From Coleofasciculus sp. FACHB-T130 (GTDB lineage Bacteria > Cyanobacteriota > Cyanobacteriia > Cyanobacteriales > FACHB-T130): a DNA stretch of 64,000 nucleotides. Positions 1 through 64,000 of the stretch are shown in pieces. The position numbers and the translations under genes are program-made. Below the pieces are notes generated by a model, which ran no database searches, had not been told where the DNA came from, and was given only the letters and a program-made list of their open reading frames with translations. The stretch covers positions 124,001 through 188,000 of the forward strand of contig NZ_JACJOG010000053.1 of the NCBI RefSeq assembly GCF_014695375.1, in the 5' to 3' direction. Position 1 is the stretch's first letter. Each line of letters starts with the position of its first letter.

Positions 1-264
1 CACCAAGTTCATCAGCCGCTGGATAATCAGTGTCATTGCACTAACGACCGCTGGATCTACCTGGTTTTTACTAAAAGGGGCGTCAAAGAAATTTTCCACA
101 ATAATGCCGTTCACGCCTCCCGCAGATAGCGCTGTCGCTTCCTGCTCAGCTCGATCGATAACCGCTTTCAGGCTACCTCCCCAGCGGGGAGATGTCGGCA
201 GCGGCAGAAGATGAACCACGCCAATGATGGGATTCGGTGTCTTGAAGATTTGATTTAAGTCCAC
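1..264 (-). CDS. btpA: BtpA family photosystem I biogenesis protein (N-terminal part)
   Basis: This is the first 88 codons of a minus-strand gene that leaves the window at base 1. The translation from a GTG at 262-264 begins MDLNQIFKTPNPIIGVVHL and continues through a Gly-rich turn (RWGGS) and GGVNGIIVENFFDAPF, which is the characteristic N-terminal stretch of BtpA. BtpA-family proteins have a TIM-barrel-like fold. In cyanobacteria the family member is a thylakoid-associated extrinsic protein needed for stable accumulation of the photosystem I reaction-centre proteins. The identification rests on remembered family sequence. The C-terminal two thirds cannot be seen here, so completeness is unknown. 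Confidence 0.8.
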   Translation of the reverse strand, partial: MDLNQIFKTPNPIIGVVHLLPLPTSPRWGGSLKAVIDRAEQEATALSAGGVNGIIVENFFDAPFSKNQVDPAVVSAMTLIIQRLMNLV

Positions 265-602
265 TTGTCTACCTGAAAACACCGGCGAATTCTTGCTACA
301 CCTGTCGGTTCTTCTCCTCCAAGCAGCAAAAATAGCAGTGAAATGAATCGCATCTTGGATGATGCCATTCTAGAATTTTATCTAGAATGGAGACAGGGGT
401 AGATACCACTATCCAGTTCCCTACTCTGGTTGGTGAGTGGAAGATAGATTCTTCAACGACTCAACTCCTATCTTCATACCCAAACCGATCCTCCCAGTTT
501 GACACTCACGTCCCACTGGGTAATACACTGCTGTGCCAAGAATAGGGTATAATATTTTGGCTTCAGCTTCTAACAGAATTTCTTTAGCCGTATCTAAACC
601 GC
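265..602. other. Intergenic region between btpA and rimO (divergent promoters)
   Basis: About 340 bases lie between the divergently read btpA and rimO. A good -10 hexamer, TATAAT, is at 548-553 on the plus strand, about 50 bases before rimO. The -35 region is weak. A short inverted pair TCTAGAATttTATCTAGA-like sequence lies near 370-388. I see no convincing gene: the minus-strand frame at 421-627 overlaps the rimO start and resembles nothing I know. Confidence 0.4.
548..553 (+). promoter_or_regulatory. Probable -10 element for rimO
   Basis: A consensus TATAAT lies 50 bases upstream of the rimO start in an A/T-rich context. No consensus -35 box sits 16-18 bases upstream, so this is a plausible but unproven promoter element. 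Confidence 0.35.
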
Positions 603-1928
603 ATGGGCAATAAGCCAACAATTGCAATTTCTCACTTGGGCTGCGAAAAAAACCGTATTGATACCGAACATATGTTAGGTCTGTTGGTACAGGCAGGGTA
701 CCAGGTAGACAGTAATGAAGAATTAGCAGAATATGTTATAGTTAATACATGTAGTTTTATTGAGGCTGCAAGGACAGAGTCTGTCCGCACCTTAGTAGAA
801 CTGGCGGAAGCGAACAAAAAGATTGTAATCACAGGCTGCATGGCGCAGCACTTCCAGGAGCAGCTGCTGGATGAATTGCCAGAAGCAGTTGCCGTGGTGG
901 GCACCGGCGATTATCACCAAATCGTCGATGTGGTTCAACGAGTGGAAGGCGGTGAACGGGTCAAGCAAGTTTCAGAGCTGCCGACCTACATAGCCGATGA
1001 AACAACGCCTCGCTACCGCACGACATCGGAAGGTGTCGCGTACCTGCGGGTAGCGGAAGGATGTGATTACCGCTGCGCGTTCTGCATTATTCCCCATCTC
1101 CGGGGAAATCAGCGATCGCGCTCCATTGAATCCATCGTCGCCGAAGCCCACCAGCTAGCCTCGGAAGGAGTCCAAGAGTTAATTCTCATCTCCCAGATCA
1201 CTACCAACTACGGTCTGGATATTTACGGGAAGCCGAAACTGGCGGAACTTCTACGGGAGTTGGGAAAGGTTAACATTCCGTGGATTCGGATGCACTATGC
1301 CTATCCCACAGGCTTAACACCAGCCGTCATCGAAGCAATTCAGGAGACTCCTAACGTATTGCCCTATTTGGATTTGCCGTTACAGCACTCCCACCCGGAA
1401 ATTCTCCGCGCCATGAACCGACCTTGGCAGGGACAGGTAAACGACCAAATTATTGAGCGGATTAAAACAGCTCTGCCTGATGCTGTACTGCGAACCACTT
1501 TCATTGTCGGGTTCCCTGGCGAAACGGAAGAGCATTTTGCACACTTGCTACAGTTCGTCCAGCGCCATGAATTTGACCATGTAGGTGTGTTTACTTTTTC
1601 TCCAGAAGAAGGCACCCCTGCCTTCACCTTGCCCAATCAACTGCCCCAAGAAGTCATGGATATCCGCAGGGATGCCTTGATGGAAGTTCAGCAGCCAATT
1701 TCCTTGAGAAAAAATCAAGCTTGTGTCGGCAAGATGGTTGATGTCTTGATTGAGCAAGAACATCCAGAAACTGGGGAATTAATCGGTCGATCTGCCCGAT
1801 TTTCTCCGGAGGTAGACGGATTAGTCTACGTCCAAGGCGACGTCCCATTAGGTTCTATAGCATCGGTGGAAATTACAAGCACTGACATCTACGACCTGTA
1901 TGGTCATGTCGCCAAGCCCGAAGCATGA
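603..1928 (+). CDS. rimO: Ribosomal protein S12 methylthiotransferase RimO
   Basis: RimO is a radical-SAM enzyme with two Fe-S clusters that adds a methylthio group to an aspartate of ribosomal protein S12 in the cytoplasm. The 441-residue length fits the family. The N-terminal UPF0004 domain carries its cluster cysteines at C14 (HLGCEKNR), C50 (VNTCSF) and the TGCMAQ motif near residue 79. The radical-SAM motif CxxxCxxC is at C154, C158 and C161 (CDYRCAFC). A C-terminal TRAM-like domain follows (VDVLIEQE...[12 protein letters not shown]). LGCEKNRID and the QxTTxYG motif (SQITTNYG) separate RimO from MiaB. The ATG at 603 gives the standard N-terminus. The gene stands alone, with repeat-rich spacer before the next gene. 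Confidence 0.95.
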
Positions 1929-2056
1929 AGAATGACAACTCAAGAATGAAGGCTGAAGAACCAAGGCAAATATTAATTCATACTTCAAACTTCATACTTA
2001 AAAACTTCATACTTCGCAATTCACAATTCTCGAACACTAACAACTAACAACAAATT
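1929..2056. repeat. Short tandem repeat-rich spacer (cyanobacterial heptamer-like)
   Basis: The spacer between rimO and the helicase is low in complexity. TTCATACTT occurs three times (1977-1985, 1991-1999, 2006-2014). It is followed by repeated AATTCACAATTC and CTAACAA units, the last twice in tandem just before the helicase start. This matches the style of the short tandemly repeated repetitive (STRR) sequences of filamentous cyanobacteria. No coding capacity is evident. Confidence 0.6.
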
Positions 2057-3490
2057 ATGACCCTTTCGTTCACAAGCCTAGGCCTTTCAGAAGCTCGCAT
2101 TCAGCAACTAGAAAAACTAGGCTTCACTGCGCCCACACAAATTCAATCCCAAGCCATTCCTCATCTGTTGGCTGGTCGGGATGTGGTGGGACAATCCCAA
2201 ACTGGAACCGGCAAAACAGCGGCTTTTTCGCTGCCGATTTTGGAACGGATCGACATTAAAAATCCCGCAGTCCAATCGCTGATTTTGACACCGACGCGGG
2301 AATTAGCTCAGCAAGTTGCTCTGGCAATTCGCAGCTTTAGCAACGAGCGGCGGTTGGGCGTGCTGACAGTATATGGCGGTCAAGCTATCGACCGGCAGAT
2401 CCAGCGCCTCAGACAGGGCGTTCAGATCGTAGTTGGAACCCCAGGACGGGTGATTGATTTGCTCAACCGGGGAGAGCTTAAGCTCGATCAAGTCAACTGG
2501 CTGGTATTAGATGAAGCCGATGAAATGTTGAGCATGGGCTTTATTGACGATGTAGAAACCATCCTCAAGCAAGTCCCCACTGAGCGTCAGACGGCATTTT
2601 TCTCGGCGACAATGCCGCCGACCATTCAAAAATTGATTGCGAAGTTCTTGCGATCGCCAATGAACGTCTCTGTGGAGCAGCCCAAAGCCGCTCCCTCCCG
2701 GATTAACCAGGTGGTGTACATGGTGCCCCGCGGCTGGTCAAAATCTCGCGCCTTGCTGCCCATCCTAGAACTAGAAGATCCCGAATCTGCCCTAATCTTT
2801 GTGCGGACACGCAAGACAGCCGCGGAACTGACCAACCAACTGCAAGCTGCCGGTCACAGTGTAGACGAGTACCACGGCGACCTCAATCAACAAGCCCGGG
2901 AACGGCTGCTGATGAGGTTCCGCCAACACCAAGTGCGCTGGGTAGTCGCCACCGATATTGCGGCGCGGGGTTTAGACGTTGACCACCTGAGCCATGTGAT
3001 TAACTACGATCTGCCAGATAGCGTGGAAAGCTACATCCACCGGATCGGGCGTACAGGTCGCGCTGGTAACGCAGGAACAGCCATTTCCCTGATTCAACCG
3101 ATGGATCGTCGGAAATTGGTGCTAATTGAGCGCAAAGTCCGACAAACCCTGAAAATCGTCCAAATTCCCACACGGGCGGAGATCGAAGGACGACGTCTGG
3201 AAAAACTGCAAGCTCAAGTACGCGAAGTATTGAGCGGAGAGCGCATGGCTTCATTCTTGCCTGTCGTGGCGCAATTGAGTGAAGAATACGACGCCCATGC
3301 GATCGCGGCAGCAGCACTGCAAATGGTGTACGACCAAACTCGTCCCTCTTGGATGTCCAGCGAACAAGAAACACCAATGGACGATCGGGGAATCTCTACT
3401 AAGCCAAAGCTGATCAAGCGTCCCAAACCAGAAGTGAAAAGCGAGAACACAGAAGTCAGAAGGCAAAAGCCTGAAGAAATCCGCAATTAA
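2057..3490 (+). CDS. DEAD-box ATP-dependent RNA helicase (CrhR/DeaD type)
   Basis: This is a superfamily-2 RNA helicase that unwinds RNA duplexes and probably helps ribosome assembly or mRNA turnover; cyanobacterial relatives include the cold- and redox-regulated CrhR. All motifs are intact in order: Q motif (GFTAPTQIQ), motif I SQTGTGKT, Ia PTRELAQQ, Ib TPGR, II DEAD, III SAT, V ATDIAARGLD and VI HRIGRTGRAG. The core occupies residues 1-370. A basic tail of about 100 residues ends in a charged K/P/E-rich stretch, typical of an RNA-contacting appendix. The total of 477 residues is close to CrhR. The start at 2057 directly precedes the Q-motif region, so no extension is needed. Assignment to the CrhR subgroup is by length and similarity from memory only. 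Confidence 0.9.
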   Translation: MTLSFTSLGLSEARIQQLEKLGFTAPTQIQSQAIPHLLAGRDVVGQSQTGTGKTAAFSLPILERIDIKNPAVQSLILTPTRELAQQVALAIRSFSNERRLGVLTVYGGQAIDRQIQRLRQGVQIVVGTPGRVIDLLNRGELKLDQVNWLVLDEADEMLSMGFIDDVETILKQVPTERQTAFFSATMPPTIQKLIAKFLRSPMNVSVEQPKAAPSRINQVVYMVPRGWSKSRALLPILELEDPESALIFVRTRKTAAELTNQLQAAGHSVDEYHGDLNQQARERLLMRFRQHQVRWVVATDIAARGLDVDHLSHVINYDLPDSVESYIHRIGRTGRAGNAGTAISLIQPMDRRKLVLIERKVRQTLKIVQIPTRAEIEGRRLEKLQAQVREVLSGERMASFLPVVAQLSEEYDAHAIAAAALQMVYDQTRPSWMSSEQETPMDDRGISTKPKLIKRPKPEVKSENTEVRRQKPEEIRN

Positions 3491-3544
3491 AGTAGCGTAG
3501 AAAACGAAAATTTCTTCTAGCTTCTGTTGAAGGAGAGAGAATAA

Positions 3545-3721
3545 ATGACAGGGGTGAACTTCTCCCCGTCTCCCCTCTCCATTTTGAGAAGAGTGGGTTT
3601 AGTTCAAGGGTCGGTTTTTTATAGACAAACTCTGGAGCGAACCCACTTTGGCAATCCCTTTCCCCTCTCTGACTCCTGTGGCTTTAACTGTATCTGCTGC
3701 GAATTCTCCTGCCCTAAGTAA
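3545..3721 (+). other. Possible upstream ORF overlapping the thrC start
   Basis: A 58-codon frame starts at an ATG (3545) 9-10 bases after a strong Shine-Dalgarno-like AAGGAGAGA. It runs past the thrC start in another frame and stops at 3719-3721. The predicted peptide ends in a Cys-rich stretch ([14 protein letters not shown]). thrC itself has no visible ribosome-binding site, so this frame could couple or modulate thrC translation, or it could be chance. There is no family resemblance and no threonine-rich attenuator pattern. Confidence 0.25.
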
Positions 3722-4790
3722 CCCTGTTGGACGGCAGTCCTGGCCTGGACTGATTGAGGCATATCGGCAATATCTGCCGGTGACGGACACAACGCCAGTC
3801 GTAACACTGCTGGAGGGCAATACTCCATTGATCCCGGTTCCCGCGATCTCTCAGATTGTGGGTAAACAGGTGCGCGTGTTGGTGAAGTATGACGGTCTCA
3901 ATCCCACTGGTAGCTTTAAAGACCGGGGGATGACGATGGCAATTTCTAAGGCAAAGGAAGCTGGTGCCAAAGCCGTCATTTGCGCCAGTACCGGCAACAC
4001 TTCAGCCGCTGCTGCTGCCTATGCCCGTCGGGGCGGAATGCGAGCGTTTGTATTGATTCCCGATGGTTACGTGGCGCTAGGCAAGTTAGCTCAGGCGTTG
4101 CTGTATGGGGCGGAAGTTTTGGCAATTAAAGGAAATTTTGACCGGGCGCTTGAAATTGTACGGGAGATGGCAGAAAATTACCCCGTCACGCTGGTGAACT
4201 CGGTAAATCCCTATCGCTTAGAAGGACAAAAAACTGCTGCTTTTGAAGTGGTAGAAGCGTTAGGAAATGCTCCCGATTGGCTGTGCATCCCCGTAGGGAA
4301 TGCCGGAAATATTACTGCATACTGGATGGGATTTTGTCAATATCATCAGGAAGGGAAATGCGAGCGCTTGCCCCGAATGATGGGATTCCAAGCGTCTGGC
4401 GCATCTCCCCTGGTTACAGGTCAGGCAGTGCCGAATCCAGAAACCCTGGCAACCGCTATTCGCATCGGTAATCCTGCTAACTGGGAACGGGCGATCGCTA
4501 CGCAACAAGCCAGCATGGGTCAGTTCAATGCGGTAACAGATGCCGAAATTCTAGAAGCCTATCGTCTCTTGGCATCCGAAGAAGGCATTTTCTGCGAACC
4601 GGCTAGTGCGGCTTCCGTCGCTGGACTTCTGAAAGTAAAAGATCAAGTTCCCGCAGGCGCTACCGTAGTGTGCGTCCTGACTGGGAATGGTTTAAAAGAC
4701 CCAGATACGGCAATTAAACATAGCGAAAATTCGTTTAAACAGGGAATTGAGCCAAATTTAGCGACCGTGGCTGAGGTAATGGGATTTTGA
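3678..4790 (+). CDS. thrC: Threonine synthase
   Basis: ThrC is a PLP enzyme that converts O-phospho-L-homoserine to threonine in the cytoplasm. The PLP lysine is in the motif [11 protein letters not shown] and the phosphate-binding loop is [15 protein letters not shown] glycine-rich PLP-contacting segment ([10 protein letters not shown]) and a C-terminal [12 protein letters not shown] motif follow, all standard for the short bacterial type. The frame is open from a TTG at 3648, but the GTG at 3678 gives an N-terminus ([10 protein letters not shown]...[13 protein letters not shown]) of usual cyanobacterial length (370 residues), so I prefer it. Neither start has a clear Shine-Dalgarno. An overlapping short frame with a strong RBS lies just upstream. 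Confidence 0.93.
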
Positions 4791-4833
4791 GCAGTTAGGC
4801 TCAGTTTCATTAGATTATTTCTGAAGTGTGCGC

Positions 4834-4872
4834 TCCCTCCAAACCTTCCTTATTGCGGTGGTTAAGGAGGGA
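4834..4872. terminator. Hairpin between convergent thrC and the coiled-coil gene
   Basis: TCCCTCC (4834-4840) pairs exactly with GGAGGGA (4866-4872). The inner AACC (4842-4845) pairs with GGTT (4860-4863). The structure sits between two converging genes and so may serve both, although no U-run follows on either side. Confidence 0.5.
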
Positions 4873-4884
4873 ACTTTACACCTT

Positions 4885-5463
4885 TTAAGCTTTTGAGCCG
4901 GGATTGCGCCCCTCCTCTTCTTGTGAAGACGGAGGGGTTTGTTTATTGTTTTTGCTAGCTTGAGTGCTTACTCCTACCCACTGACCGCGCGGAGCTGATT
5001 GGCCTGATGCGGCTGGTTGGCGGGTTATGCGCTCCCGGCTAAGTCGATCGAGGGTATCCCCAATCGCAGTCGTTAAACTTCTGCGGGTTTGTGCATGATT
5101 GGTCTGCTCAGATTTTAAAGCCTGGGTAAGGCGATCGCGCTCAACCATCGCCTCGGTTAGTTTCGCTTTCAACTCCTCCAAATTTTCTAGTTGTTCTACT
5201 TCTGCACGAATCGCCTCTACAGCACCCGGATTGTCCTCTGTGGGTTGTGGTGAACTCTGGAGTTGCCGTAGTTGACTTTTGAGCTTTTCAATCTGTTGTT
5301 GAGCTAGCTTTGCCTCAGTTCGGCGTTGCTGCGCTTCTGTGTTATACAGTTGACGCCAGTTTGCCGCACTTTCCAAAGCCGCATCGCGATCGCGCTCTAA
5401 CTCTGCTAGCTGCTGTTTCAGGGTCTTAATTTCAGCCAACCACTGCGCTACCTCGTGGGCCAT
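4885..5463 (-). CDS. Coiled-coil hypothetical protein
   Basis: I do not recognise a named family. The protein of about 192 residues (from ATG 5461-5463, MAHEVAQWL) is almost wholly helical. Residues 5-65 and 85-130 show heptad-like patterns rich in E, Q, L, K and R, consistent with two coiled-coil blocks separated by a Pro-containing linker (SSPQPTEDNPGA). The tail of about 50 residues is disordered, rich in S, Q, P and K. There is no signal peptide or membrane segment, so a cytoplasmic scaffold or division-associated role is possible but unproven. It converges on thrC and is divergent from the YihY-type gene, sharing a spacer of about 150 bases. A longer frame starting at 5496 exists but is less likely. 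Confidence 0.7.
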   Translation of the reverse strand: MAHEVAQWLAEIKTLKQQLAELERDRDAALESAANWRQLYNTEAQQRRTEAKLAQQQIEKLKSQLRQLQSSPQPTEDNPGAVEAIRAEVEQLENLEELKAKLTEAMVERDRLTQALKSEQTNHAQTRRSLTTAIGDTLDRLSRERITRQPAASGQSAPRGQWVGVSTQASKNNKQTPPSSQEEEGRNPGSKA

Positions 5464-5614
5464 TAATAACGACTCCTCATCGGTTACAACGATCAATTTT
5501 TAACAAAATTTGCCGATTTGTCATACACACTATCGATAGTTTTACAAAACCCCTGTAACCTTAGTAGTTGATTTGGCACAGTATAGAAAACGTTGTATAC
5601 GGAATCAAACAATA

Positions 5615-6568
5615 ATGCGCTCGTTCTTAGCCTATGCTGCTCTTAGAGGCTCCTCAATCCGTTTTTTCCGTTTCTTTCGACATCTCAGCTGGGCGACTTT
5701 AAAGAAAACCTTCCAGCGCGTAGCCCAACGGCGGTTAACAGGACTTTCGGCAGAAATGGCCTACAACGCCATGTTAGCTTTGTTTCCAGCCATTTTGGCA
5801 ATCTTGACCGCAATTGGCCTGTTTCAATCCTCATCAGACACTTTTGAAGGGTTAGCTAAGCAATTGAGTGAAATTGCTCCTCAAGAAGCTCTTTTCCTTA
5901 TTGAAGGTTTTGCCCGCGAAATCAGTCAATCGCAAAATCAAGGGCTGTTTTCCCTCAGTTTTGTTGCAGCTATTTGGGCGTCTTCTGGGGCGCTGAGTGC
6001 CGCCATGACCGCTCTCGATCAAATCCATCAGATTCCGCTAGAACAAACCCGACCCTTTTGGAAAGCCAAATTAATTTCTATCGCTCTAACAATTGGTACC
6101 ATTGTCCTGCTGATTATTGCTTCCTTTTTAGTATTTATTAGCGACCTGATTGTGAAGCTATTAATCAGCCAAAGTGGATTATTGGAATTGTTAAGTATTT
6201 GGCGGCTTTTTAGCTGGCCTTTGGCATTAGGCATTGTCGCCTCAGCCTTTGCTTTTATCTATCGCTATGGTCCTAGCCGCTGGGTTGCTGGAACCCCGAT
6301 TATGCCAGGAGCAATGGTAGCGGCTGTATCCTGGGCGATTATATCAGCTTTGTTTCGGCTTTACGTCTCTAACTTTGGTAATTACAACAAAGCCTATGGT
6401 GCAGTAGGTGCCGTTATTGTTTTAATGCTATGGCTGTATATGAGTTCTCTAGTACTGCTGATTGGCGATCAGTTAAACGTTACGGTGGGAGAATCTATGC
6501 GGCATCACAGCAAGGCGAAACTAGCCTCTTTAGAGGCTGAGTCGGCACCAGAATCAAAAGCTGGGTAA
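5615..6568 (+). CDS. YihY/BrkB-family inner-membrane protein
   Basis: The protein of 317 residues from ATG 5615 has six hydrophobic segments and the YihY (formerly called ribonuclease BN) signature. It shows the N-terminal block LSAEMAYNAMLALFPAILAIL with its first membrane helix, ASSGALSAAMTALDQI, a YRYGPSR motif between helices, and the Gly-rich end block NYNKAYGAVGAVIVLMLWLY. The function of the family is not settled; it is annotated as a putative transporter or virulence-factor BrkB-like protein. The longest frame begins at a TTG (5573), but the ATG at 5615 is more credible. The gene is monocistronic here. Confidence 0.85.
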   Translation: MRSFLAYAALRGSSIRFFRFFRHLSWATLKKTFQRVAQRRLTGLSAEMAYNAMLALFPAILAILTAIGLFQSSSDTFEGLAKQLSEIAPQEALFLIEGFAREISQSQNQGLFSLSFVAAIWASSGALSAAMTALDQIHQIPLEQTRPFWKAKLISIALTIGTIVLLIIASFLVFISDLIVKLLISQSGLLELLSIWRLFSWPLALGIVASAFAFIYRYGPSRWVAGTPIMPGAMVAAVSWAIISALFRLYVSNFGNYNKAYGAVGAVIVLMLWLYMSSLVLLIGDQLNVTVGESMRHHSKAKLASLEAESAPESKAG

Positions 6569-6576
6569 ATTGAGAT

Positions 6577-7362
6577 TTAAACTTTTTCTGGGTACTTCAT
6601 TAAGGGAACCGTCGGTGTTTCCTCCTCAATGCGGATTTGCACTTCTTTGACATAGGAACTCATGTAAGACATCACTCCATAGATAAAGAGAACAACACCG
6701 ACCATCTCCAAGCACTCTTCCAAGCTTGACATCAGCATATATCCAATCGCCTGTATTGTCTGCTTGGTTGAAGTGGCTCCCCAAATTAAACGACCATAGT
6801 GATATACGTAAAATCCACTCACTAACTCCATGCCAATGGACCCTCCAACAAAGAAAGTTCCGGCAATCAGAAATAAACGCCGTATCTTTGCGGGAAGATG
6901 GACGAGAAATTTTAAGAAGAATATTAAGGTAAGAAATACAAAAGCAATACCGAAAATTACCCAAGTATAGTATAAAAATCCGGTAGCTTTGAATGTATCT
7001 CGAAGTGGCTCGATCGTCTTTTCATGGAAACTTAGCCATTCGTCTGCTGATAGAAAGAGAAAAAGAACCGACAGAGCGCCCCAGTGGAAGGTATAGCGAT
7101 CGCTTTCAGTTTTCTTCGCGTAGGTAATAACCGCTAGTAAAATTGAACAAAGTAATAACAGCGATGCTGAAAACAACGCTGGAAAATTTTTCTCGCGATC
7201 GACGTTGAATAACTCTACTACTTTATTTAACCATAAGAGCTTATAACCTTGCTGGTATAAGAAGTGCCTTGTTAACTGACTGGCAAGGCTGGCAAAGATG
7301 AACCCTATGACTGCGAAAATCAGAAATTTCCTAGCTTTCTTTGGAGAGATGAAAAACTGCAT
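6577..7362 (-). CDS. Six-helix membrane protein of unknown function
   Basis: I do not recognise this 261-residue protein. About six hydrophobic helices are visible, near residues 12-28, 60-83, 92-110, 126-152, 160-182 and 206-232. Several carry acidic or His residues inside or at the edge of the membrane: SADEWLSFHE in helix 3, GMELVSGFYVYH in helix 5 and SLEECLEMVG in helix 6. Such buried E/D/H sets suggest metal or proton handling or a catalytic membrane site, but that is inference. The tail is short, charged and cytoplasmic-looking. It converges on the YihY-family gene with only 8 bases between stops. Its upstream spacer toward ssrA is long. Confidence 0.75.
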   Translation of the reverse strand: MQFFISPKKARKFLIFAVIGFIFASLASQLTRHFLYQQGYKLLWLNKVVELFNVDREKNFPALFSASLLLLCSILLAVITYAKKTESDRYTFHWGALSVLFLFLSADEWLSFHEKTIEPLRDTFKATGFLYYTWVIFGIAFVFLTLIFFLKFLVHLPAKIRRLFLIAGTFFVGGSIGMELVSGFYVYHYGRLIWGATSTKQTIQAIGYMLMSSLEECLEMVGVVLFIYGVMSYMSSYVKEVQIRIEEETPTVPLMKYPEKV

Positions 7363-7742
7363 TTTGAAACCTCTCTTAAAAAATTTAAGCTTGGTGAAAT
7401 GAAGAATTGAAAAATTTCCCGAATTTTTAAAGTGCTATTTGAGTGATAATGGGCGATTAAAAAGCAGGAAGTGTACGGGATTTCTCGGCTAGCGATCGCG
7501 ATATCCAGCACAAATGGCACGAGGTTACGCTCGTGTTTTGGTAAAAGTCCCGCGTCAAAATGATTAAGAATAAGTTAATGACAGATTAAGCAATATATAA
7601 CAAAGTGTCAAGTCAAAGTCTATTGAGATTTCCGTCGAAGAATGGACACCGACACGCAAAAGTGTTATTAGGTCTGCTTTCCAGGAAAGTTGATTCTAAA
7701 CGATTAACCTAAGATAATTAAAACTAAACTTATTAAAAGCAA
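7363..7742. other. Intergenic region upstream of the membrane-protein gene
   Basis: About 380 bases are A/T-rich with no gene I can support. There is one small hairpin, CACGAG-GTTACG-CTCGTG, near 7518-7535, and one HIP1-like site. The promoter of the minus-strand membrane-protein gene presumably lies at its left end. Confidence 0.4.
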
Positions 7743-7776
7743 AAACCACCTTGTACTTTTGGGTAGAAGGTGGTTT
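7743..7776 (-). terminator. Rho-independent terminator of ssrA
   Basis: AAACCACCTT (7743-7752) pairs perfectly with AAGGTGGTTT (7767-7776) around a 14-base loop. Read on the minus strand the hairpin is followed by TTGCTTTT. It lies about 20 bases beyond the 3' end of the tmRNA, the expected place. Confidence 0.8.
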
Positions 7777-7793
7777 GAAAAAGTAATTAGAAG

Positions 7794-8182
7794 TGGAGCC
7801 TACGGGAATCGAACCCGTGTCCAAATTGGGTATTAACCTATCGCTCATTCACAGGTTTAGCCTATCTAACCCTCAAGGCGGGAACCATCCATTATCCCGG
7901 ATGACAGGATTCTCTGATGAGGTCTTAGCTAGCAAATCTACCAGAGACGACTTGCTATCGCATCCGTTGGGGTTGTTCTGTAGCCCTTAACGGAGTCAGA
8001 CTACAGACGCTCAGAAACCTAAGATGAGGTTTTTAGGCAACGACAGCTGCCTGACGAGCGAATGCTACGATGTTGTTTTTCGCAGTTACTTTTTTTTGAG
8101 TCCAGTATTAACGAGAGAAGACTCACTCTCGACCTGAATCACGGGGCAGCGTTCGCCAACCTGTCGAAACCATTAAGGCCCC
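7794..8182 (-). ncRNA. ssrA: tmRNA (one-piece transfer-messenger RNA)
   Basis: tmRNA rescues stalled ribosomes together with SmpB and tags the nascent chain for degradation. On the minus strand the 5' end reads GGGGCCTTAATGGTTTCGAC and the 3' end reads GGTTCGATTCCCGTAGGCTCCA. The two form the tRNA-like acceptor stem and T arm, and the terminal CCA is not encoded. The tag frame, near 8030-8085, reads A-K-N-N-I-V-A-F-A-R-Q-A-A-V-V-A then stop, a cyanobacterial type of tag. Length is about 389 bases. Pseudoknot-like G/C-rich segments follow the tag. The gene is one continuous piece, not the permuted two-piece form of some marine cyanobacteria. Confidence 0.95.
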
Positions 8183-8198
8183 CTGTCTCACATATTCT

Positions 8199-8204
8199 AT
8201 TATA
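8199..8204 (-). promoter_or_regulatory. Possible -10 element of ssrA
   Basis: On the minus strand a TATAAT lies 17 bases before the mature tmRNA 5' end. This is compatible with a short precursor trimmed by RNase P. No clear -35 box is visible. Confidence 0.4.
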
Positions 8205-8365
8205 GTTATTTGTTGAAGGAATGACTGAATTTAACAAGGTTTCCAGAGACAGTTTTCGGGAGTAATAGCCGAACGATTCAGTTCGGTTTAATCGGCGGTT
8301 GGCATCCCAAATATAGAGGGAAAAGCGATCGCTGCCAATTGTGCAAACGTCGATACAAGCAGTCG

Positions 8366-10084
8366 CTAATTATCCTTCTGTTTGTCCGATTTCTCCGGCT
8401 TGTCCGGTTTTTCTGGCTTGTCCGGCTTAGACTTCTTTTCCGATTCCGGTTGGGATTGAGTTTCTGGTTTAACAACTGGCACGACAACTGAACCTGGCGG
8501 TGCGGAAGTCTCTAGTGCAGATGAGGGAGCAGGATTAGTTGGCTTGCGATCGCTGCGAGGGAATGGCGGCGTCACTTCCGAAGCGGCGGGAGGCTGCGGA
8601 TTGGCAACCGGGGATGGTGGCGGCTGTTCCGAAGCGGGAGAAGGTTGTGGATTGTTAGCAGCCGGTGGCGGAGTTTTTTCGGATGTAGGAACCGGCTGTT
8701 TTTGCTCGCGACGTTCTATTTCTGCCTGTCCGGCGTTCTTGTTCGTTTCACGATTAGATTGCGGCTTGTTTGAGTTCGGGGATTTCGATGAAGTGTTTGC
8801 AGGAACATCTGGAACATCGCGGTTAACCCGCTGCTGAGATTTTCTGCGGAAGGATTTTTGAACTTCAACGGGTTGCCGTTCAGACTCAGTAGGGGTGATA
8901 TTAACTTTCTCTACGGATTCGGGAGTGACAGTTTGTGCCTCTTGTGGCTGATTTTGCGGCTGGGATTCCGGTTGGGCAACAGGGGAAGCGTCAGGCGGTT
9001 GAGGCTGACGCCAGACAGAACTCAACGCGATCGCTAAACCGGATGCGATCGCGATTCCTGTAGCAATGAAAAGACTGCGGGGATTTCGGAAGAAGGAAGA
9101 ACTGGATTGATGGTTTCTTTCTTCTGGTACGGGCGAAGCGATCGCGCCTCCATTTCTTGAACCCGAATTTTTTCCCACCAAAGCTTCGCCTCTAGGCGGT
9201 GATGGAGAGCTCGCTGGGATAGTTGCCACTGTATGAGTTGGCGGCATTGTTTCGGCAGTGGAACCTCCAAACTGAAGATCCGGCAACAGAGACAGCCACT
9301 CATCTACACTGCCAGGTCGATATTGAGCATCAACAGCCATCCCGCGCATCACCGCCTGATTTACCGCCGGACTTAGGTAGTGTTTTAAGTCGCGGGGCGC
9401 TGGCATCGGTTGCCTGTCTCTGAGTACCGCAGGCGTTGGTACTGTTGCCGTTAACAGCGCGTAAAGTGTGGAGGCTAACCCATAAACATCCGTCGCTGAG
9501 GTGCGCTTTGCTTGGGGCAGGTACTGCTCAATGGGGGCATACCCTTCGGAAACAATACTTGTGTGAGTTTGGGTTGAGTCTGGCGTAAACTCCCGCGAAA
9601 TCCCAAAGTCAATCAGCACCACCTCTTGAGTTCCTTGGCGCAGAATGATGTTCTGGGGCTTGATATCCCGATGCAGCAGATTATTTTGATGCACCACTTT
9701 GACTGCTGCCCCAATCTGCTGCATGAAGTGGATAGCAGCGGACTCTGGCAGCGGCTTGTCCGGAAACACGACCTCTTGCAAAGTTTGACCCGCAATATAG
9801 TCCATTACCAGGTAGGGCAACCCAGCTTCCAAAAAGAAATCGTTAACCCGAACGATATTGGGATGGACGCACAACGCTAAACGTCTTGCTTCATCCTGAA
9901 ACTGACGCGCAAATCTGGCAAAGTCAGGATGCCGACAGAGGGAATCGTTGAGCGTTTTAATGACTACAGGTTGCCCCAAGTAGTGGTGGGTGGCTTGAAA
10001 GGTAACGCCAAAGCCACCCCGTCCCAGTTCTCGATCGAGAGTGTATTTGCCACCCTGCAAAGTTTTGCCAACTAGCGTGTCCAT
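8366..10084 (-). CDS. Membrane-anchored Ser/Thr protein kinase with Pro-rich exported tail
   Basis: A Hanks-type kinase domain fills residues 1-275: Gly loop GRGGFG, catalytic Lys43 (VVIKTL), [11 protein letters not shown] in LIDFGIS, and the activation/APE region [10 protein letters not shown]. All key residues are present, so it should be active on Ser/Thr. A hydrophobic helix follows at about 335-358 ([18 protein letters not shown]). The C-terminal 200 residues are Pro/Gln/Ser-rich and of low complexity, ending in repeated [10 protein letters not shown] units; they are presumably periplasmic and cell-wall spanning. There is no PASTA or other sensor domain. The gene stands immediately downstream of, and co-directional with, the Omp85 gene, with 64 bases between them, so co-transcription is possible. 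Confidence 0.9.
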
Positions 10085-10148
10085 GCAATCACCAAGAATG
10101 AAGGATGAGCTAATTTGAACTCATTTTAAATTTCTCTTCCTTCCGATG

Positions 10149-12254
10149 TTAGAACCTTTGACCGATCCCGAATTGGAGTCGGCTTTCACCGTGGTCGTTG
10201 ATACCAAAGTCAGCCCTAAGCAAGCCAATCGGGGATTGGACGCGCACACCAGCTCCGTAGCCAAAGCCAGTTCCTTGTTTGCCACGGACAGTTCCAGGTT
10301 CTCCCGGCACCGTATCGCCAGAGCCTAAGTCGGAGCCAAAGTCAGCGAATAAAACGCCACCTACCGGCTTAAAAACTGGGAAGCGATACTCGGCAGAGGC
10401 TAACACATAGCTGCGACCGCTGGCAACATCACCACTTCCGTAGCCCCGTACAGAATTGATGCCACCTAGATTAAAGGCTTCATAGGGCGGGAGATTGCCG
10501 ATGGTTGTGCCTCCCTGCACGTTGAAGGCTAATACATCTGGAGTTGCACCGTTGGTTAAATTAAAGGGTATGTACTGGCTGTAGTTTGCCTTAACCCGGT
10601 TCATCAAGATACTGCCGTTCCCAACCGGGATCGATTGTTCTGTACTGAGGCTGACGACCGACCCTTTGGTTGGGTTAATTGGATTGTCTCGTTTGTCTTG
10701 TGCGATCCCAGCAGACACGGAAACTTTGTCGTCGATACCGTTTTGGCTATAGGAAAGGCGATTTCCTAATTCATCTACGGGTGAGAGATTGCCTTTGCTA
10801 TCGCGGATGCTGGTGCGGGTGTAGTTCACGCCTACCGATGCCTGCACATCGCCTACAGGTTTCGTGAAGGTGACGCCGCCGCCAAACTGCCCTTCCCGAA
10901 CTCTGTCCCCATTTGGCAACTTGACATCTTCGTTAAAGGTTTCTGAAAGTTGCCGCTGTCGAGATGCCTCGATAGTATATCCAGGGCGGTCTGGATTGCT
11001 GGCGCGATAGGGACTGGTAATATTCCCATTAAACTGTAAGTCGCTGCGGCTTGCTTGGACATTCAGACCTACCTGCTGGTTAATGCCTCCGAAATTCTGG
11101 TCTTTATAATTAATGCTGCCGAAGATGCCACTGTTCTCGCTGTAGCCACCACCGACGTTAACGGCGCGGGAAGTGCGTTCGGTAAGGTCGTAGCTCACAT
11201 CAACTTTCCGAGAATCGCCACTGAGGGAAACATCGGCGTTGTCAAACAGCCCTAACTGATACAGCCGTTGCAAGTCTGTCCGTGCCGCATCCACCCGGAA
11301 GGGTTGACCCGGCTTCAGTTTTAACTCCTGACGGACGAAATTTTCTTGGGTGCGTCCTTTGGTTGGCTTTCCTTCGGTGTCTAAAAAGCGGATTTTTATA
11401 TCCCCAACGGTACCCTCAGCGACTTCAATGGTGACGACCCCATCCCGGCTGGGTTGCACGGCTAGCACTTGTGCTGCCACATAACCATTTTGCTTGTACC
11501 ACTGGTTGAGTTGTTCGGCACTTTGGTTGAGGGCATTGGGGCTAATTTTTGCCCCCAGTTGGGATTTGAAAATGTCGTTGGCAACTGCTGGGGTCAAGGC
11601 TTGGGCACCGGAAAGTTTGAGCGATCGCACCACTAGGGGTTTCACCTCAAAGACTGTCCTCAGTCCACTTGGCTCGGTATAACTGGTTACGTTGGCACCA
11701 GTAAATAGCCCGGTCGCTAAAATCGCCGTCACATCCTTTTGCAGTTGGCTTTGACTGGTATCTCCACCCGGACGAGTTTTAATCGTTTGACGGACAATTT
11801 GCTGCAACTCTGGTGTCGCCCCCGCTACCTCAATACCTGTCGCGGTCACGACCAAATCTGGTGAATTGAGAGAGCTAGCAGGCGCTTTTTGGGGAACGCG
11901 AGTCGTCTGAGTAAATTGAGGCAGTGTCCGGGTTTCCGGTGCCGCAATGGCTCTCGCGGGGCGGGTGGTGGCAGAATTAACGGGAACAACTACCTCAGGA
12001 TTGACGGGTTGTTGAGCTGGCGCGGATGGCTGGCGCGTACCCGAACTAACGGGGACAACGACCTGAGCATCTGCTATTTTTTGAGTTGCGGCTGTTGAGG
12101 AAGGCACATCGGAAGTGACCGGGACAACGACAACTTCTTCAGCGTTTGGTGTCTGGGTTGGAGAGGAAGAAGTTGTACTGGCGCTAGCCAGAGAACTGAG
12201 ATCGCTCGCAGCCAAAACCGCTAAAGTGCAAATAGCCAAAGAAGGAACGCGCAT
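10149..12254 (-). CDS. Omp85-family outer-membrane protein (BamA/TamA-like)
   Basis: This is probably a barrel assembly or translocation pore. From ATG 12252-12254 a signal peptide (MRVPSLAICTLAVLAASDLSS) is followed by a Pro/Thr/Val-rich linker with repeated VVVPV units (residues 30-130), as in cyanobacterial Omp85. POTRA domains then span about 130-370 (PLVVRSLKLSGAQALT, GVVTIEVAEGTVGDIKI, VDVSYDLTER). The C-terminal barrel starts near 375 and includes the conserved VRGYGSGD region, which aligns with the VRGF/Y-type substrate motif of loop 6, and it ends in aromatic F (RLQFGIGQRF). The length of 701 residues is usual. No two-partner-secretion passenger gene is nearby, so I favour BamA/TamA over FhaC. 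A kinase gene follows it. Confidence 0.88.
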   Translation of the reverse strand: MRVPSLAICTLAVLAASDLSSLASASTTSSSPTQTPNAEEVVVVPVTSDVPSSTAATQKIADAQVVVPVSSGTRQPSAPAQQPVNPEVVVPVNSATTRPARAIAAPETRTLPQFTQTTRVPQKAPASSLNSPDLVVTATGIEVAGATPELQQIVRQTIKTRPGGDTSQSQLQKDVTAILATGLFTGANVTSYTEPSGLRTVFEVKPLVVRSLKLSGAQALTPAVANDIFKSQLGAKISPNALNQSAEQLNQWYKQNGYVAAQVLAVQPSRDGVVTIEVAEGTVGDIKIRFLDTEGKPTKGRTQENFVRQELKLKPGQPFRVDAARTDLQRLYQLGLFDNADVSLSGDSRKVDVSYDLTERTSRAVNVGGGYSENSGIFGSINYKDQNFGGINQQVGLNVQASRSDLQFNGNITSPYRASNPDRPGYTIEASRQRQLSETFNEDVKLPNGDRVREGQFGGGVTFTKPVGDVQASVGVNYTRTSIRDSKGNLSPVDELGNRLSYSQNGIDDKVSVSAGIAQDKRDNPINPTKGSVVSLSTEQSIPVGNGSILMNRVKANYSQYIPFNLTNGATPDVLAFNVQGGTTIGNLPPYEAFNLGGINSVRGYGSGDVASGRSYVLASAEYRFPVFKPVGGVLFADFGSDLGSGDTVPGEPGTVRGKQGTGFGYGAGVRVQSPIGLLRADFGINDHGESRLQFGIGQRF

Positions 12255-12520
12255 TATAGAAAACCAGGGAGAGAGAGGAGGAGAAGGAGATTGCATACAG
12301 ATATCCAGCGAAATGGTATAAGACGGTAGCTAGTGTAAAATCGCTAATTGCTTATCGCTTACGAGGTTTTGTTAAATTTGACACTCGCTATTGCCGTCTG
12401 GTTCCATTCGTCGATTTTGAATTTGGAAATTTTTCCCTGGCTTCTCTGGAGTCAGGAAGGTTGGATTTTGGATTGGCGATGGACAAACAATCGAAAATCT
12501 AAAATCTGTGGAGGTCTGGG

Positions 12521-13846
12521 ATGAGGGTACTGTGCCTCAGCAATGGTCATGGGGAGGACATCATTGCCGTCCGGATTTTGCAACAACTTCAGCAACAGTC
12601 TCATTCTTTGGAACTAGCAGCCTTGCCATTGGTAGGCGATGGGCGAGCTTATGCTGAGCTAGATATCCCGATCATTGGCCCCGTGCAGACGATGCCCTCC
12701 GGTGGCTTTATCTATATGGATGGGCGTCAACTGGTGCGAGATGTACAGGGCGGTTTATTACAGCTCACCCTCGCCCAGCACCGCGCAATCCGAAAGTGGG
12801 CGTCCCCAGGCAGACCCAAGGAGCGAGGTAGAGGGGTAATCCTGGCGGTGGGGGATATTGTCCCGCTGTTGTTTGGCTGGTTAAGCGGCGTTCCCTATGC
12901 TTTTGTGGGTACGGCTAAATCGGAATATTATTTGCGAGATGAAGCGGGGCCATTGCCACGGCGCGACCAACGAGGGCGCTGGGAAGGTTGGTCTGGGTCT
13001 GTTTACTTGCCTTGGGAACGTTGGCTGATGAGTCAGCGGCGTTGTAAGGCGGTGTTTCCCAGAGATGGGCTGACAACTCAGATGTTAAAGAAGTGGCCTA
13101 TCCCGGCGTTTGATTTAGGGAACCCGATGATGGACGGTTTGGAACCACCCAGACCAAAAGCAATATTTTATTCGTCAAATGCTGAACAGGAAGAGATGAG
13201 GCGATCGCTAATTGTGGCTCTTCTCCCTGGTTCTAGACCTCCCGAAGCTTATGCCAATTGGCAGCAAATTATGCAAGCTTGTGTGGGGTTAATGCAGGGG
13301 TTTGCACCTCGACCCGTCCTATTCCTGGGAGCGATCGCACTTGGGTTAAATTTAGATCCTTTGTACCAAACCCTTGAGGCTCACGGTTGGCGACAATCTA
13401 ATGGACTGGAGGAAAGTGAGAAATTTTCCCCCTCGCCCATTTCTGACCCAGAAGCACGAACTTTTACGAAAGAAAATGGCACTCTGATTCTGACTCAGCA
13501 CGCTTATAACGATTGCTTGAATGAAGCAGATTTAGCGATCGCAATGGCTGGTACGGCAACCGAGCAGTTTGTCGGATTGGGGAAACCCGCGATCGCGATC
13601 CCCGGAGAAGGCCCTCAGTTTACGAGCGCCTTTGCCGAAGCTCAATCTCGCCTGCTAGGACCCTCCCTGATTTTGGTAGAACAACCCGCTAAAGTCGCCG
13701 GGGTTGTGCAATATTTATTACGCGACCCCGATCGGCTGCAACTGATTGCTGAAAATGGACGCCGCCGCATGGGAGAAGCGGGAGCCGCCGAGCGGATTGC
13801 GGCTTGTGTGATGGAACGCTTGTTGGGTTTTTACTTTTCAATTTAG
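12521..13846 (+). CDS. Lipid-A-disaccharide synthase-related protein (LpxB-like glycosyltransferase)
   Basis: The 441-residue protein starts MRVLCLSNGHGEDIIAVRIL and has the GT-B layout of the cyanobacterial LpxB-related family. It shows a Gly-rich N-terminal loop, a central LLPGSRPPEAYANW block, and a C-terminal nucleotide-sugar site with DLAIAMAGTATEQFVGLGKPAIAIPG. It lacks the full set of canonical LpxB motifs, so the acceptor and product are uncertain; it is probably an envelope glycolipid enzyme, which is inference. It is divergent from the Omp85 gene across about 265 bases. RBS-like GGAGGT lies 11 bases before the ATG. Several HIP1 octamers lie inside the gene. Confidence 0.8.
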   Translation: MRVLCLSNGHGEDIIAVRILQQLQQQSHSLELAALPLVGDGRAYAELDIPIIGPVQTMPSGGFIYMDGRQLVRDVQGGLLQLTLAQHRAIRKWASPGRPKERGRGVILAVGDIVPLLFGWLSGVPYAFVGTAKSEYYLRDEAGPLPRRDQRGRWEGWSGSVYLPWERWLMSQRRCKAVFPRDGLTTQMLKKWPIPAFDLGNPMMDGLEPPRPKAIFYSSNAEQEEMRRSLIVALLPGSRPPEAYANWQQIMQACVGLMQGFAPRPVLFLGAIALGLNLDPLYQTLEAHGWRQSNGLEESEKFSPSPISDPEARTFTKENGTLILTQHAYNDCLNEADLAIAMAGTATEQFVGLGKPAIAIPGEGPQFTSAFAEAQSRLLGPSLILVEQPAKVAGVVQYLLRDPDRLQLIAENGRRRMGEAGAAERIAACVMERLLGFYFSI

Positions 13847-14097
13847 GCTCAACCCATTGCTAATTGCCACTGACAGTAGGGGAGCAAAGTTGTTCTTCCC
13901 CTACTCTGATGGCGTAGCCTTGTTGAAAGAAATGATTGCCCAACTCATGCCCACCCCGTTTATTTAATTGAGTTGATGTCCCAACTATAATAGAGAATAA
14001 AGAATGAGTTTCGTTGAGAGTAGATTGCTTTGAGCTGAGCGAATACATTTTAGGTTTGGGCTTCGCCCAGCTATTGATTAGAGAGGGATCAAAATCC

Positions 14098-14520
14098 ATG
14101 TACAAGATAGGTGTATTGGATGATGATGAAAATTGGTGTTTGATTATCGAGCGATTTTTACGAAAAGATTTTGAAGTTCATATTTATAAAACAGTCTTTA
14201 CGTTTTTACAAGAAATAGAAAGTTACGATTTACTGATTATAGATTTTTCTATTCCCCCCGCTCCGTATGAGAGAGGCATGGATGGTTGCGAGATCATCAA
14301 TCATATCAAAAATGATTTTATAAATCCTCCCTTATTAGTTTTAGCAACCGGCTTTATTAGTGCTAATGAGTTAGAGTTTGGCAGAGAAATCTGTCCGGAA
14401 GCAGATGCTTTTTTATCGAAAGATGCCGGGTTAGACATCATTTTGAATGAAATCAAACGACTGCTGAATTCTAAAGATAGTGATGCATCTAATCGAGCGA
14501 TCGCAAATCCACCCAGTTAG
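14098..14520 (+). CDS. Orphan single-domain response regulator
   Basis: A 140-residue receiver domain from ATG 14098, with AGAGAGG upstream as RBS. The acidic pocket is LDDDENW, the phospho-acceptor Asp is in LLIIDFSIP, the switch Thr is replaced by an ATGF motif (VLATGFIS) in which T is still present, and the conserved Lys is in FLSKDAG. No output domain is present. Between the acceptor Asp and the usual Gly the loop is expanded (IPPAPYERGMDG), which may alter partner choice. The body is A/T-rich compared with its neighbours. The longest frame starts at 14014, but its first 28 residues look non-coding. No kinase is adjacent, so the partner is unknown. Confidence 0.8.
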   Translation: MYKIGVLDDDENWCLIIERFLRKDFEVHIYKTVFTFLQEIESYDLLIIDFSIPPAPYERGMDGCEIINHIKNDFINPPLLVLATGFISANELEFGREICPEADAFLSKDAGLDIILNEIKRLLNSKDSDASNRAIANPPS

Positions 14521-14610
14521 ATGCTTCATGACTTTATAAGTAATACATTTCCCCTTGGTATTCGCTTAGTAAACTGCATTCTACAGACGGAGAAAAGTAA
14601 TAAGGCGTGC

Positions 14611-15336
14611 TTAGATATTCTTAACCAACACTCCAATTTCTCGTTGGATCGGCAGCACATCTAAAATATCGGTTTGGGAGCAATATTTCAGGTCTTCTTG
14701 ACAATCGAGGCGTAACAGCCGTTGACCATGACTGGCGTGGTGGAACAACTCTAGTAAATTATTTTGCCACTGCTGGTAAAGAGCGATCGCGGCACATCCT
14801 TCATCGTTACCTATTTCTAGCGAACCTTTCTCTTGCAAAGAATGAGCGATCGCACCTGCACACACCGTATCCTCCAGAGAAAAACTACCTTCCCAACCCG
14901 ATCCCAGCAGCCAAACTGTCTCTGGCTGCTTGCTGAGAACGTATTCTACCACCGCTTGACGATTCACTAACGCTGCTGCCAGAACCACTGGAGCCTTCTG
15001 TACTCGCGTTAGGGCGCGAGTGCCATTCGTAGTACTGATAAATAATCGTCGTCCCTGTACGCGCTCTGGCGTACAATCCAGGGGAGAATTGCCCAAATCG
15101 CAGCCAGACACTTTAGCACCGCCTCGTTCACCAGCGCGCAACCGGAGATCGGCTTGCCACTGTTCGCTGACTTGCATCAAGGTTCCCATATCGCTAAAGA
15201 CTTGGACAGCCTCAGCACCCGCATTCAGGGCGGTGGCGATAGTAGTCGTAGCGCGGAGTACATCGATGGCGATCGCGCACTCAGGTACGCTGTCGGAGGG
15301 AGTCAGTTCGGGCGTGTGGTAGACAAATAACTTCAC
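14611..15336 (-). CDS. 2-phosphosulfolactate phosphatase family protein (ComB-like)
   Basis: The 241-residue protein is read from a GTG at 15334-15336 ([13 protein letters not shown]). It has the ComB fold signatures [23 protein letters not shown], a GCDLGNSPL block, [10 protein letters not shown] and [19 protein letters not shown]. ComB removes phosphate from 2-phosphosulfolactate in coenzyme M synthesis. Cyanobacteria are not known to make coenzyme M by that route, so the true substrate here is open. The gene is cytoplasmic and stands in the minus-strand pair with the thioesterase 80 bases upstream, so the two may share a transcript. An ATG start 24 bases further out (15358) is possible but less like the family. 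Confidence 0.85.
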
Positions 15337-15416
15337 AATTAAGGTTTTACCTGCAATCAAAACTATTGACTTAACATTTTAGGGAGCATTAGGTAGGAAA
15401 GCCTACCAAATTTAGA

Positions 15417-15929
15417 TTAAACCGCCGAAAGTCGTGCCAACGCATCTTTCATCGTGGGTGGTAACTGGCGCATAATCTTACCCTTTTCTCGATCTACTAC
15501 CACTAACGTGACTTTTGCAGTCACGTACAACTCTTGTCCATCGAGAGATTGAATCTGATAATCCCAATTGATGCGGACGCCCTCGGTATCTGCCATGCGC
15601 GTCTTTAGCACAGCACTCATTCCCATCCGCAGAGGGCGGTGGTAGCGCACCGAAAGATCCACAACCGGCATATCGCATCCCAAGGCGACTAAATCTGCAA
15701 ATTCGATGCCAATTGAGCGCAGGCATTCCACCCGCGCCTCTTCCATCCAGGTAATATAGGAGCCATGCCAGACAATCCCTGCATAGTCAGTATGGTGAGG
15801 ATGCGCTTTGACTGGGTATTCAAACCAGTTCTCTGTCGTAGCTGTTAGAGAGACGCTTTCAATCGCGCCCATAGGTGGCAGTGATGGCGAGGTTTGTGGT
15901 TCTTCTGACACGTTGCCTATCGTCCTCAA
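15417..15929 (-). CDS. Hot-dog fold acyl-CoA thioesterase (4HBT family)
   Basis: The 170-residue protein has the 4-hydroxybenzoyl-CoA thioesterase signature: HHTDYAGIVWHGSYITWMEEARVECL, with the catalytic-type Asp in the HTD segment, followed by VRYHRPLRMGMSAVLKTRM and a final beta strand. Cyanobacterial members of this type include the 1,4-dihydroxy-2-naphthoyl-CoA hydrolase of phylloquinone synthesis, so that is a candidate role, but no other men gene is nearby. The first 30 or so residues are low in complexity, and an internal Met at residue 20 (15872) may be the true start. The product is likely cytoplasmic. Confidence 0.85.
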   Translation of the reverse strand: MRTIGNVSEEPQTSPSLPPMGAIESVSLTATTENWFEYPVKAHPHHTDYAGIVWHGSYITWMEEARVECLRSIGIEFADLVALGCDMPVVDLSVRYHRPLRMGMSAVLKTRMADTEGVRINWDYQIQSLDGQELYVTAKVTLVVVDREKGKIMRQLPPTMKDALARLSAV

Positions 15930-16196
15930 TACACCTAGAGGATTGTACCTCTAGACTGAGCGCGATCGCCTCCTGAGATCGTTAGATGACTCTTCTTCCT
16001 GCGCGAGGGCTATTCTCAGTGCGATCCTTCCGTAACGAGCGATCGCAAGCGTGGATCTCTTCCAGTAGCATAGAAATTTTCTGCTTGCCAACCGTGATTT
16101 CCTCAGAAAGCATCGGGTTTTTGCCGATTCCCTACTGATGAAATGACCAATTTCTAAGCCAGCCATCTGCTAAACCGCTTGTGGAAGAGTTGTCCA
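15930..16196. other. Spacer between the thioesterase and first CHAT gene
   Basis: About 270 bases hold two HIP1-type sites and no gene I can support. The divergent promoters of the two flanking genes should be here; I see no consensus boxes good enough to mark. Confidence 0.3.
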
Positions 16197-19100
16197 ATGC
16201 ATCGTCGCGTCTATCACGTCAGTCTTCTCACGATTAGCCTGCTTCTCACCCTTCACCCTTCATCCTTCATCCTTCATCCTTCCGGAAGCGCTTTTGCACA
16301 GGCACCAACCTCTACAGACCGGAAAACTGAAGCAGACCGACTTTTCCAACAAGGCGTACAGCAGTATCGTCAAGGGCAATACCCAAAGGCACTCGCCACC
16401 TATCAACGGGTGCTAGAAATACAGCAACAACTGAATGACAAAGCCGGAATTGGGCAAACCCTGAACAACATCGGCGAGGTTTACTACTGGTTGCGGCAAC
16501 CTGACAAAGCTTTAGATGTTTTGCAGCAAGCTTTGGCTATTCGCAGAGAATTAAAAGATCGTACAGGGGAAGGAGAAACCCTAGATAATATTGGCTTGAG
16601 TTATTTCTGGAATGACCAAAATGACAAAGCTTTAGAAACCTTGCAACAAGCTTTGGCGATTCGTCGGGAAGTACAAGACAAAGCAGGAGAAAGTAAAACC
16701 CTCAGTAGTCTTGGCACGCTTTACGCGGGTGGTCTTCAGCAATATCCCAAAGCCTTAGAAAGCTTACAGCAAGCGCTGGCAATCCAACAAGAATTAGGGG
16801 ATAAATTTCTACTGGGAATTACTATGCGCCGAATGGGGACAGTCTATCGAGGCATGAAAGAGTATCCTCGTACTTTGGAGTGGTTGGAGAAATCGTTAGC
16901 CCTCAGCCGCGAAGTGCAAAACCGTGTAGGTGAAGGGGAAACTCTCTATCAGCTCGGCTTAACTTACTTTAATCAAGACAAGTATGACCAGGCTTTGCAA
17001 TTTTATCAGCAAGCATTGCCTCTTATTCAAGCCGTAGGAATTCACCTAGTAGAAGCTGGCATTCTCGAAGGAATGGGAGATTCTTACTTTAATCAAAAAC
17101 AATATGAGCAAGCGATCGCCTTTTACCAACAATCCCTCCCTGTTGTTAGAGAAGTAAAGAATAAGTCCCAAGAAGTTGGCATTCTTCTATTCATAGGGAA
17201 GGCTTACAGCAGTCTCAAGCAATACGAGCAAGCGATCGCCTTTAAGCAACAAGCTCTGGCAATCGCGCAAGCCATTCCCAATAATAAAGCGCAAGAAGCC
17301 AATGTTCTCTCTGGAATAGCCTATATTTACTTTAGTCAAAATCAATATGAGCAAGCGATCGTATTCTATCAACAAGGACTGGCGATTACACGAGAAACCC
17401 AAGATAAGCCCCAAGAGTCTAACTTTTTATCTCTAATCGGAAGTTCTTACTATTTGCAAGGCAAAGACGAGCAAGCCATTGAATTCCTTCAAAAATCATT
17501 AGCTATTCGTCGAGAAATCAAGGATAAACCCGCTCAACTAGAAACCCTAATCTTGTTAAGTGGAATATATAGCTCAACAGCCATATCATTTGTCAACAGA
17601 GGGGTGTATCCTCAAGCAAAAGCAGAGTATTCTCGCGTGATAGAGTTGGCACAGGAAGCTTTAAACCTTGCCAGAGAATTGAAAAAAACAAAATCAGAAG
17701 CAAGTGCTTTAATTCATCTGGGAGCAGCTTACAGCTTCTTTCAAGACGAGCAAAAAGCGATTGAAGTGTTACAACAAGCGATGAGCATTGCGCGAGAAAC
17801 CAAGGATTTAGGTATTGAAGACTCAGCTCTGACTCAGCTTGCTAGCATTTACAATACTCAGGACGACTCTCGCAAATATATTGAAATCAGGTTGCAACAA
17901 GTCGAAATTGCACGACAGCAAAATAATAAACGGGGTGAGGCAGATGTTTTACTCACTTTAGCCAGCACCTATAACGTACTTGGAGAAAATCAAAAGGCAG
18001 TCGAAACCTACCAGCAAGCATTAGCCGCAGCGCGACAAATCGAAATCGCTAAACTATTGCCAAATTTACAAGATAGTGCTTTAAGCACAGAATCGAGTGC
18101 GCTATCTGGCTTAAGTCTGAGTTACAGCAATCTTGGGGAATATGACAAAGCTATTGATTGGGCGCAACAGCTATTAAAGCGTGCACAAACCCTTGGTAAA
18201 CCTGCATTAGAAGTAGACGCGCTGCTGCGGTTGGCTTTCTTATACAATGTACCTCTCAAAAATGTTCCGAAAGCCATTGAAGTCAGTCAGCAAGCCTTAA
18301 CCATTGCGCGGAAAATCAAAGAATCCTCCCTTGAAGCAAAGGCACTGGCAAGCTTGAGCAGCGCTTACAACAAACAGGGAAACTATCCCTTAGCGTTGCA
18401 GTCGGCTGAGCAATGTTTAGCAATTGCCAAGCAGCTAGAAAACCCCCAACTAGAGCAGAATGCTTTGGATATTCTTGAAGAAATTTACTCCAACCAAGGT
18501 AACTATCAAAAAGCGGTGGAGTTTGCTCAAGCTAGGTTGGCAGTAGTGCAAAAGGCAAAACTGAACAACTATGAAATCAGTGCTTTAACGTCCCTAAGCC
18601 AGAGTTATGGCTTGTTAGGTGATACTACCAAAGCCGTGGAAACAGCCAAGCAAGCTTTAACTTTAGCACGACAAAGGCAAAATACTTCTCGTGAAGCCCT
18701 AGCTTTAAATGCTCTCAGCGACGCCTACAGAGTTCAAGGAGAATACGAACAGGGGATAGCAGTAGGACAAACGTCTTTGGAGATATCGCGCAAAAACAAA
18801 GATTTCATTGGAGAAGTAGCGGCGGCGACTATTCTTAGTGGAATGTATGAGGCTTTGGGAGAATATCAAAAAGTAATTGCAGTTGCAGAGCCAAGTTTAG
18901 CACAGGCAAGGAAAATAAATAATCGCGAACAAGAAGCAGAGTTACTAATCAAGTTAGGAAACTCTTACGGAATTATTGGCAAATACACAGAAGGCAAACA
19001 GTTAGTAGAGCAAGGATTAGCAATTGCGCGAGAATTAAAAAATCGTAGGCTAGAATCCCATGCTTTAGCTCGGTTGAGTAACCGCTACAAAGATTTAGGT

Positions 19101-21392
19101 GAATATCAGAAAACATGGGATTCACTTCAACAAAGTTTGAAAATTGCCCGTGAAACTAATATTCCAGCAGCACAGACCTTACCGCTAACTTCTCTGGGGA
19201 TTGTTTATGCTGAGCTTGGGGATTACCAAAAAAGTAACGAATTCTATCAACAAGCACTGCCCATACTACGTCAACTCAAAAATCGCTTTGACGAAAGCCT
19301 TGTGCTGCTTTTTATCGCCCAAAACTATTTTGCCCAAGGAAATCCACAAAAAACTATTGAATCCGCTCAAGAAGGATTAGCAATTGCTGGAGAAATTAAA
19401 GAGCCGCAAATCCAAGCATTTGCTAATATATTGCTGAGTCTTGGCTACGGGCAATTGGGTAATGACAAACAAGCAATGGAAGCCGCTCAAACTTGGTTGA
19501 ATTTTACTAGAAAAGTCCAAAATAAAGTTTGGGAAAAACAAGCTCTTACTCTGGTTGGACATATCCATCGCAAATTTAGACGCCAAGAAGAAGCCATTGA
19601 GGTATATCAACAAGCACTTGCGATCGCAACCGATAATCAAGCTCCTAGCGCTGATGCTTTCATTTATTCAGGGTTAGCGCGTATCTACCACGATTTGAAT
19701 CAGTCAAGTGTTGCCATTACTTACTATAAGCAATCGGTTAACAAAATTGAGGAAGTCAGGCGTGGTATCGAAGGTTTACCACAAGAGTTACAAAAATCTT
19801 TCTTGGATGCAACAGTTGATTTCGACAAGGTGAAGGTATCTGATATTTATCGTCAGTTAGCAGCCTTGTTGCTCTCCCAAGGACGGGATAAAGAAGCCCT
19901 ACAAGTGCAGCAACTATTGAGAGAGCAGGAAATTCGCGAAGCCATCAGTCCTAGAGGTACTACGGGGGATAAGCCGAACATTCCACTCTCTCCGACGGAG
20001 ACAAAGATTCCTGCTCAAAGCGAGTCCATCATTGCCTTAGCAAAACAAATTAATGAGTGCGAAAGTACCAATTGTAGTCAACTTAAAGAGCTTACGAGTC
20101 GCCGCACCTCTCTGATTGTTCAATTTGACCAACAATTGCAGAAGATTGACCAAGAAATTCGCGCTAACCGTGCCAAAGATGACGCTTTCTTTGACCCAAA
20201 CAAACTAGCAAAAGCTCAAGAGATTGTCGAAGCACAACCAGGCACGGTGATGATTTATCCCTTGGTTCTAGAAAACGAACTGTGGTTACAACTATATGCC
20301 CCAGGGGGTGCGGTCAAAACCGTTAAAGTTAACGTCGGAAGAGATGAATTAGGAAAAACGGTCAAAGAGTTCCGCGATTTAATGAAGGAGTGCGAGCAGG
20401 TTGCTCATTGCGGTTCGGCTGAAGCTAATAAGATACAAGCTGTTAGCCGAAAACTTTATGACTGGCTAATCAAAGACTTAGAGGCGGAACTTCAGAATAA
20501 GAATAACCAGGTGAAAAACTTGGTCTTTGCTCTTGATAGGGTGACGCGCTATATTCCGATGAGCGCTCTTTATGACGGGAAACAATACCTAATTGAAAAA
20601 TACACCGTCTACAATGTATTGACAGAAGATACTGACACCCGCGATAAACTACCTGTCGGCACTCAAAATAGCCCTGTTTTGGCAATGGGATTATCTGATG
20701 CTGTCCCTGGTTTCAGTCCTCTACCAAATGTGCCTGCTGAAATCGATGCGATTGTGCGTCAAGAAACTAAAAATAATCAGGGAATTTATCCTGGTCAAAA
20801 GTTCTTAAACCGTTCTTTTGACTTTGCTACTCTGCAAGACAATTTGAAAAGTTATCGAATTTTACACCTAGCGACTCATGGGGTATTTGTTCCTGATAGC
20901 GCAGATAAATCTTACATCCTCTTAGGAACCGGCGAACAACTCACGATTCCTCAGATAAAAACCTTAACCGGGTTAAATAACATTCATTTGGTTGTGCTGT
21001 CAGCTTGCCAAACCGCCTTGGCTGGTCCCCGTCAAGACGGCATAGAAATTGCTAGTATGGCTTACCACTTCTTGAATCGGGGCGCAAAGGCGGTGATGGC
21101 TTCCCTGTGGCTCGTGGACGATAGCAGCACCAGTCTTTTGATGCAGCAATTTTATAAAAATTTAGCTAACGGCACCTCTAAAAAGGCGATGACTAAAGCG
21201 GAAGCGTTGCGCCAAGCTCAACTCAATCTGTTACAAGGCAATGTCTCAACAGCAGCCAATACCAATCCTCGCGGTGGCATTATTGTCGAACAAATACCTG
21301 GTTCTAGACCGCCGATAACCCCCAGCAACGGCTCAAAATTTTCTCATCCGTATTATTGGGCACCGTTTATTTTGATAGGAAATGGACTTTAA
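16197..21392 (+). CDS. Exported giant TPR-CHAT protein (1731 residues)
   Basis: From ATG 16197 a Sec-type signal peptide (VSLLTISLLLTL ... AFAQ, about residues 1-36) leads into roughly 28 tetratricopeptide units of about 40 residues (residues 45-1200), most of the kinesin-light-chain/TPR_12 pattern (xxLxxxGxxYxxxxxYxxAIxxxxQALAIAR). A coiled linker follows. The C-terminal CHAT domain (about 1380-1731) is a caspase-like CD-clan peptidase fold with candidate catalytic His1561 (LATHGVF) and Cys1604 (LSACQTAL). It ends in the CHAT-typical YYWAPFILIGNGL. The TPRs are expected to bind a partner or substrate in the periplasm. The gene is first of a four-gene co-directional set. Odd points are the heptamer repeat inside the signal-peptide codons and the large TPR number. 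Confidence 0.92.
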   Translation: MHRRVYHVSLLTISLLLTLHPSSFILHPSGSAFAQAPTSTDRKTEADRLFQQGVQQYRQGQYPKALATYQRVLEIQQQLNDKAGIGQTLNNIGEVYYWLRQPDKALDVLQQALAIRRELKDRTGEGETLDNIGLSYFWNDQNDKALETLQQALAIRREVQDKAGESKTLSSLGTLYAGGLQQYPKALESLQQALAIQQELGDKFLLGITMRRMGTVYRGMKEYPRTLEWLEKSLALSREVQNRVGEGETLYQLGLTYFNQDKYDQALQFYQQALPLIQAVGIHLVEAGILEGMGDSYFNQKQYEQAIAFYQQSLPVVREVKNKSQEVGILLFIGKAYSSLKQYEQAIAFKQQALAIAQAIPNNKAQEANVLSGIAYIYFSQNQYEQAIVFYQQGLAITRETQDKPQESNFLSLIGSSYYLQGKDEQAIEFLQKSLAIRREIKDKPAQLETLILLSGIYSSTAISFVNRGVYPQAKAEYSRVIELAQEALNLARELKKTKSEASALIHLGAAYSFFQDEQKAIEVLQQAMSIARETKDLGIEDSALTQLASIYNTQDDSRKYIEIRLQQVEIARQQNNKRGEADVLLTLASTYNVLGENQKAVETYQQALAAARQIEIAKLLPNLQDSALSTESSALSGLSLSYSNLGEYDKAIDWAQQLLKRAQTLGKPALEVDALLRLAFLYNVPLKNVPKAIEVSQQALTIARKIKESSLEAKALASLSSAYNKQGNYPLALQSAEQCLAIAKQLENPQLEQNALDILEEIYSNQGNYQKAVEFAQARLAVVQKAKLNNYEISALTSLSQSYGLLGDTTKAVETAKQALTLARQRQNTSREALALNALSDAYRVQGEYEQGIAVGQTSLEISRKNKDFIGEVAAATILSGMYEALGEYQKVIAVAEPSLAQARKINNREQEAELLIKLGNSYGIIGKYTEGKQLVEQGLAIARELKNRRLESHALARLSNRYKDLGEYQKTWDSLQQSLKIARETNIPAAQTLPLTSLGIVYAELGDYQKSNEFYQQALPILRQLKNRFDESLVLLFIAQNYFAQGNPQKTIESAQEGLAIAGEIKEPQIQAFANILLSLGYGQLGNDKQAMEAAQTWLNFTRKVQNKVWEKQALTLVGHIHRKFRRQEEAIEVYQQALAIATDNQAPSADAFIYSGLARIYHDLNQSSVAITYYKQSVNKIEEVRRGIEGLPQELQKSFLDATVDFDKVKVSDIYRQLAALLLSQGRDKEALQVQQLLREQEIREAISPRGTTGDKPNIPLSPTETKIPAQSESIIALAKQINECESTNCSQLKELTSRRTSLIVQFDQQLQKIDQEIRANRAKDDAFFDPNKLAKAQEIVEAQPGTVMIYPLVLENELWLQLYAPGGAVKTVKVNVGRDELGKTVKEFRDLMKECEQVAHCGSAEANKIQAVSRKLYDWLIKDLEAELQNKNNQVKNLVFALDRVTRYIPMSALYDGKQYLIEKYTVYNVLTEDTDTRDKLPVGTQNSPVLAMGLSDAVPGFSPLPNVPAEIDAIVRQETKNNQGIYPGQKFLNRSFDFATLQDNLKSYRILHLATHGVFVPDSADKSYILLGTGEQLTIPQIKTLTGLNNIHLVVLSACQTALAGPRQDGIEIASMAYHFLNRGAKAVMASLWLVDDSSTSLLMQQFYKNLANGTSKKAMTKAEALRQAQLNLLQGNVSTAANTNPRGGIIVEQIPGSRPPITPSNGSKFSHPYYWAPFILIGNGL
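16251..16278 (+). repeat. Heptanucleotide tandem repeat inside the signal-peptide codons
   Basis: Four tandem heptamers, CTTCACC then three CTTCATC, are followed by a partial CTTCC. They lie in frame in the signal-peptide region of the TPR-CHAT gene and encode HPSSFILHPS-like residues between the hydrophobic core and the AFAQ end. Similar imperfect units extend a little upstream. Confidence 0.8.
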
Positions 21393-21429
21393 AAAACTAT
21401 CAAAATTCAGGTACTTGGTAAAGGTAAAA

Positions 21430-21523
21430 GAGATGGAAAAAATTTCTCACCTTCTTGCTTACGATTGGGCACCTCTGATGCTGATTAGAAATGGCACCTC
21501 TGATGCTGATTAGAAATGGATAA
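21430..21523 (+). pseudogene. Scar of another CHAT protein C-terminus
   Basis: In the spacer after the first CHAT gene the frame at 21439-21495 reads K-I-S-H-L-L-A-Y-D-W-A-P-L-M-L-I-R-N-G. This aligns with the true CHAT end K-F-S-H-P-Y-Y-W-A-P-F-I-L-I-G-N-G of both neighbours. A 25-base segment (21468-21492) is then duplicated exactly (21493-21517). The second copy, in its own frame, ends A-P-L-M-L-I-R-N-G-stop at 21521-21523. The natural reading is a lost third CHAT gene of which only the last 20 codons survive, later hit by a 25-base tandem duplication. Confidence 0.7.
21468..21517 (+). repeat. Exact 25-base tandem duplication
   Basis: GGCACCTCTGATGCTGATTA plus GAAAT occurs twice back to back (21468-21492 and 21493-21517) without mismatch. 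It lies within the CHAT scar. Twenty-five is not a multiple of three, so the duplication shifts the frame. Confidence 0.95.
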
Positions 21524-21606
21524 TAACACGCCCAACTCAGATAGTTGATGCTTTGGCGATTGGCTATACTAGAGGCGCTTAACGCTCAGGAGAGGCAACA
21601 AATGCA

Positions 21607-22752
21607 ATGAAACAAAGAATTCTAGCCGCCGCTGGGCTGTTATCTGTCCTCTGGTTCGCTACGCCAGTGAGAGCGGAAAATCCCGAACACCTTAAACGGT
21701 TGCTGGAAACCAATAAATGCTTGAATTGCGATCTTAGCGGTGCCAACTTGATGGGTGCCAGATTGGTTGCAGCCGACTTGAGAGGAGCTAACCTGAGTGG
21801 TGCCAACTTAAGCGGCGCTGACTTGTCTGGTGCTAACTTGACCAATGCCAACTTAACCAGGGTGAATTTGAATCTTGCCAAATTGACGGGTGTTATAGGA
21901 GTTCCTAACAATCTCGTCTCTTTGGAGCCAAGAACACAGAATAGGCAGGAAGGTGGAGGATTCCGTTTGAGGGGTATTGTTTACAATCCTCCAGAGCAAG
22001 AAGTTCCGAATATTCGGGAACCAGGAGCCTCGCGTGGTCGTAGCGCCTGTATTGTTGATGCAGAGGGTCTAACTGCGTTGATACCAGGCAAGAATTTTGG
22101 GGTAACGGTTACAGGATATCCAACCTTGTTCTTTTATATTCCAAAAAATCCCCCGCAGACAGCAGAGTTGATGGTATGGGATGTAGAGGGAAAGCAGGTT
22201 GTTTACGAGACCACTTTCAAGATTTCTCAAAACCCTGGTGTTGTTAGCGTTAGCCTCCCCGAACAAGCAGGTATAAAACCGCTACAAGTTGGAAAAACAT
22301 ACCGTTTTTCCTTCGCACTGCTTTGCGACCCTAAAGACCGAGGAAGTAATATTTTGGTTGAAGGCTGGATTCGACGCAACGAATTAAGCGCCACTCTTGC
22401 CAATCAATTACAGCAAGCATCGCCCCAAGAGCGTCCAGCCATCTATGCAAAAGCTGGCATCTGGTATGAAACTCTGACTACTCTGGCTGAGCTACGTCGC
22501 GATCGCCCTAACGATTCTACACTAGCTGCCGCCTGGGAAGATTTGTTGAAGTCAGTGGGACTGGAGGCGATCGCTACCGCACCCTTACTTCCGCAGCAAA
22601 CACAGAGAAGCACTCCACCAATCTCTCAACCGGCTGGTACTTTAAATGCACCTGGAGGGCAGGCAGGAGGAGGAACCCAGCTTAGGGGTGGTGCTTACAA
22701 TCCTGCGGAAATTGCAGCTCCTGGCGCGACACAAGGAGGCGGATCTCGCTGA
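21607..22752 (+). CDS. Exported pentapeptide-repeat plus DUF928 protein
   Basis: The 381-residue protein has a good RBS (CAGGAGAGG) before ATG 21607. A signal peptide ends near VRAEN (residue 24). A short pentapeptide-repeat helix of A(D/N)LxG units follows (residues 38-95), headed by an N-terminal [11 protein letters not shown] motif. A DUF928 domain lies at about 113-265 ([45 protein letters not shown]), then a helical segment and a Pro/Gln/Gly-rich tail. DUF928 has no known function but recurs beside CHAT and secretion genes in cyanobacteria (from memory). The last 30 residues, [21 protein letters not shown], repeat the domain's own start, [19 protein letters not shown], and then stop. This suggests a second DUF928 copy was cut off. 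Confidence 0.9.
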
Positions 22753-22860
22753 CGATTGGATAAACTTTCTACTGGTAAGACTGCCAGATATCAATTACTT
22801 ACCGCAAAAGAAACGCGATGAAGGATATTAAAGCTAATCCGCTTGTGTAGCAGTATTTTT

Positions 22861-25800
22861 ATGCGTTCCCCTATCCAGAAACTTAGCTTTACTACAGCCT
22901 TACTTTTATCTTTCAGTTACTTCTTCCCAATGGCAGCGAGGTCCTTAGCCTTAGCAGAGTTCCTGGTGGAACCAGCACAAAAAACACGGTTTATCGCATC
23001 TCGACAAGAGCAAAAAACTGAGGCAAATCGGCTGTTTCAACTAGGCATTCAGCAATTTCGTAACAGCCAGTTTAAAGAAGCTCTGCAAACCCTAGAAAGA
23101 GTTCTGGAAATTCGCAAAAGAATTGGCGATAAACCAGGGGTTGGGGAAGCACTTACTAGCCTGGGGGAAGTTTACAATGGCTTGAGTCAATACGCCAAAG
23201 CTTTAGAAACCTTACAGCAAGCACTTCCTCTCCGCAAAGAAGCGCGCGACAAGGTAGGCGAAGGACGGACGTTAACAGAAATTGGTGCCACATACCGCGA
23301 GTTAGGACAGTTTCCTAAAGCAATGGAGATTCTACAACAAGCGTTGGGAATTCTAAAAACAACAGACGACAAGGTAGGCGAAGGCAATACTCTCTATAAC
23401 ATTGGTATTGTTTATAGCGGTCAGGGACAATATCCGCAAGCACTAGAGTTCCTTCAGCAAGCTTTGGAAACGGCGAAAGCAGCAAATGACAAGCTAGGCG
23501 AAGGCAGAACTCTGAACACGATTGGCGGAGTTTATGACAGCCAGGGACAGTATCAAAAGGCGATAGAGTTTCAACAACAAGCTTTGAAAATTCTTAGGGA
23601 TATTGGCGATCGCTTGGGTGAAGTCCGCACTCTAAATAACTTGGGCATCACTTATCGCAAGCTAGGCAGGTATCCTCAAGCCCTAGAAGTCCATCAACAA
23701 GCTTTAGCCATTAGCCGAGATATCGGGAATCCCGCCAATGAAGGGCGTAACCTTTACAACATTGGTGTCGTTTATCGCAGCTTAGGCAACTATCCTCAAG
23801 CTCTGGAATATTATCAGCAAGCTTTAGCAATTAGCCAAGAGATCGGTGACAAGACAGGTGAAGGGCGCACCCTCATTGGTATCGGGGCAGTTTATGACAG
23901 TCTGGGGCAGTATCCAAAAGCGCTGGAGTCTTACCAGCAAGCGTCGGGAATTCTTAAAACTATCGGCGACAAAGCTGGTGTTGGGGCGACTCTCAATAAC
24001 ATTGGGGGAGTGTACTACAGCATGGGCGAGTATTCCCAAGCACTGGAATTCTATCAGCAGGCAATAGAGATTGCTAGAACCATCGGTGACAAAGCTGGTG
24101 AGGGGCGCACGCTCAGCAACATGGGGGGAGTTTACGATAGTTTAGGTCAGTATCCCCAAGCACTGGAATTCTATCAACAAGCTTTAGCTAACCGCAGAAC
24201 TATCGGCAACCGCGCGGGTGAAGGAAATACCCTCAACAGCATTGGAGGAGTATACGAGAATTTAGGGCAGTATTCTCAGGCACTCGCATTCTTCAAGCAA
24301 GCTTTGGAGATTCGTCGGGAGATTGGCGATAAGGCAGGCGAGGGAACGACTCTCAACAATCTTGGAGAAACCTACCGCAATTTGGGTCAATATCCCGAAG
24401 CGTTGAAACTCTATCAGCAGGCGGTGGAGATTCTCAAAGAAATTGGCGACAAGGCGGGTGAGGGAGTCACCCTCAACAATATCGGAGTTGTTTCTAATCA
24501 GTTGGGACAGTATCCCCAGGCGCTGGAGTTCTTTCAACAAGCTTTAGCGATTCGTCAAACCGTTGGCGATCGGGCTGGAGTTGGGGCGACTCTTAATAAC
24601 ATTGGGGGAGTTTACAACCAGTTAGAACAGTATCCCCAAGCGTTAGAGTTTTTTCAGCAAGCATTGGGAATTGCTAGAGAAATTGGCGATAAGACAGGCG
24701 AAAGAATTGCGCTTGGCAATATGGGTTTTTTGTTAGAGAAACAGAATCAGCCAGAATTAGCGATCGCTTTCTACAAGCAAGCCGTGAATGTTACAGAAGT
24801 AATTCGCCAAGATTTACGAGTGCTGCCACGAGAGCAACAGGAATCCTATACTCAAACCATTGCCGACACCTATCGCGCCTTCACTAACTTGTTACTGTCC
24901 CAAGGGCGAATTTTAGAAGCTCAACAGGTGTTAGAACTATTGAAAATCCAGGAATTACCCAACTATACAAAAAATGCGAGAGCTGGGGATAAAACTTCAG
25001 GAATCGCCTTAAATCCCATTGAAGAAAAGATTCTCAAAGAAAATGGAACCTTAATCGCTTTTGGGCAGCAAGTGGAGCAGTGCAAGCAAAATCGGTGCAG
25101 CCAGTTGAGCCAATTCAACGATCGGCTTCAGGCTTTAACCGAACAATATAATCAGACAATTGAAACCATTCAAAAAGAAATTCGCAGCCGTCGCGCTCAA
25201 GATGATGCCTTTTTTGACCCCAATAAACTTAGTAAAGCTAAAGAGATCGTCGAATCTCAACCAGGTACCGTGCTGATTTATCCCTTCGTACTAAAGGACA
25301 AAATTTGGTTGCTATGGGCATCGAAAGGAGGCATTGTTAAAAGCCTGGAAGTTCCCGTAACGCAGCGGCAATTAGGCGAATCTGTATTAAAATTCCGTCA
25401 GTTAGTAGAAGATTCCCGGTCTGACATTGCCGAAGTCAAGACAACGGGGAAACAACTCTACGACTGGCTAATTAAACCGATTGAACCCGAACTCAAAGCG
25501 AATAAAATTCAAAATTTAGTTTTTTCGATGGATCGGGTTACTCGTTACATTCCCATCAGTGCATTGTTTGATGGCGAAAAATATTTAATTGAGAACTACT
25601 CCGTTTCTACGGTGCTATCTGCTGACTTAACAGATGTGCGCGATCGCCTTCCTCCTGGCATTCAAAATACCTCCGTTCTAGCGTTAGGACTATCTCATGC
25701 AGTTGCTGGCTTTAATCCACTGCCCAATGTCCCAGCAGAATTAGATGCGATCGTGCAAAAGAAACCGAACGACACAACAGGAATTTATCCGGGAAACGAA

Positions 25801-26397
25801 TTTCTCAACAATGCTTTTGATTTTCCTACTTTGCGAGATAATCTGACAGATCATCAGATTTTGCATATTGCTACCCACGGTCAATTTGTGCCAGGACGCC
25901 CAGACGATTCATTTCTGCTATTAGGTACGGGTGAGAAATTAACAATTTCTCAGATTCAAACTTTACAAGATTTGGGCAATGTTCATTTGGTTGTGCTATC
26001 AGCTTGCGAAACGGCACTGGGCGGGCCTGACCAAGACGGTGTAGAGATTGCTGGCATCAGCTACTATTTCCTCAATGCTGGAACCAAGGCAGTAATCGCT
26101 TCCTTGTGGCTGGTGGACGATCGCAGCACCAGTCATCTGATGCAAAAATTCTACAGCTATTTAGCTCAAAGTACGCAACAGACACCCATAACAAAAGCTA
26201 CAGCCCTTCGCCAATCTCAACTGGGCTTGCTGCACGGTGATTTCTCAACCCCAGCGCTTAATAATGTTGATAGTCGCGGCAGTATTAATGTTGAAGCAAT
26301 ACCCAATTCTAGAAGCGAAAATACTCTCGGTGCTGGGTCAAAATTTGACCATCCTTACTATTGGGCACCGTTCATTTTGATAGGAAATGGACTTTAA
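22861..26397 (+). CDS. Exported TPR-CHAT protein with 15 regular TPRs (1178 residues)
   Basis: From ATG 22861 a signal peptide (LSFTTALLLSFSYFFPMAARSLALA) precedes 15 TPR units of exactly 40 residues (about 50-640). They are unusually alike: G(E/V)G.TLNNIGGVY..LGQYPQALEFYQQAL.I...IGDKA. A helical linker and a CHAT domain (about 840-1178) follow, with candidate catalytic His1006 (IATHGQF) and Cys1049 (LSACETAL) and the same YYWAPFILIGNGL end as the first CHAT protein. It is a second CD-clan peptidase paralogue, shorter and far more regular in its repeats, so the sensing platform was recently amplified. The start at 22843 is also open, but the ATG at 22861 heads the better signal peptide. It is 108 bases after the DUF928 gene and 53 bases before the caspase gene. 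Confidence 0.92.
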   Translation: MRSPIQKLSFTTALLLSFSYFFPMAARSLALAEFLVEPAQKTRFIASRQEQKTEANRLFQLGIQQFRNSQFKEALQTLERVLEIRKRIGDKPGVGEALTSLGEVYNGLSQYAKALETLQQALPLRKEARDKVGEGRTLTEIGATYRELGQFPKAMEILQQALGILKTTDDKVGEGNTLYNIGIVYSGQGQYPQALEFLQQALETAKAANDKLGEGRTLNTIGGVYDSQGQYQKAIEFQQQALKILRDIGDRLGEVRTLNNLGITYRKLGRYPQALEVHQQALAISRDIGNPANEGRNLYNIGVVYRSLGNYPQALEYYQQALAISQEIGDKTGEGRTLIGIGAVYDSLGQYPKALESYQQASGILKTIGDKAGVGATLNNIGGVYYSMGEYSQALEFYQQAIEIARTIGDKAGEGRTLSNMGGVYDSLGQYPQALEFYQQALANRRTIGNRAGEGNTLNSIGGVYENLGQYSQALAFFKQALEIRREIGDKAGEGTTLNNLGETYRNLGQYPEALKLYQQAVEILKEIGDKAGEGVTLNNIGVVSNQLGQYPQALEFFQQALAIRQTVGDRAGVGATLNNIGGVYNQLEQYPQALEFFQQALGIAREIGDKTGERIALGNMGFLLEKQNQPELAIAFYKQAVNVTEVIRQDLRVLPREQQESYTQTIADTYRAFTNLLLSQGRILEAQQVLELLKIQELPNYTKNARAGDKTSGIALNPIEEKILKENGTLIAFGQQVEQCKQNRCSQLSQFNDRLQALTEQYNQTIETIQKEIRSRRAQDDAFFDPNKLSKAKEIVESQPGTVLIYPFVLKDKIWLLWASKGGIVKSLEVPVTQRQLGESVLKFRQLVEDSRSDIAEVKTTGKQLYDWLIKPIEPELKANKIQNLVFSMDRVTRYIPISALFDGEKYLIENYSVSTVLSADLTDVRDRLPPGIQNTSVLALGLSHAVAGFNPLPNVPAELDAIVQKKPNDTTGIYPGNEFLNNAFDFPTLRDNLTDHQILHIATHGQFVPGRPDDSFLLLGTGEKLTISQIQTLQDLGNVHLVVLSACETALGGPDQDGVEIAGISYYFLNAGTKAVIASLWLVDDRSTSHLMQKFYSYLAQSTQQTPITKATALRQSQLGLLHGDFSTPALNNVDSRGSINVEAIPNSRSENTLGAGSKFDHPYYWAPFILIGNGL

Positions 26398-26450
26398 AAA
26401 ATTTTGAGTTTTGAGTTAAGACAGTAACACCAATCTAGTTAGAAGTAATT

Positions 26451-28604
26451 ATGCCTTACATTAAGCGTCGTCAGTTTTTGCAGTTTGCTGGATCGACTTT
26501 GGCAACGCTGGGTTTGAGCCAGCTGGAGATTATGCAGCAAGGCGATCGCTTTAGTCGTGCGATCGCTCAAGGAACACCTCGCAAACTTGCCTTGCTGGTG
26601 GGGATTAATGCCTATCCAACAGCACCGTTGCGAGGATGCGTCACTGATGTCGAGTTGCAGCAACAACTGCTGATTCACCGATTTGGCTTTAATCCGAAAG
26701 ACATTCTGCTCTTGACTGATGGGCAAGCGACCCGCAAGGGCATCTTAAATGCCTTTGAAGAACACCTGATTAAACAAGCTAAAGCCGGGGATGTCGTGGT
26801 CTTTCACTTCTCAGGGCATGGTTCCCAAGTAACCGATCCCGACTGCGACTTCAAAGACCCGACAGGGAAGTGTCTTAATAGTACCTTTGTGCCCATCGAT
26901 AGTGCGCTGCCTACCGGATTTCCCAATGAAAGAGGCGTTGTCGAGGACATCATGGGGCACACCTTATTTTTATTGATGGATGCCCTGAAGACAGAGAACG
27001 TTACCGCAGTGCTGGATAGCTGTCACTCAGGTGGCGGCAAACGGGGGAATTTAGTCGTGCGATCGCGTGATGGGGGTTCCCAACTTCAACCAGTTCCCGC
27101 CGAAATAGAATATCAGGAACAATGGCTCTCTCGCCTGAATCTCTCACCCGCTGAATTTGTGCGTCGCCGTCGCGAGGGTGTTGCCAAAGGTGTCGTCATC
27201 GCCTCCGCCAAGCGGGAACAGTATGCCGCAGATGCCCCCTTCAGCGACTTTTATGCCGGTGCTTTTACTTATTTAATGACTCAATATCTGTGGCAACAAA
27301 CTGGCAGCGAATCTTTTGCCAGCGCCCTCCCCAATATTGGTCGTAACACTACTCGGATGTCATCTCGTCAAAACCCAGAATTTGAGGCGAAACCAGGCAG
27401 CAATAATCTCAAGCAACCGATGTACTTTATTGGTCAACAAACGCCTCCAGCGGAAGCTGTGATCACTAAAGTAGAAGGCAACCAAGCTCAATTATGGCTG
27501 GGCGGACTTAACCCCCAAAGTTTAGCGGCTTTTGAGCAAGATGCCCTCCTTACCGTAGTAGACTCCCAAGGGCGCGAACAAGGAGTCGTGCAGTTAGAAT
27601 CTCGTGAAGGCTTAATCGGACGCGGAAAATTGTTAAAAACTGCCAAACCCGGATCGCTGTTGCAGGAACGCACTCGTGGGATTCCCAGTGATGTAACTTT
27701 AAAAATTGGTCTTGACCCCTCTTTAGGCAACGACACCGCGCAGGCGAAACAAGCTTTGCAAGCGATCAAGCGCCTTGAACCTGTACCTTTACAACAGCAA
27801 GAGGTGCAATACATCTTTGGAAGGATGAAGAGTGAGGGCAGTTTAGGTTTATTTTCGCCAGCGATGGAGCCGATTCCTGACTCCTTTGGCACTGCCGGTG
27901 AAACCGTAGCCGATGCTGTCAGTCGCCTGCAAGCCAAACTGAAATCATTACTAGCAGCCAGGATTGTCAAACTCACTCTAAATACCAATTCATCGCGCCT
28001 AAACGTCAATGCTTCGATGAATCGAGCCGGTCAAAATGAAATTTTGGCTAGTGCTTTCACCGTTCGCGGTAGCGATCGCAGTCTCGGTCAAAAAACTTCT
28101 TCCAATAATCCTTCAGGAAATCTTCCCTCAGATGCCCGAAAGTTACCAATCGGAACGTCGGTGCAGTTCCAGATTACAAATAACGAGCCGCGCGACCTCT
28201 ATTTCAGCGTCCTAGTCATTGACCCAACGGGAGAAATATCGGCAATCTTCCCGAATCAGTGGACGGCGACCGATGATGTTACGCAGGTGAAGGCTGGGCA
28301 AACACTACAAATTCCTGGGACTGACGATCAATTTAACCTTGTCACCCAAGAACCCAAAGGAGTCGCAGAAGTCTTGATTGTTGCCAGTAGCACGCCCCTG
28401 CGGAAAGCCCTGCAAGCGTTGCGGAACCTAGCACCACGGGATACAAGAGGCCCCGTAGCTCTTTCGGAGCCAACTCAAGTGGTCGGCGATTTGCTGGATG
28501 ACCTTGCGGAAGGCACGCGCGGCACTGGAAACTCTCCCCAAGGCGTGAGTAACGTAGATACAACTCAGATGGCGGCGATGTCGATTACCTTTGAAGTTAT
28601 TTGA
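26451..28604 (+). CDS. Orthocaspase (C14) with Tat-like signal and DUF4384-type tail
   Basis: The 717-residue protein opens with KRRQFLQFAGSTLATLGLS, a twin-arginine-like signal, suggesting export in folded form. The p20 caspase-like domain spans about residues 45-335, with catalytic His123 (FHFSGHGSQ) and Cys191 (VLDSCHSGG). The domain ends in a fragment typical of cyanobacterial caspases (ASAKREQYAADAPF...GAFTYLMTQYLW). The middle part (350-540) is unassigned. The C-terminal region (about 560-665) resembles DUF4384 (LPIGTSVQFQITNNEPRDLYFSVLVIDPTGEISAIFPNQ). Such enzymes usually cut after Arg/Lys and often need calcium; that is family knowledge, not seen here. It is last in the CHAT set. Confidence 0.92.
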   Translation: MPYIKRRQFLQFAGSTLATLGLSQLEIMQQGDRFSRAIAQGTPRKLALLVGINAYPTAPLRGCVTDVELQQQLLIHRFGFNPKDILLLTDGQATRKGILNAFEEHLIKQAKAGDVVVFHFSGHGSQVTDPDCDFKDPTGKCLNSTFVPIDSALPTGFPNERGVVEDIMGHTLFLLMDALKTENVTAVLDSCHSGGGKRGNLVVRSRDGGSQLQPVPAEIEYQEQWLSRLNLSPAEFVRRRREGVAKGVVIASAKREQYAADAPFSDFYAGAFTYLMTQYLWQQTGSESFASALPNIGRNTTRMSSRQNPEFEAKPGSNNLKQPMYFIGQQTPPAEAVITKVEGNQAQLWLGGLNPQSLAAFEQDALLTVVDSQGREQGVVQLESREGLIGRGKLLKTAKPGSLLQERTRGIPSDVTLKIGLDPSLGNDTAQAKQALQAIKRLEPVPLQQQEVQYIFGRMKSEGSLGLFSPAMEPIPDSFGTAGETVADAVSRLQAKLKSLLAARIVKLTLNTNSSRLNVNASMNRAGQNEILASAFTVRGSDRSLGQKTSSNNPSGNLPSDARKLPIGTSVQFQITNNEPRDLYFSVLVIDPTGEISAIFPNQWTATDDVTQVKAGQTLQIPGTDDQFNLVTQEPKGVAEVLIVASSTPLRKALQALRNLAPRDTRGPVALSEPTQVVGDLLDDLAEGTRGTGNSPQGVSNVDTTQMAAMSITFEVI

Positions 28605-28625
28605 CCGTTCCGGCAAGAACATAAA

Positions 28626-28690
28626 GCAGTATCTTGAGAACCGATCCACTTGGGGGTGGAGTTTGCGGGCTTCATGCCTGAAGATACTGC
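28626..28690. repeat. 65-base cloverleaf-like inverted-repeat element
   Basis: GCAGTATCTT (28626-28635) and AAGATACTGC (28681-28690) are perfect complements enclosing 45 bases. Inside are two smaller hairpins: TCCAC/GTGGA (28645-28649 and 28656-28660) and GGGC/GCCT (28667-28670 and 28676-28679, one G-U pair). This makes a three-way junction. It begins 22 bases after the caspase stop and lies about 190 bases upstream of the TnpB remnant. It has no U-run, so it is a poor simple terminator; it may be a transposon-end or a structured RNA element. Confidence 0.6.
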
Positions 28691-28876
28691 TAAAGACGGA
28701 AATCTGCTGTTTAAACTAGCCCCATAGCAGAGACCGTGATACCTTTAAAAATAATGTTAATATCTTGCAATAATTAGGAGCGATCGCAAACGTCTCGCCT
28801 CGATACTGCTGTAAACCACTCGATATCCATAAAGGTCGAGTGCAAAGATTACAGTAATTTAGGATACAATTCTCTA

Positions 28877-29760
28877 ATGAGAATCGCCCATGAGTATCGA
28901 TTGCGCCCAAGTCAGCAGCAGTTAGTTACAATGGAGGAATGGATAGAAGCGCTCAGATGGCAGTACAATTATCGGTTGGCTGAACGCTTTAACTGGTGGA
29001 AACAAAAAGGTTGTAATACTAACTGCTATTGCCAAAGCAGTTGTTCAATCGCATCAATTAGAGATAAGCTAGATTCTTGCAGCCAAAAGCGCAATTTTAA
29101 AAAAATAAACTCTTTATTTCCAGCCGATAAAAGACTTTTTTTTCAACGATTACAAAACTGCGTTGAGCAGGTGGCAATCCCTCGATACAATAGGAAAGCC
29201 CAGAAGCGGATTGAGCGGTTACAGCGTCAGTTGTCTCGCCAGAAACAGGGCAGTAAGCATCGAGTTAAAGCTGTCCAGCAGATTGAATTGTCACCGTTAA
29301 ATGTTGCAAACCAGCGTCAAAATTTTTACCAACAAGTTGCCAACTGGCTATTGAAGCAATTAATGGTGGTTGCCGATCGAGACTTGATCAACAAAAAACT
29401 CGCCGGGAGCAAATTGGCAAAGTTTGTTACGGGTGCTGGATGGGAAAAATTCGTGTCTATCTTGGCGCTCATCGGTGCCGGGAAGAAGCGCTATTCGGCG
29501 TTTAAGAGGTTGATTGCAGGAAGGCGTTTCTATGGGCTAGTACATCCATCTGGCACGATTCAAGAAGATTCTAGCTGTGAGGCGGAATTTTTCAGGACGC
29601 AGGCTGATAGATGGTTTTTCTATTCTGATGACGGATTGGCTCTTAATCGAGATGAAAACGTTTTCAGGAAAATGAAGAAAAAGGCGGCGGTCATCCCATC
29701 AGGCTGTGGAGTTGGGGTAGACCAAAAGGCTCTCGCTGAAACGAGAAATCTCCAAATAAG
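28877..29760 (+). pseudogene. Degenerate, nuclease-dead TnpB (IS200/IS605 OrfB) remnant with open frame
   Basis: The N-terminus (MRIAHEYRLRPSQQQLVTM, then WQYNYRLAERFNWW) is clearly TnpB/OrfB of the IS605 type. After residue 97 the protein jumps to IPRYNRKAQKRIERLQRQL, so the DNA coding the first RuvC block with its catalytic Asp is deleted. The RuvC-II Glu is Arg (VVADRDL instead of the usual VxxEDL). Most zinc-finger cysteines are gone (SSCEAEFF). Only the late Asp (NRDEN) remains. The frame is nevertheless open from ATG 28877 to 29908 and runs into the RRM gene; recognisable homology ends near 29760. It is probably a dead insertion-sequence relic, with domestication a weaker possibility. 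There is no tnpA and no clear right end. Confidence 0.8.
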
Positions 29761-29886
29761 CCGTAAGGTTGATTGGGAGAAGCTGTCACCGAAGATCGGG
29801 TTTAGTGCGAGCAGCCCAATCGAGTATACGCTTTGTGCGCGATCGCAATTTTTGTCTAAAGATATTGAGTCTGGAGGTATTTTTCC

Positions 29887-30396
29887 ATGTCTATCCGTTT
29901 GTATGTAGGCAATCTGCCCAAAGAAGAAGTAGACCGTCAGGAGTTACAAGCTCTTTTTGGGGACATGAGCGATTCTGTTTCCACCAAGGTGATTAAAGAC
30001 CGGAAAACCGGCAAATGTCGGGGTTTTGCGTTTGTAACCGTGAAGACGGATGAACTGGCTGATGAAATTATTGAAAAGTTCAACGGTCAGATGTTCCAAG
30101 AAAGCCCGCTGAAAATAGAAAAGGCATTGCCACGAGCTAAGGGTGAAGGGGAAGAAGAACCTCGCCCAGCAGCTCCAGCTCCTATTAAAGACCCCAACAA
30201 AGCTGCTAGCGGCGGCGGTGGCGCTCCCGCTCCCGCTCCCACAGGCGGCGGTGGTCGTCGTGGTGGCAGCAACAAGAAGTCGCGACGCTCTGAAGGGACA
30301 ACATCTAATAATGAATCAGATACCTTTCAACCCGACCCCCGCTGGGCTGGCGAATTGGCGAAACTGAAGGAACTGTTGGCTGCTCAAAGCAATTAG
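29887..30396 (+). CDS. RRM-type RNA-binding protein with Gly-rich tail
   Basis: The 169-residue protein has one RNA-recognition motif (residues 1-80) with RNP2 (LYVGNL) and RNP1 (CRGFAFVTV) intact. An Ala/Pro/Gly-rich low-complexity tail with repeated GGGG and a basic RRGGSNKKSRR patch follows. A short C-terminal helix (PDPRWAGELAKLKELLA) closes it. Cyanobacterial Rbp proteins are cold-induced or help target mRNAs to the thylakoid; this version has a longer tail than the usual 90-110 residue Rbp. TGGAGG lies 10 bases before the ATG at 29887. The start falls inside the end of the TnpB-remnant frame, so the old element supplies its leader sequence. Confidence 0.9.
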   Translation: MSIRLYVGNLPKEEVDRQELQALFGDMSDSVSTKVIKDRKTGKCRGFAFVTVKTDELADEIIEKFNGQMFQESPLKIEKALPRAKGEGEEEPRPAAPAPIKDPNKAASGGGGAPAPAPTGGGGRRGGSNKKSRRSEGTTSNNESDTFQPDPRWAGELAKLKELLAAQSN

Positions 30397-30399
30397 TCG

Positions 30400-30435
30400 T
30401 TAGTCATTAGTCAAAGGTTAATGACTAATGACTAA
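30400..30435. terminator. Bidirectional terminator hairpin built from heptamer units
   Basis: TTAGTCATTAGTCA (30400-30413) and TGACTAATGACTAA (30422-30435) form a perfect 14-base-pair stem with an 8-base loop. It stands between the convergent RRM gene and the next minus-strand gene. Its arms consist of repeated TTAGTCA heptamers. Confidence 0.8.
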
Positions 30436-30446
30436 GCAACTAAAAG

Positions 30447-30839
30447 CTAATTACTCAGAGGGAGTTGCAACCAGTCTTGCAGGTAGCTGCGTAGCTGCTT
30501 GGTAAATTCTGGTCGTTGGTTAAATCGTTCGGTGCGAACGGGCTTGCGATCTTCATCGAGAGTCCAGCCATAATCACTGCTTAGACGCAATTTGCCTTGC
30601 CAGTCTGCTACTGAGACAATCAGCTGACTTGCAGGGCTGTTGTCTAGCTCTAAAACCCGAAATACATAATTAAACGTATTCTGGGTGGCTGCGGCAACGG
30701 TCGAAGGCTGACCGTATTTGAGGTTGAGGCGCGATCGCACTTGTTCTATTAAACCCGGTTGCTCCACTTCCTCCAAAGTTTTGACGGCTAAGGTTAGTGC
30801 GAAATAAAATTCTTCGACTGGAATAAATTCAAGCTGCAT
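30447..30839 (-). CDS. Hypothetical cytoplasmic protein (130 residues)
   Basis: I do not recognise a named family. The protein looks folded and globular, with no signal peptide or membrane helix. It begins MQLEFIPVEEFYFALTLAVKTLEEV and ends in an aromatic helix (LRSYLQDWLQL). Composition and codon use match the neighbours, and a stem-loop terminator lies just after its stop, which supports a real gene. It lies downstream of the EAL-domain gene on the same strand, about 60 bases away, and could be co-transcribed with it. Confidence 0.65.
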   Translation of the reverse strand: MQLEFIPVEEFYFALTLAVKTLEEVEQPGLIEQVRSRLNLKYGQPSTVAAATQNTFNYVFRVLELDNSPASQLIVSVADWQGKLRLSSDYGWTLDEDRKPVRTERFNQRPEFTKQLRSYLQDWLQLPLSN

Positions 30840-30898
30840 AGATAAGAGTCAGTTGTACCAGGAAAGCATCTTACAGCATCTGGTTACAGCATCTAGTT

Positions 30899-32005
30899 TT
30901 AACAGGTGCAGGGATCTGTGTAAGACAAAATCCTGAGCGACGACTTCACAAAATCGAGCCGTTGCTGCTGCAAAGTTACCTGTGGCATTGCTAAGCCAAA
31001 TCCCTGCCCGTAATCTGCCCCTAAATCGCGGCAAAATTCAACATCTTCCCTGTCTTCAAGTCCCTCAGCAACAACTCGAATTCCCAAGTTATGAGCAGAA
31101 TTCACTAAACTTTTGAGCATCACCTGCTTGAGAGAATGCTGGCTGCAACCATGTACCAATCGCCGATCTATCTTGATCAAATCGGGGCAAAACTCCATGA
31201 AGTAGTTGTCAGGCGAAACACAGGCGCACAAATCATCTACAGCAACTCCAAACCCCCGTTCTCTTAGGCGATTAATGGTTTTCAAGAGTTTTGGACAGCT
31301 GACCAACGCTTCCACTTCGGTTAATTCAAATACAATTTGTTCGGGCTGTAATCCCAGGTCGAGAATTAACTTGATGTTCTGCTCTAAGGATGCAGGATCT
31401 TTGCTGATTACATTGGGTAAGATATTAATAAAAAATGTTTGATGACTCTTGGTGTTAGCAATTGATTGTAAACAAATTGTCCGAGCCAGTTCATCAAACT
31501 CGTAAGCCAATTTTGTCGAAAGGGCTGCTTCAATTAATTGATAACCGCTGAAGTGTCCTTCGCGCTCGTCTTTGGCGCGTGCCAAACATTCATAAGCAAT
31601 TATTTCGCCGGTTGATAAATTGAAAATAGGCTGATAGTGAAAAAATATTTGCTGCTTCGCTAAAATCTGAAAAAACCAAGCATATTTAACCGCCTGGGTA
31701 ATCGTACTAATCGGTTGCGCTTTTAAAAAATCTCCTAGTAAATTTTGATAATCGCGTGACGATGTCTCAATAGAAGAATCCTTTTGCTCGGTTCGCGTCA
31801 GAAAAAAGCGTGAGGAAGCTTGACTGGTTTCTGAAAGGACTTGGCTGATCTTGACGAAAATACTAACCAGTTCACGATTATTTACAGTTTGATAGAGAAG
31901 CTGAGGCATGGCAGGAAGCTCCTGAAACCCAATGCTGGAAAGACAGCAGCTAGTTTCCTTGTCATCAGGTTGGATAACCAGATTAAGCGGATGAATCTGT
32001 GACAT
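30899..32005 (-). CDS. EAL-domain cyclic-di-GMP phosphodiesterase (orphan)
   Basis: The 368-residue protein starts at ATG 32003-32005. Its N-terminal 120 residues are of unknown type. An EAL domain follows (about 125-350) in which the EAL motif reads ECL (YECLAR) and the DDFG-type motif reads VDDLCA. Metal and substrate residues appear kept: the E of ECL, N in FINILPN, E in FELTE, DD, K in IKIDRR, E in EGLED, and Q in GQGF. It is therefore probably an active or weakly active c-di-GMP phosphodiesterase. No GGDEF or receiver domain is attached. An alternative start lies 18 bases upstream. c-di-GMP in cyanobacteria affects motility and aggregation; the target here is unknown. Confidence 0.85.
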   Translation of the reverse strand: MSQIHPLNLVIQPDDKETSCCLSSIGFQELPAMPQLLYQTVNNRELVSIFVKISQVLSETSQASSRFFLTRTEQKDSSIETSSRDYQNLLGDFLKAQPISTITQAVKYAWFFQILAKQQIFFHYQPIFNLSTGEIIAYECLARAKDEREGHFSGYQLIEAALSTKLAYEFDELARTICLQSIANTKSHQTFFINILPNVISKDPASLEQNIKLILDLGLQPEQIVFELTEVEALVSCPKLLKTINRLRERGFGVAVDDLCACVSPDNYFMEFCPDLIKIDRRLVHGCSQHSLKQVMLKSLVNSAHNLGIRVVAEGLEDREDVEFCRDLGADYGQGFGLAMPQVTLQQQRLDFVKSSLRILSYTDPCTC

Positions 32006-32855
32006 TACAGCAGAGACTACCAATATTTTTTTCTAAGGAATAAAGATATATCAAACCAGGAAATACCCTGTATCCATTGAAACTGTCTTCTGTCTGAGGG
32101 CGTAAGAGGTATTCCCAACGGTACTATAGGTTAGTTTTCAAAAAATGGGAAGCTCGTAGTAAACATTATGTGCTTATAGGCTGCGCTCAAATTGCCATGA
32201 GCCGTTTTAGGCAAAACTTTGCCATCCTCTGCGAACCCACAGGAGATGTTCCTACAAAATCATGCCGTAATCGGGCAATACCTTGATATAGGCACTCAAA
32301 AGTTTCATTTAGTACAGGGAGGTTTCTTGTAAATCGGCACACTAGGAGAGAGAACCGCCATAAGTTCGCTTCATGCTGCGCGTGAAGCGAAGCTATCACG
32401 ACAGGGAATCGCTAACGTGTCGCTCTTTACCAGATGCTTCGCTCATGCTAACAGACTCAAGCTTAGAGCTATACAAACTAAGCCTGCTTCAGGGAATCTT
32501 TATATATAGGGATTCTTGTTTGGATGCAGCAAAGTTTGATCCTGCTGCCTTTCACCGAAAAGCGGAAACAGGCATGGGGTAAGGTTCCGAGTGGATTGCA
32601 CGCTTAATGAGAACTGCTATATCGTCTGCCTGCGCGGACTTTGTTTGAAGGACAGGCAAAGGTTATTTTGCTGCGCTTACAGTCGTCGGCTATGCGTTGT
32701 AAGTCAAGAAGTCTGTTGTGGACAGACGGATACAACCTTCGTCCCTACTGCTGGAAGTGCTAGCTTAGTGCATCGCTTCCATGAAGGGAATAGTGCTGGC
32801 GCGGCATTAGGTGAGTGACAGGAGAAGAGAGGATGCGATCGCATCCTTATCTGAA
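32006..32855. other. Long gene-poor spacer with a hairpin and HIP1 palindrome
   Basis: About 850 bases hold only short frames without family resemblance. Notable are a perfect 9-base-pair hairpin, TTCGCTTCA/TGAAGCGAA, at 32365-32391 and an 18-base palindrome centred on HIP1 at 32830-32847, just after the stop of the next minus-strand gene. The segment 32390-32820 looks like decayed coding sequence, but I could not name the parent. Confidence 0.45.
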
Positions 32856-34778
32856 TTATGTAGTTAACATTACGAAAACCAAGAAAGTGATCAGGATTGC
32901 ATTGTAGATTGCATGATCGGCTGTACTTGCCTGAACTCCTGCTTCCTGAGCTATTTCTTCATTATTATTTTTTTTGAAAGACTGGTCATGTACAAATTTA
33001 TAGCGGCAAGCAAATAAGAAACCTGGAATAATCAGCAGAAAACCTGCATAAATAGGAATTCCTACGGTGATATGGACTAAACCAAAAGCTGTAGAATTCC
33101 CGATTATCTGCTTCCAGGTGTTAGCACCTTGACGAAAAATCTTTTCTTCCAATCCAGCCCAAAACGGAACCATTAAAATTAAACATATCCAAAAAACAAC
33201 CATCAAAACTTTTGTGTAATCAAAAGGGGGTTTTTGATCTGTACTGTTTGTCGGTACTGCTTTATAAGTCTTATTTGCAGCCTTTTCATTAGGTATCGGG
33301 CGAGGTTGAGTTGCAACATTTGCATTGGGTGATGGCTTGGGTTGGGTTACAACTTTTTCATCGGGTGATGGCTTGGGTTGAGTTACAACTTTTTCATCGG
33401 GTGGTAAGCTTTCACTGGGATTGGGAAGTTGAGAATTAATATCCTCTGATGGTGGAGGTTGAATGCTTTTAATAGTATCAAACGGTTGAAATATAATATT
33501 TCCAGAATTTCCGAAAACTGCACTAGCCCATCCCCATTGCATAAATTGGGGTACGTATGGGCTTACGACTGCAAATGTCGTTAAGGTAACAAAAAGAATA
33601 AAAGCTGCCCGAACATAACTTAAAATCCCACTTTTAAAATAAATTGCTAATACCCAACTTAATTGAGACTTGTTTTTCCAAATATCCCCTAAGATAAACC
33701 AAATAATTGCAACTGAAAATAAAGTAGAAAACATCTGCTTAAAATTTGTTGCCCAAGGCGATTGAGCAGAACTGATGATAAAAATAAATGTTGCAACAAA
33801 TAAAAATTGATACTTGAACGCATTGACAATATTTTTTAGATCGTTAAATAGTTGATTTCTTTTTTCAGAATTTAATAAATGCTGAAAGATTTTACCTGTT
33901 ATGAGCAAGCAGATGAGTTTATAAAACGCAGCCGACGCATATTCTGGCTTAAGCTGTAAGGCTTTTTCAAAGCTAGCGATCGCTTCTTGATAGCGATGTA
34001 ATTTTGCCAGGATAAAGCCTCGACCGTACCAGGCTTGAGGAAACCAAAAATCTTGACAATCTGGTTGAATTGTAGTGGCTTTTTCAAAGCTAGCCAGTGC
34101 TTCTTCATCCCGCCCTAAATTTACCAGTAACGAACCCCGATTGTACCAAGCTCGCTGATAGGCTGGATTGATTTCCAAAGATTTATCAAAATTGCAAAGT
34201 GCTTCTTGGCGGCGTTTTGGTAACGGTAGCACAGCCCCACGGGTACACCAAGCTTCATAGCCGTTTGCATTAATCTCCAAAGCTTTATCGCAGCTAGCGA
34301 TCGCTTCTTTGCGGCGATTTAACTTACTCAGCACCCAGCCTCGCTTGTACCAGGCTTGATAAGATTCTGGTTGAATTTGCAAAGCCTGTTCGCAACTCGC
34401 TAGTGCTTCTTTCCCACGATTTAACATGATCAGTGCATGGGCGCGATCGCTCCAAGCTTCGGAATAATCTGGATTTAACTTTATCGCTTTGTCGTAGCAA
34501 CTAACAGCTTCGTTGTAGCGGCTTAAATAAAATAAGGAAAGTCCATAGTTGTATAAAATTTTATCAGAATTCGGTTGAAGGCCTAAAGCCTCTTGATAAT
34601 GAGCAACAGCCTCTTTATACTTTCCTATTTCGGCTAATTTTAATCCTTCTTCAAACAGCAATAAGGCTTTGCGTGTAGTGCTTGTTTGCTCACCCTGATT
34701 CTTTTGATGGTGTGCTTCTGGAGTCAGATTTGAGTCGTGTTGATAATCTTCCTGAGAAAAATTTTCACCCTGAGTCAT
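32856..34778 (-). CDS. TPR protein fused to a CPBP-type intramembrane protease
   Basis: From ATG 34776-34778 the protein has 640 residues. About six TPR/Sel1-like units occupy residues 35-300 (EALASFEKALQLKPEYA pattern). Four hydrophobic helices (about 325-445) precede a Pro-rich linker with 12-residue repeats DEKVVTQPKPSP. A C-terminal membrane block carries the three motifs of CPBP (CAAX protease and bacteriocin-processing) enzymes: EEKIFR at 544-549, FGLVH ending at His569, and HAIYN from His622 to Asn626. CPBP proteases cut within or next to the membrane. The TPR half could recruit substrates. The longest frame starts at 34928 but its first 50 residues look like spurious upstream sequence. 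The gene is divergent from rpiA across about 270 bases. Confidence 0.85.
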   Translation of the reverse strand: MTQGENFSQEDYQHDSNLTPEAHHQKNQGEQTSTTRKALLLFEEGLKLAEIGKYKEAVAHYQEALGLQPNSDKILYNYGLSLFYLSRYNEAVSCYDKAIKLNPDYSEAWSDRAHALIMLNRGKEALASCEQALQIQPESYQAWYKRGWVLSKLNRRKEAIASCDKALEINANGYEAWCTRGAVLPLPKRRQEALCNFDKSLEINPAYQRAWYNRGSLLVNLGRDEEALASFEKATTIQPDCQDFWFPQAWYGRGFILAKLHRYQEAIASFEKALQLKPEYASAAFYKLICLLITGKIFQHLLNSEKRNQLFNDLKNIVNAFKYQFLFVATFIFIISSAQSPWATNFKQMFSTLFSVAIIWFILGDIWKNKSQLSWVLAIYFKSGILSYVRAAFILFVTLTTFAVVSPYVPQFMQWGWASAVFGNSGNIIFQPFDTIKSIQPPPSEDINSQLPNPSESLPPDEKVVTQPKPSPDEKVVTQPKPSPNANVATQPRPIPNEKAANKTYKAVPTNSTDQKPPFDYTKVLMVVFWICLILMVPFWAGLEEKIFRQGANTWKQIIGNSTAFGLVHITVGIPIYAGFLLIIPGFLFACRYKFVHDQSFKKNNNEEIAQEAGVQASTADHAIYNAILITFLVFVMLTT

Positions 34779-35050
34779 AGGAAGGGAACTCCAGATAGTA
34801 GACTGACTGTTGCAGCTGAGTTGGTTTAGGTTTACGCGATCGCATACTTTTCGGAGCGGAGCAAACCCCTCACACCCCCCTTCTCTCCGCGGGAAGGGGG
34901 GTTGGACTCTCCTCATCGCTAAAAACACTCGTCTTTTAGAAGTGGTTTAGGCAGAGGTAGAGAGGCAATGGAGAGAAGTGAACCGAGTAGTATTGCTAAG
35001 CGATCCTAGCCTACAGAGCTAAGTTGTCAATATCGCCAGGAGTTTTAAGA

Positions 35051-35761
35051 ATGAGTGCAGAACAAGATCCCGTTAAGGTGATGAAGCAGGAAGTCGGGAA
35101 AGCCGCCGCCGCCCGCGTCCAGTCGGGGATGATAGTGGGACTGGGCACCGGATCGACGACTGCTTATGCAATTGAATCTTTGGGCGATCGCTTGAAGTCC
35201 GGCGACCTCAAAGATATCAAAGGCATCCCTACCTCATTTCAGGCATCCGTGCTAGCTAAACAGTACGGAATTCCCTTAACCACCTTGGATGAAGCCGATC
35301 GGATTGATATTGCCATTGATGGAGCCGATGAAGTCGATCCTCAGCACAATTTGATTAAAGGGGGCGGTGCTGCCCACACCCAGGAAAAGATAGTAGATTG
35401 TTTGGCAGAGCAGTTTATTGTTGTGGTCGATAGTTCCAAGCTCGTTGACAAGCTGGGTTCCACCTTCCGCGTGCCAGTAGAGGTAATTCCGATGGCGATG
35501 ACACCCGTGATGCGGGCGATCGAAAAGCTAGGCGGGAAGCCAGAACTGCGGATGGGCGTCAAAAAAGCGGGTCCCGTTGTCACCGATCAAGGCAATCTGG
35601 TCATTGATGTAAAATTTGACACCCTCGATAATCCTGGAGAACTGGAAAAGACGCTCAATAATATCCCTGGCGTTTTGGAAAATGGTTTATTTGTGGGCGT
35701 CACAGATTTAGTTTTAGTGGGCGAAGTGGTAGATGGGAAGCCCATTGTGCGAGAAGCTTAA
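35051..35761 (+). CDS. rpiA: Ribose-5-phosphate isomerase A
   Basis: RpiA interconverts ribose-5-phosphate and ribulose-5-phosphate in the Calvin cycle and the pentose phosphate pathway. From ATG 35051 (with CAGGAGTT upstream) the 236 residues match the cyanobacterial form. They show the substrate loop [22 protein letters not shown], the catalytic [12 protein letters not shown] region, [13 protein letters not shown] and a late [15 protein letters not shown] block. An in-frame upstream start at 35024 is open but lacks an RBS. The product is cytoplasmic. The gene appears monocistronic. Confidence 0.96.
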
Positions 35762-35919
35762 TCTTCTTTTGCGATTCTCCGAGCAAAATTACTAATCTGC
35801 TCTCTACCTGGATTTTGTCTCTTTTCCCGTGCGAGACAAAATCCGACCCTATCCTGAGTTTCAGGCGTTTTTGGGTTTACGTTCAACTGTAGCGATCGCA
35901 CCAGCTTAAACTCGGATTT

Positions 35920-36453
35920 TTAACGATTTCTCCTAAGCACGGCTACCTGATAGTTGCGCTTGAGAATTTCCTGTCCTCCCCAACTGATATTGCAATTGCT
36001 AGCGACAATTTTTCCGGGATGAACGCCTTTATTGTGAGATGCCCGACAGATAAATAGATCTCGATCTGCTTCTATCCCACCCGCGATCGCACCTGCTGGC
36101 ACCCGTCCGTTCGATGCTTCTATCCAAACAATCCGAACGTTTCGCGGCGCGGTTAAAACTTCATAGAAAGGGGCGAGAATTTCCTCTCCTCCCCAACCAA
36201 AATTACAATTGTTGCCAACAACTTTTCCCGGATGCACGCCACCGTTATATTCGGCGCGACAGATGTACAAACGACGCCCCGATTCAGACCCACCAATCAC
36301 GGCATTGGGGGGGATGTCTCCATTCGATGCACCTACCCAATTTAAGGCTTCATAACCAGAGTTATTCTGAGCCAGGATCGCAGAACTCGATGCCAGCAGC
36401 AGGGTTGCTGGTAAAAAAGATAGCAAGGTAGCCCGAACAACGTTTGCAAGCAT
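35920..36453 (-). CDS. Secreted protein with two DM9 repeats (DUF3421-like)
   Basis: The 177-residue protein (ATG 36451-36453) has a signal peptide ending near SSAILAQ (residue 28). It then has two tandem DM9/DUF3421 units at about 38-98 and 106-170. Each reads WV/WI..SNG..P..A..GG.E....LYICRA...GVHPGKVV..NCN..WGG.E, with a final beta strand. DM9 domains in eukaryotes bind mannose-type sugars; in bacteria their role is unknown. The pair of Cys per repeat (ICRA and NCN) could form disulfides in the periplasm. The gene stands alone and is divergent from the aldo/keto reductase, with starts only about 70 bases apart. Confidence 0.85.
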   Translation of the reverse strand: MLANVVRATLLSFLPATLLLASSSAILAQNNSGYEALNWVGASNGDIPPNAVIGGSESGRRLYICRAEYNGGVHPGKVVGNNCNFGWGGEEILAPFYEVLTAPRNVRIVWIEASNGRVPAGAIAGGIEADRDLFICRASHNKGVHPGKIVASNCNISWGGQEILKRNYQVAVLRRNR

Positions 36454-36525
36454 AGTCAATTACCCTAAAAATAGTTGTGCTTAACTACAAGCACAATTCA
36501 GCAATTTTCTTATGTATTTAGAAAG

Positions 36526-37707
36526 ATGCAGTATCGGCGATTTGGGCGTACGGAATTACAAATGCCCGTGTTTTCTTGTGGGGGGATGCGCTATCAGTTT
36601 AAGTGGCAGGATGTCCCTGGATGGCGAGTTCCCCGCGATAATCAACGGAATGTAGAAGCAACGATTCGCCGAGCTTTTGAAGTCGGAATCAATCATATTG
36701 AAACTGCTCGTGGCTACGGCACCTCTGAGATGCAGTTAGGGCGAATTTTGCCGACTTTTCCCCGCGAAAAACTGATTGTCCAGACGAAAATCGGCCCTAA
36801 AGCGGACGCTAAAGAATTTCGCCAAGAATTTGAGAAGTCCCTAGCTTACTTAAAGCTAGATTACGTTGATTTGCTGTCGCTACACGGTGTCAATACCGAT
36901 GAGTTGCTGCACGACAGCATTAAACAGGGCGGCTGTCTGGAGGTAGCACGACAGCTACAAGATCGAGGCAAAGTTCGGTTTATTGGCTTCTCGACGCACG
37001 GGCCAAGTGATGTAATTGTGAAGGCGATTGAGACGAACCAGTTCGATTACGTTAACCTGCACTGGTACTACATCAATCAGTTCAACTGGCCTGCAATTGA
37101 GGCAGCTTCTCGGCACGATATGGGCGTTTTTATTATCAGCCCTTCCGAGAAAGGAGGAATGCTGTTTAAACCGCCGCAAAAACTGGTGGATTTGTGCCAT
37201 CCCCTCAGCCCAATCGTGTTTAACGATTTATTCTGCCTGAGTCATCCGCAGGTGCATACTCTGAGTGTGGGGGCGTCACGACCAGAGGATTTTGACGAAC
37301 ACCTGAAAACCCTGCCGCTGTTAGAGAAGGCAGAGTCGATTTTGTTGCCAATTCTTGATCGCTTGGAGCAAGAAGCGATCGCTACCTTAGGAGAAAACTG
37401 GGTAAAAACCTGGCACGTTGGTTTACCAAAGCCAGAAGCAACGCCGGGGGGACTGAATATCCAAGTGATTCTGTGGCTGAGAAATCTAGCGATCGCCTAC
37501 GATATGATCGAGTACGCTAAAATGCGCTACAACCTGCTGGGCAACGCCAGCCACTGGTTTCCTGGAGCCAAAGCGGATCGGGTTCGAGAACTAGACCTCC
37601 GCCAATGTCTTACCCATAGTCCCCACGCCGACGAAATTCCAGCATTGCTGGAAGAAACTGACCGACTGCTAGGCGGTCAAACCCTCAAACGCTTATCCCA
37701 AACCTAA
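36526..37707 (+). CDS. Aldo/keto reductase (COG1453-like)
   Basis: The 393-residue protein (ATG 36526) is an NADPH-type aldo/keto reductase. It opens YRRFGRTELQMPVFSCGGMRYQFKW. Catalytic residues are Tyr in ETARGYG, Lys in VQTKIGP and His in LLSLHGV; the usual Asp of the tetrad position appears as Glu (HIETARGYG). A C-terminal extension of about 100 residues (WLRNLAIAYDMIEYAKMRYNLL) is common to the larger, COG1453-like enzymes, but the Fe-S cysteines found in many of them are absent. The substrate is unknown. The protein is cytoplasmic with no adjacent partner gene. An upstream in-frame ATG (36475) is less likely. Confidence 0.85.
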   Translation: MQYRRFGRTELQMPVFSCGGMRYQFKWQDVPGWRVPRDNQRNVEATIRRAFEVGINHIETARGYGTSEMQLGRILPTFPREKLIVQTKIGPKADAKEFRQEFEKSLAYLKLDYVDLLSLHGVNTDELLHDSIKQGGCLEVARQLQDRGKVRFIGFSTHGPSDVIVKAIETNQFDYVNLHWYYINQFNWPAIEAASRHDMGVFIISPSEKGGMLFKPPQKLVDLCHPLSPIVFNDLFCLSHPQVHTLSVGASRPEDFDEHLKTLPLLEKAESILLPILDRLEQEAIATLGENWVKTWHVGLPKPEATPGGLNIQVILWLRNLAIAYDMIEYAKMRYNLLGNASHWFPGAKADRVRELDLRQCLTHSPHADEIPALLEETDRLLGGQTLKRLSQT

Positions 37708-37725
37708 AATGGTATGAGTTGGGGT

Positions 37726-37802
37726 AATGGCTAATCAAAGAGTGGCTAATCGAAAAGTGGCTCTTGAACAATCTTTCAATTAGCCATCAGCAATTAGCCA
37801 TT
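37726..37802. repeat. Nested inverted repeats of GGCTAAT type
   Basis: AATGGCTAAT (37726-37735) pairs with ATTAGCCATT (37793-37802). Inside, TGGCTAAT (37743-37750) pairs with ATTAGCCA (37779-37786). The region ends a few bases before the next start and may act as terminator of the aldo/keto reductase. It is heptamer-like repetitive DNA. Confidence 0.65.
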
Positions 37803-37813
37803 CATATTTAACA

Positions 37814-38992
37814 ATGCCGCGATCGCCCAATTATACTCAGCTATCTGAGACAGAAACTTACAGCGAAATTATTGATGTCCGCTCACCCAGCGAATTCGCT
37901 GAAGATCGGATACCCAGTGCCATTAACCTGCCCGTTCTGGATGACGAGGAACGCGCTAAAGTCGGAACGCTCTATAAACAAGTTTGTCCTTTCACTGCCC
38001 GTAAACTAGGAGCGACCTTAGTCGCTCAAAATATTTCCCGTCACCTCACCCATCACTTTGCCGAAAAAGACAAAGACTATCATCCCCTCGTGTACTGCTG
38101 GCGGGGAGGACAGCGTTCTAACAGTTTGGCAACCGTCTTGAGTCAAATTGGTTGGCAAGTGACTGTCCTCGAAGGTGGCTACAAAACCTATCGTTCCTTG
38201 GTACGCGAGCAACTGCAAGCCCTCCCGGAACGCTTTAACTTCCGGATATTATCTGGAATGACTGGCAGTGGTAAAACCCACATTTTGCGCCGTCTGGCTG
38301 AGTTTGGCATTCAGGTGCTGGATCTGGAAGGTTTGGCAAACCATCGCGGTTCTCTCCTGGGTGAAGAGTGGGAGAGTGGGAGTGGCGCTGAGGAGCAGTT
38401 TGTAGAGACAAGGGCGATCGCATCTGGAGCTGAGGGACAATTACCAAAAACCCATCCCCAACCTCAGCCATCCCAAAAACACTTTGAATCCCTGCTACTG
38501 CAACAGTTGCAAAGCCTCGATCCTAGCTTTCCCGTATGGGTGGAAGCGGAGAGTAATAAAATTGGGCGCATTTATGTGCCCCCATCTCTCTGGCAACAGA
38601 TGAAACAAGCGAGCTGTGTGGAAATTGAGATGCCTGTAGAAGCTAGAATTCAGTGGCTTTTGCAGGAATATCCTCACTTAATGGCCCACCCAGAGGTTTT
38701 GAAAGCGAAGCTGCACAGACTGAAATCCCGCTATGGCTGGGAGAAACTCCAAGAATGGTATCAGCTCATTGATGCTGGGCAGTGGGAAAGATTGGTAAGA
38801 GACTTGCTAGAGTGCCACTACGATCCGAGCTACAACCACGCTATCCGCCGCTGTTTTCCCAATTTAGAGCAGGTGGTTTCCCTGGCGGATTTATCGGATG
38901 CGAGTGTTGATGCTTTGGTCGAAATTTTAGATTTTCGAGTGGGTTCTACCGATGAACAACCAGAATCTATCCGTTGCTCAACCCCAGCCTAA
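37814..38992 (+). CDS. mnmH: tRNA 2-selenouridine synthase (MnmH/YbbB-like)
   Basis: MnmH exchanges sulfur for selenium at the wobble uridine of some tRNAs through a geranylated intermediate. The N-terminal rhodanese domain (residues 10-135) carries its active Cys in VYCWRGGQRS. The C-terminal P-loop domain has GMTGSGKT at about residue 155, and VWVEAESNKIG follows. Length is 392, slightly above the usual about 360. A stretch around residues 187-215 (after LGEEW, before PQPQPSQKHFESLL), rich in E, G, S and A, interrupts the normally conserved loop and looks inserted; its DNA includes a HIP1 site and GAGTGG repeats. No selD is nearby. Several cyanobacteria have this enzyme. Confidence 0.85.
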   Translation: MPRSPNYTQLSETETYSEIIDVRSPSEFAEDRIPSAINLPVLDDEERAKVGTLYKQVCPFTARKLGATLVAQNISRHLTHHFAEKDKDYHPLVYCWRGGQRSNSLATVLSQIGWQVTVLEGGYKTYRSLVREQLQALPERFNFRILSGMTGSGKTHILRRLAEFGIQVLDLEGLANHRGSLLGEEWESGSGAEEQFVETRAIASGAEGQLPKTHPQPQPSQKHFESLLLQQLQSLDPSFPVWVEAESNKIGRIYVPPSLWQQMKQASCVEIEMPVEARIQWLLQEYPHLMAHPEVLKAKLHRLKSRYGWEKLQEWYQLIDAGQWERLVRDLLECHYDPSYNHAIRRCFPNLEQVVSLADLSDASVDALVEILDFRVGSTDEQPESIRCSTPA

Positions 38993-39191
38993 TCATCCAA
39001 AATCCAAAGTCGAAAATCAAAATCGAAAATACGGAAGCCCCATTCGATGCTCTAAATTGTTCTGACATCGATGGGGCTGAGGACGCAGTTAGGAGGTATC
39101 TTGCAGTCCAACTTATCCGCAGAAATTTCCACAAGCCGAGACTCTTAATAAGTTTTTAAGAAACTATCCATCAGTTATTCGCCATTTGCCC

Positions 39192-40289
39192 TTAGCCTTT
39201 GTCTTTTTGAAGCTCTCTAAGGGCGGAAGTCGCTCTCTGAGAGCCTTCCTTCTGACCTTGACGCTGGTAAAGGTCGCGGGCTTGCTCAAAAGCTGCGATC
39301 GCTTCCGGTACCCTTTCTCGCTTTCTCAACGCCACTCCCAGATTGTAGTAAGCTTGGGCATTTTCCGGCGACATTTCTACCAGCCGCCGATACGCAACAA
39401 TTGCCATTAGGTAGTCCTGCTGCTTCAGCAAAATATCAGCGATCGCTGTCTGAGCTTCCACGAGATCGGGTTTGATCTTCACTGCCTGTTGATAAGCCTT
39501 TAAGGCATCATCCAGATTATTCCCGGTTTGCAAAATTTTGCCAATTTGGAGGCTAATCTGAGCATTGCGAGGCTCAATCTTGGCTGCCCGTTCTAAAGCC
39601 GCCATCCCAGCCGTGACGTTGCCTTGCTTCATGTAGGCGTCTCCCAAGTTCAACTGCACGCCGCTGTCATTTGGGGCGAGAGCAACAGCCTGTTGGAGTG
39701 CTTGAATCGCTTCTGCGGGACGCCCCTGCTTCAGGAAGGCGGAGCCGATAAATTCATAAGCTTGTAGATTTTTCGGATCGAGCTGGAGGGCAGTTTCATA
39801 GGCTTGCATTGCGCCTTGATAATCTTTTAGACGCTGTAATACCACCCCTAATCCTAGATAGGCATTCAGGTTCTTGTTGTCGATCTGGGCAGCACGCTGG
39901 TAGGCGGCTGCGGCACTGGCATTGTCTCCAAGATTCGCGAGAGCGTACCCCAATGCATACTGAAAATCAGCATTCTTCGGTTCCAGGGTGACAGCCTGTT
40001 GATAAGCTTTAGCGGCTTCTCGGTAGTTGCCCTGAACTGCTTGTAAATAGCCGATGGCGGAGAAAATACGGGCATTTTCGCGATCGAGATCCGCAGCTTG
40101 TTGATAAATTGTCAAGGCTCTGGCAATATCTCCCGTATCCACCAACTTACGCCCCTGCCGCAGCAGTTCGCTCACCTGCTGTTGGTTGCCTTGAGCTACC
40201 AGTGGAGCCGCTTGGACAACTGGCATTTTGATGGTAGCGATCGCTGGCACCAACAAGAGACTAGCTACTAATAAAGTCTGTTTTTGCAC
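39192..40289 (-). CDS. Periplasmic TPR repeat protein
   Basis: The 365-residue protein is read from a GTG at 40287-40289. A signal peptide (MQKQTLLVASLLLVPAIATIK...VQA) is followed by about nine TPR units (residues 38-350) of the canonical 34-residue type (AAAYQRAAQIDNKNLNAYLGLGVVLQRLKDYQGA), ending in a Q/K-rich helix. There is no other domain. It is likely a periplasmic or outer-membrane adaptor; the partner cannot be told from context. A spacer of about 580 bases lies upstream and mnmH converges on it across about 200 bases. Confidence 0.85.
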   Translation of the reverse strand: MQKQTLLVASLLLVPAIATIKMPVVQAAPLVAQGNQQQVSELLRQGRKLVDTGDIARALTIYQQAADLDRENARIFSAIGYLQAVQGNYREAAKAYQQAVTLEPKNADFQYALGYALANLGDNASAAAAYQRAAQIDNKNLNAYLGLGVVLQRLKDYQGAMQAYETALQLDPKNLQAYEFIGSAFLKQGRPAEAIQALQQAVALAPNDSGVQLNLGDAYMKQGNVTAGMAALERAAKIEPRNAQISLQIGKILQTGNNLDDALKAYQQAVKIKPDLVEAQTAIADILLKQQDYLMAIVAYRRLVEMSPENAQAYYNLGVALRKRERVPEAIAAFEQARDLYQRQGQKEGSQRATSALRELQKDKG

Positions 40290-40867
40290 GGTCGATTTAT
40301 CTTGAGTTTCTACAATGGCTCAGTGTTTCTATTCCGGAAGCATGAATCCAGAATGGCTAAACACAGCAGAGGGATGAGCTTTACCTCGTCTACACCCCAA
40401 ATTTGCCTAAAAAGAAATTTTGACGAGGACAGTTAATGATTGTAACAACAACTGATGTCGTTCACAAAGCTGTGTTAAGAGCGTATTTAGCAATTATCAC
40501 CGCTGAAGGCGTCTCGGCTAGTCGTGACCTGTGGTTTTTTTGGCTGGGGTTGGGGATATTATCGGCTGACGGAATGGCAGTTATATATCTGTAGTTTTTG
40601 AGCAGAACGGGGTGTGATAGCAGAGTGACCAGCCTGGCTTTTTATTGCTCATTACTGTCACGGAAACAGCCGTAAAGCTCTACTAATTTATTAATAATTG
40701 CGATCGCGCTTTTCACTTATATAGAACACATATTTCTATCGATAGATATCCTGATTATTCCTACTGATAGATATACCCAGAAAAATACCAGTATAAAGTA
40801 TAACTCAAGGGTGAAAGTTAGAAGAAAGTAGCTCTATAAAAAATAGAAACAGGAAGAGCGGTGAGCA
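40290..40867. other. Intergenic region with one small ORF
   Basis: About 580 bases contain the candidate small gene at 40436-40594. The remainder is A/T-rich, with inverted ATCGATAG/CTATCGAT-like sequence near 40738-40746 that may belong to the promoter of the downstream membrane-protein gene. No other structure is evident. Confidence 0.35.
40436..40594 (+). CDS. Possible 52-residue small membrane protein
   Basis: An ATG at 40436 preceded by GACGAGGAC (a fair Shine-Dalgarno) opens 52 codons to a TAG at 40592-40594. The second half is hydrophobic (DLWFFWLGLGILSADGMAVIYL), compatible with one membrane helix, and the first half is mixed (VVHKAVLRAYLAIITAEGVSAS). No family is recognised and the coding potential is uncertain. 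It reads in the same direction as the membrane-protein gene 270 bases downstream. Confidence 0.3.
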   Translation: MIVTTTDVVHKAVLRAYLAIITAEGVSASRDLWFFWLGLGILSADGMAVIYL

Positions 40868-41488
40868 ATGTCATACACAAATCGAGAAGACAGGGTTGTT
40901 ATTGAGCCAACTGCTGGCAATCAAATTGTTGAGTACCACGATCGTGTAAGGTGGGGTCCCATTTTTGCCGGTATTGTTACTGCTTTAGCTACTCAGTTAA
41001 TTCTGAGTGCTTTAGGAGCCGCAATTGGTGCTACTAATATTTCCGGTTCCGGCGCACCTAGAACCTATGCCGATGATGTTGGTAGAGCGGTCGGAATTTG
41101 GTCTATTATCTCTTTGTTTATTTCCCTTTTGGTGGGTAGTTGGGTAGCAGCCCGTGCCAGTGGTCCGATGAACCGGAATACAGCAATGTTAAATGGAGCC
41201 ATTCTTTGGGCTACAACTTTGGCATTGAGTTCCTGGTTGTTAGCAAGTGGAATCTCAGGCGCATTCGGTATTGTAGGTGCGAATGCTGGGGAAATCGTCA
41301 ATCAAGCGCAACAAGGTGCAGTGAACGTACCCAACGACGCGCCTAATGTAACGGCTCAACAAACTCGTGATATTGCGGGTGCCACAGCGAAGGCAGGTTG
41401 GTCGTTTACAATTGGTTCTCTGCTAGGTTTAGCAGCATCGCTGATTGGCTCATCTATGGGTGCCCGGACTCCTCGGCATCACACATAA
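40868..41488 (+). CDS. Small multi-pass membrane protein of cyanobacterial type
   Basis: The 206-residue protein has a hydrophilic N-terminus (MSYTNREDRVVIEP), then four hydrophobic helices at about 31-52, 75-95, 106-130 and 175-195. It carries the signature VRWGPIFAGIVTAL, found in a widespread bacterial membrane family related to YrzE, and small-residue packing motifs (GAAIGAT, SLLGLAASLIG) typical of helix bundles. No enzyme motif is present. The gene has GAAGAGCGG before the ATG and a clean terminator after the stop, so it is probably monocistronic. The function is unknown; a stress-linked role is often suggested for such proteins, but nothing here shows it. Confidence 0.75.
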   Translation: MSYTNREDRVVIEPTAGNQIVEYHDRVRWGPIFAGIVTALATQLILSALGAAIGATNISGSGAPRTYADDVGRAVGIWSIISLFISLLVGSWVAARASGPMNRNTAMLNGAILWATTLALSSWLLASGISGAFGIVGANAGEIVNQAQQGAVNVPNDAPNVTAQQTRDIAGATAKAGWSFTIGSLLGLAASLIGSSMGARTPRHHT

Positions 41489-41537
41489 GAATTAATGACT
41501 CAAAATCAAATTTGCAGGCTTATTTTAGCCACCAGTA

Positions 41538-41565
41538 AAAACACCTTTGAAAAGGTGTTTTTTTT
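41538..41565 (+). terminator. Rho-independent terminator after the membrane-protein gene
   Basis: AAAACACCTTT and AAAGGTGTTTT form an 11-base-pair stem with a two-base GA apex (41538-41561), and a T-tract follows to 41565. Mirror A-tracts mean it could also serve the convergent PEBP gene. Confidence 0.9.
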
Positions 41566-41592
41566 GTAGATTAATTGTGAACTGCCGCAAGA

Positions 41593-42051
41593 TTATCTCT
41601 GGCGACTGTAGCGTCCAATGAGTTCTGCTGCTGCCAGAATATGACCATTCATTGCCGCTTCTACCTTGTTTTTAGTGGCACCCGCTGCTAAGTCTAACAG
41701 TCGATCGAGTGCGTAGAGTTTGAAAAAGTACCGATGCGTACCACTAGGCGGGCAAGGGCCACCATAACCTAAATTGCCAAAATCATTTTTACCTTGGACG
41801 CCCCCCTCAGCGAGGTTTGCTTCGCTGGGAATGCCGCCAGGTAGATGGCGAATTTCAGGTGGGAGATCGTAGAGAACCCAATGGACAAAAATGTCTCCAG
41901 GCGCATCCGGATCGTCAACGATTAAAGCAAGGCTCTGAGTACCCTCTGGCGGGGAATTCCAGCTAAGAGAGGGGGAAATATTTGCGCCGTCGCAGGTGTA
42001 TTTAGACGGAATTACACTGTTTTCAGTAAAAGCCGTACTCTCAAGTTTCAT
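41593..42051 (-). CDS. YbhB/YbcL family phosphatidylethanolamine-binding-like protein
   Basis: The 152-residue protein is a bacterial PEBP / Raf-kinase-inhibitor-like protein. Signature segments are KYTCDGANISPSLSW, LALIVDDPDAPG, FVHWVLYDLP, and the binding-pocket block GGPCPPSGTHRYFFKLYALD. There is no signal peptide, so it is probably cytoplasmic. The molecular role of bacterial members is unsettled; small ligand or phosphoryl-group binding is the usual proposal. It converges on the membrane-protein gene across their shared terminator. Confidence 0.92.
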   Translation of the reverse strand: MKLESTAFTENSVIPSKYTCDGANISPSLSWNSPPEGTQSLALIVDDPDAPGDIFVHWVLYDLPPEIRHLPGGIPSEANLAEGGVQGKNDFGNLGYGGPCPPSGTHRYFFKLYALDRLLDLAAGATKNKVEAAMNGHILAAAELIGRYSRQR

Positions 42052-42449
42052 CGTCTTTAGTGTCAGAGATTGACGATTGATAGGGGTGATTGGCGAATCG
42101 TTCTTACTTGCAGAACTCTAAGCGCTTGGCGGTAGTCCTGCTAATGCCAGTAGATTAGCGTTTTGGCACAGGGTAATTCTTCAACCAATAGGCTTAGCCA
42201 CAGAAATATTCTGCGATTTACTGGTAGTCGATCACGATGGCTTTAGATGGTTTAGGGTAAAAGTTGTTCATATTCATCCATTCCATATAGAGATAGAACT
42301 AGAGGAGGATGCGATCGCATCCTCCTCTAAACTTTGCTCGCTCCACCCCAACCACTTCATCTGGCTTGTTCCACAACCATAGTGTGAGACGCGATCGCGT
42401 TCGCTCAATCAAAATAAATATAGATAAGACAATCGATTCAGCACAACGC
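42052..42449. other. Intergenic region upstream of the first carotenoid oxygenase
   Basis: About 400 bases separate the divergent PEBP gene and the oxygenase start. They include the perfect 30-base palindrome at 42300-42329 and another HIP1-bearing stretch (GACGCGATCGCGTTC) near 42388-42402. The upstream part of the longer open frame (42309-42449) is probably leader sequence, because it crosses the palindrome. Confidence 0.45.
42300..42329. repeat. Perfect 30-base palindrome centred on HIP1
   Basis: The sequence from TAGAGGAGGATGCGATC to its mirror is exactly self-complementary over 30 bases, with GCGATCGC at the centre. As RNA it would form a strong hairpin; as DNA it is a symmetric site. 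It lies 120 bases upstream of the oxygenase start. Similar but shorter palindromes with the same core occur at 32830-32847. Confidence 0.9.
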
Positions 42450-43847
42450 ATGACCACAACCGCAGTCAATCCCTATCTAGATGGCAACTTTGCGCCAGTA
42501 CGGGAAGAAATCGCACCCACCAACTTGAAAGTAATCGGCGAACTACCCCCCGATTTATCCGGGATGTTTGTGCGGAATGGCCCCAATCCTCAATTCCAAC
42601 CTATCGGCAACTATCACTGGTTTGATGGGGATGGAATGCTGCACGGAGTGCGAATAAATAACGGCAAAGCTCAATATCGCAACTGTTATATCCGGACGCG
42701 GGGATTTAATATTGAACGCGAAGCGGGTAAGGCGATTTGGACGGGTTTGATGGAACCGTCACGAGGTAACAATCCCTACAATTTCCCTAAAAATACCGCT
42801 AACACGGCTCTAGTGTGGCACGATGGGCGGCTGCTAGCGCTTTGGGAAGGAGGCGAACCTCACGCGATCGAAGTTCCCAGTTTAGAGACATCAGGTGCTT
42901 ACACGTATAATAGCAAGCTGGTTTCTGCCTTTACCGCTCATCCCAAGGTAGACGCTGAAACGGGGGAGATGATGTTTTTTGGCTACTCGTTTGCCCCACC
43001 GTACCTAAAATACAGCGTCGTTTCAGCGAAGGGTGAGCTGTTGCGAACCGTTCCCATCGACTTGCCGATGGGGGTGATGATGCACGATTTTGCCATCACC
43101 GAACACTACACAATCTTTATGGATCTGCCGCTAACTTTCAGCATGGCACGAATGCAGCAGGGTAAACCACCATTGATGTTTGAGCGCGATCGCCCTAGCC
43201 GTTTCGGCATTGTCCCCCGTCATGGCAATAACAGCAACATCCGCTGGTTTGAAAGTCCCCCCTGCTACGTCTTCCATACCCTCAATGCCTACGAGGAGGG
43301 AGATGAAGTGGTGCTTGTCGCTTGTCGGATGAGTTCCACCAGTGTTTTAACGACTGATATGACCCCCGGTGAAAATGAGGGAGATGCGGGTCGTTTGTAC
43401 CAATGGCGCTTTAACCTCAGCACGGGTACGGTAAAGGAGGAAATGCTGGACGATGCGCCATCAGATTTCCCCCGTCTGAACGAACAGCGAATGGGACGAC
43501 CGATGCGCTACGGTTATACCGCAAAGATGGCAAATAATCCGATGCCTTTGTTTGAAGGGGTCATCAAGTATGACTTTAAGAATGGTAAGTCCGAAACTCA
43601 CGAATTCGGACGGGGACGCTATGGTGGCGAAGCGGTATTTGTCCCTCGTCCCGATGCGGCTGCTGAGGATGACGGTTGGCTAATGACTTTTGTCCACGAT
43701 GATGAAGCAGACACTTCGGAACTGGTAGTCGTAAATGCCCAAGACGTGACATCTGAACCAGTAGCGCGTGTCCTCATCCCCCAGCGGGTGCCTTACGGTT
43801 TCCACGGTGCATGGGTTTCTGAGGAACAGTTAAGCGCTTCTGTCTAA
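42450..43847 (+). CDS. Carotenoid cleavage oxygenase (apocarotenoid type)
   Basis: The 465-residue protein from ATG 42450 (MTTTAVNPYLDGNFAPV) is a non-heme iron carotenoid oxygenase with a seven-bladed propeller. The four iron-binding His sit in TAHPK, MMHDF, FHTLNAYE and FHGAW, and the acidic second-shell residues are present. The N-terminal block GELPPDLSGMFVRNGPNPQF and HWFDGDGMLHGV is standard. Length is about that of cyanobacterial Diox/ACO enzymes that make apocarotenals or retinal. There is no signal peptide, so it is cytoplasmic or membrane-associated. An open frame extends upstream to 42309 but the internal ATG gives the family N-terminus. The bond it cuts cannot be told. Confidence 0.93.
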   Translation: MTTTAVNPYLDGNFAPVREEIAPTNLKVIGELPPDLSGMFVRNGPNPQFQPIGNYHWFDGDGMLHGVRINNGKAQYRNCYIRTRGFNIEREAGKAIWTGLMEPSRGNNPYNFPKNTANTALVWHDGRLLALWEGGEPHAIEVPSLETSGAYTYNSKLVSAFTAHPKVDAETGEMMFFGYSFAPPYLKYSVVSAKGELLRTVPIDLPMGVMMHDFAITEHYTIFMDLPLTFSMARMQQGKPPLMFERDRPSRFGIVPRHGNNSNIRWFESPPCYVFHTLNAYEEGDEVVLVACRMSSTSVLTTDMTPGENEGDAGRLYQWRFNLSTGTVKEEMLDDAPSDFPRLNEQRMGRPMRYGYTAKMANNPMPLFEGVIKYDFKNGKSETHEFGRGRYGGEAVFVPRPDAAAEDDGWLMTFVHDDEADTSELVVVNAQDVTSEPVARVLIPQRVPYGFHGAWVSEEQLSASV

Positions 43848-43934
43848 TTTGTGGTGAGATGCGATCGCATTCTTGAAATCGTCAAAGATGCGATCGCTAC
43901 AATTAACACAACCCTAAGCTCCAGGCACCGCAAT

Positions 43935-44015
43935 ATGGTACAACAACTACCTAGCGATACCGCGCCAACTATCAAATGAGAAACGCTGCTGCGAGAACGA
44001 GGGATTAACCCCTAA
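43935..44015 (+). pseudogene. Scar resembling a Uma2-family gene (start and end only)
   Basis: ATG 43935 begins M-V-Q-Q-L-P-S-D-T-A-P-T-I-K, a start often seen in cyanobacterial Uma2-family (putative endonuclease) proteins. It then hits TGA and continues in frame as E-T-L-L-R-E-R-G-I-N-P-stop, like the family's end. If correct, all of the middle has been deleted. The match is from memory and short, so it is uncertain. Confidence 0.4.
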
Positions 44016-44084
44016 TGGTTGTAAAGTGCGATCGCTCTGTTGATATTGCATCCTGGATATACCGACAAACTGCATTGGCAATGG

Positions 44085-47000
44085 CTACTGGCTTATCGGC
44101 ATCTCAATGATAAATTCAGTACCAAAACCTGAGGAAGAAACACAACTGAGTCTTCCATTGTGTTTGTTTACCACGATCTGGTAGCTAATCGATAATCCCA
44201 AACCAGTACCAGAACCTACAGGCTTGGTCGTAAAAAATGGGTCAAATATTTTCTTTTTTACATCCTCAGTCATTCCCGACCCATTGTCAGCAATTCTAAT
44301 TCTGACTGAATTAGAAGAAGCCATTTCTGTGTAAACACTAATAGTAGGCTTTTTATCAGATACTTCTTCAAAGCTTCTTATTTCCTCTAAAGCATCAATT
44401 GCATTACTTAAGAGATTCATGAATACCTGATTTAGCTCAGAAGCATAACAGAATATTTGGGGCAGTTTACCGTAGTTTTTGATTACTTGAATACCAGAAT
44501 GCAAACTATCTTTCTTAAGTCGATGCTGCAAAATTAGCAAAGTAGATTCGATGCCCTCATGGATATCAACTGGTTTCATTTCAGCTTGATCCAGCCGCGA
44601 AAAATTCCGCAAGCTAAGGACAATATCTCGGATGCGTTCCGCCCCTACTTTCATGGAATCAAAAAGTTTTTGCAAGTCTTCTACCACAAAATCCAACTCG
44701 ATTTCTGATATCGCTTTCTGGATTGCAGGTGTGGGATTTTGATATTCTTGCTGATAGACACTAATTAAAGCAAGTAGGTCTTGAATATAGTTATTGGCAT
44801 AGTCAATATTGCCATAAATAAAGTTGACAGGATTATTAATTTCGTGAGCAATTCCGGCAATCATCTGTCCCAAACTCGACATTTTTTCGGTTTGAATGAG
44901 TTGGGATTGAGTTTGTTGTAGTTCGCGTAAAGTCAACTCTAGTTTTTTAGCTTGTTCTCTCAATTGAGCTTCTGATTTTTGTTGTGCCAACTCGGCTAGC
45001 TTGCGGTCGGTAATATCCAGCGCTGTCCCTAACAACTTAGTCACCTTACCAGAAGCATTGCAAGTGGGTTGCCCTTTAATAAAAATATATCTAATAGAAC
45101 CATCTGGGCGAAAAATTTTTAACTCTAACTCATAAGCCTTCCCGCTTCCAATCGCTAAATCCACTGATTTTAACCATAGGTCAACGTCATCTGGATGAAT
45201 CAGGTTTTGATGTTCCCTGAAAGTGGGTTCGGGTTGTTCGGGGTGGAGACCAAAAATCCGGAATAGTTCATCGCTCCAATTAATTTCTTGCGTTTCTATA
45301 TCAAATTGCCAGCTACCCAGATGTGCTATTCTCTGAGCTTCTGCAAGCCTAGCTTCTTTGAGTTTTAATTCTCGCGTGCGCTCCTGTACTCGGTGTTCTA
45401 AAGTACGTGAATAATCTTCTAGTTGCTCGTTAGCTGTAGCTAAATTAGTATAAAGTAGAGCATTTTCCAGAGAAATAGCGGCTTGAGAAGATAGCAATTT
45501 TAATACTTCCAGCCGGTTCGGAGTAAATGCACTAACTGTTAAATTATTTTCCAAGTAAAGAATAGCAATCAGCCTGCCGTTATTAATGATAGGAATACAT
45601 AGGGCGGATTTCAATTTCTGATTTTGAATATAGGTGTCATTCGTAAATCTTCCCTCCCAGGCTGCATTTTCTAAAACCACCTCAGAGCGGGTTCTGGCTA
45701 CATAATTAATTACTGTTACGGGTAAATCTTGGCTAGTTTCCATTGGAATAGATTGCTGCACAAATACTTCTAATGAATCTATTGATGCAGCAGCTTCAAT
45801 CAATAACTTTCCATTTTTCGGTAGGATGAGAAAACCTTTTATCGCTCCGGCATTCTCAATAGATACTTTCATCAAAGAAGCAAGCAACTTGTCGAGCACA
45901 ATTTCCCCAGAAATTGCCAGGGATGCTTTCATCACCGTGGCTAAATCCAGCACCGAGACTTCACCACTGGTAGTCATCTTTGAAGTTGTCGCAGTATCTT
46001 CGCTCAAGTTTGTATCTGTTGATTGCATCTGGGACATTAAGTATGGATATTCTGTTTCCAACTCTTTAACTTTGGCGGTTGCTCCCCAGCGAACATAGCC
46101 ATAATAGGACTCACTCATATGATCTCTAGCAATTTTCTCTCTTCCCAGAGCTAGATAAAATTCAGCTGCCCGCTCATAAGCTAAGGCTTCTTCTTGGATA
46201 TATCCCTGAATTCTGGCTCCATTTATCGCTCGGTCATAATACTCCATTGCTTTGAGTGTTTGACCTGAAACTCGATAAATCTCTGCTTGTACTAACTCAT
46301 ACTTATGCTGGGAATTTGTGGGGGCATGAGTTGCCCATTGCTGCATTTTTTCCTGATTCTCCGCCACAATAGCCATGTATTCTTGTTGCTCTGTGGCTGT
46401 AAGGGCAGGGTACTGGGCAAGGAGGGCTAAAGAATAGTAGAAATTATATTCAACAAATACTACCAGGGCTGTGATAGGTTGGGTATACTGCGATGCTGCT
46501 CTAGCATTTTCTATTGCTTTATCGTAATTTTTAAACAAATAGGCCAGCATCGATTTATAAAAATATACAGCAAATACAGATTGCAAATTATTGGTTTCAA
46601 ATAAATGGGGTAACATTTCTATTTCATCGAAATATTTACCAGATAGGTAAGATTTTTTAGATGATTCGTCAATCAAATTAGAAACAACTTGTCCACCTAT
46701 GCTGGCATAGTAAAGCTGAAATTCTTTTTTAAACTTGCCGATCATTTCAATATAGTTAGCTTGTTTCTGTGTAACAATTTCTAGATACTCGCCAGCTAGA
46801 AACGAATGTTCGCAGTAGAATAGGGCAGAATGACAAGCAAATTCTACATCACCGACTTCCAGCCCACTTTGAATTGATTGCTGCAATAACTCTATTGTTT
46901 CTCTAATATGCTCTTTCCAATGTAGAATACAAGCACAATAGCTGCTGTATATTTTTGATTTAATTTCTTTGGCATAAAGCTTATCTAATAGATGAAAAGC

Positions 47001-49901
47001 TAGTTTGCCAAATTTATATCCGGAATCAATATCTGCCATTGGCCCACATAGAAGCAAGCCATAAGTGCTATAGCCATAGATAGCTAGGGAGGAATTCCCG
47101 TATTGGCTACACAGCTTGACCATTGTGTAGACAATTGGTAACGCGATCGCGCTACTTGAGATAAAGGCAGGAGGAGAAATTGTTATCAAAATCTTCATAG
47201 CTGCCATTTTATAAGGGTCGGTCATTTCTGGAAGGTTATAACAGTCCTCAATATTTAGGTGTGGCGAAGGTTCTTGCTCTAAGGGCACTTCCAACATTTC
47301 CAAAACTTGCTGACCGAGTTCTATGGCTGCTGGCAACTGATTTTGGGCAATATGATACTGAATTTTTATTTCATTAATCTTCACTCTATCTAATAGAGTT
47401 TTTGCATTTTGCAGCGCTACTTCAGCTAGTTTTTTTGATTGTTCAAAATTCGTGTTGAGGTATTCTGCTTCTGCTGCTGATACATAGAGTTTATTTGTCA
47501 GCTCGTAGTTGCAAACCCAACTGTCTGCTGCCAAGAGTCCCAAACCGATGTTGAGATAATTGACGGCTGCTTGATAAGCGGTCGCTGTACTAGCTTTCTG
47601 ACCAGCAATGAGATTAAAATGAGCCAGTTCATCTCTTTGGGATTGACAGTTTAGTAATTCAGTACCAAAATTTAATTGGTTAACCAGAGCAAAAATATTT
47701 TCTTCTCTTTCTTCAGGAGAAGTATTTTCTAGCAGCAGTTGACCAATTTTTAGGTGAGTGGCTTTCTTCTCAAGGTCGGGTATAAGAGAATAGGCTGCTT
47801 GCTGTACCCGGTCATGTAAAAACTTATAGCTAATCTTTATATCATCAAGAACCAAAGTTCCCTGTTGTAACTGGTCCAAAGATAATGGAATTTTGTAAGT
47901 ATCGCTTAGAGGCAAAATCAAACCTGTTTGAAGTGCATCCCACAAGTCTGTTGCTGTAGCTGATTGAGATTTTTCATTCACGATTGCCAAAACATCTAAA
48001 TTAAACTGGTTGCCAATACAAGCAGCTAGTTTTAAAACTTGCTGTGTTGCATCGGGTAACTTTTGAATATTTCTGGCAATCAACTCAACAATGTTATAGT
48101 CTGTAATTCCAACTGCTTGAATTTCTTCTATATCCCACTGCCATCTACCTTGGCTGAAGTTATAAGTTAGCAGTTTTTCGGCGTATAAAGTTTTTAGTAA
48201 TTGGGTCAAGAAGAAAGGATTGCCTTGAGTTTTATTAAAAAGGAGAGACGCGAGATTTTGTGTCTCTCCTCGCTCTGTACATACATTTTCATGAAGAGTA
48301 TCTGCAACTAACAAGCTGACGCGATCACTATCTAAAGGTCGAAGAGTGATATTATTCACTACAGCGCCTAGAACCTGTATTTTCTCAATCGCTTGGATTA
48401 ACGGATGCGTTGGACTAACTTCGTTATCGCGGAATGCTCCAATTGTTAACAGATGCTGGCTATCTGGGTCAGTTACTAACAGTTCAATTAACTTAAGCGA
48501 TGCAGAATCAGCCCACTGTAAGTCATCTAAGAATAAGACTAGCGGGTGTTCTTTTTGGCAAAAAACCCGGATAAATTGTTGAAACACTCGATTAAATCGG
48601 TTTTGTGCTTCAGATGGTCCTAATTGTGTTAGAACTGGTTGTTCGCCAACAATCAGTTCTACTTCGGGAATGACATCGATAATTACCTGACCATTTTCTC
48701 CCAAAGCTGCTTCAAGCTTTTCTTTCCAAATGTCTATCTGTTCCGAACTTTCAGTTAACAGTTGTCGCATCAATTCAGAAAAAGCTTGAATTAAAGCAGC
48801 ATAAGGAATGTTTCGCTTGAACTGGTCAAACTTGCCATTAATAAAATATCCTCGTACTCCCACAATTGGTTTATGGACTTCATTCACTACACTTGTCTTA
48901 CCAATTCCTGAGTAACCACTTACCAGCATCATCTCAGCTGCTCCAAGGCTAACTCGCCCGAAAGCATCCATTAAGGTGGCTACTTCAGTTTCACGTCCGT
49001 AGAGTTTTTGCGGGATTAGCAGAAGGCTGGCGCGATCGCGCTGACCGCAGATAAAATCTTCAATTTCTCCTGTTGTTTCAAGCTGAATTAAACAATTTTC
49101 GAGGTCAAATTTTAGACCAGCAGCGCTTTGGTATCTGTCTTCAGCTGTCTTGGTAAGTAACTTCATCACGATCTCAGAAACAGGGATAGGAATTTCTGGC
49201 ACCAACACATGAGGAGGGATTGGTTGTTTGGCAATATGACAGTGAACTAATTCCATCGCGTCGGTTGTTTCAAATGGCAGTTTCCCCACGAGCATTTCAT
49301 AAAGAGTCACACCCAAAGAATAAAAGTCGGTACGGTAGTCAATAGAACGATTCATCCGACCCGTTTGCTCTGGTGACATATAGGCAAGCGTGCCTTCAAT
49401 CAAATTGGGACTGCTGATTGTTTGGTTCTCTAGAGATAGACGGGATGCAATGCTAAAATCAATAATGTTAACTTCTTCCGTTTCTTGATTGAAAATGATA
49501 TTGTGTGGCTTAATATCTTTATGAAGAATATTGTGAGAATGAAGTTCTCCAAGAATTTCCGAAATCTGAACTGCTATCTTAAGAACAATTTTAAAATTTA
49601 TAGGTTTTTCGGCAATAACTTTATCAAGCGATTCTCCACCAGAATCTTCTAAAACTAGCGCAAATCCATTCTTATGATTCTCAAGCCCTAGGGTTTTCAC
49701 AACTCCCTTAGCATTTAAAGCTTTAATAATTTCATATTCATTTTTTATCCTGGCAATATCTTTTGGACTTGGATAATTATTTTTAATTAATTTGAATACA
49801 AGCGATTTTTTATCCTGATGCCTTTTTCCTTGATAAACAACAGTTCTTGTGCCTTCGTAGATTTTATTTGTAATTTCGTATCCTGATATTAAGACCATCA
49901 C
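44085..49901 (-). CDS. Giant hybrid kinase: Ser/Thr kinase-AAA ATPase-GAF-PAS-histidine kinase
   Basis: This 1938-residue sensor has, in order, a Hanks-type kinase (residues 8-270), an AAA/STAND-type ATPase (about 300-560; Walker [10 protein letters not shown] near 330, Walker [13 protein letters not shown] near 452), a long helical TPR-like region (600-1290), a GAF domain (about 1330-1480), a PAS domain (about 1520-1645) and a His kinase with phospho-acceptor His1686 (GIAHEINNP) and ATPase N/G boxes ([27 protein letters not shown]). The Ser/Thr loop reads HKDIKPHN rather than HRD, and the DFG motif is DFS, so that kinase may be altered. Such hybrids in filamentous cyanobacteria sense nutrient or stress state. 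No receiver is attached. Confidence 0.93.
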
Positions 49902-50267
49902 TTTTACCCTTCTTGTTTAAAAAGTCAAAGAAATCTAAAATTTCTACTAATTCATTTTTTCAATGCTACATCTACGCTCGCGATCGCCTAGCGGCGCGGA
50001 TGCGCGCTTCGGATGCTGCGATGATTCGGCTGTTCCCGAATCGCCGCCCTTACGAGCCGCTGTAGAAGCACTAGAGAGCGCTATTGCAGACATACAGTGA
50101 AATGGTATTTGCAAAACTGCTTTTAAACAAAAAAATACCTCACTGTTAATCTTATATATCAAAAATCTATCCCAAGATAGATACAGACGCGACGTATCGC
50201 GTCTGTATGAGAAGTTACTACCTTAAAAGATTTTCCGATACACAGTGATGCGTATCCTGGGCTTCAC
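49902..50267. other. Spacer between the hybrid kinase and second oxygenase
   Basis: About 365 bases contain a perfect 12-base-pair palindrome at 50181-50208 and a HIP1-rich, G/C-rich patch (49975-50060) without a credible gene. The minus-strand frame at 49947-50162 looks accidental. Confidence 0.4.
50181..50208. repeat. Palindromic hairpin element of the GACGCGA/TCGCGTC type
   Basis: ATACAGACGCGA (50181-50192) and TCGCGTCTGTAT (50197-50208) are perfect complements around CGTA. Sequences of this form occur as dispersed short palindromic repeats in cyanobacterial genomes (from memory). Confidence 0.75.
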
Positions 50268-52382
50268 TCAACAGGCAGATCGCGGAGTTGGCTCAAAATG
50301 GGGATATACCTCAGTTTCAAATAGGTCCTGGATTTCTTGAGACTTTTGCTTCACTAAGTTCTTGTAATCCTGACGCACAGGGATGTTGTACGTGGCTGTG
50401 CGGGGGGCGATTTTTTCCAACCACGCTGTGTGAATCGTCAAGCTAAACTTCAGTGAAGGATGGCTCAATCTACACCGGGGACCATCCTCCAGATTTTGAG
50501 CATCGAAAATCCAAATTTCGTTGCCGTCTGGCGTGAAAACGGTGCAAACAATGTAACCATCAGTTGAACTGTCTTCTGAACTCTCTTCGCCGTTGCGGCG
50601 TGGCATAAACTGCGGCGAACTGACAATATAGCCAGCAGGGAACTGATAGCGATCGCCAATCTTCAGCGACTCCTTCGACGACGTGTTTAACCGGAACAAA
50701 GAAGCGGGTATACCAGCCTCTGCAAGGCGAAGCATCTCCGTCCGCGGTACTACCCGGTACTTATAGTCTTTGTACAGGTCGAAGACAAACTGCGTCAGCA
50801 ACTGCTTCCATAGCCCAAAAGAGATCCAGTAAAGATTATCCAGATGTTTCGGAGGCTTGCCATCAGGCAAGAGACTGCGATAAGCATAGAGTCCTACGCC
50901 CCAGGTACACTCAGCATCGGAAATTACCTTCGACTCCAAAATTTGACCGCTTTCTCCATCAATTACATAGCGTCCCATCCGGCTGATGTCCATCTCATCG
51001 TGTTGCATCCCACACAGGCGAGACGGGACAGAAATCTTAGGATTGTAGGCAGAGACATCATACTCGCGGAGCCATTCAGATACATCCCAAGCACAAATAT
51101 GAGATGCGTGGAGGGTAATGTTTCCATCTGGATTCGCATAATCCAACAGAAAATGAGCCGCTTCCAGGGGAATCACAACCCGTCGTGCGACAACTTCAAC
51201 TTCTTGCTGACTGCACGCTGGGCGCTGTCCCGCTTTCAAGTCAGCGCGGCGCACGATGTACACGACAGAATCAGCTAACTCTCGAAGTGTAAGTAAGTCT
51301 CTGATGAGTCTTTTGGTCGCCTTACTTTTGGGGATAGGGTTACTGAGCAACTGCTCTACCCCAGTCGTGAAGGCTGTGTCCATCAGCACCAGATAATCTT
51401 CTGTCAACCCAATCTGATGGATAGTTTGCTTAATCTTGACGGGGGTTCTATCTGGTAATACCAGCTTCCAGCGCTCTAAGTTATTTACACCATCCCAACG
51501 GATCAAATAGACGAAATCTTTAAATTCTATGTTGGTAGTTCTCTCAAGCAACCTCATATAAAATTCCAAGAGATTTTGAGAGATGGTAGAGAATGTCTTG
51601 AGAAAATCTTGCACAAAGTTTTGCGCTTCGATAAACCGGGCAAGTTCTTTGAGGAGTTCCTCGATTTGTTCTGGAAGTTCATCCAGATCGTAAATTAAAG
51701 GGATGGTTTGGAGAATATTCGCTACTGATTTGCCGTAATTGACCGTAAACATTTCGCTTTTTTCAGGGTCAAAAACCGGATGTGCGGTACTCAAAACGGG
51801 TGGAAAGGGAAACTTCAAGGAAGTTTCGGATTGCCACTCTGTATTGGCTCCAATCGGAGTTACAACCTCCAGCGTTTCGGTATCAATTTCGTAGGGACGA
51901 CCAGCATCATAGGTTACTAGCAGACGCTCGTTGGCATCGTCTCGAAATTTAATGGGCAGAAAAGCTGTATTCAACTCGTTGCGGAAGCCAAGAGAAAGAG
52001 AAAATCGCGAAATGCCATGATTGCGAAATTGATACTTGACATACTCGCTTCCAGGTCGGGTTGCTTTATCAGCGTAGTAACATGGCGGCTTAACCAGCCG
52101 TGTTTTCAACCCCACTTCGCCTTGGCGATCGAAGTCAAGCCGATAAATCATCCCATCGCCAGCCAAGAGGGAAGTTCCGTCAGCATCTGGAGCATCTCCG
52201 GAGTTGACAGAGCCTACTGGCGCAACGATAAAGACGTGACCCTGCAAATCATCTGGTAGCTCTCCATGAATCTGCATTTTGATGTCGCTGAGTTCGTAGC
52301 GATTTGCCGTCATTATTGACTCTGGAACTGGCGGACAACAGCTTGGTACAGCTTGAATTGGGTCAAGAATTGGTTCTTTCAT
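50268..52382 (-). CDS. Large divergent carotenoid oxygenase-like protein
   Basis: From ATG 52380-52382 the protein has 704 residues, about 200 more than usual. Family hallmarks are GELPDDLQGHVFIVAPVGS and LLAGDGMIYRLDF near the N-terminus, and candidate iron His in STAHPVF, IHQIGLTEDYLVL, LHASHICAWD and IHTAWLEKI. A helical insertion (about residues 225-310, IYDLDELPEQIEELL...) accounts for most of the extra length. It is a distant relative of the lignostilbene and carotenoid dioxygenases. Whether it cleaves carotenoids or another polyene is unknown. It is separated from the first oxygenase only by the giant kinase gene, on the opposite strand to it. An extension of the frame to 52457 is possible. 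Confidence 0.85.
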   Translation of the reverse strand: MKEPILDPIQAVPSCCPPVPESIMTANRYELSDIKMQIHGELPDDLQGHVFIVAPVGSVNSGDAPDADGTSLLAGDGMIYRLDFDRQGEVGLKTRLVKPPCYYADKATRPGSEYVKYQFRNHGISRFSLSLGFRNELNTAFLPIKFRDDANERLLVTYDAGRPYEIDTETLEVVTPIGANTEWQSETSLKFPFPPVLSTAHPVFDPEKSEMFTVNYGKSVANILQTIPLIYDLDELPEQIEELLKELARFIEAQNFVQDFLKTFSTISQNLLEFYMRLLERTTNIEFKDFVYLIRWDGVNNLERWKLVLPDRTPVKIKQTIHQIGLTEDYLVLMDTAFTTGVEQLLSNPIPKSKATKRLIRDLLTLRELADSVVYIVRRADLKAGQRPACSQQEVEVVARRVVIPLEAAHFLLDYANPDGNITLHASHICAWDVSEWLREYDVSAYNPKISVPSRLCGMQHDEMDISRMGRYVIDGESGQILESKVISDAECTWGVGLYAYRSLLPDGKPPKHLDNLYWISFGLWKQLLTQFVFDLYKDYKYRVVPRTEMLRLAEAGIPASLFRLNTSSKESLKIGDRYQFPAGYIVSSPQFMPRRNGEESSEDSSTDGYIVCTVFTPDGNEIWIFDAQNLEDGPRCRLSHPSLKFSLTIHTAWLEKIAPRTATYNIPVRQDYKNLVKQKSQEIQDLFETEVYPHFEPTPRSAC

Positions 52383-53012
52383 GTTATTGGTGTCTGTGTT
52401 TCTATTGAAGAAAGCAAGATACTCAAGAAATTGCTGAAAATAATCATCAATTAACAAATTCGCGCAAGATACAACTTTGTTCGACCTTCCTAAAAAGCAG
52501 GTTAAAGGAGCGCATACGTAATACCATTCAGGCTTATGAATGCAAAATTTGAAGAATTAAAACTGCCTATAGGCAAGGCTTCCGCAATCCAACATTCAAA
52601 ATCTTAAATGGTATAAGTTGTACAAATTTAGACTCCCTAAAAAAGAAGGGTTCTAATGTTCAAAGTTGTAAATTGTGTAAACTTGACTCCTTTTAAGCTG
52701 TCTGGTTTGCACAGCCGGTACAGCATCGGAAATTATCCAATTTACTCTGCAAACTCCCTATCGGGTCAGGGTTAAATCCGAGCGTTTTTAAAGCGATGCA
52801 GAACCTCCTCTGTAGATAACTGATATTTACCTACAAATGCCTGGATTCATTTTCCGTTCGTTGGATATTATTTTTAAGCAATTTTCGTACTGAGACGCTG
52901 CGCGATCGCAATCTAGCACAACACGATCCTCGATTATCTGTTTTAACAAGTCTGGGTAATTGCAGATAATCTTGACAGCCCAATTAATTTGTTTTGGAAT
53001 AATTAATGATAT
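52383..53012. other. Intergenic region downstream of metH and upstream of the second oxygenase
   Basis: About 630 bases are A/T-rich with no gene I can support. A motif GGTATAAGTTGTACAAATTTAGAC near 52613-52637 and a HIP1 site near 52902 are the only noted features. The promoter of the minus-strand oxygenase should be at the left end. Confidence 0.35.
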
Positions 53013-53044
53013 GTAAGGTGAGCGTTGCCCACCCTACACCTTAC
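53013..53044 (-). terminator. Hairpin just after metH
   Basis: GTAAGGTG (53013-53020) pairs with CACCTTAC (53037-53044), with GCCCACC-type sequence in the loop. It starts four bases beyond the metH stop codon on its downstream side. The GGTG...CACC form resembles a dispersed cyanobacterial repeat, so it may be repeat-derived. Confidence 0.5.
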
Positions 53045-53047
53045 TGT

Positions 53048-56000
53048 TTAAGCGCTAAAGTATTTAGCTGCGGGGTGATAGGCGATAATCGCAGTCGTAG
53101 ATTGTTCGGGATACAGTTGTTCGCTTTCATCCATGTGAAGGTTGATGCGATCGCTTCCCAGTAACTCCAACAACTTATACTGATCCTGAATATTCGGACA
53201 AGCCGGATATCCAAAACTATACCGACTCCCCTGATAACGCTGCGCCAGAATATCCCGAATATTATCCGGTTCCGATGCAGCCAAGCCTAACTCCCGTCGG
53301 ATTCTGGCATGAAGCCACTCCGCCACAGCCTCCGCTGTTTGCACCGCCAAGCCGTGGAAATACAAATAATCGCTGTATTGATTATTTGAAAACAACTTCT
53401 GCGCGAACTCCGTCGCAATATCCCCCACAGTCACCGCTTGCATCGCAAATACATCAACCTGTCCCGACTCCACAGGTGCAAAGAAATCAGAAATACACAA
53501 ACGGCGCATAGACTTCTGACGAGGAAAATTGAACGTTGCCACAACCTCTCTTTTCTCTTCCTCTGCGCCTCTGCGGTTTATAAACTCCGGATCGTACAAA
53601 TGTAGCGAATTTCCCTCAGCCTGACACGGAAAATACCCGTAAACAACTTGCGGATGTAGCAAATTATCCTCTACAACCCGTTGTTTCCATTCCTTCAAAA
53701 TTGGGTAAACCTTATCCTCTAAAAACTGATTGTACTCCTCACGAGACTGTTCCTTCGGCTTGCGGAATTGCCACTGTCCAGCAATCAAAGCCTGCATATC
53801 CAGGTACTCAAACACTTCCTCTAACGGGATATCTTCAGGCTGTAATAATTTCGTCCCCCAGAAAGGCGGAGTTGGACGCTCAATTTCAATTGCCACAGCC
53901 TCAGAACGCCGCGTATCTACTTCTACAGGTTGAGCTTCTTGAGTGCTATTTTCTAATGGCACACGAGACGCCTCCTCTAAAATAGGCGCATGACCATTTT
54001 CCTCAACTTCATCCAAAAATCCCTGCAAATCATCCCAATTTCCAGAAGATTTTGCAGGCATTAATTTATCCATAAAATGCAGATCTGAAAAAGCATCTTT
54101 GCCGTAAATCACCTTACCCTTGTAAGTGTTTTGGCAATCTTCATGGACAAATTTAGGAGTTAGCGCTGCACCGCCTAAAATTACGGGGACGGTAATTCCT
54201 TTTTGGTTGAAAACCTCCAAGTTTTCTTTCATAAAAGCGGTTGATTTTACCAGCAAGCCGCTCATTGCAATACAATCAGCTTTGTGCTGCTCAAAAGCAT
54301 CAACAATGTTATCAACAGGCTGTTTGATGCCAATATTAACCACCTTGTAACCATTGTTTGACAAGATGATATCCACCAAGTTTTTACCGATGTCGTGGAC
54401 ATCTCCTTTCACGGTGGCAATTACTACAGTTCCTTTGGCATTATTTCCAGCATCTTTCTTTTCCATGAATGGCTCTAAATATGCCACTGCTGCTTTCATG
54501 GTTTCCGCCGATTGCAATACGAAAGGCAACTGCATTTGTCCGGAACCAAACAACTCGCCTACTACTTTCATGCCATCTAGCAAGAAGGTGTTAATGATAT
54601 GCAGAGGCGCATATTTCTCTAAAGCTTTGGTGAGTTGTTCCTCTAGGCCGATGCGTTCGCCGTCGATAATGTGACGCTTTAGACGTTCTTCTACAGGGAG
54701 ATTTTCATCACCAGAGCGATCGCGTTTCGTTGTTTTCCCTTCAAATAGCGTTGTCAATTCTCCCAGCGGATCGTAGGTGCAGATGTCCCCATCAAATTGC
54801 CGCTCATCGTAGATTAACTTGCGGCAGACTTCTTGATGCTCTGGCTCAATTTTCGCTAGGGGCAGAATTTTACTGGCGCTGACAATTGCTGCATCCATCC
54901 CCACCGCCATCGCTTCGTGCAGAAACATGGAATTCAACACGACTCGCGCCGCTGGGTTTAAACCAAAGGAAACGTTAGAAACCCCCAAGATAACGTGGCA
55001 ACCGGGAAGTTCCTCTCGAATGCGGCGGATGGATTCAATGGTCGCTTTTCCATTCGCTCGGTCTTCTTCGATACCCGTAGAAATCGGCAGGGCAAGGGTG
55101 TCAAAAAATATTTCGTGGGCGGGAATGCCATGTTCGACAGCAGCACGATAGGCACGTTGTGCGATCGCAAACTTTTTCTCAGCCGTCCGTGCCATCCCCT
55201 CCTCATCAATCGTCCCAATTACAACGCCTGCACCGTACTTCTTCGCCAACTCCAACACCTTGAAGAAGCGCTCCTCTCCATCTTCATAGTTAGTCGAATT
55301 CAGCAGGCACTTGCCTCCGGAAACCTTTAAACCCGCCTCCATCTTTTCCCATTCTGTGGAGTCGAGCATCAAGGGTATTGTGACATTTGTTACTAGCCGT
55401 GACACCAATTCATGCATATCCCGAACGCCATCGCGCCCGACATAATCCACGTTGACATCGAGGATGTGCGCGCCTTCCCGCACCTGCGACTTTGCTAAAG
55501 ACACTAACCCATCCCAATCTTCTCCATTCAGCAAGTCGCGGCACTTCTTAGAACCACTCGCATTCAACCGCTCGCCCACAATCAGGAATGAATTATCCTG
55601 CTCGTAAGGCTGGGCGCTGTAAATTGACGCTGCCGCAGGCTCATAACTAAAGTGGCGCTCTTTTGGCTTCAGAGTTTTGCCAATTTCTGCTAATTGTTGA
55701 ATATGCTCAGGGCGCGTGCCGCAACAGCCGCCAATTATCTGCACGCCCCAATCTTCTACAAAGTGCATCAGCGCCATCCGCAATTCCATCGGCGTCAGCT
55801 TATAGTGAGCATGACCGCCAATGTTTTCGGGTAAGCCAGCGTTAGGAACGCAGGAAACCACAAACGGGGAGTGCTGGCAAAGATACTTGATATGCTCAGC
55901 CATCCGATCTGGCCCCGTGGCACAGTTCAGTCCGAGAATATCAATCGGGTAACGTTCCAAAATCGTCACTACGGCGCTAATCTCAGAACCGACGAGCATT

Positions 56001-56605
56001 GTACCCATCACTTCCATCGTCACCGACACCATCAACGGGCGTCGTTCTCCCTTGCGCTGAAAGACTTCCTCAACCGCATTCAGTGCTGCCTTGATTTGCA
56101 GCACATCCTGACAAGTCTCGACAAGAAATAAATCGACGCCGCCGTCGTAAAGCGCCTCAGCTTGCTCTTCAAAGGAAGCTTGCAGTGTGTCAAAGTCAAT
56201 ATGTCCCAGCGTTGGCAGCTTGGTCGTTGGCCCTATCGAACCCGCTACAAACCGGGGTTTCTCTGGGGTCGAAAATTCCGCCGCCACGCGCTTCGCCAGT
56301 TCCGCCGCCTTCTTATTTAAATAGTAGGCTTGATCCGCCAGGTCGTACTCTGCCAGTACAATCGAGGCACCGCCAAAAGTATCTGTTTCAATCACATCGG
56401 CACCGACTGCCAAAAAGTCCCGATGCACCTTCTCTACCGCTTCTGGTTTGGTGTGTACCAGATACTCGTTACAACCTTCGTATTCTGGCCCTCCGAAGTC
56501 GGCGGCGGTGAGGTTTTGTGTTTGGAGGTTAGTTCCCATTGCGCCATCGAAGACGATGACAGGACGTTCAGGACTGTGGAGGCGAGTCAAGAAGGGGCTG
56601 GTCAT
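53048..56605 (-). CDS. metH: Cobalamin-dependent methionine synthase
   Basis: MetH transfers the methyl group from methyltetrahydrofolate to homocysteine through cob(I)alamin in the cytoplasm. The 1185 residues show all four modules: the homocysteine/Zn module (1-320, DGAMGTNLQ, with Cys in LNCATGP and GGCCGT), the pterin module (330-600, [22 protein letters not shown]), the cobalamin module (630-860, cobalt-ligating His737 in GDVHDIGK) and the AdoMet reactivation module (about 930-1170, [15 protein letters not shown]). Length is slightly under the E. coli enzyme. No frameshift or missing key residue is seen. I looked for a cobalamin riboswitch upstream and did not find one. The gene is monocistronic. 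Confidence 0.97.
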
Positions 56606-57321
56606 AGATGGCGGCGTCTTTAGGAATAGGTAGTTGCGTTAGGCTTTGAACGATCAGCTTAATCTATTTTGCAGACTTTCTCGTTTTCGGAAGTAACTAA
56701 AACTATGAAAGTGCAAGACTGTAACGACGTCTTTTGTTCCATAGCAGTCATTTCCTCAAGAAGTCAGAATCTATTTTAACCGAGATTAGTAGTTTAATTG
56801 AGCAAAGCTAAGCCATCAGTCTGAAACCTGCTTTGCATTTATTTAAGGCAAGACTTAGACAAAATTTGCAAAATCCCGGCTCCGAGGAAGGGGAAAGATC
56901 GCGTCTTCCAGTCAGGTTGAAGAAAGCCTGAGTAGACTTTTATAAAGAATTGATGAAGAAAGCGATCGCTCCTGATTAAACTGCTTTTTTTATTAGTAAA
57001 AACAAGAGTTTTTGTGAAAATTAAATTATGCTAACTTTGCATCTAGGAGGGGGTTTCCTGTCGTTATTTACCCTGACCATCGTTTTCCCCTTAAATCCCT
57101 GTTTTCAAGGAAGATTTTTCCGATTCTCCTCAAGTTATCGGGGAATTAGGGGAATTTTAGGTCTGGCAACTTATTTAGGCGATCGCTACTTGCCCCTCGC
57201 TCTCCCTATCCTGTGTTTTATACTAAGCATGAATACTTACCTACATTGAAGGAAGCAGCTAACGCTTGCCAGTGTAGTTAAACTGAGATAACAACGCAGC
57301 AACAGCGCCCCAATGTAGCCT
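56606..57321. other. Intergenic region between metH and the NblR-like regulator
   Basis: About 715 bases between divergent genes. It contains the short hairpin TCAGG..GCCTGA near 56914-56933 and a U/T-rich region near 56985-57000. No B12-box, SAM or SAH riboswitch core is recognisable. The frame at 57028-57249 has no family resemblance. Confidence 0.35.
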
Positions 57322-58017
57322 ATGTCTCCTGTTACTTTTGACCGCACTCCCTGTGTTTTACTTGTCGAAACCGACGAAATTCTTGTCCAACGTGTCAGCA
57401 TGGATTTGCGAGAGGCTGGATATACAACTGTGGTTGCACCAGACACCACCAGTGGTTTTCATCAAGCTTGCGAACTTCAGCCAGCTTTAGTCGTCGTAGA
57501 TCGAGTGCTAACAGGAGATTCTGGACTGAAATTGTGCAACCAACTGAGGAATGCCGGTTCTCGCGTGCCAGTGCTGCTGTTGATGGCTCGCGATACTGTA
57601 GAAGATCGAGTTGCTTGTCTAAATTCGGGTGCCGATGACTACTTCCTCAAACCCTATCGCACAGACGCTTTTTTGCAACTGGTGCGCCTCTACTTACAGC
57701 CGGAAGCGGGTGCTAGCGAACAGTTACGGTTTGGCGAACTGGTTTTAGACTTGTCTACTCGCAGAGCGATGCGGAATGGGCGAGTAATTGACCTGACAAT
57801 GAAGGAATTTGAACTTCTAAAATATATGATGTCGCATCCCCGTGAGGTTTTAACCCGCGAACAGATTCTAGAAAATGTTTGGGGATACGACTTTATGGGA
57901 GAGTCGAATGTGATTGAGGTGTATATCCGTTATTTGCGTCTCAAAATCGAAGAAGAGGGCGAGAAGCGCCTGATTCAGACAGTGCGAGGTGTCGGATACG
58001 TTTTGCGGGAAGCTTAG
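57322..58017 (+). CDS. nblR: OmpR-family response regulator, NblR-like
   Basis: The 231-residue protein has a receiver (residues 8-130) and an OmpR-type winged-helix DNA-binding domain (135-231; MKEFELLKYMM, REQILENVWGYDF, VIEVYIRYLRLKIE, RGVGYVL). The receiver's acidic pair reads VETDE rather than the usual DD. The phospho-acceptor candidate is in VVVDRVL and the conserved Lys is in FLKPYR. The overall sequence matches the cyanobacterial NblR group, which promotes phycobilisome degradation and survival in nutrient or high-light stress, and which is reported to work without canonical phosphorylation in one species. The next gene follows with about 95 bases between and may be co-transcribed. 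Paralogue confusion with RpaA/RpaB-type regulators is possible. Confidence 0.75.
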   Translation: MSPVTFDRTPCVLLVETDEILVQRVSMDLREAGYTTVVAPDTTSGFHQACELQPALVVVDRVLTGDSGLKLCNQLRNAGSRVPVLLLMARDTVEDRVACLNSGADDYFLKPYRTDAFLQLVRLYLQPEAGASEQLRFGELVLDLSTRRAMRNGRVIDLTMKEFELLKYMMSHPREVLTREQILENVWGYDFMGESNVIEVYIRYLRLKIEEEGEKRLIQTVRGVGYVLREA

Positions 58018-58110
58018 GTTTTGAGTTTTGGGCGTAAATATCAAGGATTAAGGATGAATTTGGACTGGAGAGAGCAGCGCTTAGGCACATCTGCCAAAAG
58101 CGATCGCAAT

Positions 58111-58695
58111 ATGAAAAAGCAGGCAAGTTTAGTCGTCATGATGCTGGCAGTTTTGCTGATGGGATGTTCGGCATCGGTGCCATCAACCTCCTCTCAGGGT
58201 AGGGGACCCGCGCAACCATTGCAGCAGGCGTCGCCAGTATCAGCACCGACATCAGCACCGACGACCCCTGCACAACAAGCGCAGTCATCACCGGAAGCAT
58301 CACCCGCACAGAATAAGATGGGTCAAACTTTGCCAATTTCAGCCAAGGCAACGATGGCAGGTCAGGTGATTCAGCTGGAAGTAGCGCGGACACCCCAACA
58401 ACAGCAAATGGGGTTAATGTACAGAACATCTTTGGCGGACGATCGCGGGATGCTCTTTCTTTTCAATCCACCGCAACCGATCAATTTCTGGATGAAGAAT
58501 ACCCTCATCCCCCTGGATATGGTTTTTATGCTAGATGGAGTGGTGAAAGAGATCGTTGCCGATGTCCCTCCCTGTAAAACCAGTCTTTGCCCCACCTATG
58601 GTCCCAATACACCCGTTAACCAGGTGATTGAACTCCGGGGAGGACGCGCTGCGGAACTTGGTTTGAAGGCAGGCGATCGCGTGACCATTCAGTAA
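58111..58695 (+). CDS. DUF192 lipoprotein
   Basis: The 194-residue protein from ATG 58111 has a lipoprotein signal peptide (VVMMLAVLLMGC, lipobox LMGC) then a Ser/Pro/Ala/Gln-rich linker (residues 20-75). A C-terminal DUF192 domain follows (about 80-190; LEVARTPQQQQMGLMYRTSL, NPPQPINFWMKNTLIPLDMVFML, and the ending ELGLKAGDRVTI). DUF192 proteins are small beta domains of unknown role; many are exported. The longer frame from 58021 adds 30 residues that do not look like a signal. It follows the NblR-like gene and carries its own terminator at 58705-58734. Membrane anchoring on the periplasmic side is expected. Confidence 0.88.
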   Translation: MKKQASLVVMMLAVLLMGCSASVPSTSSQGRGPAQPLQQASPVSAPTSAPTTPAQQAQSSPEASPAQNKMGQTLPISAKATMAGQVIQLEVARTPQQQQMGLMYRTSLADDRGMLFLFNPPQPINFWMKNTLIPLDMVFMLDGVVKEIVADVPPCKTSLCPTYGPNTPVNQVIELRGGRAAELGLKAGDRVTIQ

Positions 58696-58704
58696 CTCAA
58701 TACT

Positions 58705-58734
58705 AAGACAGACCGACTTTCTGGCTGTCTTTTA
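58705..58734 (+). terminator. Rho-independent terminator after the DUF192 gene
   Basis: AAGACAG (58705-58711) pairs with CTGTCTT (58725-58731) and is followed by TTAT. It lies 10 bases after the stop codon. Confidence 0.8.
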
Positions 58735-59328
58735 TAGTCCTTATCGAAACGATTTAAAAATTTACTCGTTCTTTTAACCTATTTGTCGCAAAAATAAGCT
58801 ACTCTTTCCCAAGAGAGAGTTTAAGACTGCAAATTTCAATTATTGTTACGCTTAAACCTAGATTCTCGCTTCCAGAGACATGGTTCTTCCAAGAATGAGA
58901 GTGCTTTGCCTGGAATTTGGTGTGAGGTGAGAGGCATAGACGCTCTAGGCAAGCAAATCTCTCCTAATACAGAGGGATTTCAGTGAATTGCTAAAGAAAA
59001 TATTAAGCAAAGTTCACTAGCAACAGTCGGCTAAGATTTCAGAAAAAAGGGAGTGAGCCTAAGTTTTTAGTCTTATTCTCTAGGTCAGCCCGGAAGGGAT
59101 GCCTAAAGTCCTGAATCTAGTATGAGCATTCTTCTGTTAATACCCATACCGGCTGCCGTAATTGTCACACCAGGCTGGTGATCTGAAACACTAGCGTTAC
59201 AGTGAGTAGCGGCAAAATAGTATAAAAGGAGTCGAGTAAAGGTGGACAGATAAAATACTGACTACCGTTACTCAACAAACCAAGGTTTAAATTACAAAAT
59301 AGATTCAACAAAGGGGGTAAAAGCCATC
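58735..59328. other. Long spacer upstream of the DUF2949 gene
   Basis: About 590 bases of non-coding sequence. The 3' part includes short hairpin-like ACCAGGCTGGT (59169-59179). The last 60 bases probably hold the promoter or leader of the 63-residue gene. I could not assign a known small RNA. Confidence 0.35.
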
Positions 59329-59520
59329 ATGGCACCTACGAATTTTTCTCGATTTCTCCGTTTTCTTCAAGAAGATTTAGCAATATCTAAGGCATCGATT
59401 GCGATCGCTTTGCGGCGTCGGGAACAAGATCCCGGTCCATTGCCAATGATTCTATGGCAATACGGTTTAGTAACGTTGGAGCAGTTAGATCAAATCTATG
59501 ACTGGTTGGAAACTGCATAA
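59329..59520 (+). CDS. DUF2949 family small protein
   Basis: The 63-residue protein matches a short cyanobacterial family (DUF2949), with the features FLRFLQEDLAIS, IALRRREQDPGPLPMILWQYGLVTLEQLDQIYDWL. It is helical, soluble and without a signal peptide. AAAGGGGG lies 12 bases before the ATG. The function is unknown. A perfect terminator about 115 bases after the stop supports a real, independent gene. Confidence 0.85.
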   Translation: MAPTNFSRFLRFLQEDLAISKASIAIALRRREQDPGPLPMILWQYGLVTLEQLDQIYDWLETA

Positions 59521-59635
59521 GGCTTGATGATTCGGCGAGGAGCAAGAAAGTCATGTCAGAGCAATTGGGCGTCGGTACTTTCCCGACCCATCCGCGAAGA
59601 CTTAAGAAATGTTCTCAATTACAATTTACTCCACC

Positions 59636-59671
59636 AAAAAGAGCGGGTCAAATATTTGACCCGCTCTTTTT
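59636..59671 (+). terminator. Perfect 36-base palindromic terminator
   Basis: AAAAAGAGCGGGTCAAAT and its complement form an 18-base-pair stem with no unpaired loop bases in sequence, with T-tract on the plus strand (CTCTTTTTATTTG). It ends the DUF2949 transcript. Confidence 0.9.
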
Positions 59672-59719
59672 ATTTGTTAGTTTTTAAAAGTTAGTTTTCC
59701 TTATAATCTGCCTTTATAA

Positions 59720-59839
59720 ATGCTCCTTGGCAATGAGCGATCGCTTTTATTATCATCCCTGTTAAACGAAGAACAACAACGTGCTGAAAGATTAGCGGAA
59801 CGCTTACGCCAGATGGGGGTTAATCCTGATGAAGTGTAG
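59720..59839 (+). pseudogene. C-terminal remnant of a Uma2-family gene
   Basis: A 39-codon frame from ATG 59720 to TAG 59837-59839 ends L-L-N-E-E-Q-Q-R-A-E-R-L-A-E-R-L-R-Q-M-G-V-N-P-D-E-V. This is the familiar helical end of cyanobacterial Uma2 (putative restriction-endonuclease-like) proteins. The preceding nuclease domain is missing. No RBS is evident, so it is a relic. Confidence 0.6.
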
Positions 59840-60046
59840 TTGGTGAAGAAGGGGACGCGATCTCAGTTCCCAAAATCTCTAACTTGTGGATAGGGGAAGA
59901 GATAGAGAAGGGCGATCGCTGTGCATACTCCAAATTTGACTTGACTCAAACGCGATCGCTCTGTAGCCACCTCACAGAGTGATGCAAAATATCAAGTTTT
60001 TGGAACCTTCCAGCCCTAACCGGAGCTTGGTGGTAATATTGTCAAT

Positions 60047-61519
<1,473 letters not shown>

Positions 61520-61529
61520 TTCTTTTAAA

Positions 61530-61571
61530 CGCAAAGTAACGCAGAGCATAATTACTTTGCGTTACTTTGCG
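61530..61571. terminator. Hairpin between convergent thiC and pyrE
   Basis: CGCAAAGTAACGC (61530-61542) and GCGTTACTTTGCG (61559-61571) form a perfect 13-base-pair stem. Further TTTGCG(T/A) units follow to 61593, heptamer-like. It lies between convergent genes and is suited to terminate both. Confidence 0.8.
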
Positions 61572-61602
61572 AAAACCTTTGCTTCCTTTGCGTTGAAAAA
61601 CC

Positions 61603-62223
61603 TTATCTGAGTTGACGCGATCGCTCCTGAATCTCTGGAATCGAGAATACTGCCTGAAATTTTAGCCCAACTGACTGATAAAACTCCGCTCCCCCCTGCT
61701 GCCTGTCTACTAGCGAAATCACTTCATCAACGCTGTATCCGGCATCTCGCAGCCGCTCAACGGCTTTCATGGCAGATTGCCCTGTCGTGACAACATCTTC
61801 CAAAACGACCACTTTCGCACCTGTAGGGAGAATCGGGCCTTCTATATAAGCTTGTGTGCCGTGTCCCTTTGCTTCTTTGCGAATAATTAGCGCCGGTAAC
61901 GGTCGATTTTCATAAGCAGAAACTACACTCACCGCCGTTACAATCGGATCGGCTCCCAGTGTCAATCCAGCCACTGCCTGGGTATCCATCGGCAACAACG
62001 ATAATAGAATCCGACCCGTTGCCAAAGCTCCTTGGGGATGCAGTGTGACTGGCTTGCCATTAATGTAGTAAGAACTGCGCTGCCCCGAAGACAGTACAAA
62101 ATCTCCCTCTTTATAAGCCACATGGCAAAATAAATCTAGCAGTTGCTGGCGTAGCGTTGTGAGATCGGCAGTAGCATAAGAGCCAGTTAAATCAGTCTGG
62201 GATTGGATTTCGTGGGTCATCAC
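61603..62223 (-). CDS. pyrE: Orotate phosphoribosyltransferase
   Basis: PyrE makes orotidine-5-phosphate from orotate and PRPP in de novo pyrimidine synthesis. The 206 residues show the type-I PRT signature VVVLEDVVTTGQSAMKAVE, the GADPIVTA loop, the flexible-loop region IRKEAKGHGTQAYIEG, and the start block LSSGQRSSYYINGKPV. The N-terminal MMTHEIQSQTD is poorly conserved, so the exact start (first or second Met) is uncertain. The protein is cytoplasmic, and the gene converges on thiC. Confidence 0.95.
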   Translation of the reverse strand: MMTHEIQSQTDLTGSYATADLTTLRQQLLDLFCHVAYKEGDFVLSSGQRSSYYINGKPVTLHPQGALATGRILLSLLPMDTQAVAGLTLGADPIVTAVSVVSAYENRPLPALIIRKEAKGHGTQAYIEGPILPTGAKVVVLEDVVTTGQSAMKAVERLRDAGYSVDEVISLVDRQQGGAEFYQSVGLKFQAVFSIPEIQERSRQLR

Positions 62224-62317
62224 TAGGAGAGAAAAAGAGTAGACATATTACAATTTGACCAACAATCATCCTAAACTTAAACTGAAGAATAGTATTCAGC
62301 CAAAGTTGAGGGACGAG

Positions 62318-62764
62318 ATGGGAATGCGCTTGACTAATTTCATAAGTGTATTGGTTCTCAGTGCCGCTACGACTGTCATTGCCTCTAGCGCGATCGCTCA
62401 GCCAACACTCTCTAACTCCCAGTCAGGAACTTTTAACTCGATTCCAGACTTGTTTAATCGAGCTATCAGTGAAACCTCTGGAGACTTTTTCGGCAACCAA
62501 TCTTACCGACGGGAGCTGAATTTCATTATTGGCCCTAGCTTTCCAGAAAACGAAATCGAGCGAGACGCTAAGACAGTAGATAATCTTTACCGGGAACTAC
62601 TCTGGCAGCAAACTTCCAGTGACTTTATTATTCGCACTCCCGATCTCCCGAATCCTTTCAACAGTTCAATTCTGCAAAGTCCAGCTATCAATGTAAACGT
62701 TACTGGTACTGGTAGACCCGTAACAGGCAGCGAGTTCGTGTTTGAGAATCCCCCACAGCCTTAA
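62318..62764 (+). CDS. Small secreted hypothetical protein
   Basis: From ATG 62318 (MGMRLTNFISVLVL) a signal peptide of about 28 residues ends near SSAIAQP. The mature part of about 120 residues is mixed and polar, with DLFNRAISETSGDFFGNQSYRRELNFIIG and VDNLYRELLWQQTSSD, and the last 40 residues are Pro/Thr/Asn-rich. No family name is known to me; a similar type recurs in cyanobacteria. An upstream in-frame ATG (62255) and an internal ATG (62324) are alternatives. A hairpin with imperfect stem follows the stop, supporting a real gene. Periplasmic location is inferred from the signal. Confidence 0.75.
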   Translation: MGMRLTNFISVLVLSAATTVIASSAIAQPTLSNSQSGTFNSIPDLFNRAISETSGDFFGNQSYRRELNFIIGPSFPENEIERDAKTVDNLYRELLWQQTSSDFIIRTPDLPNPFNSSILQSPAINVNVTGTGRPVTGSEFVFENPPQP

Positions 62765-62773
62765 ATCAGAAAA

Positions 62774-62809
62774 GAAGAAAAGACAAACAATCTTTGCTTG
62801 TCTTTCTTC
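62774..62809 (+). terminator. Imperfect terminator hairpin after the secreted hypothetical
   Basis: GAAGAAAAGACAA (62774-62786) pairs, with one bulged A, with TTGTCTTTCTTC (62798-62809). A T-rich stretch follows within 20 bases. Confidence 0.7.
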
Positions 62810-63117
62810 CTTCTACTGTTTTTAAAGTTCAAGATTTAAACAAAGTAATAGGGGCTTGTTTTTTATAGACTCTATTTTTTGAACTGAAATAGAGGTTACA
62901 ACTTACTTTGTTCAGTTGCGTTCCAGCATTTGATAACCTTTGGTTTCTCAGAGGTTTTGCTGAAATTTCTGAGCAAATTAAATTACCGAGATACTTAAAT
63001 TAATTAGGTTCTTGATGAGCGCGAGCCGCTAGTAAACTGCATTTATCCTGAGCGGATTGCACTTCCCCATAGAGCAATTCTAGGAAATTTACTCAAAGAA
63101 TACCGAATTTATAGGAA
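62810..63117. other. Spacer before the tRNA gene
   Basis: About 300 A/T-rich bases with no gene and no strong structure that I can support. The two neighbours do not overlap it. Confidence 0.3.
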
Positions 63118-63190
63118 TGCGCCCTACCGGAATCGAACCAGTCTGAAGGCGAATTATGAGTTCGCTGCCTCCCCAATCGGCCAAGGGCGC
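63118..63190 (-). tRNA. tRNA with CAT anticodon (Ile2 or elongator Met)
   Basis: Seventy-three bases on the minus strand fold as a tRNA. The acceptor stem GCGCCCT/AGGGCGC has seven pairs, with discriminator A and no encoded CCA. The D arm is GCCG..GGC, the anticodon stem GCGAA/TTCGC has loop CTCATAA (anticodon CAT), the variable loop is short, and the T arm is ACTGG-TTCGATT-CCGGT. The TTCGATT loop is typical. CAT can be elongator Met or Ile2 (lysidine-modified); the AACTCATAATT pattern resembles chloroplast trnI-CAU, but sequence alone does not decide it. It is not the initiator, which would lack the paired first base. Confidence 0.92.
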
Positions 63191-63439
63191 GTGATTGATT
63201 TCGTTGCCAAGATTGCTGGCTGGATTGTTATTTTATACAATTATGCACGCTAAGTCCACTCGAAAGCGGATGCGTAGTATGATTCCTGATAATAAATTAT
63301 AAGCGCTGTTTTCTAAAATAGAGATGAATTAGCAGCGTGACATTAACCAATTCGCTATCATAGGTTCCACTGCTGTCAGTCGTAAGCTATGTATAGCAGT
63401 TGATCGGTGTCGCGGCAATTTTTGTAGCTTGAGCAACCA
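63191..63439. other. Spacer between the tRNA and the last gene
   Basis: About 250 A/T-rich bases. I see no gene or strong structure; the promoter of the tRNA gene would be at the left end. Confidence 0.3.
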
Positions 63440-64000
63440 ATGAAACTAAATTCAACTGTCGCACTTACGTTAATTTTGCTTGCTATGATGTTAGGCGCTG
63501 GCTTTGTAAGTGCGATGTGGGGGTTTACTGTAGGTCATGAAGCCCTTAAAGGAGTAACGCAGCCGGATGTGCGCCCTACCAATAAATTAGCTGGGACTAA
63601 GCGGGCAACTCCTGGTAAAGAAGGAGTAGCAATTTTGCGCGAGGTTGATATCCTGGCAAGTGTCAAAGCACAAATGAGCGGCAAGGCTAAACCTGTTATT
63701 AAGCCTGAACAGAAGGAAGCGGAAACCACAAGCGACAGCAAGCCTAACACTCCTGAGGAAACCTCTGAGCAGGACAGTAAACAGCAAAATTTCCCGATTA
63801 CCAGTCAGGACAAGGGCGTGAAGCTGGAGATAGGCTCAGCGCGTCAGCAAGGAGGTTCTTTGTTGCTGAATGTGAGCCTGAAGAATGAAGGAGGGAATGC
63901 TGTACGGTTTCTGTATAGCTTCTTAAATGTAACGGACGACCAAGGTCGAGCTTTAAGTGCTGTGACTGAAGGGCTGCCAGGAGAATTGCCACCGAATGGG
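63440..64000 (+). CDS. Membrane-anchored hypothetical protein (cut at window end)
   Basis: ATG 63440 opens 187 codons that run off the window. Residues 7-30 form one hydrophobic segment (VALTLILLAMMLGAGFVSAMW), a signal anchor or signal peptide. After it comes a Lys/Glu/Pro/Ser-rich linker (residues 70-120, EQKEAETTSDSKPNTPEE...). A beta-rich part then begins (KLEIGSARQQGGSLLLNVSLKNEGGNAVRF), consistent with an immunoglobulin-like fold. No family is recognised, and the missing C-terminus prevents any functional call. Confidence 0.75.
   Translation, partial: MKLNSTVALTLILLAMMLGAGFVSAMWGFTVGHEALKGVTQPDVRPTNKLAGTKRATPGKEGVAILREVDILASVKAQMSGKAKPVIKPEQKEAETTSDSKPNTPEETSEQDSKQQNFPITSQDKGVKLEIGSARQQGGSLLLNVSLKNEGGNAVRFLYSFLNVTDDQGRALSAVTEGLPGELPPNG

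Follow-up and report, generated by a model that had tools for sequence, protein, structure and literature searches.

A nuclease-dead tnpB remnant ahead of a cyanobacterial RRM gene: an open reading frame with codon-blind substitution

The locus described here lies close to several known systems: translated leader frames and coupled upstream cistrons, the TnpB proteins of IS200/IS605-family elements, and the nuclease-dead TnpB relatives known as TldRs. Leader peptides of the classical kind are short, and their action usually depends on their sequence. The TnpB of ISDra2 is built from WED (residues 1-12 and 117-176), REC (13-116) and RuvC (185-326 and 360-375) domains, with catalytic residues D191, E278 and D361, and its second WED segment contributes to the surface on which the omega-RNA is held (PMC10097598, in excerpt). 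In TldRs, according to the excerpted text of PMC13418256, nuclease activity has been lost while the binding of guide RNA and DNA seems to be retained. The IS200/IS605-family TnpB elements of cyanobacteria share with our locus a common origin, visible in the N-terminal HTH_OrfB domain, the RuvC helices and the right-end motif.

The window, a 64,000-nucleotide stretch of the Coleofasciculus sp. FACHB-T130 genome (G000, 6.2 Mb), contains an open frame of 343 amino acids that begins with ATG, has no internal stop codon and runs into the start of an rbp gene encoding an RRM protein (Table 1). A first-pass annotation had read this frame as a TnpB that keeps its N-terminus and late region, has lost the first RuvC aspartate, the glutamate and most zinc-finger cysteines, and overlaps the RRM start, and each of these points was borne out. 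Pfam places HTH_OrfB_IS605 at residues 1-45 (1.6e-9, above the cut-off) and a sub-threshold OrfB_IS605 match at 98-173 (24.4 bits against a cut-off of 30.5); scores against the NCBIfam TnpB models fall far under the model cut-offs. Aligned with intact cyanobacterial TnpBs, to which it is 37-42% identical over the aligned part, the product lacks a single block equivalent to residues of about 96-223 in the intact homologue L014 (128 residues replaced by 4, a net loss of about 124) and about 84-210 in ISDra2 TnpB. Part of REC, the whole second WED segment and the beginning of RuvC, including the aspartate of the GIDMG motif, went with the deletion. The RuvC glutamate is arginine in the window (HE to DR) and R, W or K across the four genomes that carry the remnant, all of which keep the last RuvC aspartate (RDEN). 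Most zinc-finger cysteines are gone from the window's genus; the other carrier genus still has the second CxxC. Neither the D-E-D triad of active TnpB, of which only the last residue remains, nor its WED/REC/RuvC architecture with a CCCC zinc finger, for which the equivalent of WED 117-176 is missing, has survived. The Pfam TNB domain was found in all three intact proteins scanned and in none of the four dead ones, while HTH_OrfB is recognised in all four carriers (24.9-43.1 bits).

Table 1 Features of the rbp locus (window coordinates).
Feature	Position	Strand	Basis
rbp (RRM) gene: old promoter/leader block, now 5' of the insert	28681-28776	+	matches the RRM upstream region in insert-free genomes
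Probable left end of the IS605-type element, putative, boundary approximate	28800-28876	+	starts where empty-leader homology stops
Nuclease-dead, deleted tnpB open frame, 343 codons	28877-29908	+	ORF, domain and alignment evidence
In-frame internal deletion junction, codons 97-100	29165-29176	+	alignment to intact TnpBs
Right-end remnant of the element, GGGAGAAGCTGTCAC (intact copies read GGGAGTATGTCAC or close to it)	29775-29789	+	by eye
Candidate guide start, 16 nt	29790-29805	+	genome search: no further site above control
Shine-Dalgarno GGAGG of the RRM gene, common to insert-free genomes	29873-29877	+	
rbp gene, RRM protein, 169 aa	29887-30396	+	Pfam RRM_1, 6.3e-15

Relatives carry the same form. 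The identical deletion at the identical place was found in four of the six genomes of the family (two of its four genera), and the same four were the only carriers among 388 genomes of the order: G000 and G001 in the window's genus (g1), and G005 and G002 in a second genus (g2). Effectively these are two independent lineages, with G002 and G005 97% alike. All four share the deletion, a remnant directly 5' of the RRM gene and the same downstream neighbour, which we take to be DUF1818. A scan of genome contigs with the single protein gave no match; with alignment A2 it returned one carrier (Trichocoleus sp. FACHB-40, apparently among the four) and 38 other TnpB-related loci. Unlike mobile IS200/IS605 TnpB genes, the dead form is fixed at one site in two genera.

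The RRM gene occurs without the insert in G004, of the same family, and in G030, G018 and G007. There the leader, some 285 nt long, opens with a common block (GTGATACCTTTAAAAAT or a variant of it) and closes with a common GAGTCTGGAGG ahead of the ATG. Most of it is lost in the carriers, which keep the first block upstream of the remnant and the last block at the RRM start; within the first block, positions 28697-28757 show 8 differences in 60 between the two genera. The right-end motif, judged by eye, is visible in most of 14 loci compared and indistinct in L019, L030 and L068 (15 loci were entered, and L029 yielded nothing). The shared deletion and position, the empty leader in relatives and the right end still visible in the window together indicate, by comparison, a single insertion of an IS605-type element into the 5' leader of the rbp gene in the common ancestor of the two genera, before they split; tnpB would then have lost about 124 codons in frame. 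The long rbp leader of the insert-free genomes is recognisable at loci L054, L044, L045 and L049, in the stretch of about 450 nt that precedes the RRM gene. The RRM motif was found in 9 of 12 loci compared, and the three without it (L058, L059 and L060) were dropped. Conserved RNA structure in the empty-site leader was weak (covariation term +0.5), with no Rfam match at gathering thresholds, and the one Rfam match near the locus was at chance level.

The frame is open in all four carriers. When the observed substitutions were shuffled randomly among positions with the same kind of base, 8.3-9.8 stops were expected between the window genus (G000/G001) and G005 and none was seen (P <= about 5e-4 in each direction); over the tree 13.2 were expected against 0 seen, and the minimum in 20,000 permutations was 2. 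A comparison confined to the window genus gives a modest signal (3.4-4.0 expected, P 0.01-0.02). From G000 to G005 the five other frames gained stops about as expected (gained/expected 6/6.8, 4/5.6, 5/5.0, 2/6.0 with P 0.048, and 6/7.3), so a general avoidance of stop-like triplets is no explanation. In a free nucleotide alignment of G000 and G005, all seven indels of the core are multiples of three (3, 3, 3, 3, 3, 12 and 3 nt), as against one of five in the leader (16, 4, 1, 1 and 15 nt) and none of six in the tail (5, 19, 11, 1, 265 and 10 nt).

Past the TnpB core the two genera have different tails, yet each carrier's tail stays open as far as the RRM gene, with dinucleotide-shuffle P values of 0.0016 and 0.0012 in the near-identical g2 genomes and 0.05 and 0.037 in g1. 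Three different stop codons terminate the frame beside the RRM start, close to the ribosome-binding site of that gene: the stop codon ends 22 nt inside the RRM gene in the window genome, an overlap peculiar to it, 18 nt before the gene in G001 and 26 nt before it in G005 and G002. In g2 (L012 and L013, about 2280-2745) the tail holds a 265-nt extra stretch, containing sequence similar to cyanobacterial interspersed palindromic repeats, that does not close the frame. At the level of sequence comparison, selection on translation through the remnant is well supported; its purpose we infer below.

Substitutions in the frame are codon-blind, and we detected no purifying selection on the peptide sequence. 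Across the four genomes, dN/dS (w) of the core is 0.84 (0.69-1.13), with 0.72 (0.54-1.00) for codons 1-186 and 1.05 (0.69-1.65) for codons 187-271; the pairwise values, 1.2 (G000-G001) and 0.75 (G000-G005), are not different from 1. The neighbours give 0.03 (RRM part), 0.21 (rest of the RRM protein) and 0.19 (DUF1818). A simple count over the core points the other way, with pN/pS of 0.64-0.68. Set against random placement, 24 synonymous codon changes were seen where 26.5 were expected, and the mean BLOSUM62 score of changes was -0.47 against -0.51; the RRM and DUF1818 controls deviate strongly from random placement. Between G000 and G005, TnpB-conserved and variable columns changed about equally (59 of 131 and 70 of 146), conservation being judged from the 12 intact TnpBs at loci that passed a motif filter, the others being left out. 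Codons 1-96 show 5 synonymous changes where 8.6 were expected and no BLOSUM excess. Codons 97-186 show a weak synonymous excess between genera (13 vs 7.6, P 0.027), and their conserved TnpB columns change somewhat less (7/40 vs 15/46). We did not let dN/dS carry the argument alone, since the insert also has a low dS relative to the neighbours; the weight was put on tests that work without an external neutral rate, namely those of stops, indels and codon placement. The first-pass annotation had tied its reading both to an intact frame in close strains and to purifying selection: the former stood, with no stop or frameshift in any carrier, and the latter was not detected on amino acids. Its interpretation is partly supported, and what is kept appears to be translation through the insert.

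Any codon but a stop, indels in frame, and an open frame as far as the next ribosome-binding site: this pattern agrees with a requirement that ribosomes pass through the insert. Our preferred reading, to which we assign a probability of about 0.5, is that the remnant is a translated leader or upstream cistron of the rbp gene whose peptide is nearly free to change. The old promoter block upstream has stayed conserved, so the rbp message would probably cross the remnant. Ribosomes would translate the remnant from its own ATG and, given the geometry seen in the carriers, stop beside the rbp Shine-Dalgarno sequence. Stops and frameshifts would be purged if untranslated insert RNA lowered rbp expression, whether through mRNA decay, premature termination or lost coupling and re-initiation. 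Cyanobacteria have no Rho (PMC13289151, in excerpt), which makes the classical Rho route unlikely. Against coupling, the RRM gene has its own strong Shine-Dalgarno sequence, and coupling is not obviously needed. Slow change of the insert at all codon positions may point to a nucleotide-level constraint outside the translated-leader model, and the promoter-like site discussed below, if real, would start rbp transcription inside the frame and count against that model.

Like translated leader ORFs and coupled upstream cistrons, the frame ends at a downstream Shine-Dalgarno sequence and the selection on it fits translation itself; it differs from them in its length (about 340-410 codons), its origin in a transposon gene and its nearly unconstrained coding sequence. 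It is a plausible but tentative proposition that, in a phylum without Rho, exaptation has turned a transposon-derived frame over 300 codons long into a ribosome track and nothing more, with an almost unconstrained peptide. No description of this locus was found in the literature searched. If correct, the translated-leader reading would provide a natural locus that separates selection on translation from selection on protein, and a test case for the cost of long untranslated RNA to a cyanobacterial gene in the absence of Rho.

The remnant could alternatively encode a small, fast-evolving functional protein, for example with an N-terminal HTH and a helical middle, that might act on the rbp promoter; the frame would then be preserved for its product. 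Preservation of the frame beyond chance, the HTH_OrfB domain still recognisable in four genomes, the w of codons 1-186 and the weak synonymous excess in codons 97-186 are all in its favour. The codon-blind substitution, with no BLOSUM excess in codons 1-96 or overall, speaks against it, as do TnpB-conserved columns that are not spared overall and the fact that unrelated tails are open too. The predicted structure of the product is also not confident (pLDDT 36.5), a result of little weight as an intact TnpB control was likewise poor (51.2). We consider a functional protein unlikely.

A decaying pseudogene without function, open by chance or through recent recombination, would account for the loss of the catalytic residues and zinc finger and for the lack of detectable amino-acid constraint, and the first-pass annotation had taken the large deletion to favour decay. 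Plain decay with a lucky frame is not what the four open frames and the depletion of stops suggest, however, and out-of-frame indels fall in leader and tail while those of the core are in frame. Stops do occur in further tnpB remnants of related genomes, L015 and several others among them. On this evidence decay is quite unlikely.

Selection could instead act on a nucleotide-level element, such as an internal promoter or an RNA structure of the rbp leader, with the open frame as a by-product. The insert has a dS of 0.10 and 0.56 where the medians of neighbouring genes are 0.216 and 1.03 (31 and 17 genes, restricted to those with w under 0.5 and over 120 codons), or about half, and a dN of 0.117 and 0.416; it is slow at synonymous and other sites alike, most clearly at 28876-28996 and 29176-29296, at all codon positions. 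This slowness could reflect a function of the nucleotide sequence itself, recombination at the locus or a locally low rate of change. At 29163-29191, across the deletion junction, stands a promoter-like TTGAGC-17-TACAAT that is nearly identical in the four carriers; the deletion may have created an internal promoter for the rbp gene. Such matches numbered 5 where 2.1 +/- 1.5 were expected, which weakens the case. A nucleotide element also gives no account of stops being absent from the sense frame only, or of the open tails, and we regard it as decidedly unlikely.

The candidate guide, searched against the genome with up to two mismatches, matched itself and three sites at two mismatches, compared with 8 for a reversed-pattern control; a target reached by weak pairing, or one on other replicons, may exist. 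A TldR-type RNA-guided repressor, as the first-pass annotation had entertained, here with its guide encoded at the right end, is highly improbable, and TldR identity was rejected on anatomy, the lack of amino-acid constraint and the guide search: the remnant resembles TldRs in its inactivated RuvC and its stable association with a non-transposon gene in four genomes, and what is left of a right end is present, but the second WED segment is deleted, the guide-RNA- and DNA-binding regions are not retained in a conserved protein, conserved TnpB columns are not spared, no genomic target was matched above control, and the scaffold region is open coding sequence that aligns poorly between genera, so that by its sequence the remnant is unlikely to work like a TldR. 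The combination of a nuclease-dead TnpB, an open frame and a stable neighbour is accordingly insufficient for a TldR call, and codon-level tests are needed.

Elsewhere in the window genome, contigs C39, C14 and C58 hold four further copies of tnpB that score above the Pfam cut-off and have open frames of 378-539 amino acids. Upstream of the locus, at 16179-28604 on the forward strand, lie in a row two TPR-CHAT proteins, a DUF928/pentapeptide protein and a caspase-domain protein (Peptidase_C14 and DUF4384).
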